Of a stretch of 64,000 nt of DNA, positions 1-64,000 are shown one piece after another. The first letter of the stretch is position 1. Each line of letters starts with the position of its first letter. A program made the translations under genes and the position numbers. Below the pieces are notes generated by a model, which was given only the letters and a program-made list of their open reading frames with translations, ran no database searches and was not told where the DNA came from. Origin of the DNA: Bacteroidales bacterium (GTDB taxonomy: Bacteria; Bacteroidota; Bacteroidia; Bacteroidales; JAQUTK01); NCBI GenBank assembly GCA_028709785.1, contig JAQUTK010000001.1, positions 1 to 64,000 of the forward strand, read 5' to 3'.

Positions 1-400
1 CAGTCATAAAGTCAAAGATGCGTTCGCTGACTACTGTGCCCAATGAGGTTGAAAAGGGTATCTTTTCATACTTGTCCAATACACGGCAACGGTAGAACTC
101 TCCCAGACGGGGGATGATCGCATTCATGAAATAGAGACTGAAGATAGAAAAAAGGGTGTTGAGGAACCCGGGCTTCACAGCGACTGCTTCGAGTTGCATC
201 TGCCAGCGATGGGCTCTGAATACGTTACTCATAAATCCGAAAAAGATGGAAAAAAGAATCCAACCTATCTTTACGTCGTGGGTGATAAGATGCCATATCT
301 GATTGAAATCGATATTCCTGTAAACCAACCAAAATACAACTACTCCTAAGAGTAAAGGGATGCCTATTTTTGATATTTTGCTGAGAAAACTCCTTATCAT
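1..400 (-). CDS. Lysylphosphatidylglycerol synthase TM-domain (UPF0104/YbhN-type) protein, 3' end outside window
   Basis: The reverse strand from the ATG at 400 reads MIRSFLSKISKIGIPLLLGV and stays open to the window edge (133 codons). It shows a first membrane helix near residues 11-24, a second near 45-60, and the family-typical stretch RLGEFYRC followed by VVSERIFDF. These are the Arg-x-Gly-Glu-x-x-Arg and x-x-Glu-Arg-x-x-Asp motifs of the LPG_synthase_TM/UPF0104 family. Members are polytopic inner-membrane proteins related to the flippase part of MprF; the substrate here is unknown. It diverges from rsmA, and the two promoters overlap around 457-473. The C-terminal part lies beyond the left edge. 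Confidence 0.8.
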   Translation of the reverse strand, partial: MIRSFLSKISKIGIPLLLGVVVFWLVYRNIDFNQIWHLITHDVKIGWILFSIFFGFMSNVFRAHRWQMQLEAVAVKPGFLNTLFSIFSLYFMNAIIPRLGEFYRCRVLDKYEKIPFSTSLGTVVSERIFDFMT

Positions 401-443
401 TGACTTATTATATGAAAGAAATCGTTATTTTTAGTCACTCTTT

Positions 444-473
444 TTGATACGAACGACAAATGTACTATTTTTG
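444..473 (+). promoter_or_regulatory. Bacteroidota -33/-7 promoter for rsmA
   Basis: TTG at 444-446, 19 bases, then TATTTTTG at 466-473, matching the TTG-N19-TAnnTTTG consensus of the Bacteroidota primary sigma factor. Predicted start about 480, leaving a roughly 40-base leader before the ATG at 521. A minus-strand TACATTTG (457-464) overlaps it and probably serves the divergent membrane protein. Confidence 0.6.
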
Positions 474-520
474 TCGGTCGGCAGAAAGTCTTCAGGTCGT
501 TTATTTGAAAAAAAGAGAGA

Positions 521-1330
521 ATGAGATACGTAAAACCCAAAAAATCATTAGGTCAGCACTTCCTGAAAGATCTGAACATTGCCGAAAAGATAGCTTCTAC
601 TGTGGATGGTTATTCATTACCCATCATTGAAGTGGGTCCCGGCACTGGAGTACTTACACAGTTTCTCCTGAAAAAGGAGAGGGAACTGAAGGTCGTCGAA
701 CTGGATGTGGAGTCTGTGAAGTACCTGAATGAGCATTTCCCGGAGTTGGCCGGACGGATCATCGCGGAGGATTTCTTGCATATTGATCTGCATACGATTT
801 TCCCGGGACAGTTTTGTCTGACGGGCAATTATCCTTATAACATATCAAGTCAGATCTTTTTCAAGATGCTGGATAATAAAGACAGTATCCCTTGCTGTAC
901 CGGTATGGTGCAGAAAGAGGTCGCTGAACGTATCTGCGGCAAACCGGGAAAGAAGACTTTTGGTATTCTCAGTGTGTTGATTCAGGCTTGGTACACAACG
1001 GAGTATCTGTTTACCGTAGAGCCTGAAGTGTTTAATCCTCCTCCAAAGGTGCGCTCAGCGGTCATACGAATGACACGCAATGAGGTGACCGAACTGGGGT
1101 GCGACGAGGTGCTCTTTAAGAGAGTGGTGAAGACGGGTTTTAATCAACGTAGAAAGACGCTCCGAAACTCATTGAAACCATTGCTGGGTGTCGGATGCGA
1201 GGTTTGCGTCGATCCGATCTTTGATAAACGTCCCGAACAGCTGTCGGTGCAGCAGTTTATCGAACTGACCAATATGGTGGAGAAATATGTGATTGTACAA
1301 CCGGACGAAAAGAGTGTAGAAAGGAGGTAG
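521..1330 (+). CDS. rsmA: 16S rRNA (adenine1518-N6/adenine1519-N6)-dimethyltransferase RsmA (KsgA)
   Basis: RsmA dimethylates two adjacent adenines in the 3' terminal hairpin of 16S rRNA during late 30S assembly, using S-adenosylmethionine. The 269-residue protein has the family N-terminus KKSLGQHFL (about 7-15), SAM-binding motif I EVGPGTG (about 37-43), the catalytic motif IV as NYPY (about 103-106, equivalent to N-L-P-Y) and FNPPPKVRS in the C-terminal part. Length is normal for the family. It is followed after 3 bases by corA, so the two are probably co-transcribed. Confidence 0.96.
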   Translation: MRYVKPKKSLGQHFLKDLNIAEKIASTVDGYSLPIIEVGPGTGVLTQFLLKKERELKVVELDVESVKYLNEHFPELAGRIIAEDFLHIDLHTIFPGQFCLTGNYPYNISSQIFFKMLDNKDSIPCCTGMVQKEVAERICGKPGKKTFGILSVLIQAWYTTEYLFTVEPEVFNPPPKVRSAVIRMTRNEVTELGCDEVLFKRVVKTGFNQRRKTLRNSLKPLLGVGCEVCVDPIFDKRPEQLSVQQFIELTNMVEKYVIVQPDEKSVERR

Positions 1331-1333
1331 CGG

Positions 1334-2272
1334 ATGTCAGGAATCAGATTGTTTTATCGCAAGGATGGGGCTACCAAGGTAAGCCGAAGCCTGGATTTTT
1401 TGAAGAAAACACCGACTGACTGTTTTCTGTGGATTGACTTGTGCGATGTGGATGAGGAGATTGAAGCACAGCTGGAGGATTTTCTGAAGATCTATATCCA
1501 GGAGGAAGAGGAGATGGTGGAGATCGAGATGTCTTCACGCTACATCGAAACGGGCGATACGCTGGTGGTCAACTCTAACTTCCTGACGGAGGACTATGTG
1601 CGCGAACCGGTCTCCTTTATCTTAAAGAATGATATTTTGATCTCGACCCGCAACAAGGAGCTTCCTTCTTTTCAGGAGACCGTCATGCGGCTCTCTACCA
1701 ATCAGCGGAACTTCCCAACCGGCTATCATGTGTTTCTCTCTTTGTTTGAGACACGGGTGGAGATTGACGCGGATATGATCGAAAAGATTACGCAGGAGAT
1801 CTCTTTGTTAAGTAATAGCATTTCGGATGCCGATGAGGATATGTTGATGGAAATCAAGAATATGCAGGAGCGTACGATGACCATTCGCGAAAATATTATT
1901 GACAAGCAAAGGGTGGTGTCGAGTATGCTCAGAAGTGAACGTATGCCCGCCGAACTGAAGCCCCGACTGACGATTCTGGTGAAAGACATCAATTCGCTGG
2001 TGGAGCATATCAAGTTTTGCTTCGACCGATTGGACTACTTGCAGGATACCTTCCTCGGTTTTGTAAACATTGAACAGAATAAGATTATCAAGATATTTAC
2101 CATTGTGTCGGTTATCTTTATGCCGCCGACATTGATCGCCAGTATGTATGGCATGAACTTTCGTTTCTTGCCTGAACTGGAATGGAGGTATGGCTATGTG
2201 TTTGCCATCTTCCTGATGATCGCTTCTTCCGGAGTGATCATCGCTTACTTCAAGAAGAAGAAGTTTTTGTGA
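1334..2272 (+). CDS. corA: CorA-family divalent metal ion transporter
   Basis: CorA proteins are homopentameric Mg2+ (or Co2+/Ni2+) channels of the inner membrane. This 312-residue protein has a long acidic, helix-rich cytoplasmic N-terminal domain, then two C-terminal membrane helices (about 252-270 and 285-305). The selectivity signature Tyr-Gly-Met-Asn-Phe sits at about 271-275, right after helix 1. The C-terminus is basic (KKKKF), as in the family. It starts 3 bases after rsmA stops and ends ahead of a strong hairpin. Substrate preference cannot be read from sequence. Confidence 0.93.
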   Translation: MSGIRLFYRKDGATKVSRSLDFLKKTPTDCFLWIDLCDVDEEIEAQLEDFLKIYIQEEEEMVEIEMSSRYIETGDTLVVNSNFLTEDYVREPVSFILKNDILISTRNKELPSFQETVMRLSTNQRNFPTGYHVFLSLFETRVEIDADMIEKITQEISLLSNSISDADEDMLMEIKNMQERTMTIRENIIDKQRVVSSMLRSERMPAELKPRLTILVKDINSLVEHIKFCFDRLDYLQDTFLGFVNIEQNKIIKIFTIVSVIFMPPTLIASMYGMNFRFLPELEWRYGYVFAIFLMIASSGVIIAYFKKKKFL

Positions 2273-2290
2273 TTCAGGCGACAGGTTAAA

Positions 2291-2328
2291 AAGAAGGAAG
2301 GCTTCCGTAATGGGAAGCCTTCCTTCTT
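2291..2328. terminator. Bidirectional terminator between corA and the GH123-type gene
   Basis: Perfect 16-bp stem (2291-2306 with 2313-2328), 6-base loop, followed by TTTT on the plus strand and preceded by AAA that gives a T-run on the minus strand. It lies between two convergent genes. Confidence 0.85.
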
Positions 2329-2339
2329 TTTGATTGCTA

Positions 2340-4157
2340 TCAGAGCTTATTCATCTCTTTGGTTGCTTTATTGACCATCTCATCGGCTTCTCCTGGAAGT
2401 AAGTCCCATTGGATGTAGTTCAGGATCTCTTCCAACCGTTTGAGGGCGTATTTGTCGCGTTTGTCTTCGGCCTCGGTCTTGAGCACTCTGTATTTTTCAT
2501 AGGCCTGAATGCCTTCGATGAGGCGCTCAAAACGAATCGAACTGCGGTATCCGGGATAGACCAGATAGGTGTCGCCTGCTGCCCATTGTCTGAAACGTGT
2601 GTCTTTGAGTGGCTCTGCCGTCCAACTGTTGTATGCCCAACGCAGGTAGCCGTCAAACTTTCCTTTCAGGGCAAACCAGCCGATAAATGCGGCTTCTGCG
2701 GGCGCGGAGAAGGTAAAGGTGTTGGGATATGCTTCGGCACAACAGGTGTAGTAGGTGCTGATCTTCTTTTCTGAGTCTCTTCTTTGTTTGACCTCTTCCG
2801 GAAACTTCTCGCCGGAGGTGATGCAATAATCATAGATGTCTTTTTCGATCTCAGGGTGGTAATTGCCCGCAAGCGATACTTTTAAGTCGGGTGCGACCTC
2901 TTTGACCAGCAGGATCACTTCGCGCATCTGCTCCATCGGACGCTCATCGACACCAATCGTGGTGATATCAAACCATCCTTTGGCTTTGAGATGGGCGGCA
3001 AACTCTTGAAGCATCGAGCCCCAGAAGGTGTTGTACTCTGAACGTCCGGGGGTAAGCGGCATCATCTTCATCGAGTTGGTCGCCTGATCGTAATACTGGA
3101 AAGAGAGACGCCAGGGGATCATAGAGTAGCAGTTGATCTGCTTGTCTATGCCGCAGCTCATCATGAACTCTACCCACTTGTCAAAGACGGTAAAGTCATA
3201 ATACCAGGTGCCGTCTGCTTTCTTCATCCATGTGACCATGGTGTTGAAGGGATCTTCTGTCTGTCCGTTCCATGGCATATAGGTTATGGAGGCCGTGATT
3301 ACTTTTTGTCCGGCGCGGGCCAGTTGTGTCATATAGGGACGCATGACTTTGAAGTGCTCTTCTGACCATGGCTCCACTCCATATACGCGTGCGACCGCGT
3401 AGGGGGTTTGCCATAAATCAAGATGGAATGACCACTCTTCGGGTTCGGGTAAGAGGTGGTCTTTGACAATCAACTGGAGGTTCAGCTTTTGATCTTTCTC
3501 TCCGGCAGTTTTGATGGTCACGGTTCCGCTGTAGGTTCCCGGATTGGCAGTAGGAGGCACCTGTATGGTGATCCATCCCGGTCGTGTGGTCTGTTTGTCG
3601 ATGTCGATGGTCTGAATCGGATCGATGACATCAGCCACCAGTGAAGAGTCCCAGGCGGTCTTGTCGGAACGGTCGCCGCAGCCTCCTTTTTTATCTTTGT
3701 TGAGTTCGTCGGTCCACACGTAACGTACATAGCCGGAAGTGATCTGTGTTGCCGCAGATATATAGCTGACCGGTATGGTGATCTTGCGTCTTTTTCTGCG
3801 GATGGTTTGTTTGGTTGTCTTCAGATCGCTGACGGTGTAGGTCACGTTTTTCATCTCTTTCAAGGCCCAAAGTACGAATTGTGCGTTGACACGCTCTCCT
3901 TGCCATGCGGTCAGAGTCAGCGTTTTTGCCTGCGTATCCTTCGGTGGGAGTGTCTGTGGGTAGCGGATATCTGTGGATCCCCACGAACTGTTGAGGCCAG
4001 ATTTATAACTGCTCCAGGCGGATGATGCTACTGACTGGGGCAGGGTAGGCTCGCTGTAGGGAGCCGATGGGTCTTTTATTTCCTGAGCGGCACTGTGAGT
4101 GAATCCTGTGCAAATAATGATCAGGAGGATGCTGAAGAGTTGTTTGTAATGTGTCAT
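2340..4157 (-). CDS. Secreted GH123-like glycoside hydrolase (DUF4091 region), putative beta-N-acetylgalactosaminidase
   Basis: GH123 enzymes release beta-linked N-acetylgalactosamine by substrate-assisted catalysis using an adjacent Asp-Glu pair. Here the pair appears as GVDERP at about residues 402-403. The N-terminal half has a beta-sandwich with WITIQVPPTANPGTYSG, typical of the GH123 N-terminal domain, followed by a (beta/alpha)8-like region. I start at 4157 (MTHYKQLFS), which gives a clean signal peptide ending near HSAAQ and 605 residues. A TACCTTTG promoter at 4190-4197 lies upstream, whereas a longer in-frame start at 4322 would overlap the divergent gene. No SusC/SusD pair is adjacent. 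Substrate is inferred from family only. Confidence 0.82.
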   Translation of the reverse strand: MTHYKQLFSILLIIICTGFTHSAAQEIKDPSAPYSEPTLPQSVASSAWSSYKSGLNSSWGSTDIRYPQTLPPKDTQAKTLTLTAWQGERVNAQFVLWALKEMKNVTYTVSDLKTTKQTIRRKRRKITIPVSYISAATQITSGYVRYVWTDELNKDKKGGCGDRSDKTAWDSSLVADVIDPIQTIDIDKQTTRPGWITIQVPPTANPGTYSGTVTIKTAGEKDQKLNLQLIVKDHLLPEPEEWSFHLDLWQTPYAVARVYGVEPWSEEHFKVMRPYMTQLARAGQKVITASITYMPWNGQTEDPFNTMVTWMKKADGTWYYDFTVFDKWVEFMMSCGIDKQINCYSMIPWRLSFQYYDQATNSMKMMPLTPGRSEYNTFWGSMLQEFAAHLKAKGWFDITTIGVDERPMEQMREVILLVKEVAPDLKVSLAGNYHPEIEKDIYDYCITSGEKFPEEVKQRRDSEKKISTYYTCCAEAYPNTFTFSAPAEAAFIGWFALKGKFDGYLRWAYNSWTAEPLKDTRFRQWAAGDTYLVYPGYRSSIRFERLIEGIQAYEKYRVLKTEAEDKRDKYALKRLEEILNYIQWDLLPGEADEMVNKATKEMNKL

Positions 4158-4189
4158 ACCATACGGATGATTTAGCGGTATTATTTGTT

Positions 4190-4220
4190 CAAAGGTAATG
4201 CTTTTGTCTGATTCAACCAA
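4190..4220 (-). promoter_or_regulatory. -33/-7 promoter for the GH123-type gene
   Basis: On the minus strand TTG (4218-4220), 20 bases, TACCTTTG (4190-4197). It supports the internal start at 4157. Confidence 0.55.
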
Positions 4221-4241
4221 GTTCTCTACTGTAAAGCGACC

Positions 4242-4268
4242 TTGTCGGCGTTTATTTTTGTAATTTTG
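4242..4268 (+). promoter_or_regulatory. -33/-7 promoter for the MFS transporter
   Basis: TTG (4242-4244) and TAATTTTG (4261-4268) with 16-base spacing, a little short. Predicted transcription start about 4275, which rules out a start codon at 4242. Confidence 0.5.
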
Positions 4269-4310
4269 CAGCCAATTAATAGGTTGATGATGATGAGTAA
4301 GGAGCGCGAA

Positions 4311-5507
4311 ATGATAGTTCAAAAGGATAAGCTTTGGACGACAAACTTTATCTGTTGTAGTGTGGCAAACTTTCTGATGTTTTTTTCTTTTTATCTGTTA
4401 CTTCCTACACTCCCTTTTTATCTCACCGAACATTTTCACTGTTCTACTTCGCTGATCGGTCTGGTGCTTTCTTCGTATATGATCGCTGCACTACTGATAC
4501 GCCCTTTCTCGGGCTATATGGTCGATATGTTTGCCCGCAAACCGCTTTATATGTTTGCTCAGTTTATTTTCATCGGCGTATATATCGGTTATCCTTTGGC
4601 TGCTACCGTACTTTCGTTTATTATCATTCGTTCGATTCATGGACTGGCGTTTGGTTCTTCTTCTGTGGCTAGCAATACCTTGGTGATTGATATCATGCCT
4701 TCTTCGCGAAGGGGAGAGGGATTGGGCTATTTTGGTTTGTCTAATAATCTCGCGATGGCCTTTGGTCCGATGACCGGACTGTTTATGCACGACTATATGA
4801 GTTTTGATCTGATCTTCTTGACGGCTTTGCTCTGTTGTATCTGTGCAATGGGATTCACTTCGCTGATCAAGGCTCCCGTCAAACCTCCGGTTGCACGCGC
4901 TCCGCTTTCGTTGGATCGACTGCTGATGATTGCCGGCATTCCCGCCGGTATCAGTTTGCTGCTGCTTGCTATCCCGTATGGAATGACCACCTCTTATGTG
5001 GCCATGTATGGAAAAGAGCTTGGGGTAACAGCCGGTTCAGGTCTGTTTTTCTCGTTGATGGCGGTGGGACTGATGATCTCGCGTCTTCTCTCGGGAAAGA
5101 TGGTGGATAAAGGTTTTCTGACAAAAATGATCAGTGTGGGTATGGTGCAGACTGTGGTGGCTTTCCTGCTGTTGGGAGGTCTTGAATATATCGCTGTTCC
5201 GCTGCTTGTAAAAGGTCTTTACTATCTGATCGCATTCTTCATCGGGTTTAGCTTCGGACTGATGTTCCCGGCATACAACTCGCTGTTTGTCAATCTGGCA
5301 CCTAATTGCAAACGGGGAACGGCCAGTTCGACTTATCTGACTTCCTGGGATATCGGGATTGGTATCGGCTTGTTGATGGGAGGACGCATTGGTGATACAG
5401 GTAGTTTCTCTTTCGCTTTTCTGATCGGAAGCCTTTTATGCCTGCTCTCTTTCCTCTATTTTGTCGTGTATGTAGCACCTCACTTCCATCGTCACAAACT
5501 ACGCTAA
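4311..5507 (+). CDS. Major facilitator superfamily transporter (drug/metabolite exporter type)
   Basis: Polytopic inner-membrane protein of 398 residues with about 12 hydrophobic helices and the loop 2-3 MFS motif A as SGYMVDMFARKPLY. The N-terminus LWTTNFICCSVANFLMFFSFYLLLPTLPFYL resembles the Bacteroidales exporter group rather than sugar symporters. I prefer the ATG at 4311 because AAGGAG sits at 4298-4303, 7 bases ahead; ATGs at 4287, 4290 and 4293 are also downstream of the promoter and possible. The substrate is unknown. It is transcribed divergently from the GH123-type gene. Confidence 0.85.
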   Translation: MIVQKDKLWTTNFICCSVANFLMFFSFYLLLPTLPFYLTEHFHCSTSLIGLVLSSYMIAALLIRPFSGYMVDMFARKPLYMFAQFIFIGVYIGYPLAATVLSFIIIRSIHGLAFGSSSVASNTLVIDIMPSSRRGEGLGYFGLSNNLAMAFGPMTGLFMHDYMSFDLIFLTALLCCICAMGFTSLIKAPVKPPVARAPLSLDRLLMIAGIPAGISLLLLAIPYGMTTSYVAMYGKELGVTAGSGLFFSLMAVGLMISRLLSGKMVDKGFLTKMISVGMVQTVVAFLLLGGLEYIAVPLLVKGLYYLIAFFIGFSFGLMFPAYNSLFVNLAPNCKRGTASSTYLTSWDIGIGIGLLMGGRIGDTGSFSFAFLIGSLLCLLSFLYFVVYVAPHFHRHKLR

Positions 5508-5525
5508 GCAATTGGTAAAAGCAGA

Positions 5526-5560
5526 ACGGGAGTAAAATGCTTTCGCATCACTACTCCCGT
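5526..5560. terminator. Weak hairpin between convergent genes
   Basis: 8-bp outer stem (5526-5533 with 5553-5560) enclosing a small ATGC/GCAT stem. There is no clear T-run, so terminator function is tentative. Confidence 0.35.
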
Positions 5561-5581
5561 CTCCATATCTGTCTGAGATGA

Positions 5582-6433
5582 TTAATCTTCAGAGGTCTCT
5601 TCTTTCACTTCTTTAGCTTCTTTCGGTGCCGCTTTCTTTCGGGTAGCTTTGGCCTTAACCGGCTTTTCTACTGTGATACCTGCCAACTCCTGATCGACCA
5701 AAATGCGACCGCAGTACTCGCAAACAATGATTTTCTTGTTTGAACGGATATCCAACTGACGCTGTGGAGGAATGTTGTTGAAGCAACCACCACAAGCCGC
5801 ACGCTGTACAGTTACAACAGCCAGTCCGTTGCGCGCGTTTTTACGGATACGTTTGAACGCGCTGAGAAGACGTGGCTCAATCAGGGTCTCCACCTTCTTT
5901 GCCTCTTCACGAAGTTTCTCTTCTTTCTGACGAGTCTCTTCGATGATGGTCTCCAACTCACTGTGTTTGTGCTCGTGGTCGGCGGTCTTGTCAGCCAACA
6001 ACTCTTCCGAAGATGTGATTTCAATCAGCAGTGTCTCTGCGTCAGCTTGTGCATCACGGATCTTCTTCTGGCACAATTCTACTTCCAAAGACTGAAACTC
6101 GATCTCCTTTGAGAGGTAATCAAACTCACGGTTGTTGCGAACAGAATCTTGTTGTGCTTTGTATTTATCGACTAATGCTTGTGCTGTACTGATCTCTATC
6201 TTGCGTTGCGCGATAGCGGTATCAATCGCTTTCTGCTCTAGTCTGAAATTTTCAATACGGGTACGAATACCTGCAATCTCATCTTCCAGATCTTGTACTT
6301 CCAACGGAAGCTCGCCTCTGAGAAGCTTGATTTCATCAATGGTTGAGTTAATTGTCTGTAGCTTGTACAGCGCTTTCAACTTTTCTTCTACAGATAGCTC
6401 TTTTGGGTCTGCAGCCTTTTTCTCTTTAGCCAT
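5582..6433 (-). CDS. C4 zinc-ribbon, coiled-coil protein (DUF164 family)
   Basis: The 283-residue protein consists of a long predicted coiled coil (about residues 15-195, rich in E, K, Q, L) followed by a zinc ribbon with CGGC (about 213-216) and CEYC (about 238-241), then a Lys/Ala/Glu-rich tail. This is the architecture of the DUF164/zf-RING_7 family, proposed to bind nucleic acid; no precise role is established. It starts 3 bases after the Nif3-like gene, a pairing conserved across many bacteria. It is the last gene of the 11.2-5.6 kb minus-strand run. Confidence 0.88.
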   Translation of the reverse strand: MAKEKKAADPKELSVEEKLKALYKLQTINSTIDEIKLLRGELPLEVQDLEDEIAGIRTRIENFRLEQKAIDTAIAQRKIEISTAQALVDKYKAQQDSVRNNREFDYLSKEIEFQSLEVELCQKKIRDAQADAETLLIEITSSEELLADKTADHEHKHSELETIIEETRQKEEKLREEAKKVETLIEPRLLSAFKRIRKNARNGLAVVTVQRAACGGCFNNIPPQRQLDIRSNKKIIVCEYCGRILVDQELAGITVEKPVKAKATRKKAAPKEAKEVKEETSED

Positions 6434-6436
6434 ATA

Positions 6437-7225
6437 TTACAAATAGTTTATCGGATTTGTATTCACCTTAGTCAATTGGACGGCAAATGTACTTCTTTTT
6501 TTTCTAATAATATCACAAATAAGTTCTTTTGTGAATTGCTCGGATTCATAATGTCCAAAATCTGCGAGCAGGATCTTATTTTCAGCAGTGAAATAGTTGT
6601 GATACTTCAAATCTGCTGTTAAGTAAACATCTGCTTTACAAGATAATGCATCGGGGATAAGAAATGCCCCTGAACCTCCACAAAGAGCTACTTTCCGGAT
6701 CTTACGACCTGTAAAAGCAGTGTGTTTGATGCAGCCGGTGTGAAACAACGCTTTGATGCGAAGGAGGAATGATTCTTCCTCTTCTTCGTGTTCCAATAGT
6801 CCTACTTTCCCCGATCCGTATGCTATGCCGTCGCTTACTCCTTCCGAACGAAGGAAGGTGGTCTCCCTGAGTCCGATAAGCGATGCGATACGGTCGTTTA
6901 CTCCATTGGGGGCGTTGTCCAGATTGGTATGCGCGGCATAGATGGAGATCTTGTGCTTGACGGCCAATAGCAACGAACGTTCCACTTCTGTTGCTCCGGT
7001 GAGCGATTTGATCCCTTCAAACAGGAGGGGATGATGGGAGATGATCAGATTGAAATCGCCTGCGATGGCTTCATGGACTACTTCTTCTGTTACATCCAAA
7101 CAGATCAACACCCCTCTGACTGTGTCGGAAGTGTCGGCAACTTGCCATCCGGAGTTGTCGTAACTTTCTTGCAGTAGGAGCGGTGCTACTGTTTCGAGTG
7201 CTTCTATGATCTCACGAACGGTCAT
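6437..7225 (-). CDS. Nif3-like dinuclear metal-centre protein (YbgI/YqfO family)
   Basis: Nif3/YbgI proteins form hexameric toroids with a dinuclear metal site; the physiological reaction is not settled, although annotations use GTP cyclohydrolase I type 2. The 262-residue protein shows the metal-binding SHHPLLF (about 59-65), AHTNLDNAPNGVND (about 97-110) and the C-terminal GHYESEQF (about 225), all family signatures. It lacks the middle PII-like insertion of the longer YqfO form. It begins 1 base after aspS ends and is followed closely by the zinc-ribbon gene, so co-expression is likely. Confidence 0.92.
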   Translation of the reverse strand: MTVREIIEALETVAPLLLQESYDNSGWQVADTSDTVRGVLICLDVTEEVVHEAIAGDFNLIISHHPLLFEGIKSLTGATEVERSLLLAVKHKISIYAAHTNLDNAPNGVNDRIASLIGLRETTFLRSEGVSDGIAYGSGKVGLLEHEEEEESFLLRIKALFHTGCIKHTAFTGRKIRKVALCGGSGAFLIPDALSCKADVYLTADLKYHNYFTAENKILLADFGHYESEQFTKELICDIIRKKRSTFAVQLTKVNTNPINYL

Positions 7226-7226
7226 C

Positions 7227-8993
7227 TTATTTCTTTACCGGTAGGGGTTTGAGCGTCAAAAATAGTTCTTCCAACTGTTCGTCGTCGATTCTGGATGGAG
7301 CGTCATTCATCACATCGCGTCCGGAATTGTTTTTTGGGAAAGCGATGCAGTCGCGTATGGAATCGAGTCCGGCAAACAGGGATACCAGTCGGTCCAAACC
7401 GAAGGCCAGTCCGCCGTGAGGAGGTGCTCCATATTTGAAAGCATTCATCAGGAAGCCAAACTGTGCCTGTGCTTTTTCTTCTGTAAAGCCCAGGATTTGA
7501 AACATCCTGTTTTGCAGTTCACTGTCGTGGATACGGATCGAACCGCCTCCCACTTCCACACCGTTGATTACCATGTCGTAGGCGTTGGCGCGAACGGCAC
7601 CCGGATGGCTGTCCAACAACGGAATATCTTCCGGTTTGGGAGCCGTGAACGGATGGTGCATCGCAAAGAAACGCTGACTCTCTTCGTCCCACTCCAGGAG
7701 AGGGAAGTCAACTACCCACAGGCAGCTGAAGTTGTTCTTGTCGCGTAATCCCAATTGAGATCCCATCTCCAGTCGAAGTTCACCAAGCGCCTTTTGCGTC
7801 TTGCTTGTATCGCCACTTAAGATCAACAACAGGTCTCCGGGTTTCGCTCCGCATCTGTCGGCCCAGCTCTTCAGATCTTCGGGTGTATAAAACTTATCAA
7901 TGGACGATTTGAGTGTGCCGTCTTGTTCCATGCGTACATAGACCATTCCTTTGGCTCCAATCTGCGGACGTTTTACAAAGTCTGTCAATGCATCCAACTG
8001 TTTGCGGGTATAGCTTGCGCATCCTTCTGCACAGATGGCTCCGATATATTCCGCACTATTGAATACAGCAAATTCTTTTCCTTTGGCAATGTCGGTCAGT
8101 TCGACAAAACGCATTCCGAAGCGGGTATCAGGCTTGTCGCTGCCATAATATTTCATGGCATCGTGCCACGACATACGAGGCAATGGCTCTTTCATGTCGA
8201 TGCCTTTGAGTTGTTTGAAGAGATGCTTGGCAAGTCCTTCGAAGGTGTTAAGCACATCTTCTTGTTCCACAAACGACATTTCGCAGTCAATCTGCGTAAA
8301 CTCAGGCTGGCGATCGGCGCGGAGGTCTTCGTCGCGGAAGCATTTTACAATCTGAAAATAACGGTCAAAACCGGAAACCATCAATAACTGTTTGAACATC
8401 TGAGGGGATTGTGGCAGTGCGTAAAACTCGCCCGGATTCATTCGTGAAGGAACGACGAAGTCGCGTGCTCCTTCCGGAGTTGACTTGATCATCATCGGAG
8501 TCTCTACTTCCAGAAAATCAAGTTTGTCCAGAAAACTTCTGGTTTCGATGGTCATCTTGTGGCGAAGCTCCAGATTCTTGCGTACCGCATTGCGGCGCAA
8601 ATCCAGATATCTGTATTTCATGCGGATATCATCGCCGCCGTCACTCTCATCCTCGATAGTAAATGGAGGCACTTCTGAGCTGTTGAGCACATCAAAAGAA
8701 GAAACAATAATTTCTATATCGCCGGTAGGAAGTTCTTTGTTCTTGCTGAATCGTTCTTTGACCTCTCCGGTCGCTCTTATGACAAATTCACGGCCCAACT
8801 TATTGGCTTTCTCGCATAGTGCAGCATCATCCGTTTCCTGGTTAAAGACAAGTTGAGTAATGCCATATCGGTCGCGCAGGTCGATAAAGGTCATGCCACC
8901 CATTTTGCGTGAACGTTGCACCCATCCGCTCAGCGTGACATTTTGATCTACATTGGAGGAACGAAGTTCTCCACACGTATGTGTTCTGTACAT
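7227..8993 (-). CDS. aspS: Aspartate--tRNA ligase (bacterial type)
   Basis: AspRS charges tRNA-Asp with aspartate. The 588-residue length, the N-terminal OB-fold anticodon domain (about 1-110), class II motif 2 [18 protein letters not shown] (about 218-235), a GAD insertion (about 290-420) and motif 3 GLAFGLDRL (about 528-536) identify the long bacterial form. It follows the PorT-like gene by 27 bases on the same strand and overlaps the Nif3-like gene closely, so it probably shares a transcript with its upstream envelope genes. Confidence 0.97.
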
Positions 8994-9020
8994 ATTATTG
9001 TGCTTTTATATTTTTGAATA

Positions 9021-9698
9021 TTATTTCTTTTTTGTCAAAGGAACCAGATAGACTAGGTTGATGGAGATGGTCTGCATGCTTGCTGCATTAAAGTACGTGG
9101 TACTGCTCGTCTGAAAGAAATCTCCCAATCCATAATAATACCTTCCTTCCAGTCCAAACTGTCCGATACCGGTGCCAAATTCGAAACCTGCACCGATACA
9201 GAGGCCGTAATCAAACTTTTGTTCTGTCTTTTTACCGTATTGCTCTATGAAGGGGAGCGATTTTGTGGCTATGGCTGTTGCCGGATCAAAATTGTAGGTT
9301 TCTGTTTCGCTAAGGAAATATCCAACCTTTGGTCCCGCGTTGATAAACCCTTTTGTCTTGTCTCCGAAATACATGTGCGTAAGAAAAGGTAGTTCGATAT
9401 AGCTCATCCGGCGGGAGTATTCATACTGTGGCGTTTTCTCCATTGCTTCTTTCCATCCCCGTATCGAGTAATTTAGTTCGGCCTGTATCCCGAAACTCTT
9501 TTCAGATATATATCGCATAACGACTCCTCCGTTGTATCCCTGCAGCATCCCTTGTTTTACCTTTGGGTTCAGGGTAACTGAAGAAAGTGTAACTCCATGA
9601 GAGGTACCCAACCAAAATTGAGGCTTGAATCTCTCTTTCGCTTCTGTTCCTGTAGTTACAAAGAGGATCATCAAAACATATAAAAAGGCTCTCTTCAT
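9021..9698 (-). CDS. PorT-like outer-membrane beta-barrel protein
   Basis: A signal peptide (MKRAFLYVLMILFVTTGTEA) is followed by alternating aromatic/polar strands with FGIQAELNYSI, RMSYIELPFLTHMYF and the closing FGLEGRYYYGLGD, the pattern of the OMP_b-brl_2/PorT-like family. PorT itself is a T9SS accessory barrel, but many relatives have no known role, so T9SS function is only a possibility. The 225-residue start at 9698 lies 1 base from the upstream stop; a start at 9716 would overlap it. It pairs with the LysM/periplasmic-binding gene. Confidence 0.8.
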   Translation of the reverse strand: MKRAFLYVLMILFVTTGTEAKERFKPQFWLGTSHGVTLSSVTLNPKVKQGMLQGYNGGVVMRYISEKSFGIQAELNYSIRGWKEAMEKTPQYEYSRRMSYIELPFLTHMYFGDKTKGFINAGPKVGYFLSETETYNFDPATAIATKSLPFIEQYGKKTEQKFDYGLCIGAGFEFGTGIGQFGLEGRYYYGLGDFFQTSSTTYFNAASMQTISINLVYLVPLTKKK

Positions 9699-9699
9699 C

Positions 9700-11187
9700 T
9701 TATTCGTTGAAATCAATTTTCTGAATGGTATAATCAGGACGGAAATTCACAAAATAGACATTTTGGTTGATGTATCCACCTGTCTCTGATGCTTTTTTGA
9801 AGTTAAATCCGGTCTGAATACTTTTCATTCTGTAGGAAGCAATCTGCCGGATACTCTTTGAACCGAACAAGTGCGATGCCTTGATGAAAAAGAGTCCGGT
9901 GTCGTATCCGAGCATGCTATATTTCGGATAACTTTGTAAGACCTCTTTGCTGTACCAGCTTTGGAATCTTTTGCCGAAGTTTATTGACTCACCGGAGAAT
10001 ACATTGTCGTAAAACGAACTGTATATGAACGTATTCAAAGCATGATACTGATCCAGATACTCTTTTTCCATCTGCCATTCAGGAAATCCGAACAACGTGA
10101 TTTTTGTGGATACAATTGAATCCTTGTCAGAGATTGTACGTAGGGCAGGGAGCATTGTACGAAGTACTCTGTTACTTCCCGATGTCGGAATTACGACATT
10201 CTCGTTGTCGTGAGAAAGTTCACCTTCCAGCTCGGGCAATGTTTCTTCTGATTTAGTAATCTCTTTGTAGGCGATGTTTTGCTTCCTGAGTTTTGTCTTT
10301 AACGCGGCAATAAGTCCGGCTTTATCTTCTTTATTTTCACCTTCAAGAGTCAGGAATGTGATTGATGCAGTGTTAAACATCTCATAAAAATGATTTGCTG
10401 TTTCTACATAGAGGTTTTCTTTAGGCACGTTGACCAGGAAAACGTATGGGTTGCCTATAGCGTCTTCACTTTTTGATGAGGAAGGTAATATAAGTGGGAT
10501 TTTCTTCCGGTGTGCAAAGTCTGCGGCAACGGGTATCTGCTCGCTGCTTACCGGCCCAATAATCATATCGATAGATGCCATTTCCGGTTTGTTCAGAATA
10601 GGAGCGAGCTCTTCACTCGGATCTCCAGCATCATAAACGAACAGATTGACCGAGATATTCTGGTTTTTCAGATTTTCAAGAGCAAGCAATAATCCTTCAT
10701 AAAACTCGATGAAACGGGCAGTGGACGTTGTGGTGTTTCCTCCTGACGAGTTTAGAAAAGGAAGGATCAGGGCTACATTGACTTCTTCCATCTTTTTCGA
10801 TCTCTGGAGAGCTTGAGCCACATTGATAACAGGTTCATTGATTTGATCCGACGCTGTAGAAACAGCAGATTGGTTTGTGGTGATCTCTGTTGTTGATTCT
10901 TTGATAATGGTGCTTTTTACCTTGCGACGATAGACAGGAATGAGAATGCGTTGGTTTGCTTTCACTCCATTTTCTTTAAGTTCCGGGTTGAATTCTATAA
11001 TCTCATCCGGTTTCATTCCGAATTTTCGTCCAATCGCATACAACCCTTCCGAACTCTGCGCATGATAGATGTAGTACTCGGTACCGTTAATAGTTTCTAT
11101 GGGGTAGTTGATGTCTTGCGCCTGAATAGAACCGAGAGACGTAAGCAATAAAAACATCAATCCGCAAAGAAATTTTATTTTCAGCAT
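9700..11187 (-). CDS. LysM protein with type I periplasmic binding (amino-acid ABC-type) domain
   Basis: The 495-residue protein has a signal peptide (to about SIQAQ), one LysM repeat (about 35-85: YIYHAQSSEGLYAIGRKFGM) that should bind peptidoglycan, and a C-terminal periplasmic-binding fold (about 135-480) with VALILPFLNSS and the hinge-like IGPVSSEQ. No permease genes are adjacent, so it is unlikely to be a classical ABC solute receptor. The LysM plus Peripla_BP architecture next to a PorT-like barrel recurs in Bacteroidota and suggests an envelope sensor or structural role (inference). Confidence 0.83.
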   Translation of the reverse strand: MLKIKFLCGLMFLLLTSLGSIQAQDINYPIETINGTEYYIYHAQSSEGLYAIGRKFGMKPDEIIEFNPELKENGVKANQRILIPVYRRKVKSTIIKESTTEITTNQSAVSTASDQINEPVINVAQALQRSKKMEEVNVALILPFLNSSGGNTTTSTARFIEFYEGLLLALENLKNQNISVNLFVYDAGDPSEELAPILNKPEMASIDMIIGPVSSEQIPVAADFAHRKKIPLILPSSSKSEDAIGNPYVFLVNVPKENLYVETANHFYEMFNTASITFLTLEGENKEDKAGLIAALKTKLRKQNIAYKEITKSEETLPELEGELSHDNENVVIPTSGSNRVLRTMLPALRTISDKDSIVSTKITLFGFPEWQMEKEYLDQYHALNTFIYSSFYDNVFSGESINFGKRFQSWYSKEVLQSYPKYSMLGYDTGLFFIKASHLFGSKSIRQIASYRMKSIQTGFNFKKASETGGYINQNVYFVNFRPDYTIQKIDFNE

Positions 11188-11219
11188 ATCGTTTTGTTTT
11201 ATTCACTGTGAATTATCTG

Positions 11220-11227
11220 CAAATATA
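11220..11227 (-). promoter_or_regulatory. -7 element for the LysM/aspS gene run
   Basis: TATATTTG on the minus strand, about 33 bases ahead of the ATG at 11187. No well-spaced TTG is seen. Confidence 0.4.
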
Positions 11228-11230
11228 CAA

Positions 11231-11258
11231 TTGTTCATGCAATAAATTAGTAAGTTTG
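11231..11258 (+). promoter_or_regulatory. -33/-7 promoter for the T9SS type B protein
   Basis: TTG (11231-11233), 17 bases, TAAGTTTG (11251-11258). It places transcription start near 11265 and excludes the TTG at 11261 as start codon. Confidence 0.55.
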
Positions 11259-11290
11259 CGTTGAAAAAGGAACATCAGAACCAAAATCCA

Positions 11291-12601
11291 ATGAAACAGA
11301 CTCTCCTGTTAACAGTGATGTTGTTTATCGCCCACATCTCTTTCGGGCAGATTGGAATTACATCAGGCGGAGCTTTTACCGGTTTTACTCCATCAGCCGC
11401 AACCGGCATTAATACCATCTATCTCTGTAATGGAATGGATGGCGTTACGCTTACGTTTTCCGGTAGTGTGCCTGCCAATGTTACCTGGAGCAGATATAAA
11501 AACTCGTTGTCTGATGCCGTCCTAATGAAAACAGAGAATTCAGTCACTGCTTCTTCGATCAGCGGACTTCAGGAAGGATATGGATATGTGCTGAATGCCG
11601 ATGGAAAACAGACTTGTGTATGGCTCATAGACTACTCATTGTACCCTGTCACTTTTCAGTCGCTGACATTCGATACGGATACATCTGCAGTTGATGTTTG
11701 CAGTGTCAGCAAACTGCTGCTTAAGATGACAGCTCCGGAATTAGTCTATTATACCGCCGGGGGTACCAAACAGGTGCTGAACCGGGAGTTTACCCTTCTT
11801 TATGATCAATTGGAATGGGACGCAGAAACATCGGTTTACAAGAAGGTTCAGGATACTCAGAAAGAGGTGCTTTCTGCTCCTCAGGCAATTCTATTTGCCG
11901 GTGCTCCTTACTGCTCCACAACTTTTACAATTCAAGGAGATCAGTTTGCCACGGCATTGGGTGCTCAGCGTACCATCACCTCTGCTCTTTATCAGCCGTG
12001 GGCGGTGATTACCAATCCAACTACCGTGATGGAAGAACGTGATAATCCGAATGAGACGAAGGATGAAGTGGAACTGGGTGGTTCAGGTCCGGTAAAGATC
12101 GAATTTGCCGCCAATGCCAATGAAGAGGCCATCAATCAATATGAGTGGGAGTTTTCAGATGAGAGCAGTTTCTCAAAAATAGATCTTCGCTTTGCCAGTC
12201 CGACCATGAGCACGCTGTCGCATACTTTTTCAGAAGCAGGAAGTAAGTATGTCAGACTGATTGCAAGTAATAAATACTGTGTCGATTCGGCCTCAGTGTT
12301 TACGGTAAAGGTCAGCGACTCGTTTCTGGACGTTCCCAATTTCTTCACTCCGGGTACTACTCCGGATGTAAATGATGAGTTCAGAGTGGTGTACAAATCG
12401 CTTGTAAAGTTTCACGGAGCTATTGTCAACCGTTGGGGTGTCAAGCTCTTTGAGTGGAGTGATCCTGCAAAAGGATGGGATGGTAAGTACAACGGCAGTT
12501 ATGTAAAGCCCGGAGCATACTTCTATTTCATCGAAGCCACTGGCTCCGATGGAAAGAAGTATAGTCTGAAAGGCGATGTTAATATTCTGACGACCGACTG
12601 A
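11291..12601 (+). CDS. Secreted protein with PKD-like domain and gliding-motility/CHU C-terminal (T9SS type B) domain
   Basis: The C-terminal 90 residues (DVPNFFTPGTTPDVNDEFRV ... RWGVKLFEW ... GWDGKYNGSYVKPGAYFYFI) are a textbook gliding-motility-associated/CHU_C domain, the type B signal for secretion by T9SS. A PKD-like region (about 270-345, YEWEFSDESS ... SHTFSEAGSKYVRLIA) precedes it. The ATG at 11291 begins a signal peptide (MKQTLLLTVMLFIAHISFG). Its 3' end overlaps the convergent SDR gene by 23 bases. The N-terminal 230 residues match no family I recognise, so the cargo function is unknown. Confidence 0.85.
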   Translation: MKQTLLLTVMLFIAHISFGQIGITSGGAFTGFTPSAATGINTIYLCNGMDGVTLTFSGSVPANVTWSRYKNSLSDAVLMKTENSVTASSISGLQEGYGYVLNADGKQTCVWLIDYSLYPVTFQSLTFDTDTSAVDVCSVSKLLLKMTAPELVYYTAGGTKQVLNREFTLLYDQLEWDAETSVYKKVQDTQKEVLSAPQAILFAGAPYCSTTFTIQGDQFATALGAQRTITSALYQPWAVITNPTTVMEERDNPNETKDEVELGGSGPVKIEFAANANEEAINQYEWEFSDESSFSKIDLRFASPTMSTLSHTFSEAGSKYVRLIASNKYCVDSASVFTVKVSDSFLDVPNFFTPGTTPDVNDEFRVVYKSLVKFHGAIVNRWGVKLFEWSDPAKGWDGKYNGSYVKPGAYFYFIEATGSDGKKYSLKGDVNILTTD

Positions 12602-13349
12602 CCACGTTTGCTGTTGCCTGATTGGTTGGCATCAGAAGGATATCAGCTATCTGAACGTGTGCAGGAGCAGCTGCCGCGAAATAGACCGTTTCGGCAATGT
12701 CTTTACCGGTGAGTGGTTGCATGCCCTGATAGACTGTATCCGCTTTCTTCTTATCGCCGCGAAAACGTATCACACTAAAGTTTGTTTCCACCATCCCGGG
12801 ACGGATATTTGTTACTCGTAGCGGTGTATCTACCAAGTCGATCCGCAATCCGTCTGAAAGCATCTTCACAGCCGCTTTTGTTGCGCAATAGACGCTGCCT
12901 CCGGCATACGCGTATTCACCTGCAATTGATCCGATATTGATGATATGTCCGCGTTGTCTTTGAATCATCCCGGGCACAATAAGACGGGTCATGGTAAGCA
13001 GCCCTTTGATGTTGGTGTCAATCATGACATCAGCCTCTTCCAGATTCACGTTTTGCTCTTTATCCACACCAATGACCAATCCGGCGTTATTGATGAGTAT
13101 ATCGACTTTTTCCCATTGTTCGGTAAGAGACTCGATGGCTTTCGTAGCTGCAGCTTTGTCGCGTACATCAAACGGAAGTTCAAGAATGTTGGTTTTGTAC
13201 TTCTCAGAAAGCCGCTTTCCCAATGCGGATATTTTAGCCGTGTTCCGACTGTTGAGTATCAGACTCGCACCTTGCTCAGCAAATTTTTCCGCGCATGCTT
13301 CACCTATGCCACTGGTGGCACCGGTGATAAGAACAATTTTATTTTTCAT
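12579..13349 (-). CDS. SDR-family NAD(P)-dependent oxidoreductase (YdfG-like)
   Basis: Classical short-chain dehydrogenase of 256 residues: cofactor motif TGATSGIGEA (about 8-17), NNAG (about 86-89) and the catalytic YxxxK as YCATK (about 154-158) with the preceding Ser in IGSIAGE. The overall layout resembles YdfG-type 3-hydroxy acid dehydrogenases (serine, 3-hydroxypropionate), but substrate cannot be assigned. It is followed 3 bases upstream by DUF5020 on the same strand. Its last 23 bases overlap the convergent T9SS-cargo gene. Confidence 0.88.
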   Translation of the reverse strand: MKNKIVLITGATSGIGEACAEKFAEQGASLILNSRNTAKISALGKRLSEKYKTNILELPFDVRDKAAATKAIESLTEQWEKVDILINNAGLVIGVDKEQNVNLEEADVMIDTNIKGLLTMTRLIVPGMIQRQRGHIINIGSIAGEYAYAGGSVYCATKAAVKMLSDGLRIDLVDTPLRVTNIRPGMVETNFSVIRFRGDKKKADTVYQGMQPLTGKDIAETVYFAAAAPAHVQIADILLMPTNQATANVVSRSSEY

Positions 13350-13352
13350 TGA

Positions 13353-14015
13353 TTAAAAGGTCCATTTCGCCGCAAAAGTAGGGAAAATATGGATATCATC
13401 ATCAATAAAATTATTAGAAATTTCGACTTCGCTACCTAAAGCCAGATTCTTGTTGAAGTTGTACCAAATTTGTGGCTCTGTGAGTAATACAAGGACGCGG
13501 TCATTGCTGAAAAAGGTTTTCTCGCTCCAGATATCAATAAATCCGGAAAAGGAAAGTTTGGTATTTCCAATCGGAGTATCCCATACTCCTGTCAGCTGGA
13601 GATTTGCTTCCTTGCCGGAACGAAGAATATGTTTGTAGTTTGCTTGCAATTCAAAGTTTGCTGCGTTGACAGAGAAAGGGTAAGCAGCTCCCAGTAACCA
13701 TGCGTTGTGGATCTGTCCTCCGAAATTTGGCCCGGCAAACAATCCGCCATTGTATTCGATATGTGCCAGTACCGGACAGCTTTTGTTGATCTTCTGATTT
13801 CTGGAGATTTCCATATAGGCAAGACTCATGTCTTTGAAATCAGCAAAGTCCATATCGACAAAGAAAAAAGTACTACCATAGTTGTCCGGACGAAACATTT
13901 CGATTGTCACCGTGGGATAATTGCGCTCTTTCATAAAATCCCAGTGATACTGAATGTTTTGAGCTGCCAATGATAGAGGCAACAAAGTCAAGAGGATACA
14001 TGCAAATTTTTTCAT
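13353..14015 (-). CDS. DUF5020 family outer-membrane protein (Tsx-like)
   Basis: The 220-residue protein has a signal peptide (MKKFACILLTLLPLSLAAQ) followed by an antiparallel beta pattern, including NIQYHWDFMKERNYPTVTIE and a terminal aromatic (AAKWTF), as expected for a small outer-membrane barrel. It matches the DUF5020 family, which is related to nucleoside-channel Tsx-type barrels. It lies 9 bases after pflA on the same strand and just before the SDR gene, so the four may share a transcript with pflB. Substrate unknown. Confidence 0.75.
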   Translation of the reverse strand: MKKFACILLTLLPLSLAAQNIQYHWDFMKERNYPTVTIEMFRPDNYGSTFFFVDMDFADFKDMSLAYMEISRNQKINKSCPVLAHIEYNGGLFAGPNFGGQIHNAWLLGAAYPFSVNAANFELQANYKHILRSGKEANLQLTGVWDTPIGNTKLSFSGFIDIWSEKTFFSNDRVLVLLTEPQIWYNFNKNLALGSEVEISNNFIDDDIHIFPTFAAKWTF

Positions 14016-14024
14016 AGTACAATG

Positions 14025-14762
14025 TTATTGAATAGTGAATGAATAACGTTTGAATATTTCGCGGGCATGATCGAGTCTCTCTTTCGAAAGAGGATCAAGA
14101 CCGGCTAATGGATAAGGAATACCAAGTTGCTCGTATTTGTGAATCCCCATGCGGTGATAGGGGAGCAGTTCTATTTTTTCAATCACTTTATACGGTTGCA
14201 GGAACTGAGCCAATGCTTCCAGCTGCTCATCGTTGTCTGTCAGTCCGGGAACAATCACATGGCGGATCCATGTCGGTTTGCCTGTTTCCTCGAGGTAATT
14301 GAGAAACTTTACAGGATTGTCTTTAGCCACTCCTGTCAGCGTCTTATGAAGATCCGGGTCCGTGGCTTTTATGTCCAGAAGAACCAGATCTGTCACGTCT
14401 AAGACCTCTTTTATTTTATCAGACAAGAGATATCCGGATGTGTCGAGTGCAGTATGCAACCCTTCTTTGCGGCATAAAGTGAAAAAATCTCTTACAAAAT
14501 CTGGTTGAAGGAGAGGTTCTCCACCCGTAGCGGTGACACCTCCTTTGCTTAAAAAACTTTTATAGCGAAGTACTTCTTTCAGTAGAGCATCCGGTTCATA
14601 GAGATATTTTGGTTTTGAAGAGATCTCCCATGTGTCCGGATTGTGACAATATTGGCACCTGAGCGGGCATCCCTGAAAGAAGACGACGAACCGGATACCC
14701 GGTCCGTCAACTGTTCCAAAGCTCTCTAAGGAATGGATCTTTCCTGTAGAAATAGTCTTCAT
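14025..14762 (-). CDS. pflA: Pyruvate formate-lyase activating enzyme
   Basis: Radical SAM enzyme that installs the glycyl radical on PflB. The 245-residue protein carries the cluster motif in QGCPLRCQYCHNP (C-x3-C-x2-C, about 31-38), the upstream SFGTVDGPGIRFV signature and the GGEP motif (TATGGEPLLQP, about 79-82). Length and order fit the short 4Fe-4S-only PflA rather than glycyl radical activators with an extra ferredoxin insert. It begins 2 bases after pflB stops. Confidence 0.95.
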   Translation of the reverse strand: MKTISTGKIHSLESFGTVDGPGIRFVVFFQGCPLRCQYCHNPDTWEISSKPKYLYEPDALLKEVLRYKSFLSKGGVTATGGEPLLQPDFVRDFFTLCRKEGLHTALDTSGYLLSDKIKEVLDVTDLVLLDIKATDPDLHKTLTGVAKDNPVKFLNYLEETGKPTWIRHVIVPGLTDNDEQLEALAQFLQPYKVIEKIELLPYHRMGIHKYEQLGIPYPLAGLDPLSKERLDHAREIFKRYSFTIQ

Positions 14763-14764
14763 TT

Positions 14765-17005
14765 TTACATCTCCTGATTGATCGTTCTTGAAATCACATC
14801 CAACTGCTGTTCGCGAGTCAGTTTGACAAAGTTAACAGCATATCCAGAAACACGGATGGTAAGTTGTGGATATTCTTCCGGATGTTCCATTGCGTCAAGC
14901 AGTAACTGCTTGTCAAAAACATTGATGTTCAGATGTTGACCTCCATCAGGCGTGAAGTACCCATCCAATAAGCTTATAAGATTTTCAATCCGGTGATCTG
15001 TGTTCTTGCCGAGTGCACCAGGTGCAATTGCAAAAGTATAAGAGATACCATCATGTGCATGGTGGAACGGCAACTTCGCAACAGACGATAAAGCAGCAAC
15101 GGCACCCTTTACATCGCGACCGTTCATGGGGTTTGCGCCGGGAGCAAATGGAGCACCTGCCGGACGACCATCAGGAGTGGCTCCTGTCTTTTTGCCATAA
15201 ACGACGTTGGATGTAATTGTCAAAATTGATTGAGTCGGCTTGCCTTGACGATAGGTTTCATGTTGACGAAGGTATTCCATAAATTTCTCTGTGATTTCAA
15301 CAGCCAGATTATCTGTGCGGTCGTCGTTGTTTCCAAAAGGTACATAATCACCTTCGATTTCAAAATCAACGGCCAGCCCGCGTTCGTCGCGGATCACTTT
15401 TACTTTTGCATCACGGATAGCCGCCAATGAGTCTGCAACGATGGAAAGACCGGCGATACCGGTAGCGCGGATTCTCTCCACAACTCCATCGTGCAATGCC
15501 ATCTCAAATGCCTCATACGCATATTTATCGTGCATGTAATGAATCATCTTCAATGCATTCACATAGACTCTGGCCAACCAACGCATCATCTGCTCATATT
15601 TCTGCATGACTTCGGCATAGTCCAGATATTCACTGCGGATGGGCTCATAAACGGGCGATACCTGTGCACCTGAACGTTCATCTCGTCCACCGTTAATGGC
15701 ATAAAGCAAACACTTTGCAAGATTGGCACGAGCACCGAAGAACTGCATCTGCTTACCGATCTTCATCGGAGAGACGCAACAGGCAATGGCATAGTCATCG
15801 CCATAATCAGCGCGCATCAGATCATCGTTCTCATATTGGATAGCAGAGGTGTCGATAGACACTTTCGCGCAGAATCTTTTCCAGTTTTCCGGAGCTCTGG
15901 CAAACCAAAGTACAGTAAGGTTTGGCTCTGGAGCCGGTCCGAGATTATATAAGGTGTGAAGGTAACGGAAAGATGTTTTTGTTACCATGGAACGTCCGTC
16001 AACACCTTGTCCACCGAGTGATTCAGTAACCCAAACCGGATCGCCTGAGAAAAGATCATTGTATTCCGGTGTACGAAGGAAACGTACGATACGCAATTTG
16101 ATAATCATCTGGTCAACCAGTTCCTGAGCTTCTTCTTCTGTCATTCGTCCTTCACGGATATCTTTTTCGATATAAATATCCAGGAAGGTAGAGGTACGTC
16201 CGATAGACATAGCCGCTCCGTCCTGATCCTTCACGGCAGCAAGGTAAGCCAGATAGACAAACTGAACAGCTTCTCTTGCATTTTGTGCGGGACGGGTGAC
16301 ATCAATGCCATAGCCCAGACACATCTTCTCAAATGATTTTAATGCTTTGATCTGTTCGCTGGTCTCTTCCCGTTGACGAATGATTTCTTCCGTGATTTCC
16401 AGAATGTCCAGTCGTTTCAGGAAGTTTTGTTTGTCGGCAATCAGAATGGTCGTTCCATAAAGAGCAACGCGGCGGTAATCGCCGATGATTCTGCCACGTC
16501 CATAGGCATCAGGAAGTCCTGTGATGATCGCAGACTTGCGGGCAGCGACCATCTCATCTGTATATACAGAGAAAACGCCTTCGTTATGAGTCTTTCTATA
16601 TTTGGTAAAAATAAGTTTGGTCATGGGGTCCAGTTCATAACCATAGGCCGTCAAACTGTTTTCCACCATACGAATACCACCTTTCGGGAAGATCCCTCTC
16701 TTTAGAGGAGCGTCCGTTTGCAGACCGACAACAGTCTCGTTCTCTTTATCAATATATCCTGGTCCGTACGTATCAATGCTTTGAGGAAGTTTGGTTTCTG
16801 CATCGTACACACCTTTTTCTCTTTCAACCACAAACATCTCTGTCAGTTTGTTCCATACTTTTTTTGTTTTGGCTGAAGAAGCCACCAGAAACGAATCGTC
16901 TCCATCGTACGGGGTGTAGTTATTCTGGATGAAGTCTCTTACATTGATTTCTCTTTTCCAGTTTTCTCCTTTGAATTGATTCCAGTACTCGTTAGCGAAT
17001 TTCAT
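14765..17005 (-). CDS. pflB: Formate C-acetyltransferase (pyruvate formate-lyase)
   Basis: PflB cleaves pyruvate with CoA to acetyl-CoA and formate in anaerobic fermentation. The start at 17005 ([16 protein letters not shown]) gives 746 residues, the usual size; an upstream in-frame ATG at 17176 would overlap the promoter. Catalytic adjacent cysteines are in IACCVSPM (about 408-409) and the glycyl radical site is in RVSGYAV near the C-terminus (Gly about 720). A TACCTTTG promoter lies at 17085-17092. The gene is followed directly by its activase. Confidence 0.96.
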
Positions 17006-17084
17006 ATTGTCTATGTGTTTGAATATTAATATCCTACGATGCGTAATTGAAGCGTAGAATTTGTTTTTCTTTTGAATCAGGCTG

Positions 17085-17092
17085 CAAAGGTA
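17085..17092 (-). promoter_or_regulatory. -7 element for pflB
   Basis: TACCTTTG on the minus strand, about 80 bases ahead of the ATG at 17005, leaving a leader of about 70 bases. No well-spaced TTG is present. Confidence 0.45.
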
Positions 17093-17172
17093 GTTATAAA
17101 TATTATGTTGTAGAACATATTTCTGACAAATAAACCTAAATGAGGAATGAAAATACAATCTCCTTCTCAAAG

Positions 17173-17218
17173 TCAATAGCCCACTTCCAGATCGTATTAT
17201 CAGGAAGTGGGCTATTGA
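17173..17218 (-). terminator. Hairpin terminator after the DUF1080 gene
   Basis: Perfect 16-bp stem (17173-17188 with 17203-17218), 14-base loop. It is positioned just downstream of the minus-strand gene ending at 17260; no strong T-run follows. Confidence 0.6.
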
Positions 17219-17259
17219 TTAAGCTTGTTGTTTAAAGAACAAGCAGTCGTGTTCCTCTA

Positions 17260-18549
17260 TCAGAGTGTCTTTATGATTAAGTTTCTCCAGTTTACTTTGA
17301 TACCACCGCCGTCATGGATTTGCAAGGCGATACGTCCTTGTCCGGCACCGATCTTGGCATCTCTGATATTAACCATTTCAACACCGTTGAGCCAGGTTGT
17401 TACATGATCGCCAACAACTTTAATCCGCAGTTTGTTCCAGTCTCCGACTTTCAGAATGTTTTCTTTTTCATCCGGAATCTGGATCAGCCAGCCTCTTCCG
17501 TACGATTCATAGATACCACCTGTGTCGTTGCCTTTTGGAGCAACTTCTACCTGCCATCCCTCTACTTTTGCTACAGGTTCAACGATAGAACGAATAAATA
17601 CGCCCGAGTTACCGTTGGCATCCTGTTTGAATTCAACAGAAAGGTCGAAGTCATTGTAATATTTTTGTGTGGCGAAATACCCGTATTGTTTGTCCGGGCC
17701 ACTTTCACAGATTAACAATCCATCTTTTACATACCACAGTTCAGATCCGTATGCTTCCCATCCTTTCAGATCTTTCCCGTTAAAGAGTTTCTCTGTTTTG
17801 TTTTTACGGGGCAGTTCTTTGATTTTGACATTGCGAAACCATGCAGGATATCCATGGTCCTGAAGACAGATAAGTCCTTTGCGAGCCAGTCCATATTCAG
17901 GAGCTGTACTCCATTTTCCACTGTTTTTGCGCGCAAACCAATCTTCGGTCCATGCTTCAAACTCTATTGTTTTGACCCCATTCATGTAATACTCTACATG
18001 GCCATTGTCAAATACAATCTTGGATGTGTTCCATTCTCCGGCCGGTTTTACATTTTGTTTTTTCAGATCAGGCAGATACATAGCATAATCCACACCACAT
18101 TTTTGCCACTCTTCCAGTTTGCCGTCCCAGTTAACATCATCAATCAACTGATACTCCGGACCGGTTACATACGGCACTTTGTATTGCGGACGTTCTACCA
18201 CATGATAAAGCATACCGCTGTTTCCACCTTTGGAAATTTTCCAATCCCAGGTCAGAATAAAGTTCTCATATTGTTTTGTTGTTACGATATATCCGTTGGC
18301 GTCATCTCCACCACCTTCTGCGCAGATCGTGCCCTCCTGAACCATCCAGGGACCTGTTATGGCTGTGCCATTATAGTCTCTCCATCCATCCAGAGACTTA
18401 CCGTCAAAAAGAAGTTGCCACCCTTGACTTTTTTCTTTGTCGGTCAGCGTGTTGGGTTGATTCTGAGCATTGGAACCGGAGAAGGCAAAGGATAGGAGGG
18501 CAAAAGAAAGAAGCCATCTCCTGATTGGGAACAAACGTTTCATTTTCAT
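17260..18549 (-). CDS. Secreted protein with two DUF1080 (3-keto-disaccharide hydrolase-like) domains
   Basis: The 429-residue protein has a signal peptide ending near SGSNAQ and two concanavalin-like DUF1080 repeats (about 35-225 and 235-428). Each opens with a WQLLFDGKSLDGW / EKLFNGKDLKGW block and contains W-K-I-S/F-K-Q style strand motifs. DUF1080 members include 3-keto-glycoside hydrolases. Tandem DUF1080 proteins are common in Bacteroidota, but I cannot assign the substrate. The start at 18549 avoids overlap with cdd, 31 bases upstream, so co-transcription with cdd is possible. Confidence 0.8.
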   Translation of the reverse strand: MKMKRLFPIRRWLLSFALLSFAFSGSNAQNQPNTLTDKEKSQGWQLLFDGKSLDGWRDYNGTAITGPWMVQEGTICAEGGGDDANGYIVTTKQYENFILTWDWKISKGGNSGMLYHVVERPQYKVPYVTGPEYQLIDDVNWDGKLEEWQKCGVDYAMYLPDLKKQNVKPAGEWNTSKIVFDNGHVEYYMNGVKTIEFEAWTEDWFARKNSGKWSTAPEYGLARKGLICLQDHGYPAWFRNVKIKELPRKNKTEKLFNGKDLKGWEAYGSELWYVKDGLLICESGPDKQYGYFATQKYYNDFDLSVEFKQDANGNSGVFIRSIVEPVAKVEGWQVEVAPKGNDTGGIYESYGRGWLIQIPDEKENILKVGDWNKLRIKVVGDHVTTWLNGVEMVNIRDAKIGAGQGRIALQIHDGGGIKVNWRNLIIKTL

Positions 18550-18580
18550 AGTTGTTAATATTAGTGTTTGATTAATCATT

Positions 18581-19063
18581 TTATACAGAAAGAGCAGACG
18601 CGTTGAATCCGAGAGGAAGCAATGTTTCGATGCCACTGATTATATATATTTCAGTAGCGCTTGAAAGTAACATGGTAATCGGATGTTGCGTGCGTAATTC
18701 AACCTCTTTCATCACCTGACGACATTCTCCACACGGTGTGCAGACCTCTTTTGTCCATTTTCCGCCAGTTTGAGCAACGAGTGCAAGAGACTCTATCGGG
18801 TCATCCGGAAAGCAAGCTATTGCATGATTGATGGCTACCCGCTCGGCACAAATCCCGGCTGTGTATGCAGCGTTTTCCTGATTATTGCCGGTGATGATAA
18901 GGCCCGATTTCAAACGAACCGCGCAGCCCACCTGGAAATGAGAATATGGAGCGTATGCTGACTCAGAAGCTTTTTTTGCCGCATCGAGTAATAATTTGTA
19001 CTCTTCAGATAGTTCTTCCAATTGGTAAACTTCTATCTTTGCAGTCAAAATCTTTTCTTTCAT
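18581..19063 (-). CDS. cdd: Cytidine deaminase
   Basis: Tetrameric-type cytidine deaminase that converts cytidine/deoxycytidine to uridine/deoxyuridine for pyrimidine salvage. The 160-residue protein has YAPYSHFQVG (substrate loop), the zinc motif CAER (Cys and catalytic Glu) and PCGECRQ supplying two more zinc cysteines. The ATG at 19063 (MKEKILTAK) matches family length; longer in-frame starts run into the promoter TACTTTTG at 19091-19098. Confidence 0.94.
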   Translation of the reverse strand: MKEKILTAKIEVYQLEELSEEYKLLLDAAKKASESAYAPYSHFQVGCAVRLKSGLIITGNNQENAAYTAGICAERVAINHAIACFPDDPIESLALVAQTGGKWTKEVCTPCGECRQVMKEVELRTQHPITMLLSSATEIYIISGIETLLPLGFNASALSV

Positions 19064-19090
19064 AAGAAAAAGGACATTAGATGTTACTTG

Positions 19091-19098
19091 CAAAAGTA
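19091..19098 (-). promoter_or_regulatory. -7 element for cdd
   Basis: TACTTTTG on the minus strand, 28 bases ahead of the chosen ATG at 19063. Confidence 0.4.
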
Positions 19099-19146
19099 CA
19101 AAAATAGTTGAATAGAACTGCGAAAGCAGTAATCTTTTAAGATAAT

Positions 19147-20034
19147 ATGGGACATAAATTACTTTCTTTTCTGCTGCTGACATTTGTTACGATCCAGTTT
19201 GCTCAGTCAGCCCCTACCAATAACGTGTATACTACCTATACCCGGAAACATGCTCCAATGGCGCAAGATCAAATGAGGCGATATAGTATTCCGGCTAGCA
19301 TCACGCTGGCTCAGGCCTTGTTGGAATCCGGTGCCGGTCGTGGACGGTTGGCTACAGCTGCTAATAATCACTTTGGAATTAAATGTCATGATTGGAAAGG
19401 CGCCAGTATTTTGCAGACTGATGATGCCATCAATGAGTGTTTTAGGAAATATGAGAATCCTTCGGAATCTTTTGAAGACCACTCGCTCTTCCTGACTAGA
19501 GGAGCAAGATACAGATTTCTTTTTGATCTGGATATCCGTGATTATAAAGGGTGGGCAAAAGGGTTGCAACGTGCCGGATATGCTACAGATCAGGGATATG
19601 CGAATAAGTTGATTAAACTGATTGAGGATTATCAGTTGTACCGATATGATAACTTAAAGAATGGTCGTGCCATTGCTTTCAGCGAGTCCACTTCTGTGCA
19701 CAACGTCTATCGTTCAAATGGAATTATCTATGTGATTGCCCGTCGGGGAGATACCTTTGAATCTATTGCAAAAGAATTTGATTTCAATAAAAAGAGGTTG
19801 GCCGACTACAACGAACTCCCCTATGATGCTCCTCTTTCCAAAGGAGATGTGGTCTATCTGGAGAAGAAACAGAAGAAAGCCGCAGAGAAGTTTCCTGCAC
19901 ATGAGATCCAGACCGGTGAATCAATGCACAGTATCTCTCAGATGTATGGTATCCGGATGAAGTATTTGTATAAGATAAATAAGAAGGATAAGGAGTATGT
20001 CCCGATGGAAGGGGATGTGCTTCGGTTGCGCTAA
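19147..20034 (+). CDS. Peptidoglycan hydrolase: glucosaminidase (GH73-like) domain with two LysM repeats
   Basis: The 295-residue protein has a signal peptide (to about FAQSA), a FlgJ/GH73-type glucosaminidase domain (about 30-165) with the catalytic Glu in ITLAQALLESGAGRG and the NNHFGIKC motif, then two LysM repeats (about 188-240 and 248-294). It should cleave N-acetylglucosaminyl bonds in the periplasmic wall, with LysM anchoring. It is divergent from cdd with a very short gap and ends in a strong bidirectional terminator. Confidence 0.92.
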   Translation: MGHKLLSFLLLTFVTIQFAQSAPTNNVYTTYTRKHAPMAQDQMRRYSIPASITLAQALLESGAGRGRLATAANNHFGIKCHDWKGASILQTDDAINECFRKYENPSESFEDHSLFLTRGARYRFLFDLDIRDYKGWAKGLQRAGYATDQGYANKLIKLIEDYQLYRYDNLKNGRAIAFSESTSVHNVYRSNGIIYVIARRGDTFESIAKEFDFNKKRLADYNELPYDAPLSKGDVVYLEKKQKKAAEKFPAHEIQTGESMHSISQMYGIRMKYLYKINKKDKEYVPMEGDVLRLR

Positions 20035-20039
20035 GAAAT

Positions 20040-20090
20040 ACTAAACCAAAGAGGCCCTTTCCGATTCGGGAAGGGCCTCTTTGGTTTAGT
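20040..20090. terminator. Strong bidirectional terminator
   Basis: 20-bp perfect stem (20040-20059 with 20071-20090), 11-base loop, T-run after it on the plus strand. The right arm contains the stop codon of the minus-strand GH43 gene (20086-20088), so both convergent genes share it. Confidence 0.88.
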
Positions 20091-21120
20091 ATTTTTCAAC
20101 GACTGGCCATTCATCCGCATCCCATGTGAGTGGCGCAATAATGAGTCGCGAACGTCCGTTGTTTTTCGCGTCATAGCCGTGGCAAACTATGTAATCAGTG
20201 CCGTCAAACGTATAAACCGCATTATGACCCACAGCGCTCCACTTCTCATTCCCTTGCATGAGTATGGTACTGCCGCCATTAACTAATGCCTTACCTTCCT
20301 TATCCAGATAGGGACCAGTTATGCTTTCCGAACGTCCGACAGCTACTTTGTATGTGCTTTTGAGTCCGCGACAACAATAATCAAGAGAGACAAAAAGGTA
20401 ATAATAGTTGCCATGTGTGAAGACAAACGGGGCTTCAATAGCTCCATCGCCGGCATTATTTTCGTCCAGGCTAAAGGTTCGCACCTGACGTGCCACAGTA
20501 TGCCATTCCTGCGGTTCAGCAAGTTTGGTCAGCGTTGCATCCAGTTTGACCATTTTAATACCTCCCCAAAAGGAACCAAAAAAGAGCCAGGCAGTTCCTT
20601 CCTTATCCAGGATGACATTCGGGTCGATTGTATTAAACAGATCACGTCCCGGTACGGAAGCGACAACTTTTCCGTGATCGGTCCATCTGAAGTCCGGACT
20701 GTTTGGATTTAGCGTCTTGTTGGTCGCTACACCGATTGCTGAACTGTTTTTCCCAAAGGAAGAGCAGGAGTAATAGAGATAATACATCCCCTTGTGAAAG
20801 AAGATATCCGGTGCCCAGGTGTGCCCGTTGTAGCCGGGCACTTCATTGATTGCCCATTGCGGTATCGGATTGAGCACATCCGGACAGCGATCCCATGTTT
20901 TCAGTTCTTTGGACGACCAGGCGGAGACACCTCTGCCGGTCATAAACAGATAATACGTATCCCCTTCCTTCGCCATGACCGGATCGTGTGCTCCCAGCAT
21001 CTCCGTAGAGATACTTTTGGGCGCATCTCCACCGGGTTGAGCAGAGGCCGGAATGATTGCAAAGAAGGATAGCAGAATAAATAAGAAAGAGTCACAAAAC
21101 CAACGTGTTTGAGTATTCAT
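20086..21120 (-). CDS. GH43-family arabinan endo-1,5-alpha-L-arabinosidase-like enzyme
   Basis: The five-bladed propeller signatures of GH43 are present: catalytic base in GAHDPVM (Asp), pKa-modulating Asp in NTIDPNVI, and catalytic acid in DGAIEAPFVF (Glu). WAPDIFF and SFWGGIKM are typical of the endo-arabinanase group. The 344-residue protein has a signal peptide (to about ASAQPGG). It likely attacks arabinan side chains of pectin; exact specificity is inferred from motifs. No Sus-type genes adjoin it. A TACTTTTG -7 element lies at 21152-21159. Confidence 0.87.
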   Translation of the reverse strand: MNTQTRWFCDSFLFILLSFFAIIPASAQPGGDAPKSISTEMLGAHDPVMAKEGDTYYLFMTGRGVSAWSSKELKTWDRCPDVLNPIPQWAINEVPGYNGHTWAPDIFFHKGMYYLYYSCSSFGKNSSAIGVATNKTLNPNSPDFRWTDHGKVVASVPGRDLFNTIDPNVILDKEGTAWLFFGSFWGGIKMVKLDATLTKLAEPQEWHTVARQVRTFSLDENNAGDGAIEAPFVFTHGNYYYLFVSLDYCCRGLKSTYKVAVGRSESITGPYLDKEGKALVNGGSTILMQGNEKWSAVGHNAVYTFDGTDYIVCHGYDAKNNGRSRLIIAPLTWDADEWPVVEKY

Positions 21121-21211
21121 CAGATTGAAATTTGAAGTGTAACAGAGACTTCAAAAGTATGTTTTTTTTATCAGAGTTTGAATAAAACTTTATGAAACCA
21201 TCGCTTTTATT

Positions 21212-21219
21212 TATCTTTG
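21212..21219 (+). promoter_or_regulatory. -7 element very close to the porin start codon
   Basis: TATCTTTG ends only 7 bases before the ATG at 21227, which would give a leader of a few bases or none. Confidence 0.45.
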
Positions 21220-21226
21220 CCGTCAA

Positions 21227-23323
21227 ATGAGACGAATTCTCCTCTTTTATATTCTGCAAATACTCTCAGTCGTAGTTGTATTTGGTCAGTCCGAAACACA
21301 GGAGTCCCCCTCCCGTGTAAAAGAAATGTCTCCTGTCGTTGCCGGTTCGTCCTCTTCCGACACACTGGCTGTCAGTAAAAAAAGCAAAACTGATTCGCTC
21401 TTTCAGGCAAAGAAGGCATTCGCTGATTCAGTCGCTGCAATGATGCCCAAAACAGCAAAGAGAGTCAGTGGTACAAATGATTCTCTTCGGAATAAGGGAC
21501 CGCATGCACGTGCCTGGCAGATTGATGAACGCTTTGGACGTCAGACAGCTGTGCCGGTAGATACCCTGGATCTTAATTTTCAGAACGAACGCTTAGTGGA
21601 GTCTAAAGATGTGGCGGTCAATTTTCTTGGTACTGTTGGAAGTCCTGCTGAAACTAAGATCTGGTTTAACAGAAAAGAGACGTCTCCTTTTATTTTTACT
21701 CATCCTTATGAATTTTACCTTTTACGTCCCGGCAATCTTAGCTACCTCAATACAAAATCACCCTTCACGATGCTTAAATACCATCGTGACCTCAACAAAC
21801 AGGATGGAGAAGAGCTTGTTGACGTTCTGTTTTCTACCAATGTGAATAAGAATCTGGCATTTGGAGCCGAATATAACCTTATCTACGGACGTGGTTATTA
21901 CGAAGCACAATCGACGAATCATGATCAGTTTGCTGCTTTTGCCAGTTATAATACCGACACCTACAAAGCACACTTATATATAGGTACCCGTTCGTTTCTG
22001 AACTATGAAAATGGCGGAATCTCAGACGACCGCTATATCACCAGTCCGCAGGAGATGTCCGGTGGTAAACGGGAGTTTGAACCCAAAAACATTCCCGTGA
22101 ACATGACGGATGCCTGGGTGCGTCTCTATGGAAATGTTGCTTTCCTGAATCATCAGTACAATGTCGGTTTTTACAAGATGGACGAAGACTCCCTTCAAAA
22201 AGAATTCGTTCCCGTTACCTCGTTCATTCATACGTTGAAATATGAAAGCTTTAATCGCCGCTATCTCAATAAGACGATACCGAAAGGCTTTTATCAGAAC
22301 ATATACCTGGATTCGTTACAATCTGATGATAAGACACAATACCATTCTTTCAAGAATACCTTTGCCATCTCCTTGCTTGAGGGGTTCAATAAATATACTC
22401 CCTTCGGACTCTCCGTGTTTCTGGAACATGACATGCGTGCCTATTCGATGATGGATAGTACCCTCACGGGCAATAAAGACGAAAATCTTTTTGCCACAAC
22501 CATCGGGGCCGAACTGGCACGACGAAAAAAAGGAGTGTTCACCTTTGATGTGCTTGGAGAAATGGGAGTAGCCGGCGAAGAGCTTGGCCGTGTCAAACTG
22601 GAAGGAAATCTGGGCACTACCTTCCGTATCGGGCGCGATACCGTACTGCTGGCGGCGTATGGATCTATAAAGAATCTGACACCGGAGTATTATCAGGAGC
22701 ACTATCACTCCAACCATTTCTATTGGGACAGGAGTTTGAAGAAAGAACAGCAGGTGCATTTTGGAGGCACATTCTCTTTACCAAACCGAGGCACCCAACT
22801 GAAAGTGGATGTGGAGAATCTCACCAATCATATCTATTTTAACAGCAATGCACTGGTTGATCAGTATACCGACAATGTACAGATTGTAGCCGCCCAACTC
22901 AATCAAAACTTCAAATTGGGAATCTTGCATCTCGATAATTCAGTGGTCTATCAGAAGAGCTCCAGCCAATCAGTAGTGCCCGTGCCGGAGATCAGTCTGT
23001 ATCACAATCTCTATCTTCAATCCAAAGCGTTCAATAAAGTGCTTGCTTTTCAGATCGGTGCCGATGTGCGTTATCATACCCGCTATTACGTACCTTCCTA
23101 TATGCCTGCTACCGGACAGTTTTATAATCAGAATCTGATGGAGACCGGTAATTATCCAATGGTCAATGTCTATGCCAATTTACATCTGAAGAACATGCGT
23201 TTCTATATGATGGCCTATCACATCAACAGTTCGGTAGGAAGTGCTGATTATTTCATTCAGCCACATTATCCGATGAACCCGTTCCATTTCAAGTTTGGAC
23301 TGGGGTGGAATTTCAACGATTAA
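21227..23323 (+). CDS. Putative outer-membrane porin (Porin_10 family)
   Basis: The 698-residue protein has a signal peptide (MRRILLFYILQILSVVVVFG), a Ser/Lys-rich linker (about 20-100), and then a long beta-barrel region of alternating strands (FGAEYNLIYGRGYYEAQ, AHLYIGTRSF, FRFYMMAYH) ending in an aromatic strand (FKFGLGWNFND). The layout agrees with the large Bacteroidota putative porins. Transported solutes are unknown. It stands alone between divergent GH43 and the convergent ATPase/DUF4435 pair, whose last gene overlaps its stop by 4 bases. Confidence 0.82.
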   Translation: MRRILLFYILQILSVVVVFGQSETQESPSRVKEMSPVVAGSSSSDTLAVSKKSKTDSLFQAKKAFADSVAAMMPKTAKRVSGTNDSLRNKGPHARAWQIDERFGRQTAVPVDTLDLNFQNERLVESKDVAVNFLGTVGSPAETKIWFNRKETSPFIFTHPYEFYLLRPGNLSYLNTKSPFTMLKYHRDLNKQDGEELVDVLFSTNVNKNLAFGAEYNLIYGRGYYEAQSTNHDQFAAFASYNTDTYKAHLYIGTRSFLNYENGGISDDRYITSPQEMSGGKREFEPKNIPVNMTDAWVRLYGNVAFLNHQYNVGFYKMDEDSLQKEFVPVTSFIHTLKYESFNRRYLNKTIPKGFYQNIYLDSLQSDDKTQYHSFKNTFAISLLEGFNKYTPFGLSVFLEHDMRAYSMMDSTLTGNKDENLFATTIGAELARRKKGVFTFDVLGEMGVAGEELGRVKLEGNLGTTFRIGRDTVLLAAYGSIKNLTPEYYQEHYHSNHFYWDRSLKKEQQVHFGGTFSLPNRGTQLKVDVENLTNHIYFNSNALVDQYTDNVQIVAAQLNQNFKLGILHLDNSVVYQKSSSQSVVPVPEISLYHNLYLQSKAFNKVLAFQIGADVRYHTRYYVPSYMPATGQFYNQNLMETGNYPMVNVYANLHLKNMRFYMMAYHINSSVGSADYFIQPHYPMNPFHFKFGLGWNFND

Positions 23324-24318
23324 TCCTTCTTTCCTTTCGATTGCTTATTAACCGGCTTCCTGTTCTGGAAAAAGAGTTTGATGTCATCCTCAATCCAGTT
23401 GATTTCCGGATAGGAAGAGTAGCGCAGATTGTCAACCAGCCCCCGTTTGATGGAATACGTAGAGTCAAAGAGATCATTGATTTCTTTTTTGCTGTCCAAT
23501 TCCTTTTTTCCTTCATTCAAAAGATTAGCACAGATATCACGTCCCAGTCTGCACAGCGAGTCAAAGATATTATGTCCTCTTATGAATAAGTAAGTGCGTT
23601 CGGGAAGCAACCCGATCGTCTTTAGCCGTTCCTTTAATGGTTCCAGATCTACGTCCGGATAATCTTTTTGAAGAGATCTGACTTTCGATCTTGCTCTCTG
23701 TTCGAGCCGTATCAGTTCCTTATCCACATATTCCCCCATCTCAGTAGTTGCATGTCCGGAAAAGAGCGACAGCATGGTGCGCAACTCCAGCTGACTGAAA
23801 ATCGTATCGTCTGTTTCCTGAAAATAGAGATGCCAGATAAACGGTTCGTACAACGCACGCGAATAACGGTCGATGAGATTATAGAAATCCACTTCGTGAT
23901 TCTCTTTGCCGCAGACATTCAGAATGACCTCATCCAGTCCTTCCGGCACACAATGGTGATTCTCAAACGAGTAGGTATAGGTTTGGAAAATAAAATGTTC
24001 AATGTCAATGTTCCGGCGACCTTCAAGTCTCCGGTAATCGCTGTCGATGCAGATGATGAACCGTTCATCGAGATAATCGCTGAAGTTGAGACAGTGACCG
24101 ACTCCCGTGGTATGGTTTCCTTGCGGACTTTTGGAATAAGTCATATACAATATTCTCCTCTCAGGAGCATATTTCTTAAATAACCTTCCCCAGAAATACT
24201 CATCCTCGTTTGCCTCCAAATGGGCGGCACAGTCAAAGCGAAGCATTCGAACCTGCCCTTTGATGTTTTCCGCCAGCTGTTGGTAAAACCGTTCTTTGTG
24301 ATATAAAGGACGCTTCAT
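23320..24318 (-). CDS. DUF4435 (Toprim-like) protein, AriB-like
   Basis: The 332-residue protein matches DUF4435. Toprim-type acidic residues are visible: LEANEDEYFW (Glu35, Asp39; equivalent to the E-G-x-x-D-E of Toprim nucleases) and IICIDSDYRR (Asp92, Asp94; the D-x-D motif). A basic, helical C-terminus follows. DUF4435 is the effector AriB of the PARIS anti-phage system, where it acts with an ABC-type ATPase, and here an ATPase gene lies immediately upstream. The ATG at 24318 is 1 base after that stop; an ATG at 24327 overlapping it is also possible. A core housekeeping role is the alternative. Confidence 0.8.
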   Translation of the reverse strand: MKRPLYHKERFYQQLAENIKGQVRMLRFDCAAHLEANEDEYFWGRLFKKYAPERRILYMTYSKSPQGNHTTGVGHCLNFSDYLDERFIICIDSDYRRLEGRRNIDIEHFIFQTYTYSFENHHCVPEGLDEVILNVCGKENHEVDFYNLIDRYSRALYEPFIWHLYFQETDDTIFSQLELRTMLSLFSGHATTEMGEYVDKELIRLEQRARSKVRSLQKDYPDVDLEPLKERLKTIGLLPERTYLFIRGHNIFDSLCRLGRDICANLLNEGKKELDSKKEINDLFDSTYSIKRGLVDNLRYSSYPEINWIEDDIKLFFQNRKPVNKQSKGKKD

Positions 24319-24319
24319 G

Positions 24320-25153
24320 TTACTCATCCGATAAGAGATCATCCAGATAAATCAGTTTATCTCCCCATCCCTTACCAAAAATGCTGGGAGAGTGAGAGGA
24401 AATGATTAACTGGGATTTAGGGTTTAGAGCTCTTATCTGATCGATCAATATGTATTGCCATTCAATATGCATGGATACTTCCGGCTCATCAAGCAGGATA
24501 ATCTGAGCTTTTTCATCCATCAATAAGATTTTAAACAAGATGATCAGCATCTGTTTTTCACCCGAAGAGAGAAAACTCAGAGGCACGATCCGTCCGTTGT
24601 CGTTAAATTGAACGATGCCACTGTTTGTATCAACTTCAATTACTTTGCCAGTGTTTTCAAACAAACGATCCACCAATGCGTAAAAGTTATGAATACGTTT
24701 GGCGATTTTGATTCCCTCCGGAGTTCCGGAGAGAGACTTCAAACGGTAGTCTGTAAAAGAAAAACGTCCACCATCGCCGGAGTAAACAGTAAGATCCAGT
24801 TCGGCATCCAAAGGACGTTCATTGACTCGAAGGACCCGTTGGTGCAACACAGGCAGATCCCAGGTGCTAACCGACAAATATGGTATTTCCGGATTTCCCG
24901 ATATCGTGATCTTCTTGTCTTTGTAGCTGATGGTTGTCTCTTTGAGTGTCATTGTCACAGACTCCAGATCCATATCCTCAAAGAGAACCGTATTATTGGT
25001 CAGCAGTGCCTTTATGATATGGATAAACGTACTCTTTCCGCACCCGTTAACACCTACCAGAATGTTTACATCTTCGTTGATCTTGTCCCAGATGAAGTTG
25101 TATTTACTCCATAGGTTGTGAATTTCCAGTTTCTGTATAATATTACCATCCAT
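24320..25153 (-). CDS. ABC/SMC-type AAA ATPase, AriA-like partner of DUF4435
   Basis: The 277-residue ATPase has Walker A GVNGCGKST (34-42), an ABC-signature-like LSSGEKQML (about 195), Walker B with D-E in IILLDEPEVSMH (about 219-230), and a switch His in ISSHSPS (about 253). The group is the AAA_15/AAA_21 (OLD-like) family. It is much shorter than typical AriA and has no long coiled-coil insertion, with only a short middle region. It is transcribed first, from TACCTTTG at 25175-25182, with DUF4435 next. Likely function: nucleotide-dependent sensor or regulator of the Toprim partner (inference). Confidence 0.85.
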   Translation of the reverse strand: MDGNIIQKLEIHNLWSKYNFIWDKINEDVNILVGVNGCGKSTFIHIIKALLTNNTVLFEDMDLESVTMTLKETTISYKDKKITISGNPEIPYLSVSTWDLPVLHQRVLRVNERPLDAELDLTVYSGDGGRFSFTDYRLKSLSGTPEGIKIAKRIHNFYALVDRLFENTGKVIEVDTNSGIVQFNDNGRIVPLSFLSSGEKQMLIILFKILLMDEKAQIILLDEPEVSMHIEWQYILIDQIRALNPKSQLIISSHSPSIFGKGWGDKLIYLDDLLSDE

Positions 25154-25174
25154 AATCGCCGGTATTTATTTGTC

Positions 25175-25182
25175 CAAAGGTA
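25175..25182 (-). promoter_or_regulatory. -7 element for the ATPase/DUF4435 pair
   Basis: TACCTTTG on the minus strand, 21 bases ahead of the ATG at 25153, indicating that the pair has its own promoter. Confidence 0.45.
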
Positions 25183-25222
25183 GTAATAATTAGAATTAAC
25201 AGGGAAGTACAACCAAGAAAAA

Positions 25223-25247
25223 ATCGCTCATACATTGTTCAAATGTA
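25223..25247 (+). repeat. Upstream copy of a 25-bp direct repeat flanking the BspA-like gene
   Basis: 25 bases beginning ATCGCTCATACATTGTTC match 27290-27314 at 24 of 25 positions. The downstream copy is the left arm of a terminator; this copy lacks the complementary right arm. Confidence 0.85.
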
Positions 25248-25307
25248 ACATCTTCTTGTTCTATTGGCTAATTTTGAACTTTTTAAGAGAATAAACAGGG
25301 TTAATGG

Positions 25308-25336
25308 TTGTTTGTGAATAAATATTTGTACTTTTG
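25308..25336 (+). promoter_or_regulatory. -33/-7 promoter for the BspA-like gene
   Basis: TTG (25308-25310), 18 bases, TACTTTTG (25329-25336), 29 bases ahead of the ATG. Confidence 0.6.
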
Positions 25337-25365
25337 CTAAATATAACCAAAAAAGTCATTTTACT

Positions 25366-27264
25366 ATGAAGAAACTAGTCGTTCTTTCCATCACTATGTT
25401 ATTCTCACTGGCAGCACAGGCATTGAATTTTACAGTTGATAATCTGAAGTACAGCACGAATACTGATGGTGTTTCAGTGTCTGTAAGTGGGTATGTAACA
25501 AAACTCGTCGGAAAGGTTGAGATTCCCTCTATTGTGACAGATGGTACGAAAAGCTATGCTGTTACTTCGATCGGCAATCGGGCTTTTTTTGATTGCAGCG
25601 GTCTTACTTCCATCACGCTTCCTTCCGGTGTCACTTCGATCGGCGGTTCTGCTTTTTATCTTTGCAGCGGTCTTACTTCGATCTCACTCCCTTCCAAAGT
25701 CACTTCGATTGGCAGTTCTGCTTTTTATAGATGCAGCGGTCTTACTTCCATCACGATTCCTTCCGGTGTCACTTCGATAGAATATGAGGCTTTTTCTGGT
25801 TGCAACGGTCTTACTTCCATCACGCTCCCTTCCGGTGTCACTTCGATCGGCGGTTCTGCTTTTTATTTTTGCAGCGGTCTTACTTCCATCACGCTTCCTT
25901 CCGGTGTCACTTCGATCGGTAGTTCTGCTTTTTCTAATTGCAGCGGTCTTACTTCGATTACGATCCCTTCCGGTGTCACTTCGATCGGCAGTTCTGCTTT
26001 TTTTTATTGCAGTGGTCTAAGATTTATAACATGTCTGGGTACTATTCCTGCATCTGTAGGCACAGATTGTTTTCAGTATGTAAATCAATCCCTTTGTATG
26101 CTTCTTGTGCCACCATCTGCCGTTACGGCTTATTCATCAGCAACAGGGTGGCTCGATTTTGAATATATATTTGAAGAAGGTACAGTTGTGGATTATGACG
26201 TGACATTACATGAAGCAGGGTCTTTATTGACTACGATAGGAATGGATAATCTGAAAAAAGTATCTAGTCTGACTATTACAGGGCCGATGAACGGTACGGA
26301 TATTCTGATTATCAGAACCAAGCTTCCACTGCTCCAAGTCTTGCATATGGAGAATGCTACGATCGTGAGCGGTGGGGTTGCTTATTATACTGATAATGTA
26401 AGTCACTTTACTGCTGACAATCAGATTGGAGAGAGTATGTTTTATAATATGCCATTGAAATCGGTGATAATACCTTCTGGTGTCACTTCGATTGGCGACA
26501 ATGCATTTTCAGGTTGCAGTTTACTTGCTTCAATCACGCTCCCTTCGGGTGTCACTTTGATAGGCGATAGGGCTTTTTATTATTGCAACAGCCTAACTTC
26601 GATCACAATCCCTTCGGGTGTCACTTTGATAGGCGATTGGGCTTTTTATGATTGCAGCAGCCTAACTTCGATCAGTCTCCCTTCCGGTGTTACTTCGATC
26701 GGCAGTAGCGCTTTTTCTAGTTGCCGTGGTCTTACTTCAATCACGCTCCCTTCCGGTGTTACTTCGATCGGCAGTAGCGCTTTTTCTAGTTGCCGTGGTC
26801 TTACTTCAATCACGCTCCCTTCTAGTGTCACTTCTATTGGCAGTGAAGTTTTTGCTGGTTGCAGTGGTCTGAAGGAAATTCACACCTTGAATCTAATCCC
26901 ACCCCCAGTGGCTAGTTCTGTTTTTTATTCCGTTGATAAGGTCTCATGCATCTTGTATGTACCTCAAGGCAAATATTTTGATTACTTCCTTGCGAGTGGT
27001 TGGGGCGATTTTAAAAATATTGTGGAGGAGAATGTGGCAGGAGAGGATCTTATCAAGCAGAATGCTACTCTGAAAGTCTATACCGCCACTGATGCCATTG
27101 TGATAGAAGGTGCGGAGTATGGTGAAGAAATCTCTGTTTGCACGGAATCCGGTGCTTTGATACAACGTTTCAATGCTGTGGATAATGTGATTCGGATTAC
27201 GGTTCCACAAAATGCGGTATATCTGATTAAGACTCCTTCTCAGACGGTGAAAGTTGCCCTGTAG
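25366..27264 (+). CDS. BspA-like leucine-rich-repeat surface protein
   Basis: The 632-residue protein has a signal peptide (MKKLVVLSITMLFSLAAQA) and two arrays of 23-residue TpLRR/LRR_5 repeats of the form LTSITLPSGVTSIGSSAFSN-x-CSG (about residues 62-222 and 368-505). Between them is an unrelated beta-rich linker with two copies of a C-x-LYVP closing motif. The C-terminus (about 565-632) looks like a short T9SS-type tail ending NAVYLIKTPSQTVKVAL. BspA-type proteins bind host matrix or other cells, but the ligand is unknown. The gene is flanked by a 25-bp direct repeat and contains a recent perfect 69-bp duplication. Confidence 0.88.
   Translation: MKKLVVLSITMLFSLAAQALNFTVDNLKYSTNTDGVSVSVSGYVTKLVGKVEIPSIVTDGTKSYAVTSIGNRAFFDCSGLTSITLPSGVTSIGGSAFYLCSGLTSISLPSKVTSIGSSAFYRCSGLTSITIPSGVTSIEYEAFSGCNGLTSITLPSGVTSIGGSAFYFCSGLTSITLPSGVTSIGSSAFSNCSGLTSITIPSGVTSIGSSAFFYCSGLRFITCLGTIPASVGTDCFQYVNQSLCMLLVPPSAVTAYSSATGWLDFEYIFEEGTVVDYDVTLHEAGSLLTTIGMDNLKKVSSLTITGPMNGTDILIIRTKLPLLQVLHMENATIVSGGVAYYTDNVSHFTADNQIGESMFYNMPLKSVIIPSGVTSIGDNAFSGCSLLASITLPSGVTLIGDRAFYYCNSLTSITIPSGVTLIGDWAFYDCSSLTSISLPSGVTSIGSSAFSSCRGLTSITLPSGVTSIGSSAFSSCRGLTSITLPSSVTSIGSEVFAGCSGLKEIHTLNLIPPPVASSVFYSVDKVSCILYVPQGKYFDYFLASGWGDFKNIVEENVAGEDLIKQNATLKVYTATDAIVIEGAEYGEEISVCTESGALIQRFNAVDNVIRITVPQNAVYLIKTPSQTVKVAL
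25606..26012 (+). repeat. First 69-bp tandem LRR array
   Basis: About six 69-bp units (23 codons each), diverged at a few positions, encoding TSITLPSGVTSIG-type repeats. Confidence 0.85.
26479..26871 (+). repeat. Second 69-bp tandem LRR array with two identical units
   Basis: Just under six 69-bp units. Units 26681-26749 and 26750-26818 are identical over all 69 bases, indicating recent slippage or unequal recombination that keeps the reading frame. Confidence 0.88.
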
Positions 27265-27286
27265 CTTTTTTATATAGTCCAAAAGC

Positions 27287-27325
27287 AAGATCGCTCATAC
27301 ATTGTTCAGATGTATGAGCGATCTT
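27287..27325. terminator. Bidirectional terminator between the BspA-like gene and tRNA-fMet
   Basis: Perfect 16-bp stem (27287-27302 with 27310-27325), 7-base loop, T-runs on both sides. Bases 27290-27314 are the downstream copy of the 25-bp direct repeat. Confidence 0.85.
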
Positions 27326-27330
27326 TTAAG

Positions 27331-27403
<73 letters not shown>

Positions 27404-27415
27404 ATATTATGAGTA

Positions 27416-27445
27416 CAAAGGTACGAAAAATATGTTGTAAAGCAA
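27416..27445 (-). promoter_or_regulatory. -33/-7 promoter for tRNA-fMet
   Basis: On the minus strand TTG (27443-27445), 19 bases, TACCTTTG (27416-27423). It has the same spacing and -7 element as the tRNA-Pro promoter. Confidence 0.7.
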
Positions 27446-27556
27446 ACTTTTTGGGTCTTAATTGTCGGAAACAAGTAAAAGTTTCTCCAGAGAGTGTTAT
27501 TACAGTGCGTTTTCCCAACAGTAATCAATCTGTTTTTGTACCTAATAATTGATTTT

Positions 27557-27616
27557 AGATGTCCTGATGTTTTCTTCGTTTCACAACTGTGAAACGAAGA
27601 AAACATCAGGACATCT
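27557..27616. repeat. 28-bp perfect inverted repeat with a 4-base loop
   Basis: Arms 27557-27584 and 27589-27616 are exact reverse complements with loop AACT; the top of the stem is CGTTTCAC/GTGAAACG. It lies in the otherwise featureless 374-base gap between tRNA-fMet and the GH20 gene and does not follow a coding region on either strand. Besides this and two promoter elements I see nothing else in 27404-27777. Confidence 0.9.
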
Positions 27617-27704
27617 TTGTGCGTTTATACGGTCGTTTTTTCTGAATAGTCAAATAAGAAAGAATTTAGATCAGTTTTATAAACAGTACCGATACGACAT
27701 CAGC

Positions 27705-27712
27705 TAATTTTG
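27705..27712 (+). promoter_or_regulatory. -7 element for the GH20 gene
   Basis: TAATTTTG, about 65 bases ahead of the ATG; no clear TTG at the right distance. Confidence 0.4.
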
Positions 27713-27777
27713 CATCTCAGATTGAAAGAGGAGATAAACCTTTTTAGTCATTCTTGAGTACTAATCCATAGAAACGA

Positions 27778-29688
27778 ATGTCGATGAAAAAACAAACAAA
27801 TTTGCATTTTCTTTTCTTCTCCTGTCTCTATATGTTGTTCGTGTTTGGCGTGGAAGGCAAAACATCTCTTATTCCGACTCCACAACAGGTAAAGTATCAA
27901 ACAGGTTCATTTAATCTAAAACCCGGCATGACGGTAGGAATATCCAATAATCCGGCTTTGATGAATGCCGCAAATTATCTTGTGGAAAAGTTGGAACAGG
28001 GCACCGGGTATCGCTTTTCCATCAGGAAGAGAGGAAAAGCAGATATCATGCTTGACATAAAAGCACTTGCCGATACGACTGCCGGTGCTTATCAGTTGAA
28101 TGTGACTTCCGGAAGAGTTGTTATCAATGCCAATAATTACAACGGGATCATCTCCGGAATATCAACATTGCGTCAGCTGTTGCCGGAACAAATAGAGCGC
28201 AGCTATACCTTCAATAAAGAGGTGAAATGGACTGTTCCTTGTGTCACTGTTACGGATGCTCCCCGATTTCAATACAGAGGACTCATGCTGGATGTGGCAA
28301 GACATTATTTTGACAAGGAAGAAATCAAAACTCTTCTGGACAGGATGGCTCTTTATAAGCTGAATAAGTTTCACTGGCACCTGACGGACAATGAGGGGTG
28401 GAGAATAGAAATCAAGAGATATCCGAAACTCACGGAAGAGTCGGGATGGAGACTCTTTAATGCTCTGGACCAGTATTGTGAGAATAAAGCGCAGGGAGAT
28501 CTTAATCCGGAGTTTAATCTGACAAAGAAGCATTTGAAGACAATCGACGGAAAGGTTTATTACGGCGGCTTTTACACCCAGGAAGATATTAAGGAAGTTG
28601 TTGCCTATGCTTCAAAACTAGGCATTGACGTTATACCGGAGATAGATATGCCCGGTCATTTTAATGCGGCGTCCGGTGTCTATCCGGAGATTATTTGTCC
28701 GAAAGCAAACATGTCTTCCTCTCCGGTCTGTGCCGGAAATGACTCCGCCATTGAGTTCTGCAAAAATGTCTATTCAGAGGTCTTTACGCTTTTCCCTAAT
28801 CAAGATGTGCATATTGGTGCTGATGAAGTCGGCAAAGAGAACTGGAAGGATTGTCCTTTCTGCCAGAAGAGAATGAAAGACGAAGGACTGAAGGATGAAA
28901 AAGAACTCCAATCCTGGTTTGTTCATACGATGGAGAAATTCTTCATAGAGCATGACAAACGATTAATCGGCTGGGATGAAATAACAGAAGGAGGATTATC
29001 CAATACCTCCACAGTTATGTGGTGGACCGGTAGTGAGGAAACATTGAACAAGACGCTTTCGCACGGCAATAAAATCATCATGACACCTAATCAATGGCTC
29101 TATTTTGATCATGGCCAGAATAATGGCAGCGCCAAACATGTCTTTGAGTACGAACCGATTCCGCAATCCATTCAGCGCAAAGAGTTGATCGCCGGAGTTC
29201 AGGCCAATATCTGGGGTGAATATATTCCCTCGATGCTTCGTGTTGACTATATGTCTATGCCCAAAATGTTGTGTCTGAGTGAAGTCGCATGGGTGCTTCC
29301 GACGTTAAAGAACTGGGATACCTTTGCAACACAGATTGAGAATCAGATTCCCCGACTGGATATGATGGGGATCAATTACCGGGTTCCGGAGTTGGAATCC
29401 GATCTCTTCATCAGTAAACGTAAGGTGGTTTATCTGAATGTTCCTCCGCAAGAATGGCTCAGCGATACCATCACGTTGGAACAAGGGAAGAAAGTGGTTG
29501 ATCTCAAAGCTCCTTATCCCGGTATTCAGATCAGATATACGACCGATGGAACAATTCCGACACTGCAATCATCAATCTATTCTGCTCCTTTTACAGTGAC
29601 AGCTCCGTGTGAATATATGTTTGCCACTTTCCGTCCGAATGGTACGAGAGGAGAATTCAGAAAGGTCGTTTTTGTGGAAGAAAAATAG
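27778..29688 (+). CDS. Secreted GH20 beta-N-acetylhexosaminidase
   Basis: The 636-residue protein has a signal peptide (to about VEGKT), a GH20 N-terminal alpha/beta domain (about 28-150), the catalytic (beta/alpha)8 barrel with LMLDVARHYF, HWHLTDNEGWRIEI and the catalytic Asp-Glu pair in HIGADEVG (about 348-349). A C-terminal chitobiase-type beta domain (GIQIRYTTDGTIP) completes it. It removes terminal beta-GlcNAc/GalNAc from glycoconjugates or chitin fragments by substrate-assisted catalysis. An ATG at 27784 is an alternative start. Confidence 0.94.
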   Translation: MSMKKQTNLHFLFFSCLYMLFVFGVEGKTSLIPTPQQVKYQTGSFNLKPGMTVGISNNPALMNAANYLVEKLEQGTGYRFSIRKRGKADIMLDIKALADTTAGAYQLNVTSGRVVINANNYNGIISGISTLRQLLPEQIERSYTFNKEVKWTVPCVTVTDAPRFQYRGLMLDVARHYFDKEEIKTLLDRMALYKLNKFHWHLTDNEGWRIEIKRYPKLTEESGWRLFNALDQYCENKAQGDLNPEFNLTKKHLKTIDGKVYYGGFYTQEDIKEVVAYASKLGIDVIPEIDMPGHFNAASGVYPEIICPKANMSSSPVCAGNDSAIEFCKNVYSEVFTLFPNQDVHIGADEVGKENWKDCPFCQKRMKDEGLKDEKELQSWFVHTMEKFFIEHDKRLIGWDEITEGGLSNTSTVMWWTGSEETLNKTLSHGNKIIMTPNQWLYFDHGQNNGSAKHVFEYEPIPQSIQRKELIAGVQANIWGEYIPSMLRVDYMSMPKMLCLSEVAWVLPTLKNWDTFATQIENQIPRLDMMGINYRVPELESDLFISKRKVVYLNVPPQEWLSDTITLEQGKKVVDLKAPYPGIQIRYTTDGTIPTLQSSIYSAPFTVTAPCEYMFATFRPNGTRGEFRKVVFVEEK

Positions 29689-29722
29689 AAAACCCTCCAA
29701 CATAGTATATCTTGAAAAGAAG

Positions 29723-29746
29723 AAGGTGCGCCATTTGACGCACCTT
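29723..29746 (+). terminator. Terminator after the GH20 gene
   Basis: 8-bp GC-rich stem (29723-29730 with 29739-29746), 8-base loop and a T-run; it may also serve the convergent GH97 gene. Confidence 0.75.
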
Positions 29747-29773
29747 TTTCCCATTAATAAGGAGAGAGAAGTT

Positions 29774-31765
29774 TTACTGTTGTGAAACAATCATTGCAAA
29801 TCCACCTCCGGATGCCATTTGCATCTTCATCTTTGTATCCTTTGTTACCTTTATTGTCTCCTGCTTGTAGTCGGTGGCGTTCTTATTTGCATTCACGCCA
29901 TCTTTCATGATGGTAGCCGTATACGAACCGTTGCCTAAGAAAGAGAAATCTACCTCAATATCGCGGGCAGTCCAGTTGGTCAAGCCACCCACATACCAGG
30001 TACCTTTATTCTGTCGGGCCGAAACAATGTATTGACCTATCTCACCCGACAATATCTTCGTGTCTTCGGCTACCGTCGGAAGATTAGCGATAAATTTTGT
30101 ACATGCTTCCTCTTTCTCATAAGCGGAAGGAGCATCACAAAGCATGGTGAAAGGTGAATCATAGACAATGTACAGTGCCAACTGATGACAGCGGGTACCC
30201 ATGCTCATCGGATTGTAATAGATGGCCTGGAAATCTCTTTTTGTTGCATTGCGCAGCGCACCCGGGGTAAAATCCACCGGACCGGCCATCATGCGTATGA
30301 AAGGCATTGTTACGTCATAAGCCGGCATGTCATTCTCGATCTTGCCCCACTTTACCTCTTCCATACCAAAGACTGCTTCGAAATTTATAACGTTTGGATA
30401 GGTGCGGTTCAAACCGGTTGGTTTGTACATGCCATGATAATCGATCATCATTTTGTATTCCGCAGTCTTTTGAGCCGCACGATAGACCATCTCCACTGCT
30501 TTCTGATCATCTCTATCCAGAAAGTCCACCTTAAAACCGGCAATTCCCATCGCAGAATAATGTTTGCAAGCCTCTTCCAGTTTCTCATCCAGCGAGTTTA
30601 GAACGGCCCAGAGAATCAGTTTTACATTTTTATCTTTGGCATAACGAACCAGTTCAGGCAAGTTCAGTTCGGGAATAACAGTCATCACATCGCCACTTTT
30701 CGGAAGATACCAACCTTCATCCAATACCACATATTCCAGTTTGTTTTTAGATGCAAAGTCAATGTAGTATTTATATGTTTCCATATTGATACCCGCTTTA
30801 AAATCGACGCCGGTCAGTCCCCAGTCATTCCACCAGTCCCAGGCTACCTTGCCCGGTTTAACCCATGAATAGTCGCCGATACAATTTGCCGGAGCTAAGG
30901 CATAAACCAGATTATTTACCGGCATCTCCGTGTCTTTTTCTGTCACAGCAAAAGCTCTCCAGGGGAATGTGCGGGTTCCTTTTACTTTCGCAATACAGTT
31001 TGCGCGATCAGTTACCACCTCCTGGCAGCGATAGGGAGAGATCTTTGTTTTCAAAGGAAGACGCGCAAATGAACCGGAGAAGGATGTCTTACCGGCTTGC
31101 GGACGAATAAACATGCCCGGATAAGCCTCCAGGTCTGCTTCGGTAATGGTCATTTTCTTTCCTCCTTCATAAGCGATAGTAACCGGAAGGAAGCTTAGGT
31201 TGGATGCATCTCCCTCCGAGATTTTGGCAACCGTATACAGGTTCTGAAAAGCCATCGCTTCAGGCTCGGTCTTGCCCGTAGAATAGGCCATATAGGTCGT
31301 ATAATCTTTATCGAAATTAAAATCTGCCTGTTCGTTTTCTATCTCGATCTCTCCCTTCAGGGTGGTTACAAAGCGATAGGCCGCGCCTTCATTGTAGGCC
31401 CGGAACGTAACGCCATAATTGCCACTGAAGGTCAAAGCCAACTCATTATATTCCGTCTCAAAACTTTTTACACGGTAGAAAGGAGAGGTAATCATCTCTT
31501 TTTCAGTTCTCTTCTTGCTCTTTACTCCTTTTGGGGTTTGTCCAAGAATCTTTCCGTCTGAAAGGGTCATGGAGATCGGTGATTTGCTTAGTAACAGTGT
31601 CCCGTTGTGGGATATTGAATACTCGATTTTCTCTCCGACCGTTACCTCCACAGATAGTTTTCCGTTGGGTGACTTCACGTTAAATACTTTTTCTCCCGCA
31701 TGCAATGTACTCTGAATGAATAACAAGCAAAAGGAGATTGCGATTGCTCTCACTAATTTCTGCAT
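29774..31765 (-). CDS. Secreted GH97 glycosidase (alpha-galactosidase/alpha-glucosidase family)
   Basis: The 663-residue protein has a signal peptide (MQKLVRAIAISFCLLFIQSTLHA), an N-terminal beta-sandwich opening with VKSPNGKLSVEV, a barrel with WYLPKSG, and the block GFKVDFLDRDDQ followed by INFEAVFGMEEVKW. In GH97 an Asp at the KVDF position is the nucleophile of retaining members, so this copy is more likely a retaining alpha-galactosidase type than an inverting SusB-type alpha-glucosidase (inference). An ATG at 31777 would add four residues. A TATATTTG element lies at 31886-31893. No susCD genes adjoin. Confidence 0.87.
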   Translation of the reverse strand: MQKLVRAIAISFCLLFIQSTLHAGEKVFNVKSPNGKLSVEVTVGEKIEYSISHNGTLLLSKSPISMTLSDGKILGQTPKGVKSKKRTEKEMITSPFYRVKSFETEYNELALTFSGNYGVTFRAYNEGAAYRFVTTLKGEIEIENEQADFNFDKDYTTYMAYSTGKTEPEAMAFQNLYTVAKISEGDASNLSFLPVTIAYEGGKKMTITEADLEAYPGMFIRPQAGKTSFSGSFARLPLKTKISPYRCQEVVTDRANCIAKVKGTRTFPWRAFAVTEKDTEMPVNNLVYALAPANCIGDYSWVKPGKVAWDWWNDWGLTGVDFKAGINMETYKYYIDFASKNKLEYVVLDEGWYLPKSGDVMTVIPELNLPELVRYAKDKNVKLILWAVLNSLDEKLEEACKHYSAMGIAGFKVDFLDRDDQKAVEMVYRAAQKTAEYKMMIDYHGMYKPTGLNRTYPNVINFEAVFGMEEVKWGKIENDMPAYDVTMPFIRMMAGPVDFTPGALRNATKRDFQAIYYNPMSMGTRCHQLALYIVYDSPFTMLCDAPSAYEKEEACTKFIANLPTVAEDTKILSGEIGQYIVSARQNKGTWYVGGLTNWTARDIEVDFSFLGNGSYTATIMKDGVNANKNATDYKQETIKVTKDTKMKMQMASGGGFAMIVSQQ

Positions 31766-31885
31766 CTCTCTGATCATTTGATTTTGTTGATTATGTATGA
31801 ATTTATGTTCTTTCTTTGGTTTGATTTACTGTCACCGCTTTACGGAAAGATCCGAATTGTTGCATGGCTAGTTCTATATTTGATG

Positions 31886-31893
31886 CAAATATA
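31886..31893 (-). promoter_or_regulatory. -7 element for the GH97 gene
   Basis: TATATTTG on the minus strand, leaving a leader of roughly 110 bases. Confidence 0.35.
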
Positions 31894-32018
31894 GTCTGTC
31901 CAAACTTTTGATTCTAATAAAATCGTACATTAAATTACAAATTACATACATCTTTATCCGGAGACTTATTGTTCAGATCTCCCTTTATGAAAGACAACCG
32001 TTTGCTTGGATGAGCCCT

Positions 32019-34889
32019 TTATCGATTCAGATTGATTTCTTGTCTTTGCGTACCGATATGTCCGTTGAGATCAGTGCCTTCTATCTCCAGCTGCAGGTTA
32101 CCCTTCATGTAAGCACCTACCGGGAAGGAAACTTCCACTTCGCGCTCGCCGTTTGTCAGCAAGCTAGGATTCCAGTAATAAACGTGTTTTCCGTCGTAGT
32201 TGATCTGATCGATCGGGTCTTTTGGATAGTACCTCGGCACATAGAATTTTTTGGGGATGGAGCCACCGAGCAGTTCTGTGTAGTAGGTACTTTGACCTGT
32301 CCTGTCCCGCGCACCTCTTCCTGATTTCGTTGTGATAATAATGACGGAGGCTATTGGACGACCGTCATTGTCAAGACTATACGATTCCTTTTGGTCGTTA
32401 TAATTGGATAGGTTTTCTCTGGTAGTTAAAACCTCAATACCTCGGACTTCCTTTCCGGGTATTGTTTTAAGAATGTTTTCAAGCCTTGTTAGTTTGCCAT
32501 ATTCAAAATCTTCCACATTCATCGTGCCAATAATGGATCTTTCATCATTTACATAACTTGCCACAGCCTCTGTTCTTGAATTTAATGGACTGCTTGATCC
32601 AAAAGAAAGCCTTTTATGTACATTGTTCATCCATTCCACAACTGGGGCTACCGCTGCATCATTGGATGCAGAAGTAGTACTTTTAACCATGTTGATGATC
32701 TCCGCGTCAATCTGAAAGAATACGGGCCTGCCATTAATGTTATAATTGTCGTATGCTTTGAACTCTGAGACTCCGCCTTCTTCTAGCGGCGAACTGTTAT
32801 CTTTCTTAAATCCCGGGATCTCCGCTTTGAGAATATCAATAACATTGGCATAGGCATCGTATCGTCCGATCTGCACCGAGTCGATCACGATGTCTGCCAC
32901 ACCGCTACCGCTTCTGTTGTATGAATTCTTGATGATCTTTCGTTCGGTTACGGTGACTTCTTTCAGCAGATGAATCCCTTTTTGTTTGCGAAGACTATCC
33001 AGATAAGCGTTGTCTTCCTCCTTTTTCTCTTCGTATCCGAACATCAGGGAATCGATCTCTTCCGATTCATAGAGGTAATCTTCAAGAGGTACAATGGGGA
33101 ATTTGGGCTTTTCGTATATGCTATCCAGCTTTATGCCGAGTCCCAGATTCCGTTTACTCTTTGTCTTCTCAATATTGATTCTGGCAAAAGAGGTCTCCCT
33201 GATATCCAGATTCTCAAAAGCGAACCGTCCGTTCTTATCCGTTTTGGTATTTTTGGCAATCGTCTTTCCTCCCTGTACAAACAAAGAAATCCTTCTTCCT
33301 TCAATTGGCTTTAAGAGTAAGTTGACAACAGTTCCTGAGACGGAGAAGGCGGTGTCGGGCAGATGTGTGAAACTCTTTCTAGTGACATCATCCCAGTTGT
33401 ATCCTCTCCATCCGTGGGTGAGCAGGAGCAGATCGAGTTGCTTGCAGATGCTGTCATAGGGATTGTTGAAGTAATATCCCGGTGTTTCTATGAAACCTTT
33501 CAGATCGGAAGAGAGGAGCATCTCTGATCGGAAAGTCTTCTGAATGGAATCTACCGGTACCCGGTTCTTGTTGGTGACACTCACGGCAAAGGATCCGGCG
33601 ACAGACTGTCCGCTGAGCTGCGGACGGATCTTCAGGGTCATCATCTGATCGGTGTCGGACTTGATCTCCCAGTTTGCTTTGACATCAAAGGTCAGTTCGT
33701 CTTTCCTGTCGATGTACACCAGTCGTTCACTGAGTGGCTGTCCGTCGGCAGTGAAGAGTGTGAGCCGGTTGATGCCGGACTTCAGGTTCTCTTTGGGGAT
33801 TCGGAGTAGAACACGGGACTTGTTCATCCTGATGTTATATGCCTCTTTAGTAGGCAGTCCGCGGGACTCGGCAAGGAGGGTAAACTGTGTTTGGTTGGCA
33901 ATGACTCCCGGAGAACCATTGACTGCAACGACCAGTGTGTCAGAAGTTGGTTTGGAAACAACCATGAGTGTGACTCCTTCCTTTTCGACAGCAGGCAGAG
34001 GGATAAGCTGGTCATTAAACAGACGGGCAGCGTACTGTTTGCCTGTGTCCGGCAGCAAGAGGAAGGATCCCATTCCTTTGTGTTCGGAGGTAAAGGAGAC
34101 AATATCGTTTCCATGCTGATCGACAATAGTACCCTCTACGGCAACACTTCTTCCATCGGGAAAGAGCGCTTTGTATGCCACCCGGTTGGGTACTCCTGCA
34201 ATCAGTTTGCCTCCTTCGGGCAGGAACTGTACATCCAGTTCCAACTCCCCGTTGGCTTTCTTCTGTGCCTGAATTAATTTCTCTTCCTCTGCTTTCTGTT
34301 TGCGCTTCTGAAATTGCCCCTGCGTGATAAAGAGTTCCCTGTTTGCGGCATTGGTTATGGAAACGAACCTTTTGTTTTCCTGTTCCTTGTCTTTGTCTCC
34401 CCAGATAGGAATGATCTTTTCGAAGCAGGCGGAGTCGCCAAAGTTCTTCTGCCAACGGGTATAAGCACGGATGCGGTAGAGTCCTTTGTCCTGAATGGCT
34501 TTGGTGAGTACAAACTGTCCGTTGGCACTTCCTCCTTTGAGTGTATATTGTGCGCTTTGGGTTACCCTGTTTACTTCATTGATAAGATCCACATAGACCA
34601 GCTGACTCTTTTCGGTGGGAAAGAGTGTACCTGCCTGCATGACCCAGACCTTGTACCAGATGGTGTCATAGAGGTTGTAGATGGGACGGTCGGTCTGAAT
34701 ATAGATCTTCTCGGGATAGTTGTCTCTCATTAGAGTGGCCATGCCGGTGATCCGTTGCCCCAGAGTTATCTGGTTGTTTGCTTTTTCTATATTGTCGGGT
34801 AAAGCCTTGCTTCGCCCATTGATAGTTGTCAGAAACAAGATAATGAAGAGTATAAGGGTGGAAGCTCTTTTGCAATCCGATGTTTTCAT
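32019..34889 (-). CDS. Large envelope protein: MG2 (macroglobulin-like) domain, carboxypeptidase-regulatory-like repeat and TonB plug-like domain
   Basis: The 956-residue protein has an N-terminal signal anchor (to about INGRSKA) and an MG2 region with the motif EKIYIQTDRPIYNLYDTIWYKVW (about 60-82). Further beta-sandwich domains follow, then a CarboxypepD_reg-like stretch (VSGTVVNLLLKPIEGRRISLFVQGG, about 535-560). A plug-like domain (about 655-890) has DAYANVIDILKAEIPGF and RGIEVLTTRENLSNYNDQ. The combination is a Bacteroidota-specific family without a barrel; function is unknown, and envelope protein-protein interaction or export support is a guess. It is monocistronic as far as I can see. 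Confidence 0.78.
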   Translation of the reverse strand: MKTSDCKRASTLILFIILFLTTINGRSKALPDNIEKANNQITLGQRITGMATLMRDNYPEKIYIQTDRPIYNLYDTIWYKVWVMQAGTLFPTEKSQLVYVDLINEVNRVTQSAQYTLKGGSANGQFVLTKAIQDKGLYRIRAYTRWQKNFGDSACFEKIIPIWGDKDKEQENKRFVSITNAANRELFITQGQFQKRKQKAEEEKLIQAQKKANGELELDVQFLPEGGKLIAGVPNRVAYKALFPDGRSVAVEGTIVDQHGNDIVSFTSEHKGMGSFLLLPDTGKQYAARLFNDQLIPLPAVEKEGVTLMVVSKPTSDTLVVAVNGSPGVIANQTQFTLLAESRGLPTKEAYNIRMNKSRVLLRIPKENLKSGINRLTLFTADGQPLSERLVYIDRKDELTFDVKANWEIKSDTDQMMTLKIRPQLSGQSVAGSFAVSVTNKNRVPVDSIQKTFRSEMLLSSDLKGFIETPGYYFNNPYDSICKQLDLLLLTHGWRGYNWDDVTRKSFTHLPDTAFSVSGTVVNLLLKPIEGRRISLFVQGGKTIAKNTKTDKNGRFAFENLDIRETSFARINIEKTKSKRNLGLGIKLDSIYEKPKFPIVPLEDYLYESEEIDSLMFGYEEKKEEDNAYLDSLRKQKGIHLLKEVTVTERKIIKNSYNRSGSGVADIVIDSVQIGRYDAYANVIDILKAEIPGFKKDNSSPLEEGGVSEFKAYDNYNINGRPVFFQIDAEIINMVKSTTSASNDAAVAPVVEWMNNVHKRLSFGSSSPLNSRTEAVASYVNDERSIIGTMNVEDFEYGKLTRLENILKTIPGKEVRGIEVLTTRENLSNYNDQKESYSLDNDGRPIASVIIITTKSGRGARDRTGQSTYYTELLGGSIPKKFYVPRYYPKDPIDQINYDGKHVYYWNPSLLTNGEREVEVSFPVGAYMKGNLQLEIEGTDLNGHIGTQRQEINLNR

Positions 34890-35372
34890 GTGATAAATCT
34901 TATATTAGGTGAAAATATGAATTAAAAACACGTAAAAATAGATATTCTGTTTAATAATCAAAGCAATATTGTGAGATTTTATTTGTTATTCAGGTGAATT
35001 GCCTCGTTGTATATCTGCTTGCCTGACAGTGAAACCTGTTTGTCTTCCTGATAATAATCGCCATCATAAAGAATGAATCATCAGAATGACATTTTCTCAC
35101 AAATTCTTTACTGTTTGTTTTAACATCATAATAAAGTATTTCTTATGGCTGTTCATGATCTTGATTTACTGTGATATATGAAGTGCTTTGAGTACAATAA
35201 CCAAATACTTATTGTTATGAATACTATAAGAAGGTTTTGTTCTTCTACATATTTAACAATGAATTTTAAGGGAATGTTCTTTTTGTTGCTTATAAAGTGA
35301 TATTTTTGCATCCCGTTCTGTCAATATTGAACGTATAATCAAGTATTTAAACAAATATTAAATCAATTGCTT
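34890..35372. other. AT-rich 483-base intergenic region between divergent genes
   Basis: No coding region is supported. A TATTTTTG -7 element (35301-35308) sits 65 bases ahead of the symporter ATG. A short inverted repeat AGAA...TTCT occurs near 35228-35247. The region is long for this gene-dense window and probably holds control sites for the sugar symporter. Confidence 0.5.
35301..35308 (+). promoter_or_regulatory. -7 element for the sugar symporter
   Basis: TATTTTTG, with several TTG triplets upstream but none at the ideal 19-base spacing. Confidence 0.4.
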
Positions 35373-36932
35373 ATGAAAAACGAATCCAGTAAATCTTTTG
35401 CATTTTGCATAACAGTTATAGCAACTCTCGGAGGGTTGCTTTTCGGCTATGACACGGCTGTTATCTCAGGTACTGTAGAATCGTTAAGGCGTACATTCAT
35501 TGAACCGATGGGATTGGATCCCGATCTCGCAAGTGCCATGGAGGGCTTTGTGGTTAGTAGTGCTTTGATCGGATGTGTGTTGGGCGCTTCTGTGGCAGGT
35601 TGGATCAGTCAGAAGTTTGGCCGTAAAAAAGCACTTTTCAGTGCTGCTGTTTTATTCTTTTTATCAGCACTTGGTTCGGCGTGGCCTGAAATAGGATTTG
35701 GTATGCCGGGATCAGGTGATGCCTCATTTGTGTACATATTTGTAGCTTATCGTGTGTTGGGTGGCGTAGGAGTTGGTATTGCTTCAATGGTTTCACCAAT
35801 GTATATTGCAGAGATTGCACCTCCCGCAAAACGAGGTAGTCTGGTGTCATTGAATCAGTTTGCGATCATTTTTGGTATGTTGATTGTTTATTTTGTAAAC
35901 TATTACATTTCGTTACAAGGTGATGCTACTTGGTTGAATAAGATTGGTTGGAGATGGATGTTCGGCTCTGAATGTATTCCTGCAGGAGTATTCTTTTTGC
36001 TGCTATTCTTCGTGCCGGAAACACCGAGGTGGCTTGTTATGAAAGGTCGCGCCGAAAAAGCGAAATCTATCCTGAACAAATTGGTCGGTAGTGATTTGGC
36101 CAATCAGGAGATGATCGAGATTCGTGAGAGTTTTAAGATGGAAGAGAATGTGTCTCTGAAACCTTATTATCAGTTTATGATATCTTGGCTCGCCTTATTC
36201 TCTGTCGCTTTTATTACGCTGAAATATGCACAGTATTCCAATGCCTTTGAACTTTCTATGATTGGAAGTTTCTTTGTAGCTCTGCTGCTTCCGATTAGAT
36301 CGTATGGTTTTAAGATTATTATTGTGGGTGTTTTGCTCTCTGCTTTCCAGCAGTTTGTAGGTATCAATGTGGTGCTGTATTATGCTCCGGAAATATTCAA
36401 GAGCATGGGTGCTTCCACCGATAGTTCGTTGATGCAGACTATCATCGTGGGAATAGTCAATCTGACTTTTACCGTATTGGCAATTCTTACTGTGGATAAG
36501 TTTGGTCGCAAACCTCTGTTGATCATTGGAGCTTTGGTGATGGGTGTCTCAATGATTGTATTGGGTACCGCGTTTTCGGAAAGTATGTCAGGAACGGTCA
36601 AACTGATATGTATGCTTGCTTATACGGCCGGCTTTGCAATGTCTTGGGGACCTGTATGTTGGGTAATGTTATCAGAGATATTCCCCAACAGTGTTCGTTC
36701 GAGTGTGATGTCTATCGCAGTGGCTGCTCAGTGGGTATCCAACTTCCTGATCTCTTCCACATTCCCGATTATGGATAAGAATAGTTATCTGATTGAGTCC
36801 TTCAATCATGGTTTCTCTTATTGGGTATATGGCGTGCTGTCCGTATTGGCCGCAATATTTGTATGGAAGATGGTGCCGGAAACAAAAGGAAAGACATTGG
36901 AAACGATGGAAAAACTCTGGGAAAAGAAATAA
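35373..36932 (+). CDS. Sugar/H+ symporter, MFS sugar porter family (XylE-like)
   Basis: The 519-residue, 12-helix protein shows the sugar-porter signatures GGLLFGYDTAVISG (about 20-33), QKFGRKKAL (loop 2-3), VPETPRWLVMKGR (after helix 6), DKFGRKPLL (loop 8-9) and the C-terminal VPETKGKTLE. The paired Gln-Gln in AFQQFVGINVVLYY is typical of the XylE/GLUT sugar site. D-xylose is the likeliest substrate by similarity to Bacteroidota homologues, but other monosaccharides are possible. It is convergent with uxaC, a uronate-pathway gene. Confidence 0.88.
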   Translation: MKNESSKSFAFCITVIATLGGLLFGYDTAVISGTVESLRRTFIEPMGLDPDLASAMEGFVVSSALIGCVLGASVAGWISQKFGRKKALFSAAVLFFLSALGSAWPEIGFGMPGSGDASFVYIFVAYRVLGGVGVGIASMVSPMYIAEIAPPAKRGSLVSLNQFAIIFGMLIVYFVNYYISLQGDATWLNKIGWRWMFGSECIPAGVFFLLLFFVPETPRWLVMKGRAEKAKSILNKLVGSDLANQEMIEIRESFKMEENVSLKPYYQFMISWLALFSVAFITLKYAQYSNAFELSMIGSFFVALLLPIRSYGFKIIIVGVLLSAFQQFVGINVVLYYAPEIFKSMGASTDSSLMQTIIVGIVNLTFTVLAILTVDKFGRKPLLIIGALVMGVSMIVLGTAFSESMSGTVKLICMLAYTAGFAMSWGPVCWVMLSEIFPNSVRSSVMSIAVAAQWVSNFLISSTFPIMDKNSYLIESFNHGFSYWVYGVLSVLAAIFVWKMVPETKGKTLETMEKLWEKK

Positions 36933-36962
36933 CTCTGGCTTTGTTTTAAAACTGAAAGAAAG

Positions 36963-37000
36963 AGAAAGGGCTGCCTTGTCAACGACGGGCAGCCCTTTCT
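36963..37000. terminator. Bidirectional terminator between the symporter and uxaC
   Basis: 13-bp perfect stem (36963-36975 with 36988-37000), 12-base loop, A-rich on the left and partly T-rich on the right. Confidence 0.75.
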
Positions 37001-37012
37001 GGTTGATAATGA

Positions 37013-38419
37013 TCAGAACTTGAAATAGTTCTTTGCATTGTTGTAGCTGATATCTTCGACCATCTGTCTGAGAAATGGGAGCTCGGAAGCCGGCAACTCG
37101 CCGTTTTCCACATCATTGCCGATCAGGTTGCAAAGTGTGCGACGGAAGTATTCATGACGTGGATAGGAGAGGAAGCTGCGCGAGTCAGTCAGCATGCCGA
37201 CAAAGCGACTCAGCAGACCAAGCAGTGATAGTGCGTTCATCTGATTTTCCATTCCGGTCTTTTGATCAAGAAACCACCAACCGCTGCCCCATTGAATCTT
37301 ACCGGGAATAGTGCCATCCTGGAAGTTGCCAAGCATGGTCGCAATCATTTCGTTGTCGCAAGGGTTAAGGTTGTAGAGGATTGTCTTTGTCAGTTTGTCT
37401 TGTGAGGCAAGTGCGTCCAGAAAGCGCGACAGTTCCAGTGCGGTTTGCGAAGTGGCTATCGAATCATATCCGGTGTCCGGACCAAGTTTTTGAAACATTT
37501 TGCTGTTGTTGTTGCGCAAGGCTCCGTAATGGAATTGTTGAGTCCATCCTTTTTCCCAATCCATGATCGCAAATTCAATCATCATGGCGGACTTGAATTT
37601 CAACACTTCTTCATGTGTCAGCACCTTTCCTCCATAGACTTTGTTGAATATTGCGGTGATTTCAACAGCAGTATAAGGAGTGGCAAAGAAGGTTTCGATG
37701 CCGTGGTCGGAGAGCTTGCAACCATTTGCTGCAAAGAAATCGTGCCGTTTGCGCAGCGCGGCAAGCAGGTCGGTAAAAGAGGTTATTGAGCAATCTGCGG
37801 CAGTTCCTAACTTTTCCATATAACTGCGGAAAGCCTCCGGATTTTCTACTGCCATTGCTTTGTCGGGACGCCATGTGGGAAGCATCTTGATCTCGAAACC
37901 GTCTTTTCGGACTGCCTGATGATATTCCAGTGAGTCGGCGGGGTCATCTGTAGTGCAGACCGTTTCAACATGATATTTACGCATCAGTCCGCGGGCACTG
38001 AACTCCGGTAATTGGAGTTTCTCGTTGCATTCTTCATAGATCTCACAGGCTGTAGCCGGTGAGAGAATCTTGTTGATACCGAAAGCTGTTCGCAGTTCGA
38101 GATGTGTCCAATGGTAAAGAGGGTTTCGCATGGTGTATGGTACTGTTTCCGCCCATTTCTCAAACTTCTCCCAATCGGAGGTATCTTCTCCTGTGATGTA
38201 TTTCTCGTCAATGCCATTGGTGCGCATGGCTCTCCATTTATAATGATCGCCACCCAGCCAGGCTTCGGTAATGGTTTTGAACTTGTGGTCGCTGGCAACC
38301 ATTGAAGGTATCAGATGGCAGTGGTAATCGATGATCGGCATCTTGGCAGCATGCTGATGATATAGTTCTTTTGCAAAGTCTGTATGCAAAAGAAAGTCAT
38401 TGTCCATAAAGGTTTTCAT
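37013..38419 (-). CDS. uxaC: Glucuronate isomerase (uronate isomerase)
   Basis: UxaC converts D-glucuronate to D-fructuronate and D-galacturonate to D-tagaturonate, the entry step of hexuronate catabolism. The 468-residue protein is family-length, with the amidohydrolase-like MPIIDYHCHLIPS (about 27-39), HWTHLELRTAFGI, CTTDDPADSLEYH and QWGSGWWFLDQKTGM motifs. It has a TACCTTTG promoter at 38446-38453. Other uronate genes (uxuA, uxuB, kdgK) are not in the window. Confidence 0.96.
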   Translation of the reverse strand: MKTFMDNDFLLHTDFAKELYHQHAAKMPIIDYHCHLIPSMVASDHKFKTITEAWLGGDHYKWRAMRTNGIDEKYITGEDTSDWEKFEKWAETVPYTMRNPLYHWTHLELRTAFGINKILSPATACEIYEECNEKLQLPEFSARGLMRKYHVETVCTTDDPADSLEYHQAVRKDGFEIKMLPTWRPDKAMAVENPEAFRSYMEKLGTAADCSITSFTDLLAALRKRHDFFAANGCKLSDHGIETFFATPYTAVEITAIFNKVYGGKVLTHEEVLKFKSAMMIEFAIMDWEKGWTQQFHYGALRNNNSKMFQKLGPDTGYDSIATSQTALELSRFLDALASQDKLTKTILYNLNPCDNEMIATMLGNFQDGTIPGKIQWGSGWWFLDQKTGMENQMNALSLLGLLSRFVGMLTDSRSFLSYPRHEYFRRTLCNLIGNDVENGELPASELPFLRQMVEDISYNNAKNYFKF

Positions 38420-38445
38420 GTGGTAAAACTTAGTTGTTGTGAAGG

Positions 38446-38453
38446 CAAAGGTA
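38446..38453 (-). promoter_or_regulatory. -7 element for uxaC
   Basis: TACCTTTG on the minus strand, 26 bases ahead of the ATG at 38419. Confidence 0.45.
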
Positions 38454-38503
38454 ACAAAAATAATATTATATGACAGAAATAATGAAGGTTCGTGAGGAAT
38501 TGT

Positions 38504-38511
38504 TATTTTTG
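38504..38511 (+). promoter_or_regulatory. -7 element for the first M6 protease gene
   Basis: TATTTTTG. It lies inside the longest open frame and therefore argues for a start downstream (38587). Confidence 0.45.
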
Positions 38512-38586
38512 CACAATCTAAACGGCAAAGGGGAAGGATGTCGTATGCTATTCTCTAAATTAATAAAACAGAAACGACTAGAATCA

Positions 38587-40401
38587 ATGAAATATATACA
38601 ATACTTACAACGCATACATGCCGAAATACTCCTCTTGTTCCTCTTTTTTCTAATAACCAATGGCGCACATGCTGCCAGAGGAGAGAGAGAGTCTGAGAAG
38701 TTCAGACAGCCGGATAGTACGATCCTTACCGTGTATTGGGAAGAGAATGGTCCGAGGCATGCTCTTTATACCGAGGATGGTTACCGGATAATACGTAATG
38801 CAGACGGAGGATTTGGCTATGCCATCCAAAAGGAACAGACGATAGTTGCCAGTGCACAGTTGGCACATGATAAAACACAACGTTCCCCCCAGGAATGGCG
38901 CTTTTTGTTAAATTCATCTGTTGTATTGAGAAGTTCTTTCCCTTTACTAAACTGGCAGACAAGGAGTCTGGCAATGGACGATGCCGCCCAATCTACCTCT
39001 TTCCCAACGAAAGGAAAGGTCAAGACATTGGTCATTCTAGTCAGCTTCAGCGACCTGCCTTTTTCAGTAACCGACCCCAATTATGCCTTTTCACGAAGTC
39101 TTAATGAAGCAGGCTATAGTGATAATGGGGCCACGGGAAGTGTGCGAGACTATTATTTTGAGAATTCAAGCGGCCAATTTGAACCGGACTTTGACGTGAT
39201 AGGTCCCGTTGTGCTCTCCGGTACTTCCGCTTATTACGGAAGAGACTCGGCAGACTTCGATTATCATGCTCCTAATATGGTATGGGAAGCTTGTCAGCAG
39301 GCTGATACGCTCTTCGATACCGACTTTACCCAATATGATCAGAACGGCGATGGCGCTTTGGATAATGTGTTTGTCATCTATGCCGGCTACGATCAGGCTC
39401 AATTTCCCTCTTCCTCAGACTTAGTTTGGTCGCACAAATATAGTTTGTCAGGAAAAGTGGCCATTGACGGAAAGAAAATATATACGTATGCCTGTACGTC
39501 CGAGCTTCGTAAGAACAATGGAACTAATCCCGCTTCCATCGGCACATTCTGCCATGAATTTGGCCATGTGATTGGCCTGCCGGATTTTTACAAGACGATC
39601 GGCAACGGCATTGCCGTGATGAAAAACTATTTTCTGATGGATTCCGGCAATTACAACAATGACGGCAATACACCTCCCTATCTCAGTGCCATCGAACGAA
39701 TGCTGATGGGCTGGATGACCCCGCAAGTGATAAGCAATGAACCTGTTACTTACTCTTTGCCTTCAATCCGGGAGAATAAAGCTTTTCAGATACCTACATC
39801 GACACCGGGAGAATATTTCTTACTGGAGACCCGTGCACCGCTGAAATGGGATAATACGTCGCAGGTTGAAGCGTTGGGATACGGACTTCTGATTTATCAT
39901 GTGGATCGTTCGGCTTCTTATCTTTCCCGATGGGAAAACGATCCGGGAACAGTCAATAATGATGATGCGCACCGCTGTTGCTATGCGTTAAAGGCGACTT
40001 TGAGTAAGTGGGCATTTCAGCAAGAGACTCTGACCTCCTTTTCCGATGACACGGAACCTTCAGCGTTGGACTGGAATGATGAGGCAACAGAGACTCCTCT
40101 CACCAATATCAGCCTGATCAATAATGTGGTAACCTTTGATGTGAGTGGTGGGGGTCCGGTGGGTGTTGGCGCTTCTTCACTTGCGGTCACACCACAGGTT
40201 GTAATCTCGGAGGGAGTGATACAAGTGAACGGACTGGAAGGTGACGAATGGGTATCCCTCTACACACCTGACGGACGAATACTGGAACAAACCAGAGCGA
40301 CCTCCTCCTGTCTTACTTTGTCTCGACAAAGAGCCGGATTGTATCTTTTGAAGATAACCGGCAAAGAGAATTCCTGGTCCAAAGTGATCGGACTGAACTA
40401 A
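38587..40401 (+). CDS. Secreted M6-family metalloprotease with T9SS type A-like tail
   Basis: The start at 38587 yields a good signal peptide (MKYIQYLQRIHAEILLLFLFFLITNGAHA) and 604 residues; the frame extends to 38470 but a promoter-like element lies inside that extension. The protease domain has the zinc motif HEFGHVIGLPDFY (HExxHxxGxxD, about 322-334). The C-terminal about 75 residues (VISEGVIQVNGLEGDEWVSLYTPDGRI ... GLYLLKITGKENSWSKVIGLN) match the Por_Secre_tail layout. Expected role: extracellular protein degradation through T9SS export. Confidence 0.88.
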   Translation: MKYIQYLQRIHAEILLLFLFFLITNGAHAARGERESEKFRQPDSTILTVYWEENGPRHALYTEDGYRIIRNADGGFGYAIQKEQTIVASAQLAHDKTQRSPQEWRFLLNSSVVLRSSFPLLNWQTRSLAMDDAAQSTSFPTKGKVKTLVILVSFSDLPFSVTDPNYAFSRSLNEAGYSDNGATGSVRDYYFENSSGQFEPDFDVIGPVVLSGTSAYYGRDSADFDYHAPNMVWEACQQADTLFDTDFTQYDQNGDGALDNVFVIYAGYDQAQFPSSSDLVWSHKYSLSGKVAIDGKKIYTYACTSELRKNNGTNPASIGTFCHEFGHVIGLPDFYKTIGNGIAVMKNYFLMDSGNYNNDGNTPPYLSAIERMLMGWMTPQVISNEPVTYSLPSIRENKAFQIPTSTPGEYFLLETRAPLKWDNTSQVEALGYGLLIYHVDRSASYLSRWENDPGTVNNDDAHRCCYALKATLSKWAFQQETLTSFSDDTEPSALDWNDEATETPLTNISLINNVVTFDVSGGGPVGVGASSLAVTPQVVISEGVIQVNGLEGDEWVSLYTPDGRILEQTRATSSCLTLSRQRAGLYLLKITGKENSWSKVIGLN

Positions 40402-40502
40402 AAACAGAACAGACTTTTTTCAAAAGTGTGAGGGAAAGTGTGATTAGTTTACCCAATGATTTGGATAGATCATTCTCACTCTTTCAGGCATTCCTTTTGT
40501 CC

Positions 40503-42005
40503 TTATTTCTTCAGATAACGGTTGAGGATTGGGATCTCTTTCAGAGGAAGATCGTATTTGATGGTATAAGCGATAAAGAGGAATAAGAGGAGCGTACGGA
40601 AACCAAGGCGCAGCACGATGTTGTCAATCGGAGCGTACATGCCAATGACAAAAAGGAGCGCGGTAATCAGCGTATAGACTGCGGCACTTTTTATGTTGTA
40701 TTGAATGGGATATCGCTTTTGTCCGATAAAGTAGGAGATGACCATCATGACCAGATAGGAGAAGAATATCGCCCAGGCACTGGCGGTGTAACCATAAAGG
40801 GGTACAAACAGTACGTTGATCGCAACAATGATAATAAAACCAATGATGGAAAACCACGCTCCCCACCGGGTTTCATCGTTGAGCTTGTACCACAAAGAGA
40901 GATTAAAGAAGATGCCCATAAAAATATCTCCGCACATCACGATCGGTACAATTGTCAACCCTTCCCAAAACTTTGGCTCGATGATGTATTTGAGGATATC
41001 CAGGTAGAAGCTCACTCCCAAAAAGATAAACATCGAACAGATAATAAAGTATCTCATTGCTTCCGCGTAGGAACTATTGCTTTTGCCTCCGTTTTCTTTG
41101 TGTTTGCCGAAGATGAACGGTTCGTAGGCATAGCGAAAAGCTTGTGTAAACATGGTCAATACGACGGCGATCTTGACTGAAGTGCCATAGATACCCAATT
41201 GTCCCATAGGATCATTGGATGGGTCAATCAGATAAGGCATCATCATCTTGTCAAAGGTCTGATTCATGATTCCGGCAATACCCAACACCAGCAATGGAAG
41301 GGAATAACGCAACATGCGTTTGACCAGATTGAGATCAAAAGTGTAGTGGAACCCCGTAAGATAGGGCATCAAAAAGAGGGTTTGCAGGAAGGTAGCAAGC
41401 AGATTAGCCCAAAATACATATCCGACGCCATAGTCGGGACGGTAAAACCATTCAATCAGATATGCAAATTCGGAGGATGCTATCCATGGGCAGACTATGA
41501 GGAAAAAGAGGTTGAAGGCAATGTTGAGAATAACAAAAATTAGTTTGATTCCGGCAAACCGAAGGGGTTTTTTCTTGTAGCGGAGATAGGCGAAGGGAAT
41601 AGCACTGAATGCATCTAATCCGACTACAATAGCCATAATCGACACGTATTCTGGAATATATTCGGGGTGACTCGACTGCGTAAACATACCCGATAAAGAG
41701 TTCCTGAAGAGTACTACCAAAAGCATGAATAGTAAGATAACAGAACCAACAGTAATCAGTGTGGTAGAATATACGGTTTTCTCTTCTTCTTCGTTTTTAT
41801 TGACAAAACGGAAAAACCCCGTTTCCATGCCAAAGGTGAGCAAAACCAGTAAGAATGCGGTTATAGCATAGATGTTGGTTACTTCTCCAACTTCGCCTGT
41901 GGAAGCAAGCACAAAGGTGTACATAGGTGTCAGACACCAGTTCATGAACCGTCCGAGAATGCTGCTTACTCCATAGATCGCTGTCTCTTTAGCCAGCGTT
42001 TTCAT
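40503..42005 (-). CDS. Polysaccharide biosynthesis protein / oligosaccharide flippase (MATE-like, Wzx type)
   Basis: The 500-residue protein has about 12-14 hydrophobic helices and the MOP-superfamily N-terminus LAKETAIYGVSSILGRFMNWCLTPMYTFVL. Wzx-type flippases move undecaprenyl-linked glycans across the inner membrane; some family members act in lipid II or capsule export. No glycosyltransferases are nearby, so the substrate is unassigned. The next gene upstream on the same strand is ruvB, about 29 bases away, suggesting co-transcription. The ATG at 42014 is an alternative start. Confidence 0.87.
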   Translation of the reverse strand: MKTLAKETAIYGVSSILGRFMNWCLTPMYTFVLASTGEVGEVTNIYAITAFLLVLLTFGMETGFFRFVNKNEEEEKTVYSTTLITVGSVILLFMLLVVLFRNSLSGMFTQSSHPEYIPEYVSIMAIVVGLDAFSAIPFAYLRYKKKPLRFAGIKLIFVILNIAFNLFFLIVCPWIASSEFAYLIEWFYRPDYGVGYVFWANLLATFLQTLFLMPYLTGFHYTFDLNLVKRMLRYSLPLLVLGIAGIMNQTFDKMMMPYLIDPSNDPMGQLGIYGTSVKIAVVLTMFTQAFRYAYEPFIFGKHKENGGKSNSSYAEAMRYFIICSMFIFLGVSFYLDILKYIIEPKFWEGLTIVPIVMCGDIFMGIFFNLSLWYKLNDETRWGAWFSIIGFIIIVAINVLFVPLYGYTASAWAIFFSYLVMMVISYFIGQKRYPIQYNIKSAAVYTLITALLFVIGMYAPIDNIVLRLGFRTLLLFLFIAYTIKYDLPLKEIPILNRYLKK

Positions 42006-42034
42006 TCCACCCATTTGCTCAAACTATAAGTTGA

Positions 42035-43063
42035 TTAAAATAAAAGACCTTGACGCCCTTTCTCGTATTTGTCTCTCTGTAAATGTCTGTATGCCAATTC
42101 GGTTGCTTCTCTTCCACGAGGTGTTCGTTTTAAGAATCCTTCTTTGATCAGAAAAGGTTCATATACCTCTTCGATGGTGCCGGGATCTTCACCCAGCGCT
42201 GTGGCAATGGTGGTTATACCGACAGGACCGCCTGAAAACTTATCCATAATGGTCGTCAGGATCTTGTTGTCAATGTCGTCCAGACCATACTTGTCAATGT
42301 TTAAGGCTTCAAGCGCATAGCAGGCGATTGCTTTGTCAATTCGTCCATTACCGGTAACTTGTGCGAAATCGCGTACACGACGCAGCAATGCATTCGCAAC
42401 GCGTGGTGTTCCGCGGCTTCTCCGGGCAATTTCCCCGGCAGCTTCCGTGGTGCAGGGTACGGCAAGGATGTCTGCCGAACGGATGATAATGCCCGCCAGA
42501 ACTTCCTCGTCATAATATTCCAGATGGGCATTGATCCCAAAACGTGCACGTAGCGGAGCCGTCAGCAAACCGCTACGGGTAGTGGCTCCGATCAGGGTGA
42601 AAGGGGAGAGTTCCAGCTGAATGGAACGGGCGGAAGGTCCCTTGTCGATCATTATGTCGATACGATAATCCTCCATCGCACTGTACAGGTATTCTTCCAC
42701 AACGGGGCTGAGCCGATGGATTTCATCAATGAAAAGTACATCATTCGGTTGCAGACCGGTGAGTACACCTGCCAGATCGCCGGGCTTGTCAAGCACGGGC
42801 CCTGAGGTGACTTTAAACCCAACACCGAGTTCGTTGGCGATTATATTGGAAAGGGTGGTTTTGCCCAGACCGGGAGGTCCGTGCAATAAGACATGATCCA
42901 GCGATTCACCGCGTTGACTAGCTGCCTGAACAAAGATCTTCAGGTTTTTCAGAACCTTAGTCTGTCCCTGGAAGTCATCAAAAGAGAGAGGCCTGAGAGC
43001 CTTTTCCAGATCTTTCTCTGTGTCATTTAACTGGTTGTTGCGTATATTGAATTTTTCTTCCAT
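42035..43063 (-). CDS. ruvB: Holliday junction branch-migration helicase RuvB
   Basis: RuvB is the hexameric AAA+ motor of the RuvAB branch-migration complex. The 342-residue protein has [13 protein letters not shown], Walker [11 protein letters not shown] (about 60-69), Walker [10 protein letters not shown] (about 109-117), sensor [17 protein letters not shown] and the C-terminal winged-helix region ending near [12 protein letters not shown]. The start at 43063 ([10 protein letters not shown]) matches homologues; the frame extends to 43096 into a promoter element. ruvA and ruvC are not in the window. Confidence 0.97.
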
Positions 43064-43093
43064 GTCAGCCGTTTCGCTTCTTTCAATTGTGCG

Positions 43094-43101
43094 CAAAGGT
43101 A
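43094..43101 (-). promoter_or_regulatory. -7 element for ruvB
   Basis: TACCTTTG on the minus strand, directly next to the hemD terminator, 31 bases ahead of the ATG at 43063. Confidence 0.45.
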
Positions 43102-43103
43102 AT

Positions 43104-43141
43104 AAAAAACACCGACCTCGAAAGAGAGACCGGTGTTTTTT
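43104..43141 (-). terminator. Terminator after hemD
   Basis: 11-bp A/T-flanked stem (43104-43114 with 43131-43141) with a 16-base loop. It is a classical T-run terminator on the minus strand and separates hemD from ruvB. Confidence 0.85.
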
Positions 43142-43165
43142 GTTGTGTGGAACGTATATGCGGAA

Positions 43166-43924
43166 TTACTTCCCGTTTTTGGCTTTGATAAAATGATCCA
43201 ATGCTGTTGTCATAGATGGGGCCTCCACGGTTGGTGCTTCCAGATCAAGACGTAATCCGGCATCTTTTACCGCTTTGGCGGTAGTTTGACCAAAACATCC
43301 GATCTGTATATCTCCCTGAACAAAGTTCGGAAAGTTCTTTTTCAGCGAAGTGATACCACTTGGGCTGAAGAAGATCAACATGTCGTAGTCAAAAACTTCA
43401 CCTTCTTCAAAATCATTGCTCAAGGTCTTATACATAATAGATTTTGTATAAGTGATGTTGTGCTTGTCCAAAGGAACATGCACCTCGTCTTTGTGCGGTT
43501 CAGAGACAGGTAATAGATAGCTCTCTTTGCTGTGCTTGAGGATATAGGGCACCAAATCATCCACTTTTCCGGATGTTCCAAAGAAAATCTTACGCTTGCG
43601 GTAAACGACGTATTTTTGCAGATAAAGAGCGACAGCTTCTGTGACGCAGAAATATTTCATTGTCTCAGGCACTGTAAAACGGGTTGCCTCGCAAAGGCGG
43701 AAGAAATGATCTACCGCGGTACGCGCAGTAAAAATAACAGCCGTATAATCAGCTAGATTAATTCTTTGGTGTCTGAATTCTTTAATATCAACTCCTTCCA
43801 CTTTGATGAAAGGTCTAAAGACTACAGAAACTCCATACTTCTCAGCAATGTCATAATAGGGCGACTTTTCAGTAGTCGGCTTGGGCTGTGAGACGAGTAT
43901 TTTTTTTATTTTCAAGGTCTTCAA
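43166..43924 (-). CDS. hemD: Uroporphyrinogen-III synthase-like protein
   Basis: HemD cyclises hydroxymethylbilane to uroporphyrinogen III. The 252-residue protein has the weakly conserved two-lobed fold pattern: VSQPKPTTEKSPYYDIAEKYG at the N-terminus, TAVIFTARTAVDHFF in lobe 1, and DMLIFFSPSGITSLKKNF with IGCFGQTTAKAVKDAGL in lobe 2. The HemD family is highly diverged, so assignment rests on these S/T-P-S-G and G-x-T-A motifs. It starts 3 bases after DUF4271, its usual Bacteroidales neighbour. Other haem genes are not in view. Confidence 0.85.
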   Translation of the reverse strand: MKTLKIKKILVSQPKPTTEKSPYYDIAEKYGVSVVFRPFIKVEGVDIKEFRHQRINLADYTAVIFTARTAVDHFFRLCEATRFTVPETMKYFCVTEAVALYLQKYVVYRKRKIFFGTSGKVDDLVPYILKHSKESYLLPVSEPHKDEVHVPLDKHNITYTKSIMYKTLSNDFEEGEVFDYDMLIFFSPSGITSLKKNFPNFVQGDIQIGCFGQTTAKAVKDAGLRLDLEAPTVEAPSMTTALDHFIKAKNGK

Positions 43925-43927
43925 CTA

Positions 43928-44731
43928 TTAATGATAAATGACTAATTCGTATATCGAAACAAGTCCCTCGTACATTAAGACCGCGGGTAGAATTTCGACG
44001 GTGCAAAGATACAAAAATAAATAAAGCAGTGTGTTAATTTTTGGGATAAAAATAATAAACACTTTCTGTAATAGCAGTATTCGGAAGAAGAGAAAGAGCC
44101 CTCCCAATACGATTAGCAAGACATTGCTGTACAGGTCAGAGTAAACGGAAACCAGGAGTATCGGACAGAAAAGAGTACCAAGTAGCGCGATATTTGACAG
44201 GTAGCTATTTTGCCATTTTGATGATCTTGTGTCATCAAAGAAGATATATGCGATAAATCTGAACAGAAGAAATTTGAGCGTGTAAAACAGTGCAAAGGAT
44301 AAGATAAATAAAAGGAGAATAAGAATGATTTTTGCTTCGCCTATATTCAAAGAGTTTCCGTTGATGCTATAGAAGCAAAGCAGACAGAGCATTAATATGG
44401 TCAGAGGAAGCAACTGGAGATTGGTGTGGAGGTCACTCAGGTTGTTCTCTTCGAAGGTGACCCCTCTGCTTTTTACACGGAATACATTTTGGAAAAGATG
44501 TGCCAAAAAGTTCTGACGCTGAAAGAATGTAATGAGTAATAATGTACAAGAGATGCTGAAAAATAAAGCAATAGAATCACTGTCGCGTAATATCTGTCTG
44601 GCTGGAGTTCCTTTTTGTGTTTCAACGGAAGCAACACAAACCTTACCCGTTGCTTCTCTTTCGAGAAAAGCGGGTTGGTAATGCATAAGCGAGTCATAGT
44701 CCCATGTAAAGAAAGGGTTATCCGCATTCAT
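43928..44731 (-). CDS. DUF4271 family integral membrane protein
   Basis: The 267-residue protein has a soluble N-terminal part (about 1-45), then about six to seven hydrophobic helices (for example SIALFFSISCTLLLITFF, LTILMLCLLCFYSI, IILILLLFILSFALFYTLKFLLF). It agrees with DUF4271, a Bacteroidota family with no known function that is commonly found directly upstream of hemD, as here (3-base gap). A TACTTTTG promoter at 44751-44758 precedes it. Confidence 0.85.
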   Translation of the reverse strand: MNADNPFFTWDYDSLMHYQPAFLEREATGKVCVASVETQKGTPARQILRDSDSIALFFSISCTLLLITFFQRQNFLAHLFQNVFRVKSRGVTFEENNLSDLHTNLQLLPLTILMLCLLCFYSINGNSLNIGEAKIILILLLFILSFALFYTLKFLLFRFIAYIFFDDTRSSKWQNSYLSNIALLGTLFCPILLVSVYSDLYSNVLLIVLGGLFLFFRILLLQKVFIIFIPKINTLLYLFLYLCTVEILPAVLMYEGLVSIYELVIYH

Positions 44732-44750
44732 CAGTCTTCTGTTTGGATCG

Positions 44751-44758
44751 CAAAAGTA
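44751..44758 (-). promoter_or_regulatory. -7 element for the DUF4271-hemD operon
   Basis: TACTTTTG on the minus strand with a possible TTG (complement of CAA at 44781-44783) at 22-base spacing. Confidence 0.45.
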
Positions 44759-44811
44759 ATGCTTTTTCTGCTTTTTTTGTCAAAAACAGTCCCGTACATG
44801 AATTTAATCTG

Positions 44812-44819
44812 TACTTTTG
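44812..44819 (+). promoter_or_regulatory. -7 element for the thi operon
   Basis: TACTTTTG about 6-10 bases before the TPP aptamer starts, so the aptamer lies at the very 5' end of the transcript. Confidence 0.5.
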
Positions 44820-44827
44820 TCTCATCG

Positions 44828-44906
44828 TTTAGGGGTGCCTCTGAGGAAGAGGCTGAGATTATACCCTTAGGACCTGATCCGGACTGTGCCGGCGTGGGGA
44901 AAACAT
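44828..44906 (+). ncRNA. TPP riboswitch (THI element)
   Basis: The core shows the conserved thi-box segments: AGGGGTGCCT (44831-44840), GGCTGAGATTATACCC (44851-44866), GACCTGATCC (44871-44880) and GTGCCGGCGTGGGGA (44886-44900). These form the P1-P5 junctions that bind thiamine pyrophosphate. It lies 53 bases ahead of thiD. I see no obvious terminator between aptamer and gene, so control is probably at translation initiation (inference). Confidence 0.95.
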
Positions 44907-44958
44907 CCTTTCCTGCTCTTCCAGTCAGTTCGCGAGAAACGCTGCAAATAAGATTGAT

Positions 44959-45810
44959 ATGGGAGATAAATCGTATACATTTCGTTATCCAACAGTATTA
45001 TCCATTGCCGGTTCAGACAGCAGTGGGGGAGCCGGAATACAGGCTGACCTGAAAACTATATCCGCTTTGGGTGGATATGGATGTACAGCAATAACAGCTA
45101 TTACCGCGCAGAATACACTTGGCGTTTCCGGTATCTGGCCTCTTTCCCAGGAAGCATTAAATGCGCAGATGGATGCTGTATTTTCAGATCTTCATGTGGA
45201 TGCGGTGAAGACAGGAATGCTCCATAATGCGGAAACAGTTCGCTGTGTTGCCGAAGCTATGAAGAGGTATAAGGTGAAGAATCTGGTCGTTGATCCGGTG
45301 TTGGTGGCGACCAGTGGGGATGCTCTTTCGAAAGGAGGAATTGTAGAGGCGATGAGAGAAAGTCTTTTCCCTTTGGCTAAGTTGATCACACCCAATCTGA
45401 AAGAGGCGGAAATACTTTCCGGACAACAGATACAGACATTGGAAGATATGAAACAAGTAGCAGGAATGTTGCTTCAGGTTTCTCTGCAAGGTGTGTTGAT
45501 AAAAGGAGGGCACCTTACCGGTGTCAAGATGATTGATGTGCTTCTGACTGCCGGAATGAAAGAACCACTTTTGCTGGAATCAGACCGGATTGAAACAGAT
45601 AATCTGCATGGCACCGGCTGTACACTTTCGTCTGCGATCGCCACTTTTCTGGCGCGGGGTTTTTCTTTGGAAGAGGCTGTGGTTGAAGCTAAGGAATATG
45701 TATGGCAGGCGATACGTAGCGGAGCGGAAGTATTTACAGGAGAGGGGCACGGACCGCTGAACCACGCATGGCAGCCGGTCAGACAGCAAATAATTGAATT
45801 AAAAGAGTAG
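44959..45810 (+). CDS. thiD: Hydroxymethylpyrimidine/phosphomethylpyrimidine kinase
   Basis: ThiD phosphorylates HMP and HMP-P to HMP-PP for thiamine synthesis. The 283-residue protein has SIAGSDSSGGAGIQADLKT (about 15-33), DPVLVATSGD, ITPNLKEAEIL, VLIKGGHL and the anion-hole/catalytic motif DNLHGTGCTLSSAIA (about 214-228). It is the first gene after the TPP riboswitch and is followed after 3 bases by a thiE-like gene. Confidence 0.95.
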   Translation: MGDKSYTFRYPTVLSIAGSDSSGGAGIQADLKTISALGGYGCTAITAITAQNTLGVSGIWPLSQEALNAQMDAVFSDLHVDAVKTGMLHNAETVRCVAEAMKRYKVKNLVVDPVLVATSGDALSKGGIVEAMRESLFPLAKLITPNLKEAEILSGQQIQTLEDMKQVAGMLLQVSLQGVLIKGGHLTGVKMIDVLLTAGMKEPLLLESDRIETDNLHGTGCTLSSAIATFLARGFSLEEAVVEAKEYVWQAIRSGAEVFTGEGHGPLNHAWQPVRQQIIELKE

Positions 45811-45813
45811 AAG

Positions 45814-48104
<2,291 letters not shown>

Positions 48105-48115
48105 TCAATAGCGAT

Positions 48116-48161
48116 AAAACAAAGCGGGTGGCTCAATAGTCTGAGACACCCGCTTTGTTTT
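48116..48161. terminator. Bidirectional terminator after thiC
   Basis: 15-bp perfect stem (48116-48130 with 48147-48161), 16-base loop, flanked by A-run and T-run; shared with the convergent CxxCH lipoprotein gene. Confidence 0.85.
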
Positions 48162-48167
48162 TATCGT

Positions 48168-49685
48168 TTATTGCTTCAGTGAAACTTTCTTCGCTTCTGA
48201 GTTGTAAATAACATCTTTGAATTGTCCGGGAGTAATTCGGACCGGCTCTACAGTCAGTTCGGGGATATTATATGATTTCAAACGCAGGATGTGTTCCTCC
48301 GGATTCTCAACCGGCAGGATGAAAGGTTTTGTTTCTCCTCCTTTTTCATTGAAATAAGTGAAATAGGGACGGGTATATGAACCGTCGTCCCGTCTGCTGC
48401 TAAAGACGATCCATCGGCCATTGGATGACCAGGAGTGATAGCTATCCACCTCCGGACTGTTGGCTTTTGAGAGCGGACGGATACTTTTGGTTAATAAGTC
48501 AATCACATATAAATCGCTGCTCTTATGCCAGATATGAAATTGTCCGAAGTCACCCAATGTAAAGAGCAGGTATCTGCCATCCGGAGAAACACGGGGAAGG
48601 GTGATGCTCTTGTGTATTTGTGACGCAGGAAATATAACAGCCGGAGTGCCGAATGTATTTGTTTGCATATCATAGGGCATGGCCATCAGATCATAATAGA
48701 TACTGTCGTAGCGGGCAATTGCCCGTTTCCAACCGATCGAATCGTTTCCTTCCAGTAATATTTTTGGTTTGGCAACACAATAGAAAAGCGTGTCGCCTGC
48801 CTTATTCCACGTAGGGAATGTCTCAAACAAGTCTGGCGTCTTACATATCGGAGTCACCTCATCCTTGTCCACATCATAGATGATCAGGTCTGATGCCTCG
48901 TCAAGCACTTCAATCTTTGTTTGTCCGATGAGATGAAACGACTGACCGGTTTTATTGACGGAAAAAGCGACTTTGTTGAGCATCGGGTGCCAGGCCGGAT
49001 AGACGCCGGCAGAGATTGTCGAGTCTGTTTTCAGGTTGACTTTTTTGATCTTATCTCCCTGAACTATCACTGTTCCACCATGAGCCTGGCGAACATGAAA
49101 CAGCATATTTCCCGTCTTTCTGTTTTGATACGTATGGCAATTGATGCAATGATTGTCCTTTATATCATACGCTCTGTTATTTTCATAGATTGGCGTCTCT
49201 TCAAACGTACCGAGGTTTCTCTGGTATATTCCCAGCTGACGATACAGTTCATATCCCGGCTCGATCAACCGGTAGGAGAGATACGGGTCAATCTCTTCTT
49301 TCGCCACATAATTGGCATAACTCTGCCAGCGTGTCCATGCTCCGTTTTTATCTTTAGTGAAGAGGGTAAATTTAATTGCATCCCCTTTACTGGCAGTCAG
49401 CAAAGAGTGCCAGGAAGTAGCAGGAAACTGGATCGTGTTTTTATCATCACCGGCGACAATAATTTCTTTGCCACCTCCGGTTACCTGCACAATAGCCGCC
49501 TCAGCCTCCGTCTTTACTTTGAAGTTCATCGGAGCAATATTGGGCGGAATAGTAAGTAACGTATAGTCAGGCCATATCACGGGCAGTTGCTCTTTATAAG
49601 TAAACTTCTCAGGTATCACCGCTTCCTTCTTGCAGGACAGGCATAGTCCGGACAGCAGTGTCAGATATAGTAAAATTCGTTTCAT
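48168..49685 (-). CDS. TolB/PD40 beta-propeller lipoprotein with a CxxCH haem-type motif
   Basis: The 505-residue protein begins with a lipobox (LSGLCLSCKK, Cys about 18) and has a propeller region with PD40-type strands (VYPAWHPMLNKVAFSVN, TFPTWNKAGDTLFYC, LPRVSPDGRYLLFTLGD, SYHSWSSNGRWIVFSSRR). Inside the first third lies NHCINCHTYQ (about 178-182), a canonical C-x-x-C-H c-type haem attachment site, followed by HVRQAHGG with further histidines. The start codon overlaps the stop of the DUF6057 gene. Role unknown; a redox or metal-binding sensor at the outer surface of the inner membrane is possible. Confidence 0.8.
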   Translation of the reverse strand: MKRILLYLTLLSGLCLSCKKEAVIPEKFTYKEQLPVIWPDYTLLTIPPNIAPMNFKVKTEAEAAIVQVTGGGKEIIVAGDDKNTIQFPATSWHSLLTASKGDAIKFTLFTKDKNGAWTRWQSYANYVAKEEIDPYLSYRLIEPGYELYRQLGIYQRNLGTFEETPIYENNRAYDIKDNHCINCHTYQNRKTGNMLFHVRQAHGGTVIVQGDKIKKVNLKTDSTISAGVYPAWHPMLNKVAFSVNKTGQSFHLIGQTKIEVLDEASDLIIYDVDKDEVTPICKTPDLFETFPTWNKAGDTLFYCVAKPKILLEGNDSIGWKRAIARYDSIYYDLMAMPYDMQTNTFGTPAVIFPASQIHKSITLPRVSPDGRYLLFTLGDFGQFHIWHKSSDLYVIDLLTKSIRPLSKANSPEVDSYHSWSSNGRWIVFSSRRDDGSYTRPYFTYFNEKGGETKPFILPVENPEEHILRLKSYNIPELTVEPVRITPGQFKDVIYNSEAKKVSLKQ

Positions 49686-51283
49686 TAGTTGACTCCGTTT
49701 TTGTTCGTTTCTTTGCCCTCTTGTGGACTGGATACCATGTTGCCAAAGATATAGTAATAAAGAAAATGATTACCGTATTCTTTTCGAAGAACATCTCTTC
49801 CTTTTTCTTTATCATCCATATATTTTGAGATCTCCATCAACAAGTTTTTTGTTCGTTCAGTGACCAGCGGACTGATTGGAAACTGTTTCTCAAATCCGTT
49901 TCCGGAAGAATAACCCTCCAGTGCGATGGCCTCCTGGAAATGCTTTGCGATATGCGATTGACCGCGCAACGCCTGCGTTCTTACCAGAAATGCTTCCAGC
50001 TCTTTCGCATAGAGACATGCCGCCAGTGAAAGATCCAGCGAACGTCTGCTCTTGCCTTTGGTCAGATTGATATAATAACCGATAAAGAGAGGCTCTTTGA
50101 ATGATTGCTCAAAGGTGTTGACGACCGGTTCGAGATCAAAAACAGAAACCAGTTCCGGATCTTTGGAGATCAGTTCCTTGTGAGCAATATAATTTCTGTA
50201 CTTCTCAGTAAAGCCTCGTTGGAAATACATCTTCTCGAGCACAGAAAGATATCGTTCTGCCAGTTCCCATTCCTGGTTCAGCACCGCGCACTTGGTCATC
50301 AGGCGCAATGTAAAAGGAGAAGGCCCTTCCAGTGTCATAAATTCCATCAGATGATGGTATGCAGTATTGATCAGTCCCGAATAAAAACAAGCTTCTGCCG
50401 TATAAAAGTAATCATTTTGCAGGTAAGTGTCATCCGAAATCTTCATGACAAGTTTGGGGTAGTTGTACGGAATCTCAAAGAGTCGTTCTCCCAGTTGATT
50501 GGTATTGACCAAAGCGATGCTTCTGTAAGCAGCTACCGGCCGTGTGGGTGCAGATAGTCCTTCCGTACAGTCAATCACCTTGTCCCATTCCTGCTGTTGG
50601 GTAAAATATTGCATCCGTGTCATCGCTCTCAGATTTTCATCCGGACGGGCAAAGAGAGTCAGCAGAACGATTCCCGTCAAAACAACTCCTCCTCCCAAAC
50701 AGGTTTCTTTCGATGACATTGGGGCGACCTCAGGTCTCTTTTTTCCTGCCACCCGGCGAACGACAGAGATACAGCCCCAACAAAATATGATTACCGATAA
50801 AGAGGCAAGCAGCCATATGAAGAAATCGGACGGATCCACTTCATAGATGAAGTTATAGTTGCACAGACTCATATAAACAAGTATTCCTGCCGGTGGAAGG
50901 TAGCTGGCGAGATGCCACCAGTAAGAGGAATCAAACCGCAGTATCCTTTCAGTCAGTCCTTGCATCAGACAAAGAACAAGCGTGACGAATAAAGTACCCA
51001 GCCATGGGTAGTAGCAAAACTGTAAGAAGAACCGTCCGATGTAAACAGGAATGTTGATCTGCGAGCCTGCCACCTGCTGTAATTCAGAAAATGAACTTGT
51101 AAAGTATGCCAGATCCTGCATTTTCCAGAGTATTTCTCCGTAATAATAGCGGACAAACAGCACTGTAAACACGAGGAAGAAGAGTTGCAGAGATATTCTG
51201 AACCGAGAGAAAGAGAGGGGGAAAATCGTTCGTTTCTCCTTTTTCTTACTTGTTGTGTCTTTACTTTTTGGATGTGTCTTCAT
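49685..51283 (-). CDS. DUF6057 membrane protein with TPR-like soluble C-terminal part
   Basis: The 532-residue protein has five hydrophobic helices in the first 230 residues (for example LQLFFLVFTVLFVRYYYG, WWHLASYLPPAGILVYMSL, FFIWLLASLSVIIFCWGCI). These are followed by a soluble, helix-rich region (about 240-510) with helical hairpins such as WDKVIDCTEGL, YTAEACFYSGLINTAYHHL and WELAERYLSVL that look TPR-like. It resembles DUF6057. It is translationally coupled to the CxxCH lipoprotein (1-base overlap) and overlaps the 76-residue membrane protein by 23 bases, so the three form one operon. Start at 51283 is chosen because longer frames lie within the upstream gene. Confidence 0.72.
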   Translation of the reverse strand: MKTHPKSKDTTSKKKEKRTIFPLSFSRFRISLQLFFLVFTVLFVRYYYGEILWKMQDLAYFTSSFSELQQVAGSQINIPVYIGRFFLQFCYYPWLGTLFVTLVLCLMQGLTERILRFDSSYWWHLASYLPPAGILVYMSLCNYNFIYEVDPSDFFIWLLASLSVIIFCWGCISVVRRVAGKKRPEVAPMSSKETCLGGGVVLTGIVLLTLFARPDENLRAMTRMQYFTQQQEWDKVIDCTEGLSAPTRPVAAYRSIALVNTNQLGERLFEIPYNYPKLVMKISDDTYLQNDYFYTAEACFYSGLINTAYHHLMEFMTLEGPSPFTLRLMTKCAVLNQEWELAERYLSVLEKMYFQRGFTEKYRNYIAHKELISKDPELVSVFDLEPVVNTFEQSFKEPLFIGYYINLTKGKSRRSLDLSLAACLYAKELEAFLVRTQALRGQSHIAKHFQEAIALEGYSSGNGFEKQFPISPLVTERTKNLLMEISKYMDDKEKGRDVLRKEYGNHFLYYYIFGNMVSSPQEGKETNKNGVN

Positions 51284-51491
51284 TGGATATTGATCTGTTC
51301 TTTTCAGCGATTTTCTCTTTCTTACGAAGCACAATCCATAAAAGCAGGATGACCACATAGCAGATTCCTATGATTGCCAGCATCTCTGTTTTTTCTCCGA
51401 CAGGCTGTTTGGGGTAAAATATCAAAGCAATTATTGCCGTATAAATGCAGAGAGCGATCGGAATAACGGTGGACTTCTTAAATCGTTTCAT
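51261..51491 (-). CDS. Small two-helix membrane protein
   Basis: The 76-residue protein (MKRFKKSTVIPIALCIYTAI...) has two membrane segments (about 9-25 and 36-54) and a charged, Lys-rich cytoplasmic tail. It resembles no family I can name, but it begins the three-gene run with DUF6057 and the CxxCH lipoprotein. A TATTTTTG -7 element at 51516-51523 lies 25 bases ahead of the ATG. It is probably a partner subunit of that module. Confidence 0.7.
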   Translation of the reverse strand: MKRFKKSTVIPIALCIYTAIIALIFYPKQPVGEKTEMLAIIGICYVVILLLWIVLRKKEKIAEKNRSISNEDTSKK

Positions 51492-51515
51492 TGTGTGAAG
51501 GTTAATAATTGGTTG

Positions 51516-51523
51516 CAAAAATA
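51516..51523 (-). promoter_or_regulatory. -7 element for the small membrane/DUF6057/CxxCH operon
   Basis: TATTTTTG on the minus strand, 25 bases ahead of the ATG at 51491. Confidence 0.4.
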
Positions 51524-51567
51524 ATAAATATTATAATTCAGCTTGTTGCTTTTGTTGTATTATGTTT

Positions 51568-51597
51568 TTGTTTGTTGGGATGGACAGGCTATATTTG
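51568..51597 (+). promoter_or_regulatory. -33/-7 promoter for mscL
   Basis: TTG (51568-51570), 19 bases, TATATTTG (51590-51597). Confidence 0.6.
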
Positions 51598-51627
51598 CAT
51601 CTGATAGTCTAACTAATACACACGAAT

Positions 51628-52062
51628 ATGCAAAAGATGTTACAAGAGTTCAAGACCTTTGCCATGCGTGGCAACGTCATTGACATGGCTGTCGGTATCA
51701 TTATCGGCGGAGCATTCGGGAAGATCGTCTCTTCGGTTGTCGGAGATATTATTATGCCGGCTGTCGGATTGTTGGTGGGAGGAGTAAACTTTACAGACCT
51801 GAAGATTACGTTGAAAGAACCGGTTACAGATGCGGCGGGAGCGATTACTGCGCCGGCAGTAACCATCAACTACGGACAGTTTTTACAAGTCACATTTGAC
51901 TTTATCATTGTTGCTTTTGCTGTTTTTCTGCTTATCAAACTGATCAATCGTCTGGCAGCGAAAAAGGAAGTAGCTCCAGCGGCACCTCCTGCTCCTCCGG
52001 CAGTGAGTGATGATGTTAAACTGCTGACAGAAATCCGCGACTTGCTGAAAGAAAAGAAATAA
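51628..52062 (+). CDS. mscL: Large-conductance mechanosensitive channel MscL
   Basis: MscL opens under membrane tension and protects against hypo-osmotic shock. The 144-residue protein has the conserved N-terminus [28 protein letters not shown] (amphipathic helix and TM1 pore constriction), a periplasmic loop, TM2 ([18 protein letters not shown]) and a C-terminal Ala/Pro linker with a charged coiled helix. Length is normal. Single-gene transcript bounded by its own promoter and a strong terminator. Confidence 0.97.
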
Positions 52063-52066
52063 GGAT

Positions 52067-52111
52067 CCAATAAAAAAGAAGCTGTCCGGTGGGCAGCTTC
52101 TTTTTTATTGG
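52067..52111. terminator. Bidirectional terminator after mscL
   Basis: 18-bp perfect stem (52067-52084 with 52094-52111), 9-base loop, A-run/T-run inside the stem; shared with the convergent cyclophilin gene. Confidence 0.88.
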
Positions 52112-52128
52112 GAGTTTCATATCACAGG

Positions 52129-52932
52129 TTAATTAACGATGGAGACCTTCATCTTTACATCAGTAAAAGGTCGGTCAAAACCATTGACCTTCAGTGCCGC
52201 AATCTTATCAATCACATCCAACCCCTCGATAACCTCTCCAAAGACAGTATAATCGCCATCCAGATTAGGAGCGCCACCGATCGTTGTATAAGCTTCCCTT
52301 TGTGCGGGAGTAAAAATCAGTTTGTTAGGAGATGCCATTAACGCTGAATCAAGCTGAGACTTGATGAGACGAACTTTTTCGTTGTAGAGTTTCGGATTGC
52401 TCTCTTTCAAAGCATTGAGTTCGTCTTTAATCGGGTTATAAATCTGCGAATACGCTTTGTTTTTTATAGGTACATTTTTAGCCATCTCCATTGTATCCAA
52501 TTGACCTGTCCTCAGCACAGTCCCTTGCACAATAAAGAACTGAGAAACGTCAGATTTTTTTTGTGGATTTACATTGTTTGGTTGACGTGGAGCGCACAAA
52601 GCCCCTTTCTTATGAAAATAAGTTTTGCGAAATTCAGGAAACAGTTCCATGCTTGAATTCCCGTAACCAACCTTTACGCCGGGAGCAGCTCCGCGTGAGT
52701 CTTTCGACCCTCCCTGGATAACATAGCCCTTGACTACCCGGCTGAATAATGTTCCGTCAAAATAGCCTTGTTTGATGAGTTTGATATAGTGATCCCGATG
52801 TTTGGGAGTATCATTATACAGGATCGCCTTCATATCCCCCATGTTGGTGGAGATAAGGATAACTGTTTCCTTTGTTTGAGCTGTGGCAAGAAGAGAGATC
52901 GAAAAGAATAAACTGACCAATATAGATTTCAT
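52129..52932 (-). CDS. Cyclophilin-type peptidyl-prolyl cis-trans isomerase (exported)
   Basis: The 267-residue protein has a signal peptide (MKSILVSLFFSISLLATAQ) and a cyclophilin fold with TNMGDMKAILYNDTPKHRDHYIKL, GYFDGTLFSRVVKGYVIQGG (active-site Arg in FxRV) and a final DYTVFGEVIEGLDVIDKI. A helical insertion (about 155-205) is typical of Bacteroidales periplasmic cyclophilins. It should assist folding of secreted proteins. It has a TATTTTTG promoter at 52972-52979 with TTG at 53000-53002. Confidence 0.93.
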   Translation of the reverse strand: MKSILVSLFFSISLLATAQTKETVILISTNMGDMKAILYNDTPKHRDHYIKLIKQGYFDGTLFSRVVKGYVIQGGSKDSRGAAPGVKVGYGNSSMELFPEFRKTYFHKKGALCAPRQPNNVNPQKKSDVSQFFIVQGTVLRTGQLDTMEMAKNVPIKNKAYSQIYNPIKDELNALKESNPKLYNEKVRLIKSQLDSALMASPNKLIFTPAQREAYTTIGGAPNLDGDYTVFGEVIEGLDVIDKIAALKVNGFDRPFTDVKMKVSIVN

Positions 52933-52971
52933 GTGTGTATAATAAGATTAAGTGAATACTAGATGAGATTG

Positions 52972-53002
52972 CAAAAATATAGATTCTAAACCGATTCGTC
53001 AA
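52972..53002 (-). promoter_or_regulatory. -33/-7 promoter for the cyclophilin gene
   Basis: On the minus strand TTG (53000-53002), 20 bases, TATTTTTG (52972-52979). Confidence 0.55.
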
Positions 53003-53033
53003 GCTATATGTATTATTAAAAACTAAATAATGT

Positions 53034-53870
53034 CTAATTATGGAGTCTCCTGAGTGTAATAAGTACGATTTCCGAAGGCGCAAACATTCGTATGGGCTTT
53101 CGGGAAGTGCCGATGCCATTTGTGATGATGACAGGAGTCTTCCGTTTTGTATAACGTAATCCACTCCTGAATTGTTGTCCATAATGGGAAGCCGTTTTGG
53201 GCGCGTAGAGTCCGAAGAGAGTTACCTGCCCCCCGTGAGTATGTCCCGCAAGCACCAGGTCGCTCTTGGAAATATCCACATCCTGCGCATAATCTGGCGT
53301 GTGCGAAAGGAGTACAACGAAGTCGCTGTCGCACAATGTCCGGTCAGGAGAATCACCATTAGTACGGAGATCAAAAGGATTGCGCACCCCGGCGATGATG
53401 ATCCGTCCACCCTCTTTGGATATGGTGTCACAACGATTCTCCAATAGTGTGATGTCGTTTAACTTAGCTTCCCGGAGTAGCTCTTCGTAGCCCACTTCAT
53501 AGTCGTTATTCCCAAGTACGCCGATGATGCCATACTTCGGTTTCACTTCTCCCAACGCCTGAAAAAGCGGCGCAATATTTTCCACTCCTTCTTTATAATC
53601 TCCACCCATGAGCAGTATATCCGCATTCAGCATCTGAAGCTGAGCGATCACTTTTCTCAGACCGGCTTCCTGCAGCGTACTTTTGTAATGCAGATCGGAG
53701 ATAAAAGCGATGCGAAAACCATCAAACGCTTCCGGGATATCCGCATGCGGGAACGTGTATTCTTTGATACGGGCGACTCCTCTCCGGCTCAGTTGCTGAG
53801 TAGAAGAACAAGAAGAAAACAGCACCAAAAGCACGGTACAGAATGCAGAGAGGCGGAAATAGGAAGACAT
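53034..53870 (-). CDS. Metallophosphoesterase lipoprotein (YkuE-like)
   Basis: Calcineurin-like phosphoesterase motifs are complete: ISDLHY (Asp/His), GGDY, GNND, SHTPD and AGHTHGGQ. The start at 53870 (MSSYFRLSAFCTVLLVLFSSCSS) gives a lipoprotein signal with Cys about 21 and 278 residues. Longer frames run through the divergent promoter. YkuE-type relatives act on phospholipid-like or nucleotide-phosphate substrates in the envelope; the exact substrate is unknown. Divergent from the TRIC-type channel gene. Confidence 0.9.
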   Translation of the reverse strand: MSSYFRLSAFCTVLLVLFSSCSSTQQLSRRGVARIKEYTFPHADIPEAFDGFRIAFISDLHYKSTLQEAGLRKVIAQLQMLNADILLMGGDYKEGVENIAPLFQALGEVKPKYGIIGVLGNNDYEVGYEELLREAKLNDITLLENRCDTISKEGGRIIIAGVRNPFDLRTNGDSPDRTLCDSDFVVLLSHTPDYAQDVDISKSDLVLAGHTHGGQVTLFGLYAPKTASHYGQQFRSGLRYTKRKTPVIITNGIGTSRKPIRMFAPSEIVLITLRRLHN

Positions 53871-53889
53871 ACTATCTTTGTTTGAAAGA

Positions 53890-53897
53890 CAAAGATA
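53890..53897 (-). promoter_or_regulatory. -7 element for the metallophosphoesterase gene
   Basis: TATCTTTG on the minus strand, 20 bases ahead of the chosen ATG at 53870. Confidence 0.4.
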
Positions 53898-53929
53898 CAG
53901 AAAGATGTCAAATAGTACCTGAAAATAAC

Positions 53930-53937
53930 TACTTTTG
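53930..53937 (+). promoter_or_regulatory. -7 element for the TRIC-type channel gene
   Basis: TACTTTTG, 31 bases ahead of the ATG at 53968. Confidence 0.45.
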
Positions 53938-53967
53938 CGGCATAAACCTAGATACTGAAAATATAAT

Positions 53968-54585
53968 ATGGAACTGAGATTTGTAGATTTTCTCGAATTC
54001 ATCGGCACCTTTGCCTTCGCGATCAGTGGAATTCGCCTGGCCTCGGCAAAACACTTCGACTGGTTTGGTGCCTATGTAGTCGGTTTTGCAACAGCTGTCG
54101 GGGGTGGTACAATCCGTGATTTACTACTTGGTGTCACCCCTTTTTGGATGCACAGTTCAAGTTATCTGATCTTCACCGCCATTGCTTTCTTCTTCGTGGT
54201 TCTCTTTCGGAAAGCTTTGGTGCGACTGGATGATACCTTTTTCTATTTTGATACGATTGGATTGGGCTTATTTGTCGTGGTAGGCTGTAATAAGACTCTT
54301 CAGATGGATGCCCATTATGCCTATTGGGTTGTTGTCATTATGGGCATGTTGACCGGTGCCGCCGGAGGAGTATTGCGTGATATCCTTATCAATGAAGTGC
54401 CGTTGATTTTCCGTAAAGAAATATATGCATTGGCATGCCTTTTTGGAGGTACTGTGTTTTGTATTTGCGATGCAATGGGTGTAGCCACTGTTTTGGCACA
54501 GATAATCTCTGCGGTTAGTGTGGTTATCATTCGATTATTAGCGGTCAAGTATCATCTTTGTTTACCTGTTTTGAAGAGAGAATAA
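53968..54585 (+). CDS. Trimeric intracellular cation (TRIC)-type channel, UPF0126/YicG family
   Basis: The 205-residue protein has seven hydrophobic helices arranged as two related three-helix repeats plus one. The duplicated signatures GTFAFAISGIRLASAKHFDWFGAYVVGFATAVGGGTIRDLLLG and GMLTGAAGGVLRDILINEVPLIF, with the paired GG-x-x-RD motifs, are diagnostic. Bacterial members form trimeric K+-permeable channels in vitro; some act in glycine transport. The physiological substrate here is not known. Confidence 0.92.
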   Translation: MELRFVDFLEFIGTFAFAISGIRLASAKHFDWFGAYVVGFATAVGGGTIRDLLLGVTPFWMHSSSYLIFTAIAFFFVVLFRKALVRLDDTFFYFDTIGLGLFVVVGCNKTLQMDAHYAYWVVVIMGMLTGAAGGVLRDILINEVPLIFRKEIYALACLFGGTVFCICDAMGVATVLAQIISAVSVVIIRLLAVKYHLCLPVLKRE

Positions 54586-54625
54586 GGGTGAAAACAAAAA
54601 AACTGCAAAAAAAGAAGGCTGAGCA

Positions 54626-54655
54626 TTGCAGATTGTCAAAAAACGATTACCTTTG
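54626..54655 (+). promoter_or_regulatory. -33/-7 promoter for tRNA-Pro
   Basis: TTG (54626-54628), 19 bases, TACCTTTG (54648-54655), identical in design to the tRNA-fMet promoter. Confidence 0.7.
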
Positions 54656-54670
54656 CAGCCGTTAAAGGAA

Positions 54671-54745
54671 CGGGGTGTAGCGCAGCCCGGTTAGCGCATC
54701 TGCTTTGGGAGCAGAGGGTCGAAGGTTCGAATCCTTTCACCCCGA
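54671..54745 (+). tRNA. tRNA-Pro (anticodon TGG)
   Basis: Cloverleaf: acceptor CGGGGTG/CACCCCG, D stem GCGC/GCGC, anticodon arm TCTGC-TTTGGGA-GCAGA with anticodon TGG, T loop TTCGAAT. Discriminator base A; CCA is not encoded in full. It marks the left border of an accessory stretch. Confidence 0.96.
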
Positions 54746-54756
54746 CCGTTCAAGAG

Positions 54757-54784
54757 AAGACCAATCAGTTTACTGATTGGTCTT
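54757..54784 (+). terminator. Terminator after tRNA-Pro
   Basis: 12-bp perfect stem (54757-54768 with 54773-54784), loop TTTA, followed by a T-run. Confidence 0.88.
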
Positions 54785-54837
54785 TTTTATATTCTGATTT
54801 TTAGAGTTTTATTTTCATTATACTGAAAACTCAGATA

Positions 54838-55164
54838 ATGAAAGCCCCATCATTCATACAGAACAGAGCCAAGATATTGGAAAATGTTGTCTATAATCAC
54901 TTGCTATATAAGGGATAAGAAGTTAAAGCAGGAGCTTTAAGTGGGCAGGAAGTCGATTCTGTATGTGAAAAAGGCGGAGAGAAATTGTATGTTCAGGTTG
55001 CCTTACGTTTGGACGATGAGACTACACTAAAAAGAGAGTTTGGCAATCTTCTGAAGATTGAAGATAATTATCCGAAGATTCTGATTACTCAGGATAAGTT
55101 TTTCGGGAATAGTTATAACGGAGTAAAGCACCTATATATCCGGGACTTTCTGATAGCTGAGTAA
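54838..55164 (+). pseudogene. Relic of a DUF4143/AAA-type ATPase (C-terminal fragment with an internal stop)
   Basis: Reading from the ATG at 54838, 108 codons encode NRAKILENVVYNHLLYKG, then a stop (TAA 54916-54918), then EVKAGALSGQEVDSVCEK ... KLYVQVALRLDDETTLKREFGNLLKIEDNYPKILIT ... HLYIRDFLIAE and a stop. This is the C-terminal nuclease-like end (E-V-D ... Y-V-Q-V-A) of the ATP-binding/DUF4143 family. The normal protein is about 400 residues, so some 300 N-terminal residues are missing as well. It is clearly decayed and lies in the tRNA-Pro-adjacent accessory stretch. Confidence 0.85.
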
Positions 55165-55314
55165 GACTATGCATCTTTTGTTAGGAAACCAAAAAGAGTT
55201 TGTTTACCTTTGAAGTCTAGAACGAGATTCTTTTGTTCATTGCGGTATCGTTTTTTGTTGCTGTGATAGATCAGAACACTTGCTCTTTTCACAGTAATAA
55301 AACTTAGCATTCTA
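55165..55314. other. Short intergenic stretch before the orphan gene
   Basis: I see no coding region and no good -33/-7 promoter; the stretch is AT-rich. Confidence 0.4.
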
Positions 55315-56244
55315 ATGGAAGAAAATTATAAGTACGTTCGTTTCCCTTTACCGTTGATTCAAAGTCTATATAGCAGTTTTCCCTGCGGATTTGATGTTTT
55401 TTTAAGAGTCGGAATCTATATCTTTTCTCAGGATCTACATGTGGATCCGATGAATGCCCAGAAGCAAGCTCTGTACTGTTATTATCGAAAGGGATTAACA
55501 GATAGTCTTCAGAAGCAGTTTGATGTACTGTTGAAGAAAGGATATATATCCGTGGAAACAGAGTATACCCGATTTAAAAAGGAAGAGTTTGTGCCTGAAG
55601 TAGATCTGTATGGACTATCCAAAGCATTAAAGGGAGACCAGGCGCTGTATGAGGAGATTATTGAGTTTCATCGTATCAGGCAGGCGCTTTCTTTCCTGAA
55701 AATAGATCTGAAGCCCGACTTTATAATCAAGACATACAACTGTTTTTTTGATCTGTATGGTGGGTTTGTCAAACAACCTTATGTGTCTATGAAGACCGAT
55801 CTGCTCCTTGAATATTCGGAGAAGCAACCGGGTGAATCTGATATTATGCTGTTTACCGCCTTTGCCGGCATCAAATCCATTATTGGAAATTCGGCGTATG
55901 CGGGCACTACCCGCGAGATGATTATCTGCCGCATGTTTGGAGCCTCCAACCAACAAGCTCTTGCCGAAGTTCTCAAAGATGAATATACAAAAACGGTCTA
56001 TGACAAATATTCAAAACGCTATCACTTTGAGAAGCTACTCGACGAACTTGTTGCCCGGGGCTTTATTCAGTCTAAAATAGGCTGGAACAGACGAACCTAC
56101 GTATCCTGCAAATTAGATTACACCCAGCTTGCGGATTCAATCAAAAAAGCGTACGATGAGAAGGGAATGAGATCCAAAATCAGATCGAACAAAGAAAAAG
56201 AGGCAGAAGCCAAGATGCAGCTGGCTCTTCATCTTCTGAGATGA
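55315..56244 (+). CDS. Uncharacterised 309-residue protein
   Basis: I do not recognise a family. The protein has no signal peptide or membrane segment; it is soluble, mixed alpha/beta, starting MEENYKYVRFPLPLIQSLYSSF. The region about 180-280 looks winged-helix-like (IICRMFGASNQQALAEVLKDEYTK ... HFEKLLDELVARGFIQSKIGWNRRTYVSCKL), and the last 30 residues are Lys/Arg/Glu-rich (KIRSNKEKEAEAKMQ), so nucleic-acid binding is plausible. Codon use appears like its neighbours. It is flanked by a DUF4143 relic and followed by an 11-bp periodic repeat patch. Function unknown. Confidence 0.7.
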   Translation: MEENYKYVRFPLPLIQSLYSSFPCGFDVFLRVGIYIFSQDLHVDPMNAQKQALYCYYRKGLTDSLQKQFDVLLKKGYISVETEYTRFKKEEFVPEVDLYGLSKALKGDQALYEEIIEFHRIRQALSFLKIDLKPDFIIKTYNCFFDLYGGFVKQPYVSMKTDLLLEYSEKQPGESDIMLFTAFAGIKSIIGNSAYAGTTREMIICRMFGASNQQALAEVLKDEYTKTVYDKYSKRYHFEKLLDELVARGFIQSKIGWNRRTYVSCKLDYTQLADSIKKAYDEKGMRSKIRSNKEKEAEAKMQLALHLLR

Positions 56245-56274
56245 ACGGTCTGAATCAGCACACAATTATTTCAA

Positions 56275-56330
56275 CATTGATACAGCATTGATACAACATT
56301 ATTGCTGCATCATATACACCATCTTAACAG
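56275..56330. repeat. Imperfect 11-bp iteron-like repeats
   Basis: Four consecutive segments begin with CAT at 11-12-base spacing, the first two being CATTGATACAG and CATTGATACAA; later units are degenerate. They lie just after the orphan 309-residue gene. Confidence 0.4.
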
Positions 56331-56402
56331 AGAGCATTATCTTCTGCATGAATGCAACAGTATATACAGCACCTTAAATAATGTCTCTTTTATAATACTT
56401 AA

Positions 56403-56458
56403 AAATAATATTCTTCTACAACATACATTCTGTCTGCTGCTGTAGAAGAATAATATTT
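56403..56458. terminator. Bidirectional hairpin between convergent genes
   Basis: 12-bp perfect stem core (TATTCTTCTACA-type arm ending at 56420, partner from 56441), extended by AT pairs with one mismatch, 20-base loop. Flanking A/T runs fit a terminator for both neighbours. Confidence 0.6.
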
Positions 56459-56472
56459 AATTTATCAAGAAA

Positions 56473-57069
56473 TTATTTATCCAAGTAAACAATTTGATTT
56501 CCACTCCCATACCGGTGGATAATACCCGCTTCTATCCAATTATTCAAGTCGCGAATAGCTTGTGTCTTGTCGCATCCCACCAGTTTTTGATAATTGCTTC
56601 TGGTTAGGATCGTTTGTTTGGCAAGAAAAGCCAAAACCATTGAAAGCTTTTCTTCGACGCTTTTTTGAACCGAGGCCGGACTTTTCCCTTTCCGCTGAAG
56701 CCGCATCGTTGCCATTTTCTCCTTTATACAGCTACAGGTGCGAAAACGTATTTTTGTAAACTGCACAGAAGCTGTGCTGATCTCACTGCGTTCCGTTGAT
56801 CGCTCGCATTTTAGGATAGGAGAAAAATAACCAAGTCCCTCCAATTCGACAGAATTGCCCTCAGAAAGATGCCGAACCATTGCGTGAGTAATAGTCGACA
56901 ACACGCCTCTCAGGTCTCCCGGAGTAAAAGAGCTGGCATCCGCCATCTCTTCTACTAAATGGCTGAATGAAATCGTTTTGTGACTCACAACCCGTGCATA
57001 TAACACAGGATTTCCACCATTTTCCGCATCCCTCTTGGGCGATTTAAATAAATCATACACTGCACTCAT
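56473..57069 (-). CDS. HU-HIG family DNA-binding protein fused to a winged-helix-like domain
   Basis: The 198-residue protein has an HU/IHF-like fold of the Bacteroidota HU-HIG type (about 18-115: LYARVVSHKTISFSHLVEEMADASSFTPGDLRGVLSTITHAMVRHLSEGNSVELEGLGYFSPILK). After a basic linker comes a C-terminal HTH-like domain (about 140-195: VLAFLAKQTILTRSNYQKLVGCDKTQAIRDLNNWIEAGIIHRYGSGNQ). The common HU-HIG proteins are shorter, without this HTH. The start at 57069 (MSAVYDLFKSP) is the usual one; the frame extends to 57153 into a repeat region. Likely a nucleoid-type or regulatory protein. Confidence 0.82.
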   Translation of the reverse strand: MSAVYDLFKSPKRDAENGGNPVLYARVVSHKTISFSHLVEEMADASSFTPGDLRGVLSTITHAMVRHLSEGNSVELEGLGYFSPILKCERSTERSEISTASVQFTKIRFRTCSCIKEKMATMRLQRKGKSPASVQKSVEEKLSMVLAFLAKQTILTRSNYQKLVGCDKTQAIRDLNNWIEAGIIHRYGSGNQIVYLDK

Positions 57070-57133
57070 AATAAAATCATATAACGAGGTCCTTCGCCTC
57101 GGGTAAAGTAAATAAATCCTTTGAATAAAAGTC

Positions 57134-57199
57134 CTCGTTTCACTGCAGCGCAAATCTCGTTTCGCTGCAGCTATATTCCCGTTTCACCCGAGCGAAGCG
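57134..57199. repeat. Three 22-bp iterons upstream of the HU-HIG gene
   Basis: Units at 57134, 57156 and 57178 share the core CYCGTTTCRC and are spaced exactly 22 bases apart; the first two also share CTGCAG. They lie 65-130 bases ahead of the HU-HIG start codon. The third unit opens an imperfect palindrome (CCCGTTTC...GGGAAAC). Confidence 0.8.
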
Positions 57200-57413
57200 G
57201 GAAACTTATACAGAAAACAGAAGCTTCGTATCTTTATAAAGGTACAACATTTTGAGGCCAAAAGCAAGGATTTAATAAGAAAAAAGATGGTTGGAAATAT
57301 ATTCTAAATAATCTGAATATCAATCGAATAGTTTCTTCCATAACAAATAAATCCGCCATCACATCTGAAAAATATGATGGCGGATTGGAGAGTTTTCCAT
57401 AAAAACAGAATTG

Positions 57414-58559
57414 TCAAAGTAATGTTTCTTGATTTGAATCTTCTTCATTGATCCATATATTTCTGTACTCTGAGAACTCATTTGGATCTAAACATAATTT
57501 CTTCCAAGATTCAATATAGTTTGGTATTTTAATACCTTGTTGTTTCATAAAAAGACTGATTCTAACAGTCAAGAAAGCGGCTCTCATTTTGCATAATAGC
57601 TTTTTAGCAACAGTTTCATCGTTATCTTCTGTTTCAATGACTGTTTCATTAATAAGATTCGTCAATCCTATTTCTAAGTTTTCCAATATTCTCTCATTAA
57701 TAAAGTCAGAATGATTGGAAAAAACAGTAGAAATAGCATCAATGAAGAAGTCCAGTCGGACATCGGTTCGAGATCTAATCATCTCGGATATAACTGTATA
57801 AAAACCAGATTTTTGACTAATTTGTTCTTTTGGGAGAATTCTTATTGCATTTATCGCATCAGGTATGTCTGACTCTGATTTAGAAAATAGTTTTCTTTGA
57901 ATCTTCTTAAATAAATCTTCTTGCTTTTGTGGAAACAATGCAAGAAATGAAGCTTTTGCTTCTAAGTCAGGCATTTCATACTCTTCTAATTCATCAAGTA
58001 GGCATTCAATACCTTCAATTTTATTTTCTGAGATCAATGATATATTGGGGTATATTACAGAAGAAAAGATTTTAATCATTCCTTTAAACCTTTTCTTGTA
58101 TACCTTTGATTCAGAACCAAAAAGGAGATTTCTATTCTGCTTTAAATGTTTTTTTTCTTCGTTCCACCATTTGAGAAGGATATCTACTAACCAATTTAAC
58201 TCACTACGTTTCCATTGATATTCTATATCTATACTTGAGCTGCCAATTATGTTGTTGATAAAAGGAATATTAGTCTCATCTCCTGTTAGTTGCTGATCTT
58301 GTGTAGGGAATGTTACTGATTTAAAATATTCTCTTAAAAGTTGTGCTGGATTAATATCTTTTGGATGAGGTAGCTTTATATAATAGAAAGAATAATATTC
58401 TCCAATAGGGAATCTTGTGCTATTATCAGTTAGACACCATAGTTTCTTTCCAAACTCAGAAATTTGATTGTCGGATAATAATTGATTCCTCCAAAGAATG
58501 ATCAACCGAGTCATGGCGATATTTCGGTTATTTCCAATAGTAGAAAGCATTGTAAGCAA
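57414..58559 (-). CDS. N-terminally truncated helical protein, possibly the C-terminal part of a SIR2/STAND-type defence protein
   Basis: The 381-residue frame has no signal peptide and is predicted all-helical. Its start (MLSTIGNNRNIAMTRLIILWRNQLLSDNQISEFGKKLW ... FYYIKLPHPKDINP) resembles the C-terminal helical repeats of large SIR2- or NTPase-containing defence proteins. The open frame continues upstream of the first ATG (PLNLEDNKLTIEPEKIDSLLT) to a stop at about 58634, as expected for a gene that has lost its N-terminal half. A TATCTTTG element at 58641-58648 could still drive it. The frame is AT-rich compared with its neighbours. Family assignment is tentative. Confidence 0.5.
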   Translation of the reverse strand: MLTMLSTIGNNRNIAMTRLIILWRNQLLSDNQISEFGKKLWCLTDNSTRFPIGEYYSFYYIKLPHPKDINPAQLLREYFKSVTFPTQDQQLTGDETNIPFINNIIGSSSIDIEYQWKRSELNWLVDILLKWWNEEKKHLKQNRNLLFGSESKVYKKRFKGMIKIFSSVIYPNISLISENKIEGIECLLDELEEYEMPDLEAKASFLALFPQKQEDLFKKIQRKLFSKSESDIPDAINAIRILPKEQISQKSGFYTVISEMIRSRTDVRLDFFIDAISTVFSNHSDFINERILENLEIGLTNLINETVIETEDNDETVAKKLLCKMRAAFLTVRISLFMKQQGIKIPNYIESWKKLCLDPNEFSEYRNIWINEEDSNQETLL

Positions 58560-59058
58560 ACTGTCAATTTTCTCAGGTTCAATGGTTAGCTTATTATCTT
58601 CTAAATTTAAGGGAATAATTATCTTGGTAAAGGGCTAATACAAAGATATGGTTAATCCTATTAATAGTTGTTTTAAAGAATTGATTATTTATAAACAATT
58701 AGGATGAAGCTTCGTTGTTAGAACAAGCTGAAAGTGTTAGTTATGTCCCACTTGAAACTAATGACAGCTGTTATAGATCCAGTTGAATATGCCTCAGGCT
58801 TTACTTCCAAAATATCCAGATCATATACGATAATCACACGTTAAGTGCTATAAATGTGTAAATAATCACAGAATAAGGACTTATTTCGTGATTGGGAAGA
58901 AATAAGCCAGTGGTTGTGCAAGTAACTTTCGGGAAAACTGTTGCATTTGGGTGGAGTATTAATTGCTTGATTTCGTGATATCAGACTAATGTGTCACAAA
59001 TTTGTACAAGCTTTGATTCAATACTCTCTACTTTTACAGAAACAAACGCTCAAATCCT
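58560..59058. other. Intergenic remnant region
   Basis: No intact gene. It contains the frame remnant described for the truncated helical protein (58560-58634), a TATCTTTG element (58641-58648, minus) and a 6-bladed-propeller-like relic (58703-58790, plus). I see no convincing promoter for the downstream protease. Confidence 0.5.
58703..58790 (+). pseudogene. Short relic resembling a 6-bladed beta-propeller lipoprotein gene
   Basis: One frame reads DEASLLEQAESVSYVPLETND then SCYRSS and a stop. The block S-V-S-Y-V-P-L-E-T is typical of the first strand of Bacteroidales 6-bladed beta-propeller lipoproteins; nothing further of the family remains. Confidence 0.4.
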
Positions 59059-62000
59059 ATGAAAAAATCGTATCTGTTTCTTTTTGCACTTCTTATGCCC
59101 TTGTTGATGATGGCAGCACCATTGAAGAATATTCCCGCTAAACTTAAGCTTCCCGATGGATCCGTGCTGAACGGCTTTGCATCCGGTGACGAATTCTTTA
59201 ATTATCTGCATGATGCCGATGGCTATTCCTTTGTAAAAGGATCTGACGGCTACTATTATTACGCTATTTGTAAGGACGGATCTACGATTCTGCCTTCCGA
59301 ATATAAAGTAGGTTCCTGCGACCCGAAGAAGATAAGTATTCTCACTGCCGGAGCCTTAATCTCTTCGGATACCTATCAACGGTTGCGTAAGGAATCGCCT
59401 CTTTTGATGACAAATGGGACAGGTGTTTCGAAATCTGTCGGACAAGTAGCTGTTTCGTCTGAGTATCTCATCGGAAATACAAATTACCTTGTCTATTTTA
59501 TTCAGCTGGCTGATGGGGAGCCTTTCGATCAGACGTATGCGCAGGTCAACACTCTTTTCAACTCGACGACTTCACCTTCCATAAAAGGTTATTATGTGGC
59601 CAATTCGTATAACAAGTTCAGTTATACGGCTCAACTGATTCCTTCCGGTAATATTAATGGTTCAATCCGTTGCTATGAGGACCCGATGACACGTACCTAT
59701 ATTAATACCGGAGAAAATCCTCCTGTACCAGAATCTAACTGGGGATTAAGTCGTTTTCATAGTTTGCTTCGTCGCACGGTGTATTGGGCGGATGCAAATT
59801 CTCCATTACCTGATGGCTTAATTGTGGACAAGGATAATGATGGCAGAGTGGATGATGTTGTCTTCGTTGTTTCTGGTTCTGCTGTTTCCGGAACAGCCTT
59901 TTGGCCACATGCCAGCGGAATTGGTGGGGAAGGGACGTATGTGAATACGACTACCGGAAAAAAACTTGTGGATAGTTACATCTTGCTTTGCAGCGATTGG
60001 CTGGATGTCGGAGTCATTACCCATGAACTCAACCATACATTGGGAGAGCCTGATTATTATCGGTATGATGATATCTATCCGTATGGAAGTGTTGTCACAG
60101 GATGGGATCCGGAAGATAATAATAATGCCTCATTTACCTTGACCTACAAGAAGTATAAATACGAGAATGTATGGCTGCCTTCCATTCCCGAGATTACAGA
60201 ATCGGGTACTTATACCTTGAAGTCTGTGCTTCATGGTGATAGTAATTGCTATAAGATCGCATCACCCTACGATGCAAAATCCTTCTTTATGCTGGAGTAT
60301 CGTCAGAAGAAGGGACCTTATGAAGGTAATGTGCCGGGCAACGGATTGATTGTTTATCGCGTTGATACACGCTATGACGGGGTGCAGAACGGTCCGTACA
60401 AAGATGAGGTTTTTGTATATCGTCCCGGTGGTACTATGGGGAATAATGGCGATCTTTCCAATGCTTATTTCTCTGCTGCGGCCGGTGTCGGACGCACAGC
60501 GATCAATGACTACACCAATCCTCCGAGTTATCTTCAGGATGGTGGTTTTGGCGGATTGGATATTTCGGAGATTTCCGCTGCCACGAGCGACTCGTCGCGT
60601 ATCACTTTCAAAGTGACTATCCGTTCGAAGAAAGACTCCGTCAAGCCGGCTCTTGGTCCGAGCTATACCAACTTCCGCCTGATGAATGGCTTGTCTCTGG
60701 GTGCTCTTACCTATCTTCCGGAGAGCAACCGTTTTTCTTCGAAGCAAGATCTGGTGGTGACTGATGGTATGTTTGAAAAGTTCAAGATTAAGTATGTGAG
60801 TAATTCGAAGTTCCAGTTTCTGATCTATCCTTCTGATAACTCTAATCTCTGTCTGATGGTTGACTCTCTGGCCGCTGCCGACGATTCTCTTTGTATAGGA
60901 GCCTATAATTCTTCCGATAAGAAGCCCTGGCAGTTGTGGGAGTTCACGTATGGAGACGGTGCGGGCTATATGATCCGCAATGTCAATAATCCGGATCTTT
61001 ATCTGACGACTACTACCGCCGGTTCCCGTCCGGTCGTGGTTCGCAAGCGTGCAGGTACAAAAGCTCAGTTCTGGTATCTGAAGGAAGTTTCCGGTCGTAC
61101 ATTGACCGGCGAAGCGCAACAGATCAGCGATGGTGGCTATTACAAGATCAACAGCAAAAGCACCGGCTTGACGCTTCAGCCTTCCGGTACTGCCGATGGT
61201 GATGTGATTCAGCAGATGACCGCGTCAACCGATGATGCACAGTTGTGGAAGGTTTCCTTGACAAGCGACAGTATGGCGTATGTCTTTACCAATGTGAAAA
61301 CGGGTAAAGTGCTTGATGTGCGTTCCTTCAAGATCCTGGGTGTACAGCTTTTCCAATCCAATAACGTGAGTGAGATAGACTACGGACAGCAGTTTGAGTT
61401 GTTGCCTTTAAGCAACGGTTCGTACGGAATCCGCAGCCGTTTGACCGCCTACGGACTGGACAACTCGGGCAAAACGAAAGACAAGGGTCAGGTGATTCAA
61501 TATACCTATCAGGCAGCGACCAATGCAAATCAGCAATGGGTGCTGGAGGAAGATTATGAAAAGAACAATCTGTTGAAGAACGGGACATTTGAAACGGGAC
61601 TGACCAACTGGACGGTGAGCACGACTCCAACTGCCGTAACTTCCAAGACGATTTTGGATACGAATAATCCTCTGGTGGGCAAATATGCGCATGTTCTTAA
61701 TAACTCCGGTCTGACGCTGGATATGAAACAGTATGTCTCTTCGCTTCCATACGGAAAATATGTAATGACGGCGTATGTGCGTAGCAGCGGTGGTTTTGTG
61801 ATGTATGCCAAAGATACTTCGGAGGATGATTCTGAGGTTCAGACAGCCATTGGTTCCTCTGCTACTAACGGTGCTTTTGTGAAGGTATCCATACCTGTCA
61901 TAGTCACGGGTTCTGCTCAGATCGGTTTCAAGGGAACGAACACAGGTTCTTCGTGGATTGATGTGGATAATGCCTCCTTCCGTTTGGTTGAATTGCTGAC

Positions 62001-62298
62001 GGATGAGCGTATCGAAGAGGTGGCTGTGGATCAACCGCTGTTCAATGCTCCCAATCCATTTGAAGATGAAACAGTCTTTACGTATAGTTTGACCTCAGCG
62101 TCTTCGTCTGTTCGTTTGTCAATTTACAACACCGACGGACGTTTGATGGACAGTGTGACCGGTTTGCCTTGCGAACAGGGAGTGAATAACTTCAGATACA
62201 GTAATCCGGGTCTGACGGGTGGAATCTATTATGGTATTCTGACCGTACAGGGTGATGGTGAGATGCAACGGCAAACAGTCAAGATCCTTGTGAAATAA
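59059..62298 (+). CDS. Large secreted M6 metalloprotease with ricin-type lectin repeats, carbohydrate-binding-like module and T9SS type A tail
   Basis: The 1079-residue protein has a signal peptide (MKKSYLFLFALLMPLLMMAAP) and an M6 protease domain (about 70-520) with zinc motif VITHELNHTLGEPDYY (about 320-335). Two ricin-type beta-trefoil stretches follow (about 545-690 and 690-835, with QLWEF, AQFWYL, QQWVLEED). Next is a CBM-like jelly roll (about 838-975: NNLLKNGTFETGLTNWTVS ... SSWIDVDNASFRLVE). The C-terminal 85 residues (NAPNPFEDETVFTYSL ... GGIYYGILTVQGDGEMQRQTVKILVK) are a Por_Secre_tail. Expected: extracellular protease with glycan-binding targeting, exported by T9SS. Confidence 0.9.
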   Translation: MKKSYLFLFALLMPLLMMAAPLKNIPAKLKLPDGSVLNGFASGDEFFNYLHDADGYSFVKGSDGYYYYAICKDGSTILPSEYKVGSCDPKKISILTAGALISSDTYQRLRKESPLLMTNGTGVSKSVGQVAVSSEYLIGNTNYLVYFIQLADGEPFDQTYAQVNTLFNSTTSPSIKGYYVANSYNKFSYTAQLIPSGNINGSIRCYEDPMTRTYINTGENPPVPESNWGLSRFHSLLRRTVYWADANSPLPDGLIVDKDNDGRVDDVVFVVSGSAVSGTAFWPHASGIGGEGTYVNTTTGKKLVDSYILLCSDWLDVGVITHELNHTLGEPDYYRYDDIYPYGSVVTGWDPEDNNNASFTLTYKKYKYENVWLPSIPEITESGTYTLKSVLHGDSNCYKIASPYDAKSFFMLEYRQKKGPYEGNVPGNGLIVYRVDTRYDGVQNGPYKDEVFVYRPGGTMGNNGDLSNAYFSAAAGVGRTAINDYTNPPSYLQDGGFGGLDISEISAATSDSSRITFKVTIRSKKDSVKPALGPSYTNFRLMNGLSLGALTYLPESNRFSSKQDLVVTDGMFEKFKIKYVSNSKFQFLIYPSDNSNLCLMVDSLAAADDSLCIGAYNSSDKKPWQLWEFTYGDGAGYMIRNVNNPDLYLTTTTAGSRPVVVRKRAGTKAQFWYLKEVSGRTLTGEAQQISDGGYYKINSKSTGLTLQPSGTADGDVIQQMTASTDDAQLWKVSLTSDSMAYVFTNVKTGKVLDVRSFKILGVQLFQSNNVSEIDYGQQFELLPLSNGSYGIRSRLTAYGLDNSGKTKDKGQVIQYTYQAATNANQQWVLEEDYEKNNLLKNGTFETGLTNWTVSTTPTAVTSKTILDTNNPLVGKYAHVLNNSGLTLDMKQYVSSLPYGKYVMTAYVRSSGGFVMYAKDTSEDDSEVQTAIGSSATNGAFVKVSIPVIVTGSAQIGFKGTNTGSSWIDVDNASFRLVELLTDERIEEVAVDQPLFNAPNPFEDETVFTYSLTSASSSVRLSIYNTDGRLMDSVTGLPCEQGVNNFRYSNPGLTGGIYYGILTVQGDGEMQRQTVKILVK

Positions 62299-62320
62299 AT
62301 AGATCCGGACTGCTTTTTTG

Positions 62321-62360
62321 ACAGTGTTTGCAATGGAGTGAGGTACCTTGCAAACACTGT
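62321..62360 (+). terminator. Hairpin after the large M6 protease gene
   Basis: 13-bp perfect stem (62321-62333 with 62348-62360), 14-base loop; T-run is weak. Confidence 0.65.
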
Positions 62361-62542
62361 TCGTTTATGTGTCTTGGAATCGTTCGTTCTTTGAATAATT
62401 CACCGGGAAAGAAAAATTCTTCCGGTTGACTGTTATATTTTCACCGTTTCGACGTCATATTAGTAAAAACAACAGATAGTGTAAGCTATCTGAATTATTT
62501 TTTCTAATTTGGCGCTGGAATAACAAACAAAAACAAGAAACT

Positions 62543-63643
62543 ATGAAACGATTTAAAAATTCAGCAGCAGTAGCTCTTTTGATGCTGTCAGTCATAATGC
62601 TTTCAGGCTGTGCTGTATATACGGAGACTGTGCCGGCTACGGTAGTCACTTATGAGAATCCGCAATGGGCGCCTCCGGCAGTAAGAGGTGTGCGATATTA
62701 TTATCTGCCCGACATTGAATGTTATTACGATCTTTCAGGCGGCGTATTTGTATTTCTCAACAATGGACAGTGGCGTTTTTCAAGAAATATCAGTTATATC
62801 TATCCGGATTTTGATCTGAATCGTTGTTACTCCATTGTATTGGATATCAATGTCTATCGTCCGTGGATGCATCATCAACATTATGTGTCTCACTATCCGA
62901 GATATTATTATCGTGATTACTATGATCGAAGCAATATTCCTTATGTAAGGGGATATAATGAAAATAGCAGAAGCGCGATTTACTGGTCAAGAAATGAAAG
63001 AGACAGGGCACGCGAATGGAATGATCAGAACCTGAGAAGTAATCGTAAGTTTAAGTATTCCGATTCGGATCGAAAGGTTCAGAACGAGACCACAAGAGCT
63101 ATGAATAGTCAAAGAGGGTCAAATGCTGCGTCAGGCAGATCTGCTGCTGTGAATAGCAGTGACAGAAGAGGTGCCGGTACGACGACTGCCAATCGACAGG
63201 ATCAGAATAATACGAACACCCGTTCGGCAGCCACTACTCAGCCAAATGAATCGACTCGTTCGGTGAATACAGAGAATCGGGCTACCCGCTCAACTACCAC
63301 GACCACGACTACGACCAGAGAATCCCGTTCAGGCAGGGTTGCCGAAAATGCTACACGTAGCACGCGCGATGCAAATACGGCAGAGGCAAATCGTCGCCAA
63401 TCAGACGCATCCAATACAGCAGCAGAGAAAAAGGATGATACCAACTACTATGGTAAGACAATCGGTCAGCCGGTAAAGGTGGAAAGACAAATGCGCAATC
63501 AGACGGAAACGCCTGCAAGAAGAAGCACTACAACTGGTAGAAGCACGACGACAAGTACCAGTCGATCCACAAGTACTTCGACCGGCAGAAGTTCAGCGAC
63601 AGAGAAAAGTACGACCGGAACCAGTAGAAGCGGCAGAAGATAA
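62543..63643 (+). CDS. Low-complexity lipoprotein (Ser/Thr/Arg/Asn-rich)
   Basis: The 366-residue protein has a lipobox (LSVIMLSGCAVY, Cys about 25) and a Tyr-rich N-terminal domain with VRGVRYYYLPDIECYYDLSGGVFVFLNNGQWRFS (about 50-85). After about residue 135 comes a long disordered Arg/Ser/Thr/Asn-rich tail with an eight-Thr run encoded by ACN repeats (63293-63316) and many R-S-T-T-T blocks. No known domain is apparent to me beyond the Tyr-rich block seen in other Bacteroidota lipoproteins. The tail is strongly basic, so it may bind nucleic acid or surface polymers. Confidence 0.75.
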   Translation: MKRFKNSAAVALLMLSVIMLSGCAVYTETVPATVVTYENPQWAPPAVRGVRYYYLPDIECYYDLSGGVFVFLNNGQWRFSRNISYIYPDFDLNRCYSIVLDINVYRPWMHHQHYVSHYPRYYYRDYYDRSNIPYVRGYNENSRSAIYWSRNERDRAREWNDQNLRSNRKFKYSDSDRKVQNETTRAMNSQRGSNAASGRSAAVNSSDRRGAGTTTANRQDQNNTNTRSAATTQPNESTRSVNTENRATRSTTTTTTTTRESRSGRVAENATRSTRDANTAEANRRQSDASNTAAEKKDDTNYYGKTIGQPVKVERQMRNQTETPARRSTTTGRSTTTSTSRSTSTSTGRSSATEKSTTGTSRSGRR

Positions 63644-63676
63644 ATGCTTTTGGTGTGTTTCAAAGAATCAGCTACT

Positions 63677-64000
63677 ATGAAAAAACTGTTTTTTGTTATT
63701 GTGGGAATGCTTGTAAACGTGGGCATATTGCAAGCGCAATCGGATGTTGCAGCAGGAAAAAAGAATGATAAAGACTTGGTTGTGGTGAACAAAAAGCTCA
63801 AGATTCAAACAGTCTTTATCCCTGCAGGTACTTTTATCATGGGGAGCCCGGAAAGTGAGGAAAACAGAAGTCTCTTAGAAGTTCAACATCAAGTAACACT
63901 CAGTGCCTTTCGTATGAGTAAGTACGAGATAACCAATGAGCAATATGCCGCCTTTTTGAACGCTAAACGCATACGCGGCGACGGGATTTGTGTGGGTGGT
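63677..64000 (+). CDS. Formylglycine-generating enzyme/SUMF1-domain protein, 3' end outside window
   Basis: 108 codons are visible: a signal peptide (MKKLFFVIVGMLVNVGILQAQ), a short linker, then the SUMF1/FGE fold opening FIPAGTFIMGSPESEENR (about 54-70) and VTLSAFRMSKYEITNEQYAAFLNA (about 77-100), the diagnostic start of PF03781. Many Bacteroidota members of this family are not sulfatase-activating enzymes but secreted or gliding/T9SS-associated (GldJ/GldK-like) proteins. The catalytic cysteines of true FGE would lie beyond the window, so function is undecided. Confidence 0.85.
   Translation, partial: MKKLFFVIVGMLVNVGILQAQSDVAAGKKNDKDLVVVNKKLKIQTVFIPAGTFIMGSPESEENRSLLEVQHQVTLSAFRMSKYEITNEQYAAFLNAKRIRGDGICVGG

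What the first reader, a model, noticed from the sequence alone, without database searches (positions are those of the whole stretch)
48168..51523. Three-gene envelope module: small membrane protein, DUF6057 and a CxxCH propeller lipoprotein
The genes overlap (23 and 1 bases) and share one promoter. The lipoprotein combines a TolB-like propeller with a single c-type haem motif (NHCINCH), which is unusual, and the DUF6057 protein has five helices plus a TPR-like extramembrane domain. A redox- or haem-linked membrane complex is suggested, but no function is known.
Basis: partly seen in the sequence, partly recalled or inferred. Interest (0 to 1): 0.55.

Follow-up and report, generated by a model that had tools for sequence, protein, structure and literature searches.

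The report
Propeller lipoprotein with conserved haem-type motif
Gut and rumen bacteria of the Bacteroidales carry a conserved pair of genes for a membrane protein of unknown function and a propeller-shaped lipoprotein whose haem-attachment-like motif is rarely lost, so an uncharacterised and possibly haem-bearing envelope complex is widespread and easy to test.

Summary
The genes are real. The conserved unit has two genes, not three: DUF6057 plus a lipoprotein with a TolB-like six-bladed propeller and one CxNCH motif. Of 123 distinct full-length lipoprotein relatives fetched, 121 keep CxNCH and 117 have DUF6057 within 300 bp, including two members from another class. The small membrane protein was seen only in the window.

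The motif is conserved, and the genome has CcsBA cytochrome c maturation. In 198 genomes of the order, all 20 with the lipoprotein have ResB, against 115 of 178 without it. That does not prove haem: other c-type cytochromes are also present, and the confident AlphaFold model places CxNCH in a propeller strand, not the usual helix.

Immediate operon neighbours are peptidases, glycoside hydrolases, SusD and NagB; no cytochrome family is among the 25 most frequent.

Best reading: a periplasmic complex attached to polymer-degradation operons. The lipoprotein holds a cofactor, more likely covalent haem c than a non-haem metal, near its propeller channel; DUF6057 anchors it. Haem attachment is unproven.

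The parts
51516..51523 (-). Bacteroidetes-type -7 promoter element TATTTTTG, starting 32 nt upstream of the first ATG
   Evidence: consensus match; not shown to function
51261..51491 (-). small membrane protein with two hydrophobic segments, 76 aa; seen only in this window
49685..51283 (-). DUF6057 membrane protein, 532 aa: five TM helices (predicted N-in) and a C-terminal helical-repeat domain predicted periplasmic
   Evidence: PF19529 189.7 bits; AlphaFold pLDDT 86; charge by loop
50708..50758 (-). place in DUF6057 (residues 176-192) where positions 160-277 of the long-form profile are missing
48168..49685 (-). lipoprotein, 505 aa: lipid Cys18, N-terminal beta domain, six-bladed TolB-like propeller (about residues 130-480)
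49134..49148 (-). CxNCH motif C180-I-N-C183-H184
   Evidence: sequence; conservation; in strand 180-187
49089..49097 (-). H197-x-R199, on the strand next to the motif (H197 37 of 40, R199 40 of 40)
   Evidence: strand 190-199
48112..48166 (-). terminator-like hairpin downstream of the lipoprotein gene

Best explanation
A conserved two-gene envelope module. DUF6057 is an inner-membrane protein with a positively charged N-terminus inside and a helical-repeat domain in the periplasm. The lipoprotein, lipidated at Cys18 and most likely facing the periplasm, carries a six-bladed TolB-like propeller. Its CxNCH lies on what I read as the innermost strand of the first blade, beside H197 and R199 and near other conserved histidines (H233, H417), and forms a cofactor site at the propeller channel. 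The likeliest cofactor is a single haem c attached by CcsBA. The complex works as an accessory (sensor, or scaffold for secreted enzymes) of operons that degrade proteins and glycans, not as a link in a respiratory chain. Shown: genes, conservation, pairing, neighbours, maturation system. Predicted: folds and topology. Inferred: haem, complex formation, role.
For: Motif kept in 34 of 36 order-level full-length relatives, 84 of 84 in a set fetched with patterns that do not include the motif, and both other-class members. DUF6057 within 300 bp of 117 of 123. Lipid Cys18 in 36 of 36 (A1) and 66 of 67 (A2), with few acidic residues in the five after it (A2: none in 46, one in 20; A1: none in 14, one in 16, two in 6), against one or two in the five of 14 SusD-like neighbours that could be parsed. 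Charge by loop gives N-in, C-out for DUF6057. Lipoprotein model pLDDT 92.9; TolB Z up to 26.7, hydrazine synthase alpha subunit Z 23.7. ResB in 20 of 20 lipoprotein-bearing genomes against 115 of 178 (p 0.0003); among genomes without NrfA and CCP_MauG, 8 of 8 against 28 of 67 (p 0.002), or 7 of 7 against 22 of 61 if weak NrfA hits are also excluded. CcsA in 20 of 20. Both members without the cysteine pair have also lost H387 and H417, which are absent from only 6 and 4 of 40. Operon neighbours: S9 peptidases 9, NagB 7, M60 5, GH30 4, SusD 3 of 98.
Against: The confident model puts CxNCH in a beta strand, whereas haem c needs the two cysteines on one turn (the requirement is established knowledge). 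The near-invariant Asn in CxNCH is unusual for haem c. Other CcsBA clients exist: a CCP in the own genome, and proteins with CxxCH beside or within about 5 kb of ccsBA in five of the six genomes that had looked free of other cytochromes. H197 is missing in three of 40, two of which keep the cysteines; H387 and H417 are also lost in members that keep the motif, and one of the two motif-losers (L066) has lost several other conserved residues too, so the coupling is weak. The genome statistics are not corrected for phylogeny. No complex was modelled.
Confidence: 0.4

Rival explanations
1. CxNCH with H197 binds a non-haem metal (zinc or iron) that stabilises or gates the propeller channel; no haem is attached and the CcsBA association is by-catch of lineages that keep other cytochromes.
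For: Motif modelled in a strand with H197 on the neighbouring strand; near-invariant Asn (39 of 40); other CcsBA clients explain CcsBA.
Against: The spacing is exactly CxxCH; in a regular strand C180 and C183 would face opposite sides, which suits a four-ligand site no better; the association with ResB holds in all 20 carrier genomes.
Confidence: 0.33
2. C180 and C183 form a redox-active or structural disulfide in the oxidising periplasm.
For: The two cysteines are kept or lost together (kept in 38 of 40, both lost in the same two members).
Against: His184 is kept in all 38 members that keep the cysteines and Asn182 in 39 of 40, which a plain disulfide does not need; strand geometry is unfavourable.
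Confidence: 0.12
3. The lipoprotein is only a protein-binding propeller like TolB; the motif is a structural relic and the pair works as a scaffold without a cofactor.
For: TolB is the best fold match; two paralogues live without the cysteines, one still beside DUF6057.
Against: Near-absolute conservation over a family that falls to about 31% identity and in another class.
Confidence: 0.1

Closest known systems
TolB of the Tol-Pal system
   Same: six-bladed propeller fold (VIA Z 26.7, 280 residues at 3.1 A); PD40 repeats; envelope location
   Different: far under the TolB equivalog cut-off (35.1 against 343 bits); lipidated; N-terminal region modelled as mainly beta; carries CxNCH; partner gene is DUF6057
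Hydrazine synthase alpha subunit (PDB 5c2v_A) and PF18582 proteins
   Same: propeller of like shape (VIA Z 23.7 over model residues 130-505), above every listed row except the twelve TolB rows; a CxxCH in a propeller-bearing protein, one haem of which has unusual ligation (His to zinc, Tyr to haem; passages of PMC12607021 read)
   Different: the synthase CxxCH (His587) lies outside the aligned chain range 53-431; no profile match to a PF18582 stretch from relatives' genomes (hhalign probability 7%); no HZS_alpha hit in Pfam
Ordinary single-haem c-type cytochromes
   Same: exported protein with CxxCH in genomes with CcsBA
   Different: no cytochrome c domain hit in Pfam or NCBIfam; motif modelled in a strand, not at a helix
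DUF6057 (PF19529)
   Same: member by cut-off
   Different: short form lacking profile positions 160-277 of the long form; no function on record, and no paper in the held library uses the name

Membership tests
DUF6057 (PF19529) | score over the Pfam gathering cut-off | tested here: met
   189.7 against 29.8 bits
c-type cytochrome | conserved CxxCH in an exported protein | tested here: met
   121 of 123 full-length members; lipid Cys18 in 36 of 36 of A1
c-type cytochrome | haem maturation system in the genome | tested here: met
   own CcsBA; 20 of 20 carrier genomes
c-type cytochrome | motif on a turn or helix that lets both cysteines reach one haem | tested here: inconclusive
   modelled as strand 180-187 with high confidence, but without ligand and without coordinates to measure
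c-type cytochrome | covalently bound haem | not testable with these tools
   needs protein
TolB (Tol-Pal) | six-bladed PD40 propeller | tested here: met
   (the blade count is my reading of the strand list)
TolB (Tol-Pal) | TolB equivalog score | tested here: not met
   35.1 against 343.15 bits
Hydrazine synthase alpha | HZS_alpha domain (PF18582) ending at CxxCH | tested here: not met
   no hit at E up to 1; hhalign probability 7%
TPR proteins (DUF6057 C-terminal domain) | TPR superhelix | tested here: inconclusive
   best VIA Z 9.6 over 75 residues; under 13 is common for helical repeats; only a weak ANAPC3 hit in Pfam, under its cut-off

The most novel reading that the evidence does not exclude
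A new class of single-haem c-type protein: haem attached through CxNCH on the innermost strand of a TolB-like propeller, at the mouth of its channel, docked on the periplasmic repeat domain of DUF6057, acting as a haem-based periplasmic sensor or switch for operon-encoded degradation of proteins and glycans in anaerobic Bacteroidales, with paralogues dedicated to different operons (four copies in this genome).
Probability: 0.2. Interest if true: 0.75.

Novelty: new variant of a known kind. Interest (0 to 1): 0.5.

Why it matters
A family with 556 encoding stretches in one capped scan of GTDB genomes (a gene may be counted more than once), four copies in this genome, no function and no paper in the held library under its Pfam name carries one of the most recognisable cofactor motifs in biology on a fold where it is not expected. 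If haem is attached, it widens what counts as a c-type cytochrome and gives gut and rumen bacteria an unsuspected periplasmic haem protein tied to polymer use. If a non-haem metal binds instead, it warns against calling cytochromes from CxxCH alone. One expression experiment decides between these.

Tried and rejected
Haem proved by elimination of other clients: rejected. Genomes with the lipoprotein but no hit over the cut-off for NrfA, CCP_MauG or Cytochrome_CBB3 (G018, G078, G108, G111, G112, G177; G112 has a weak NrfA hit, E 7e-4) still had CcsBA, but reading around ccsBA showed other proteins with CxxCH in five of the six: di-haem oxidoreductases by Pfam in G078 and G177, by motif only in G018 and G111, and an 11-motif cytochrome about 5 kb away in G108. 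Only G112 showed none, in 11.6 kb.

A CxxCH census of the own genome: 397 DNA matches, only the first places listed, not usable.

Homology of the motif with hydrazine synthase alpha: not found.

Small protein as the missing piece of DUF6057: it scores 10.8 bits against long-form positions 250-310, more than any of 300 shuffles (201 of which were listed); its reversal scores 4.8. Pfam gives it a weak PF19529 hit, E 0.0073, under the cut-off. The part 278-310 is already present in DUF6057, so I treat it as a likeness of hydrophobic hairpins.

H197 as the distal haem ligand: weakened by members that lack it but keep the cysteines.

DUF6057 against PDB: no Foldseek match with E up to 0.001; VIA lists only TPR-like and other helical pieces. 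PHROGs: nothing. PADLOC: one weak hit, E 0.0019, to 'Orf5', not followed. Weak PF19529 hits in other classes: one example read is a 408-aa membrane protein that I take, by recall, for the FtsW/RodA kind; it was not scanned, and I dropped those hits.

Paper searches for 'DUF6057', 'TolB-like' with Bacteroides and cytochrome c, 'PD40 domain-containing' with Bacteroides, 'cytochrome c biosynthesis protein' with Prevotella, 'TolB-like translocation protein', 'CcsBA' with Bacteroidetes and cytochrome c maturation, and beta-propeller with c-type heme, lipoprotein and Bacteroidetes: 0 papers each. Hydrazine synthase searches listed 2 and 4 papers; only passages of PMC12607021 were read.
Full report
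Observation. The small protein ends 23 bases inside DUF6057, and the DUF6057 stop shares one base with the lipoprotein start. A Bacteroidetes-type -7 element sits at 51516-51523 and a strong hairpin at 48112-48166 follows the lipoprotein gene (z -9.9; the simple terminator scan did not list it), so one transcript is plausible. Upstream lies a divergent ORF of 144 aa (51628-52062), downstream a convergent ORF of 609 aa (46275-48104).

What is conserved. I searched 198 genomes of the order: 33 had some match. I counted 20 as true family carriers (bits above 90; in G148 and G153 the fragment does not reach the motif) and dropped 13 that matched only weakly, in the propeller repeats. The own genome has four copies; the other three are 44-52% identical to the window's. 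Over the union of fetched loci, leaving out two contigs seen twice (L109, L122), there are 123 distinct full-length lipoproteins: 36 from the order search and the window, 83 from the GTDB scan, 4 from the phylum search. Of these 121 have CxNCH and 117 have DUF6057 within 300 bp, with a median gap of 6 bases. Of the six without, two (L052, L101) have DUF6057 318 and 358 bases upstream by the coordinates, two are cut by a contig end on one side (L080, L104), and two (L060, L066) have none detected. Two of the 123 lie in genomes of another class of the phylum and have the same pair with CMNCH. The motif is thus the signature of the family, not an oddity of this window. The patterns used for the GTDB scan did not include the motif, so its 84 of 84 there is not circular.

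The small protein. I examined 117 DUF6057 ORFs of at least 440 aa, the window's included. Of the 116 others, 12 have some ORF of 40-160 codons with a hydrophobic segment ending near the DUF6057 start; only one of these has two segments (L090, low-complexity sequence), and none shows a blastp match to the window's small protein at E up to 10. The sister species' contig ends inside the lipoprotein gene (L070), so conservation in the genus cannot be tested. It is best treated as an add-on.

DUF6057. The family has long (mostly 580-730 aa) and short (mostly 500-560 aa) forms, with intermediates. The window protein is short: a profile of 71 long forms aligns to residues 21-176 and 192-515 and leaves out positions 160-277. 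Loop charges (8 basic in the N-terminal 22 residues, 6 in loop 4, none in loop 3) put the N-terminus inside and the C-terminal domain in the periplasm; the number of helices in the long form was not settled. The model (pLDDT 86) has no significant PDB match; TPR-like proteins give modest scores over 75-144 residues.

Lipoprotein fold. The model has pLDDT 92.9: an N-terminal beta domain, then strands that I read as six blades. TolB fills the first twelve rows (Z 25.2-26.7); the alpha subunit of hydrazine synthase is next (Z 23.7), then a TolB-like protein of Agrobacterium (21.2) and many unrelated propellers (20.7 and lower). Cytochrome cd1 nitrite reductase appears lower in the Foldseek list. 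The CxNCH (180-184) falls in strand 180-187, by my reading the innermost strand of the first blade, next to strand 190-199, which carries H197 and R199. I had no coordinates, so side-chain geometry was not measured.

The cofactor question. For haem: exact CxxCH, an exported lipoprotein, and CcsBA in every carrier (ResB 20 of 20 against 115 of 178, Fisher p 0.0003; without NrfA 12 of 12 against 49 of 98, p 0.0005; without NrfA and CCP_MauG 8 of 8 against 28 of 67, p 0.002; among NrfA-positive genomes 8 of 8 against 66 of 80, p 0.23). CcsA passes its cut-off in 20 of 20. The own genome has no NrfA and one CcsBA frame at C53:215405-217441. Against: the own genome has a cytochrome c peroxidase; the genomes that looked free of other cytochromes mostly are not; the statistics ignore phylogeny; and a beta strand is a poor place for haem c. 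AlphaFold saw no ligand, so the local shape may be wrong, but confidence there is high (84-96 in the blocks 171-200). The two members without the cysteine pair also lack H387 and H417, which hints that these residues work together; but two cases are few, four members lack H387 and two lack H417 while keeping the motif, and L066 has lost other conserved residues as well.

Surroundings. Immediate same-strand neighbours were tallied for 98 of 102 proteins; four large proteins of the cluster whose representative is an M60 peptidase were dropped to fit the size limit: S9 peptidases 9, NagB-type isomerases 7, M60 peptidases 5, GH30 4, class I/II aminotransferases 4, Rid-domain proteins 4, SusD 3, GH97, GH36 and GH43 2 each. 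No cytochrome or maturation family is among the 25 most frequent of 109 families; the other 84 were not shown. In the own genome one paralogue sits between a GH43 and a GH116 gene, another behind VTC, DUF4956 and DUF2490 genes; the window's copy has no same-strand neighbour close by. This favours an accessory role in polymer degradation over electron transfer. A Rid/chorismatase-like protein, under the curated cut-offs, recurs near the pair in six loci, including both other-class ones.

Verdict. A real, widespread, uncharacterised two-gene envelope module with a near-invariant CxNCH on a TolB-like propeller. Haem is the leading but unproven reading (0.4); a non-haem metal is close behind (0.33). 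Novel as a variant; the motif's place on the fold is what deserves a test.

Noticed in passing
L039:6056-7189, L052:12885-14048, L132:7382-8431, L159:4844-6088, L160:10873-12063, L161:1201-2223: A Rid/chorismatase-like protein (FkbO/Hyg5 similarity under the cut-off) recurs near the DUF6057-lipoprotein pair in six loci, including both other-class genomes.
   Followed up: partly
L171:10999-14994, L172:4841-8266: Large proteins with an HZS_alpha domain, two CxxCH motifs and an FGE-sulfatase domain lie right beside ccsBA in two Bacteroidales genomes.
   Followed up: partly
L165:10692-12284, L169:6131-7867, L170:12939-14372: Di-haem oxidoreductases (PF06537) lie beside or near ccsBA in three NrfA-negative genomes.
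   Followed up: partly
L056:8656-10167, L066:9062-10459: Two paralogues have lost the cysteine pair; L066 also has no DUF6057 detected beside it.
   Followed up: partly
L034:4518-7088: The own genome's copy on C18 follows genes with VTC, DUF4956 and DUF2490 domains; the sister species has the same order.
   Followed up: partly
L040:8099-9682: One relative is split by an in-frame TAG (G030), possibly a pseudogene.
   Followed up: no
window 44959-48104: Convergent neighbours look like thiamin biosynthesis genes (ThiD-, ThiE- and ThiC-like, named by recall from the translations, not scanned).
   Followed up: no
window 51628-52062: Divergent 144-aa ORF that looks like a large-conductance mechanosensitive channel (named by recall, not scanned).
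   Followed up: no
window, both strands: TANNTTTG is about twofold enriched in the window (90 against 46 expected, none of 100 shuffles as high), as expected of a Bacteroidetes genome.
   Followed up: yes
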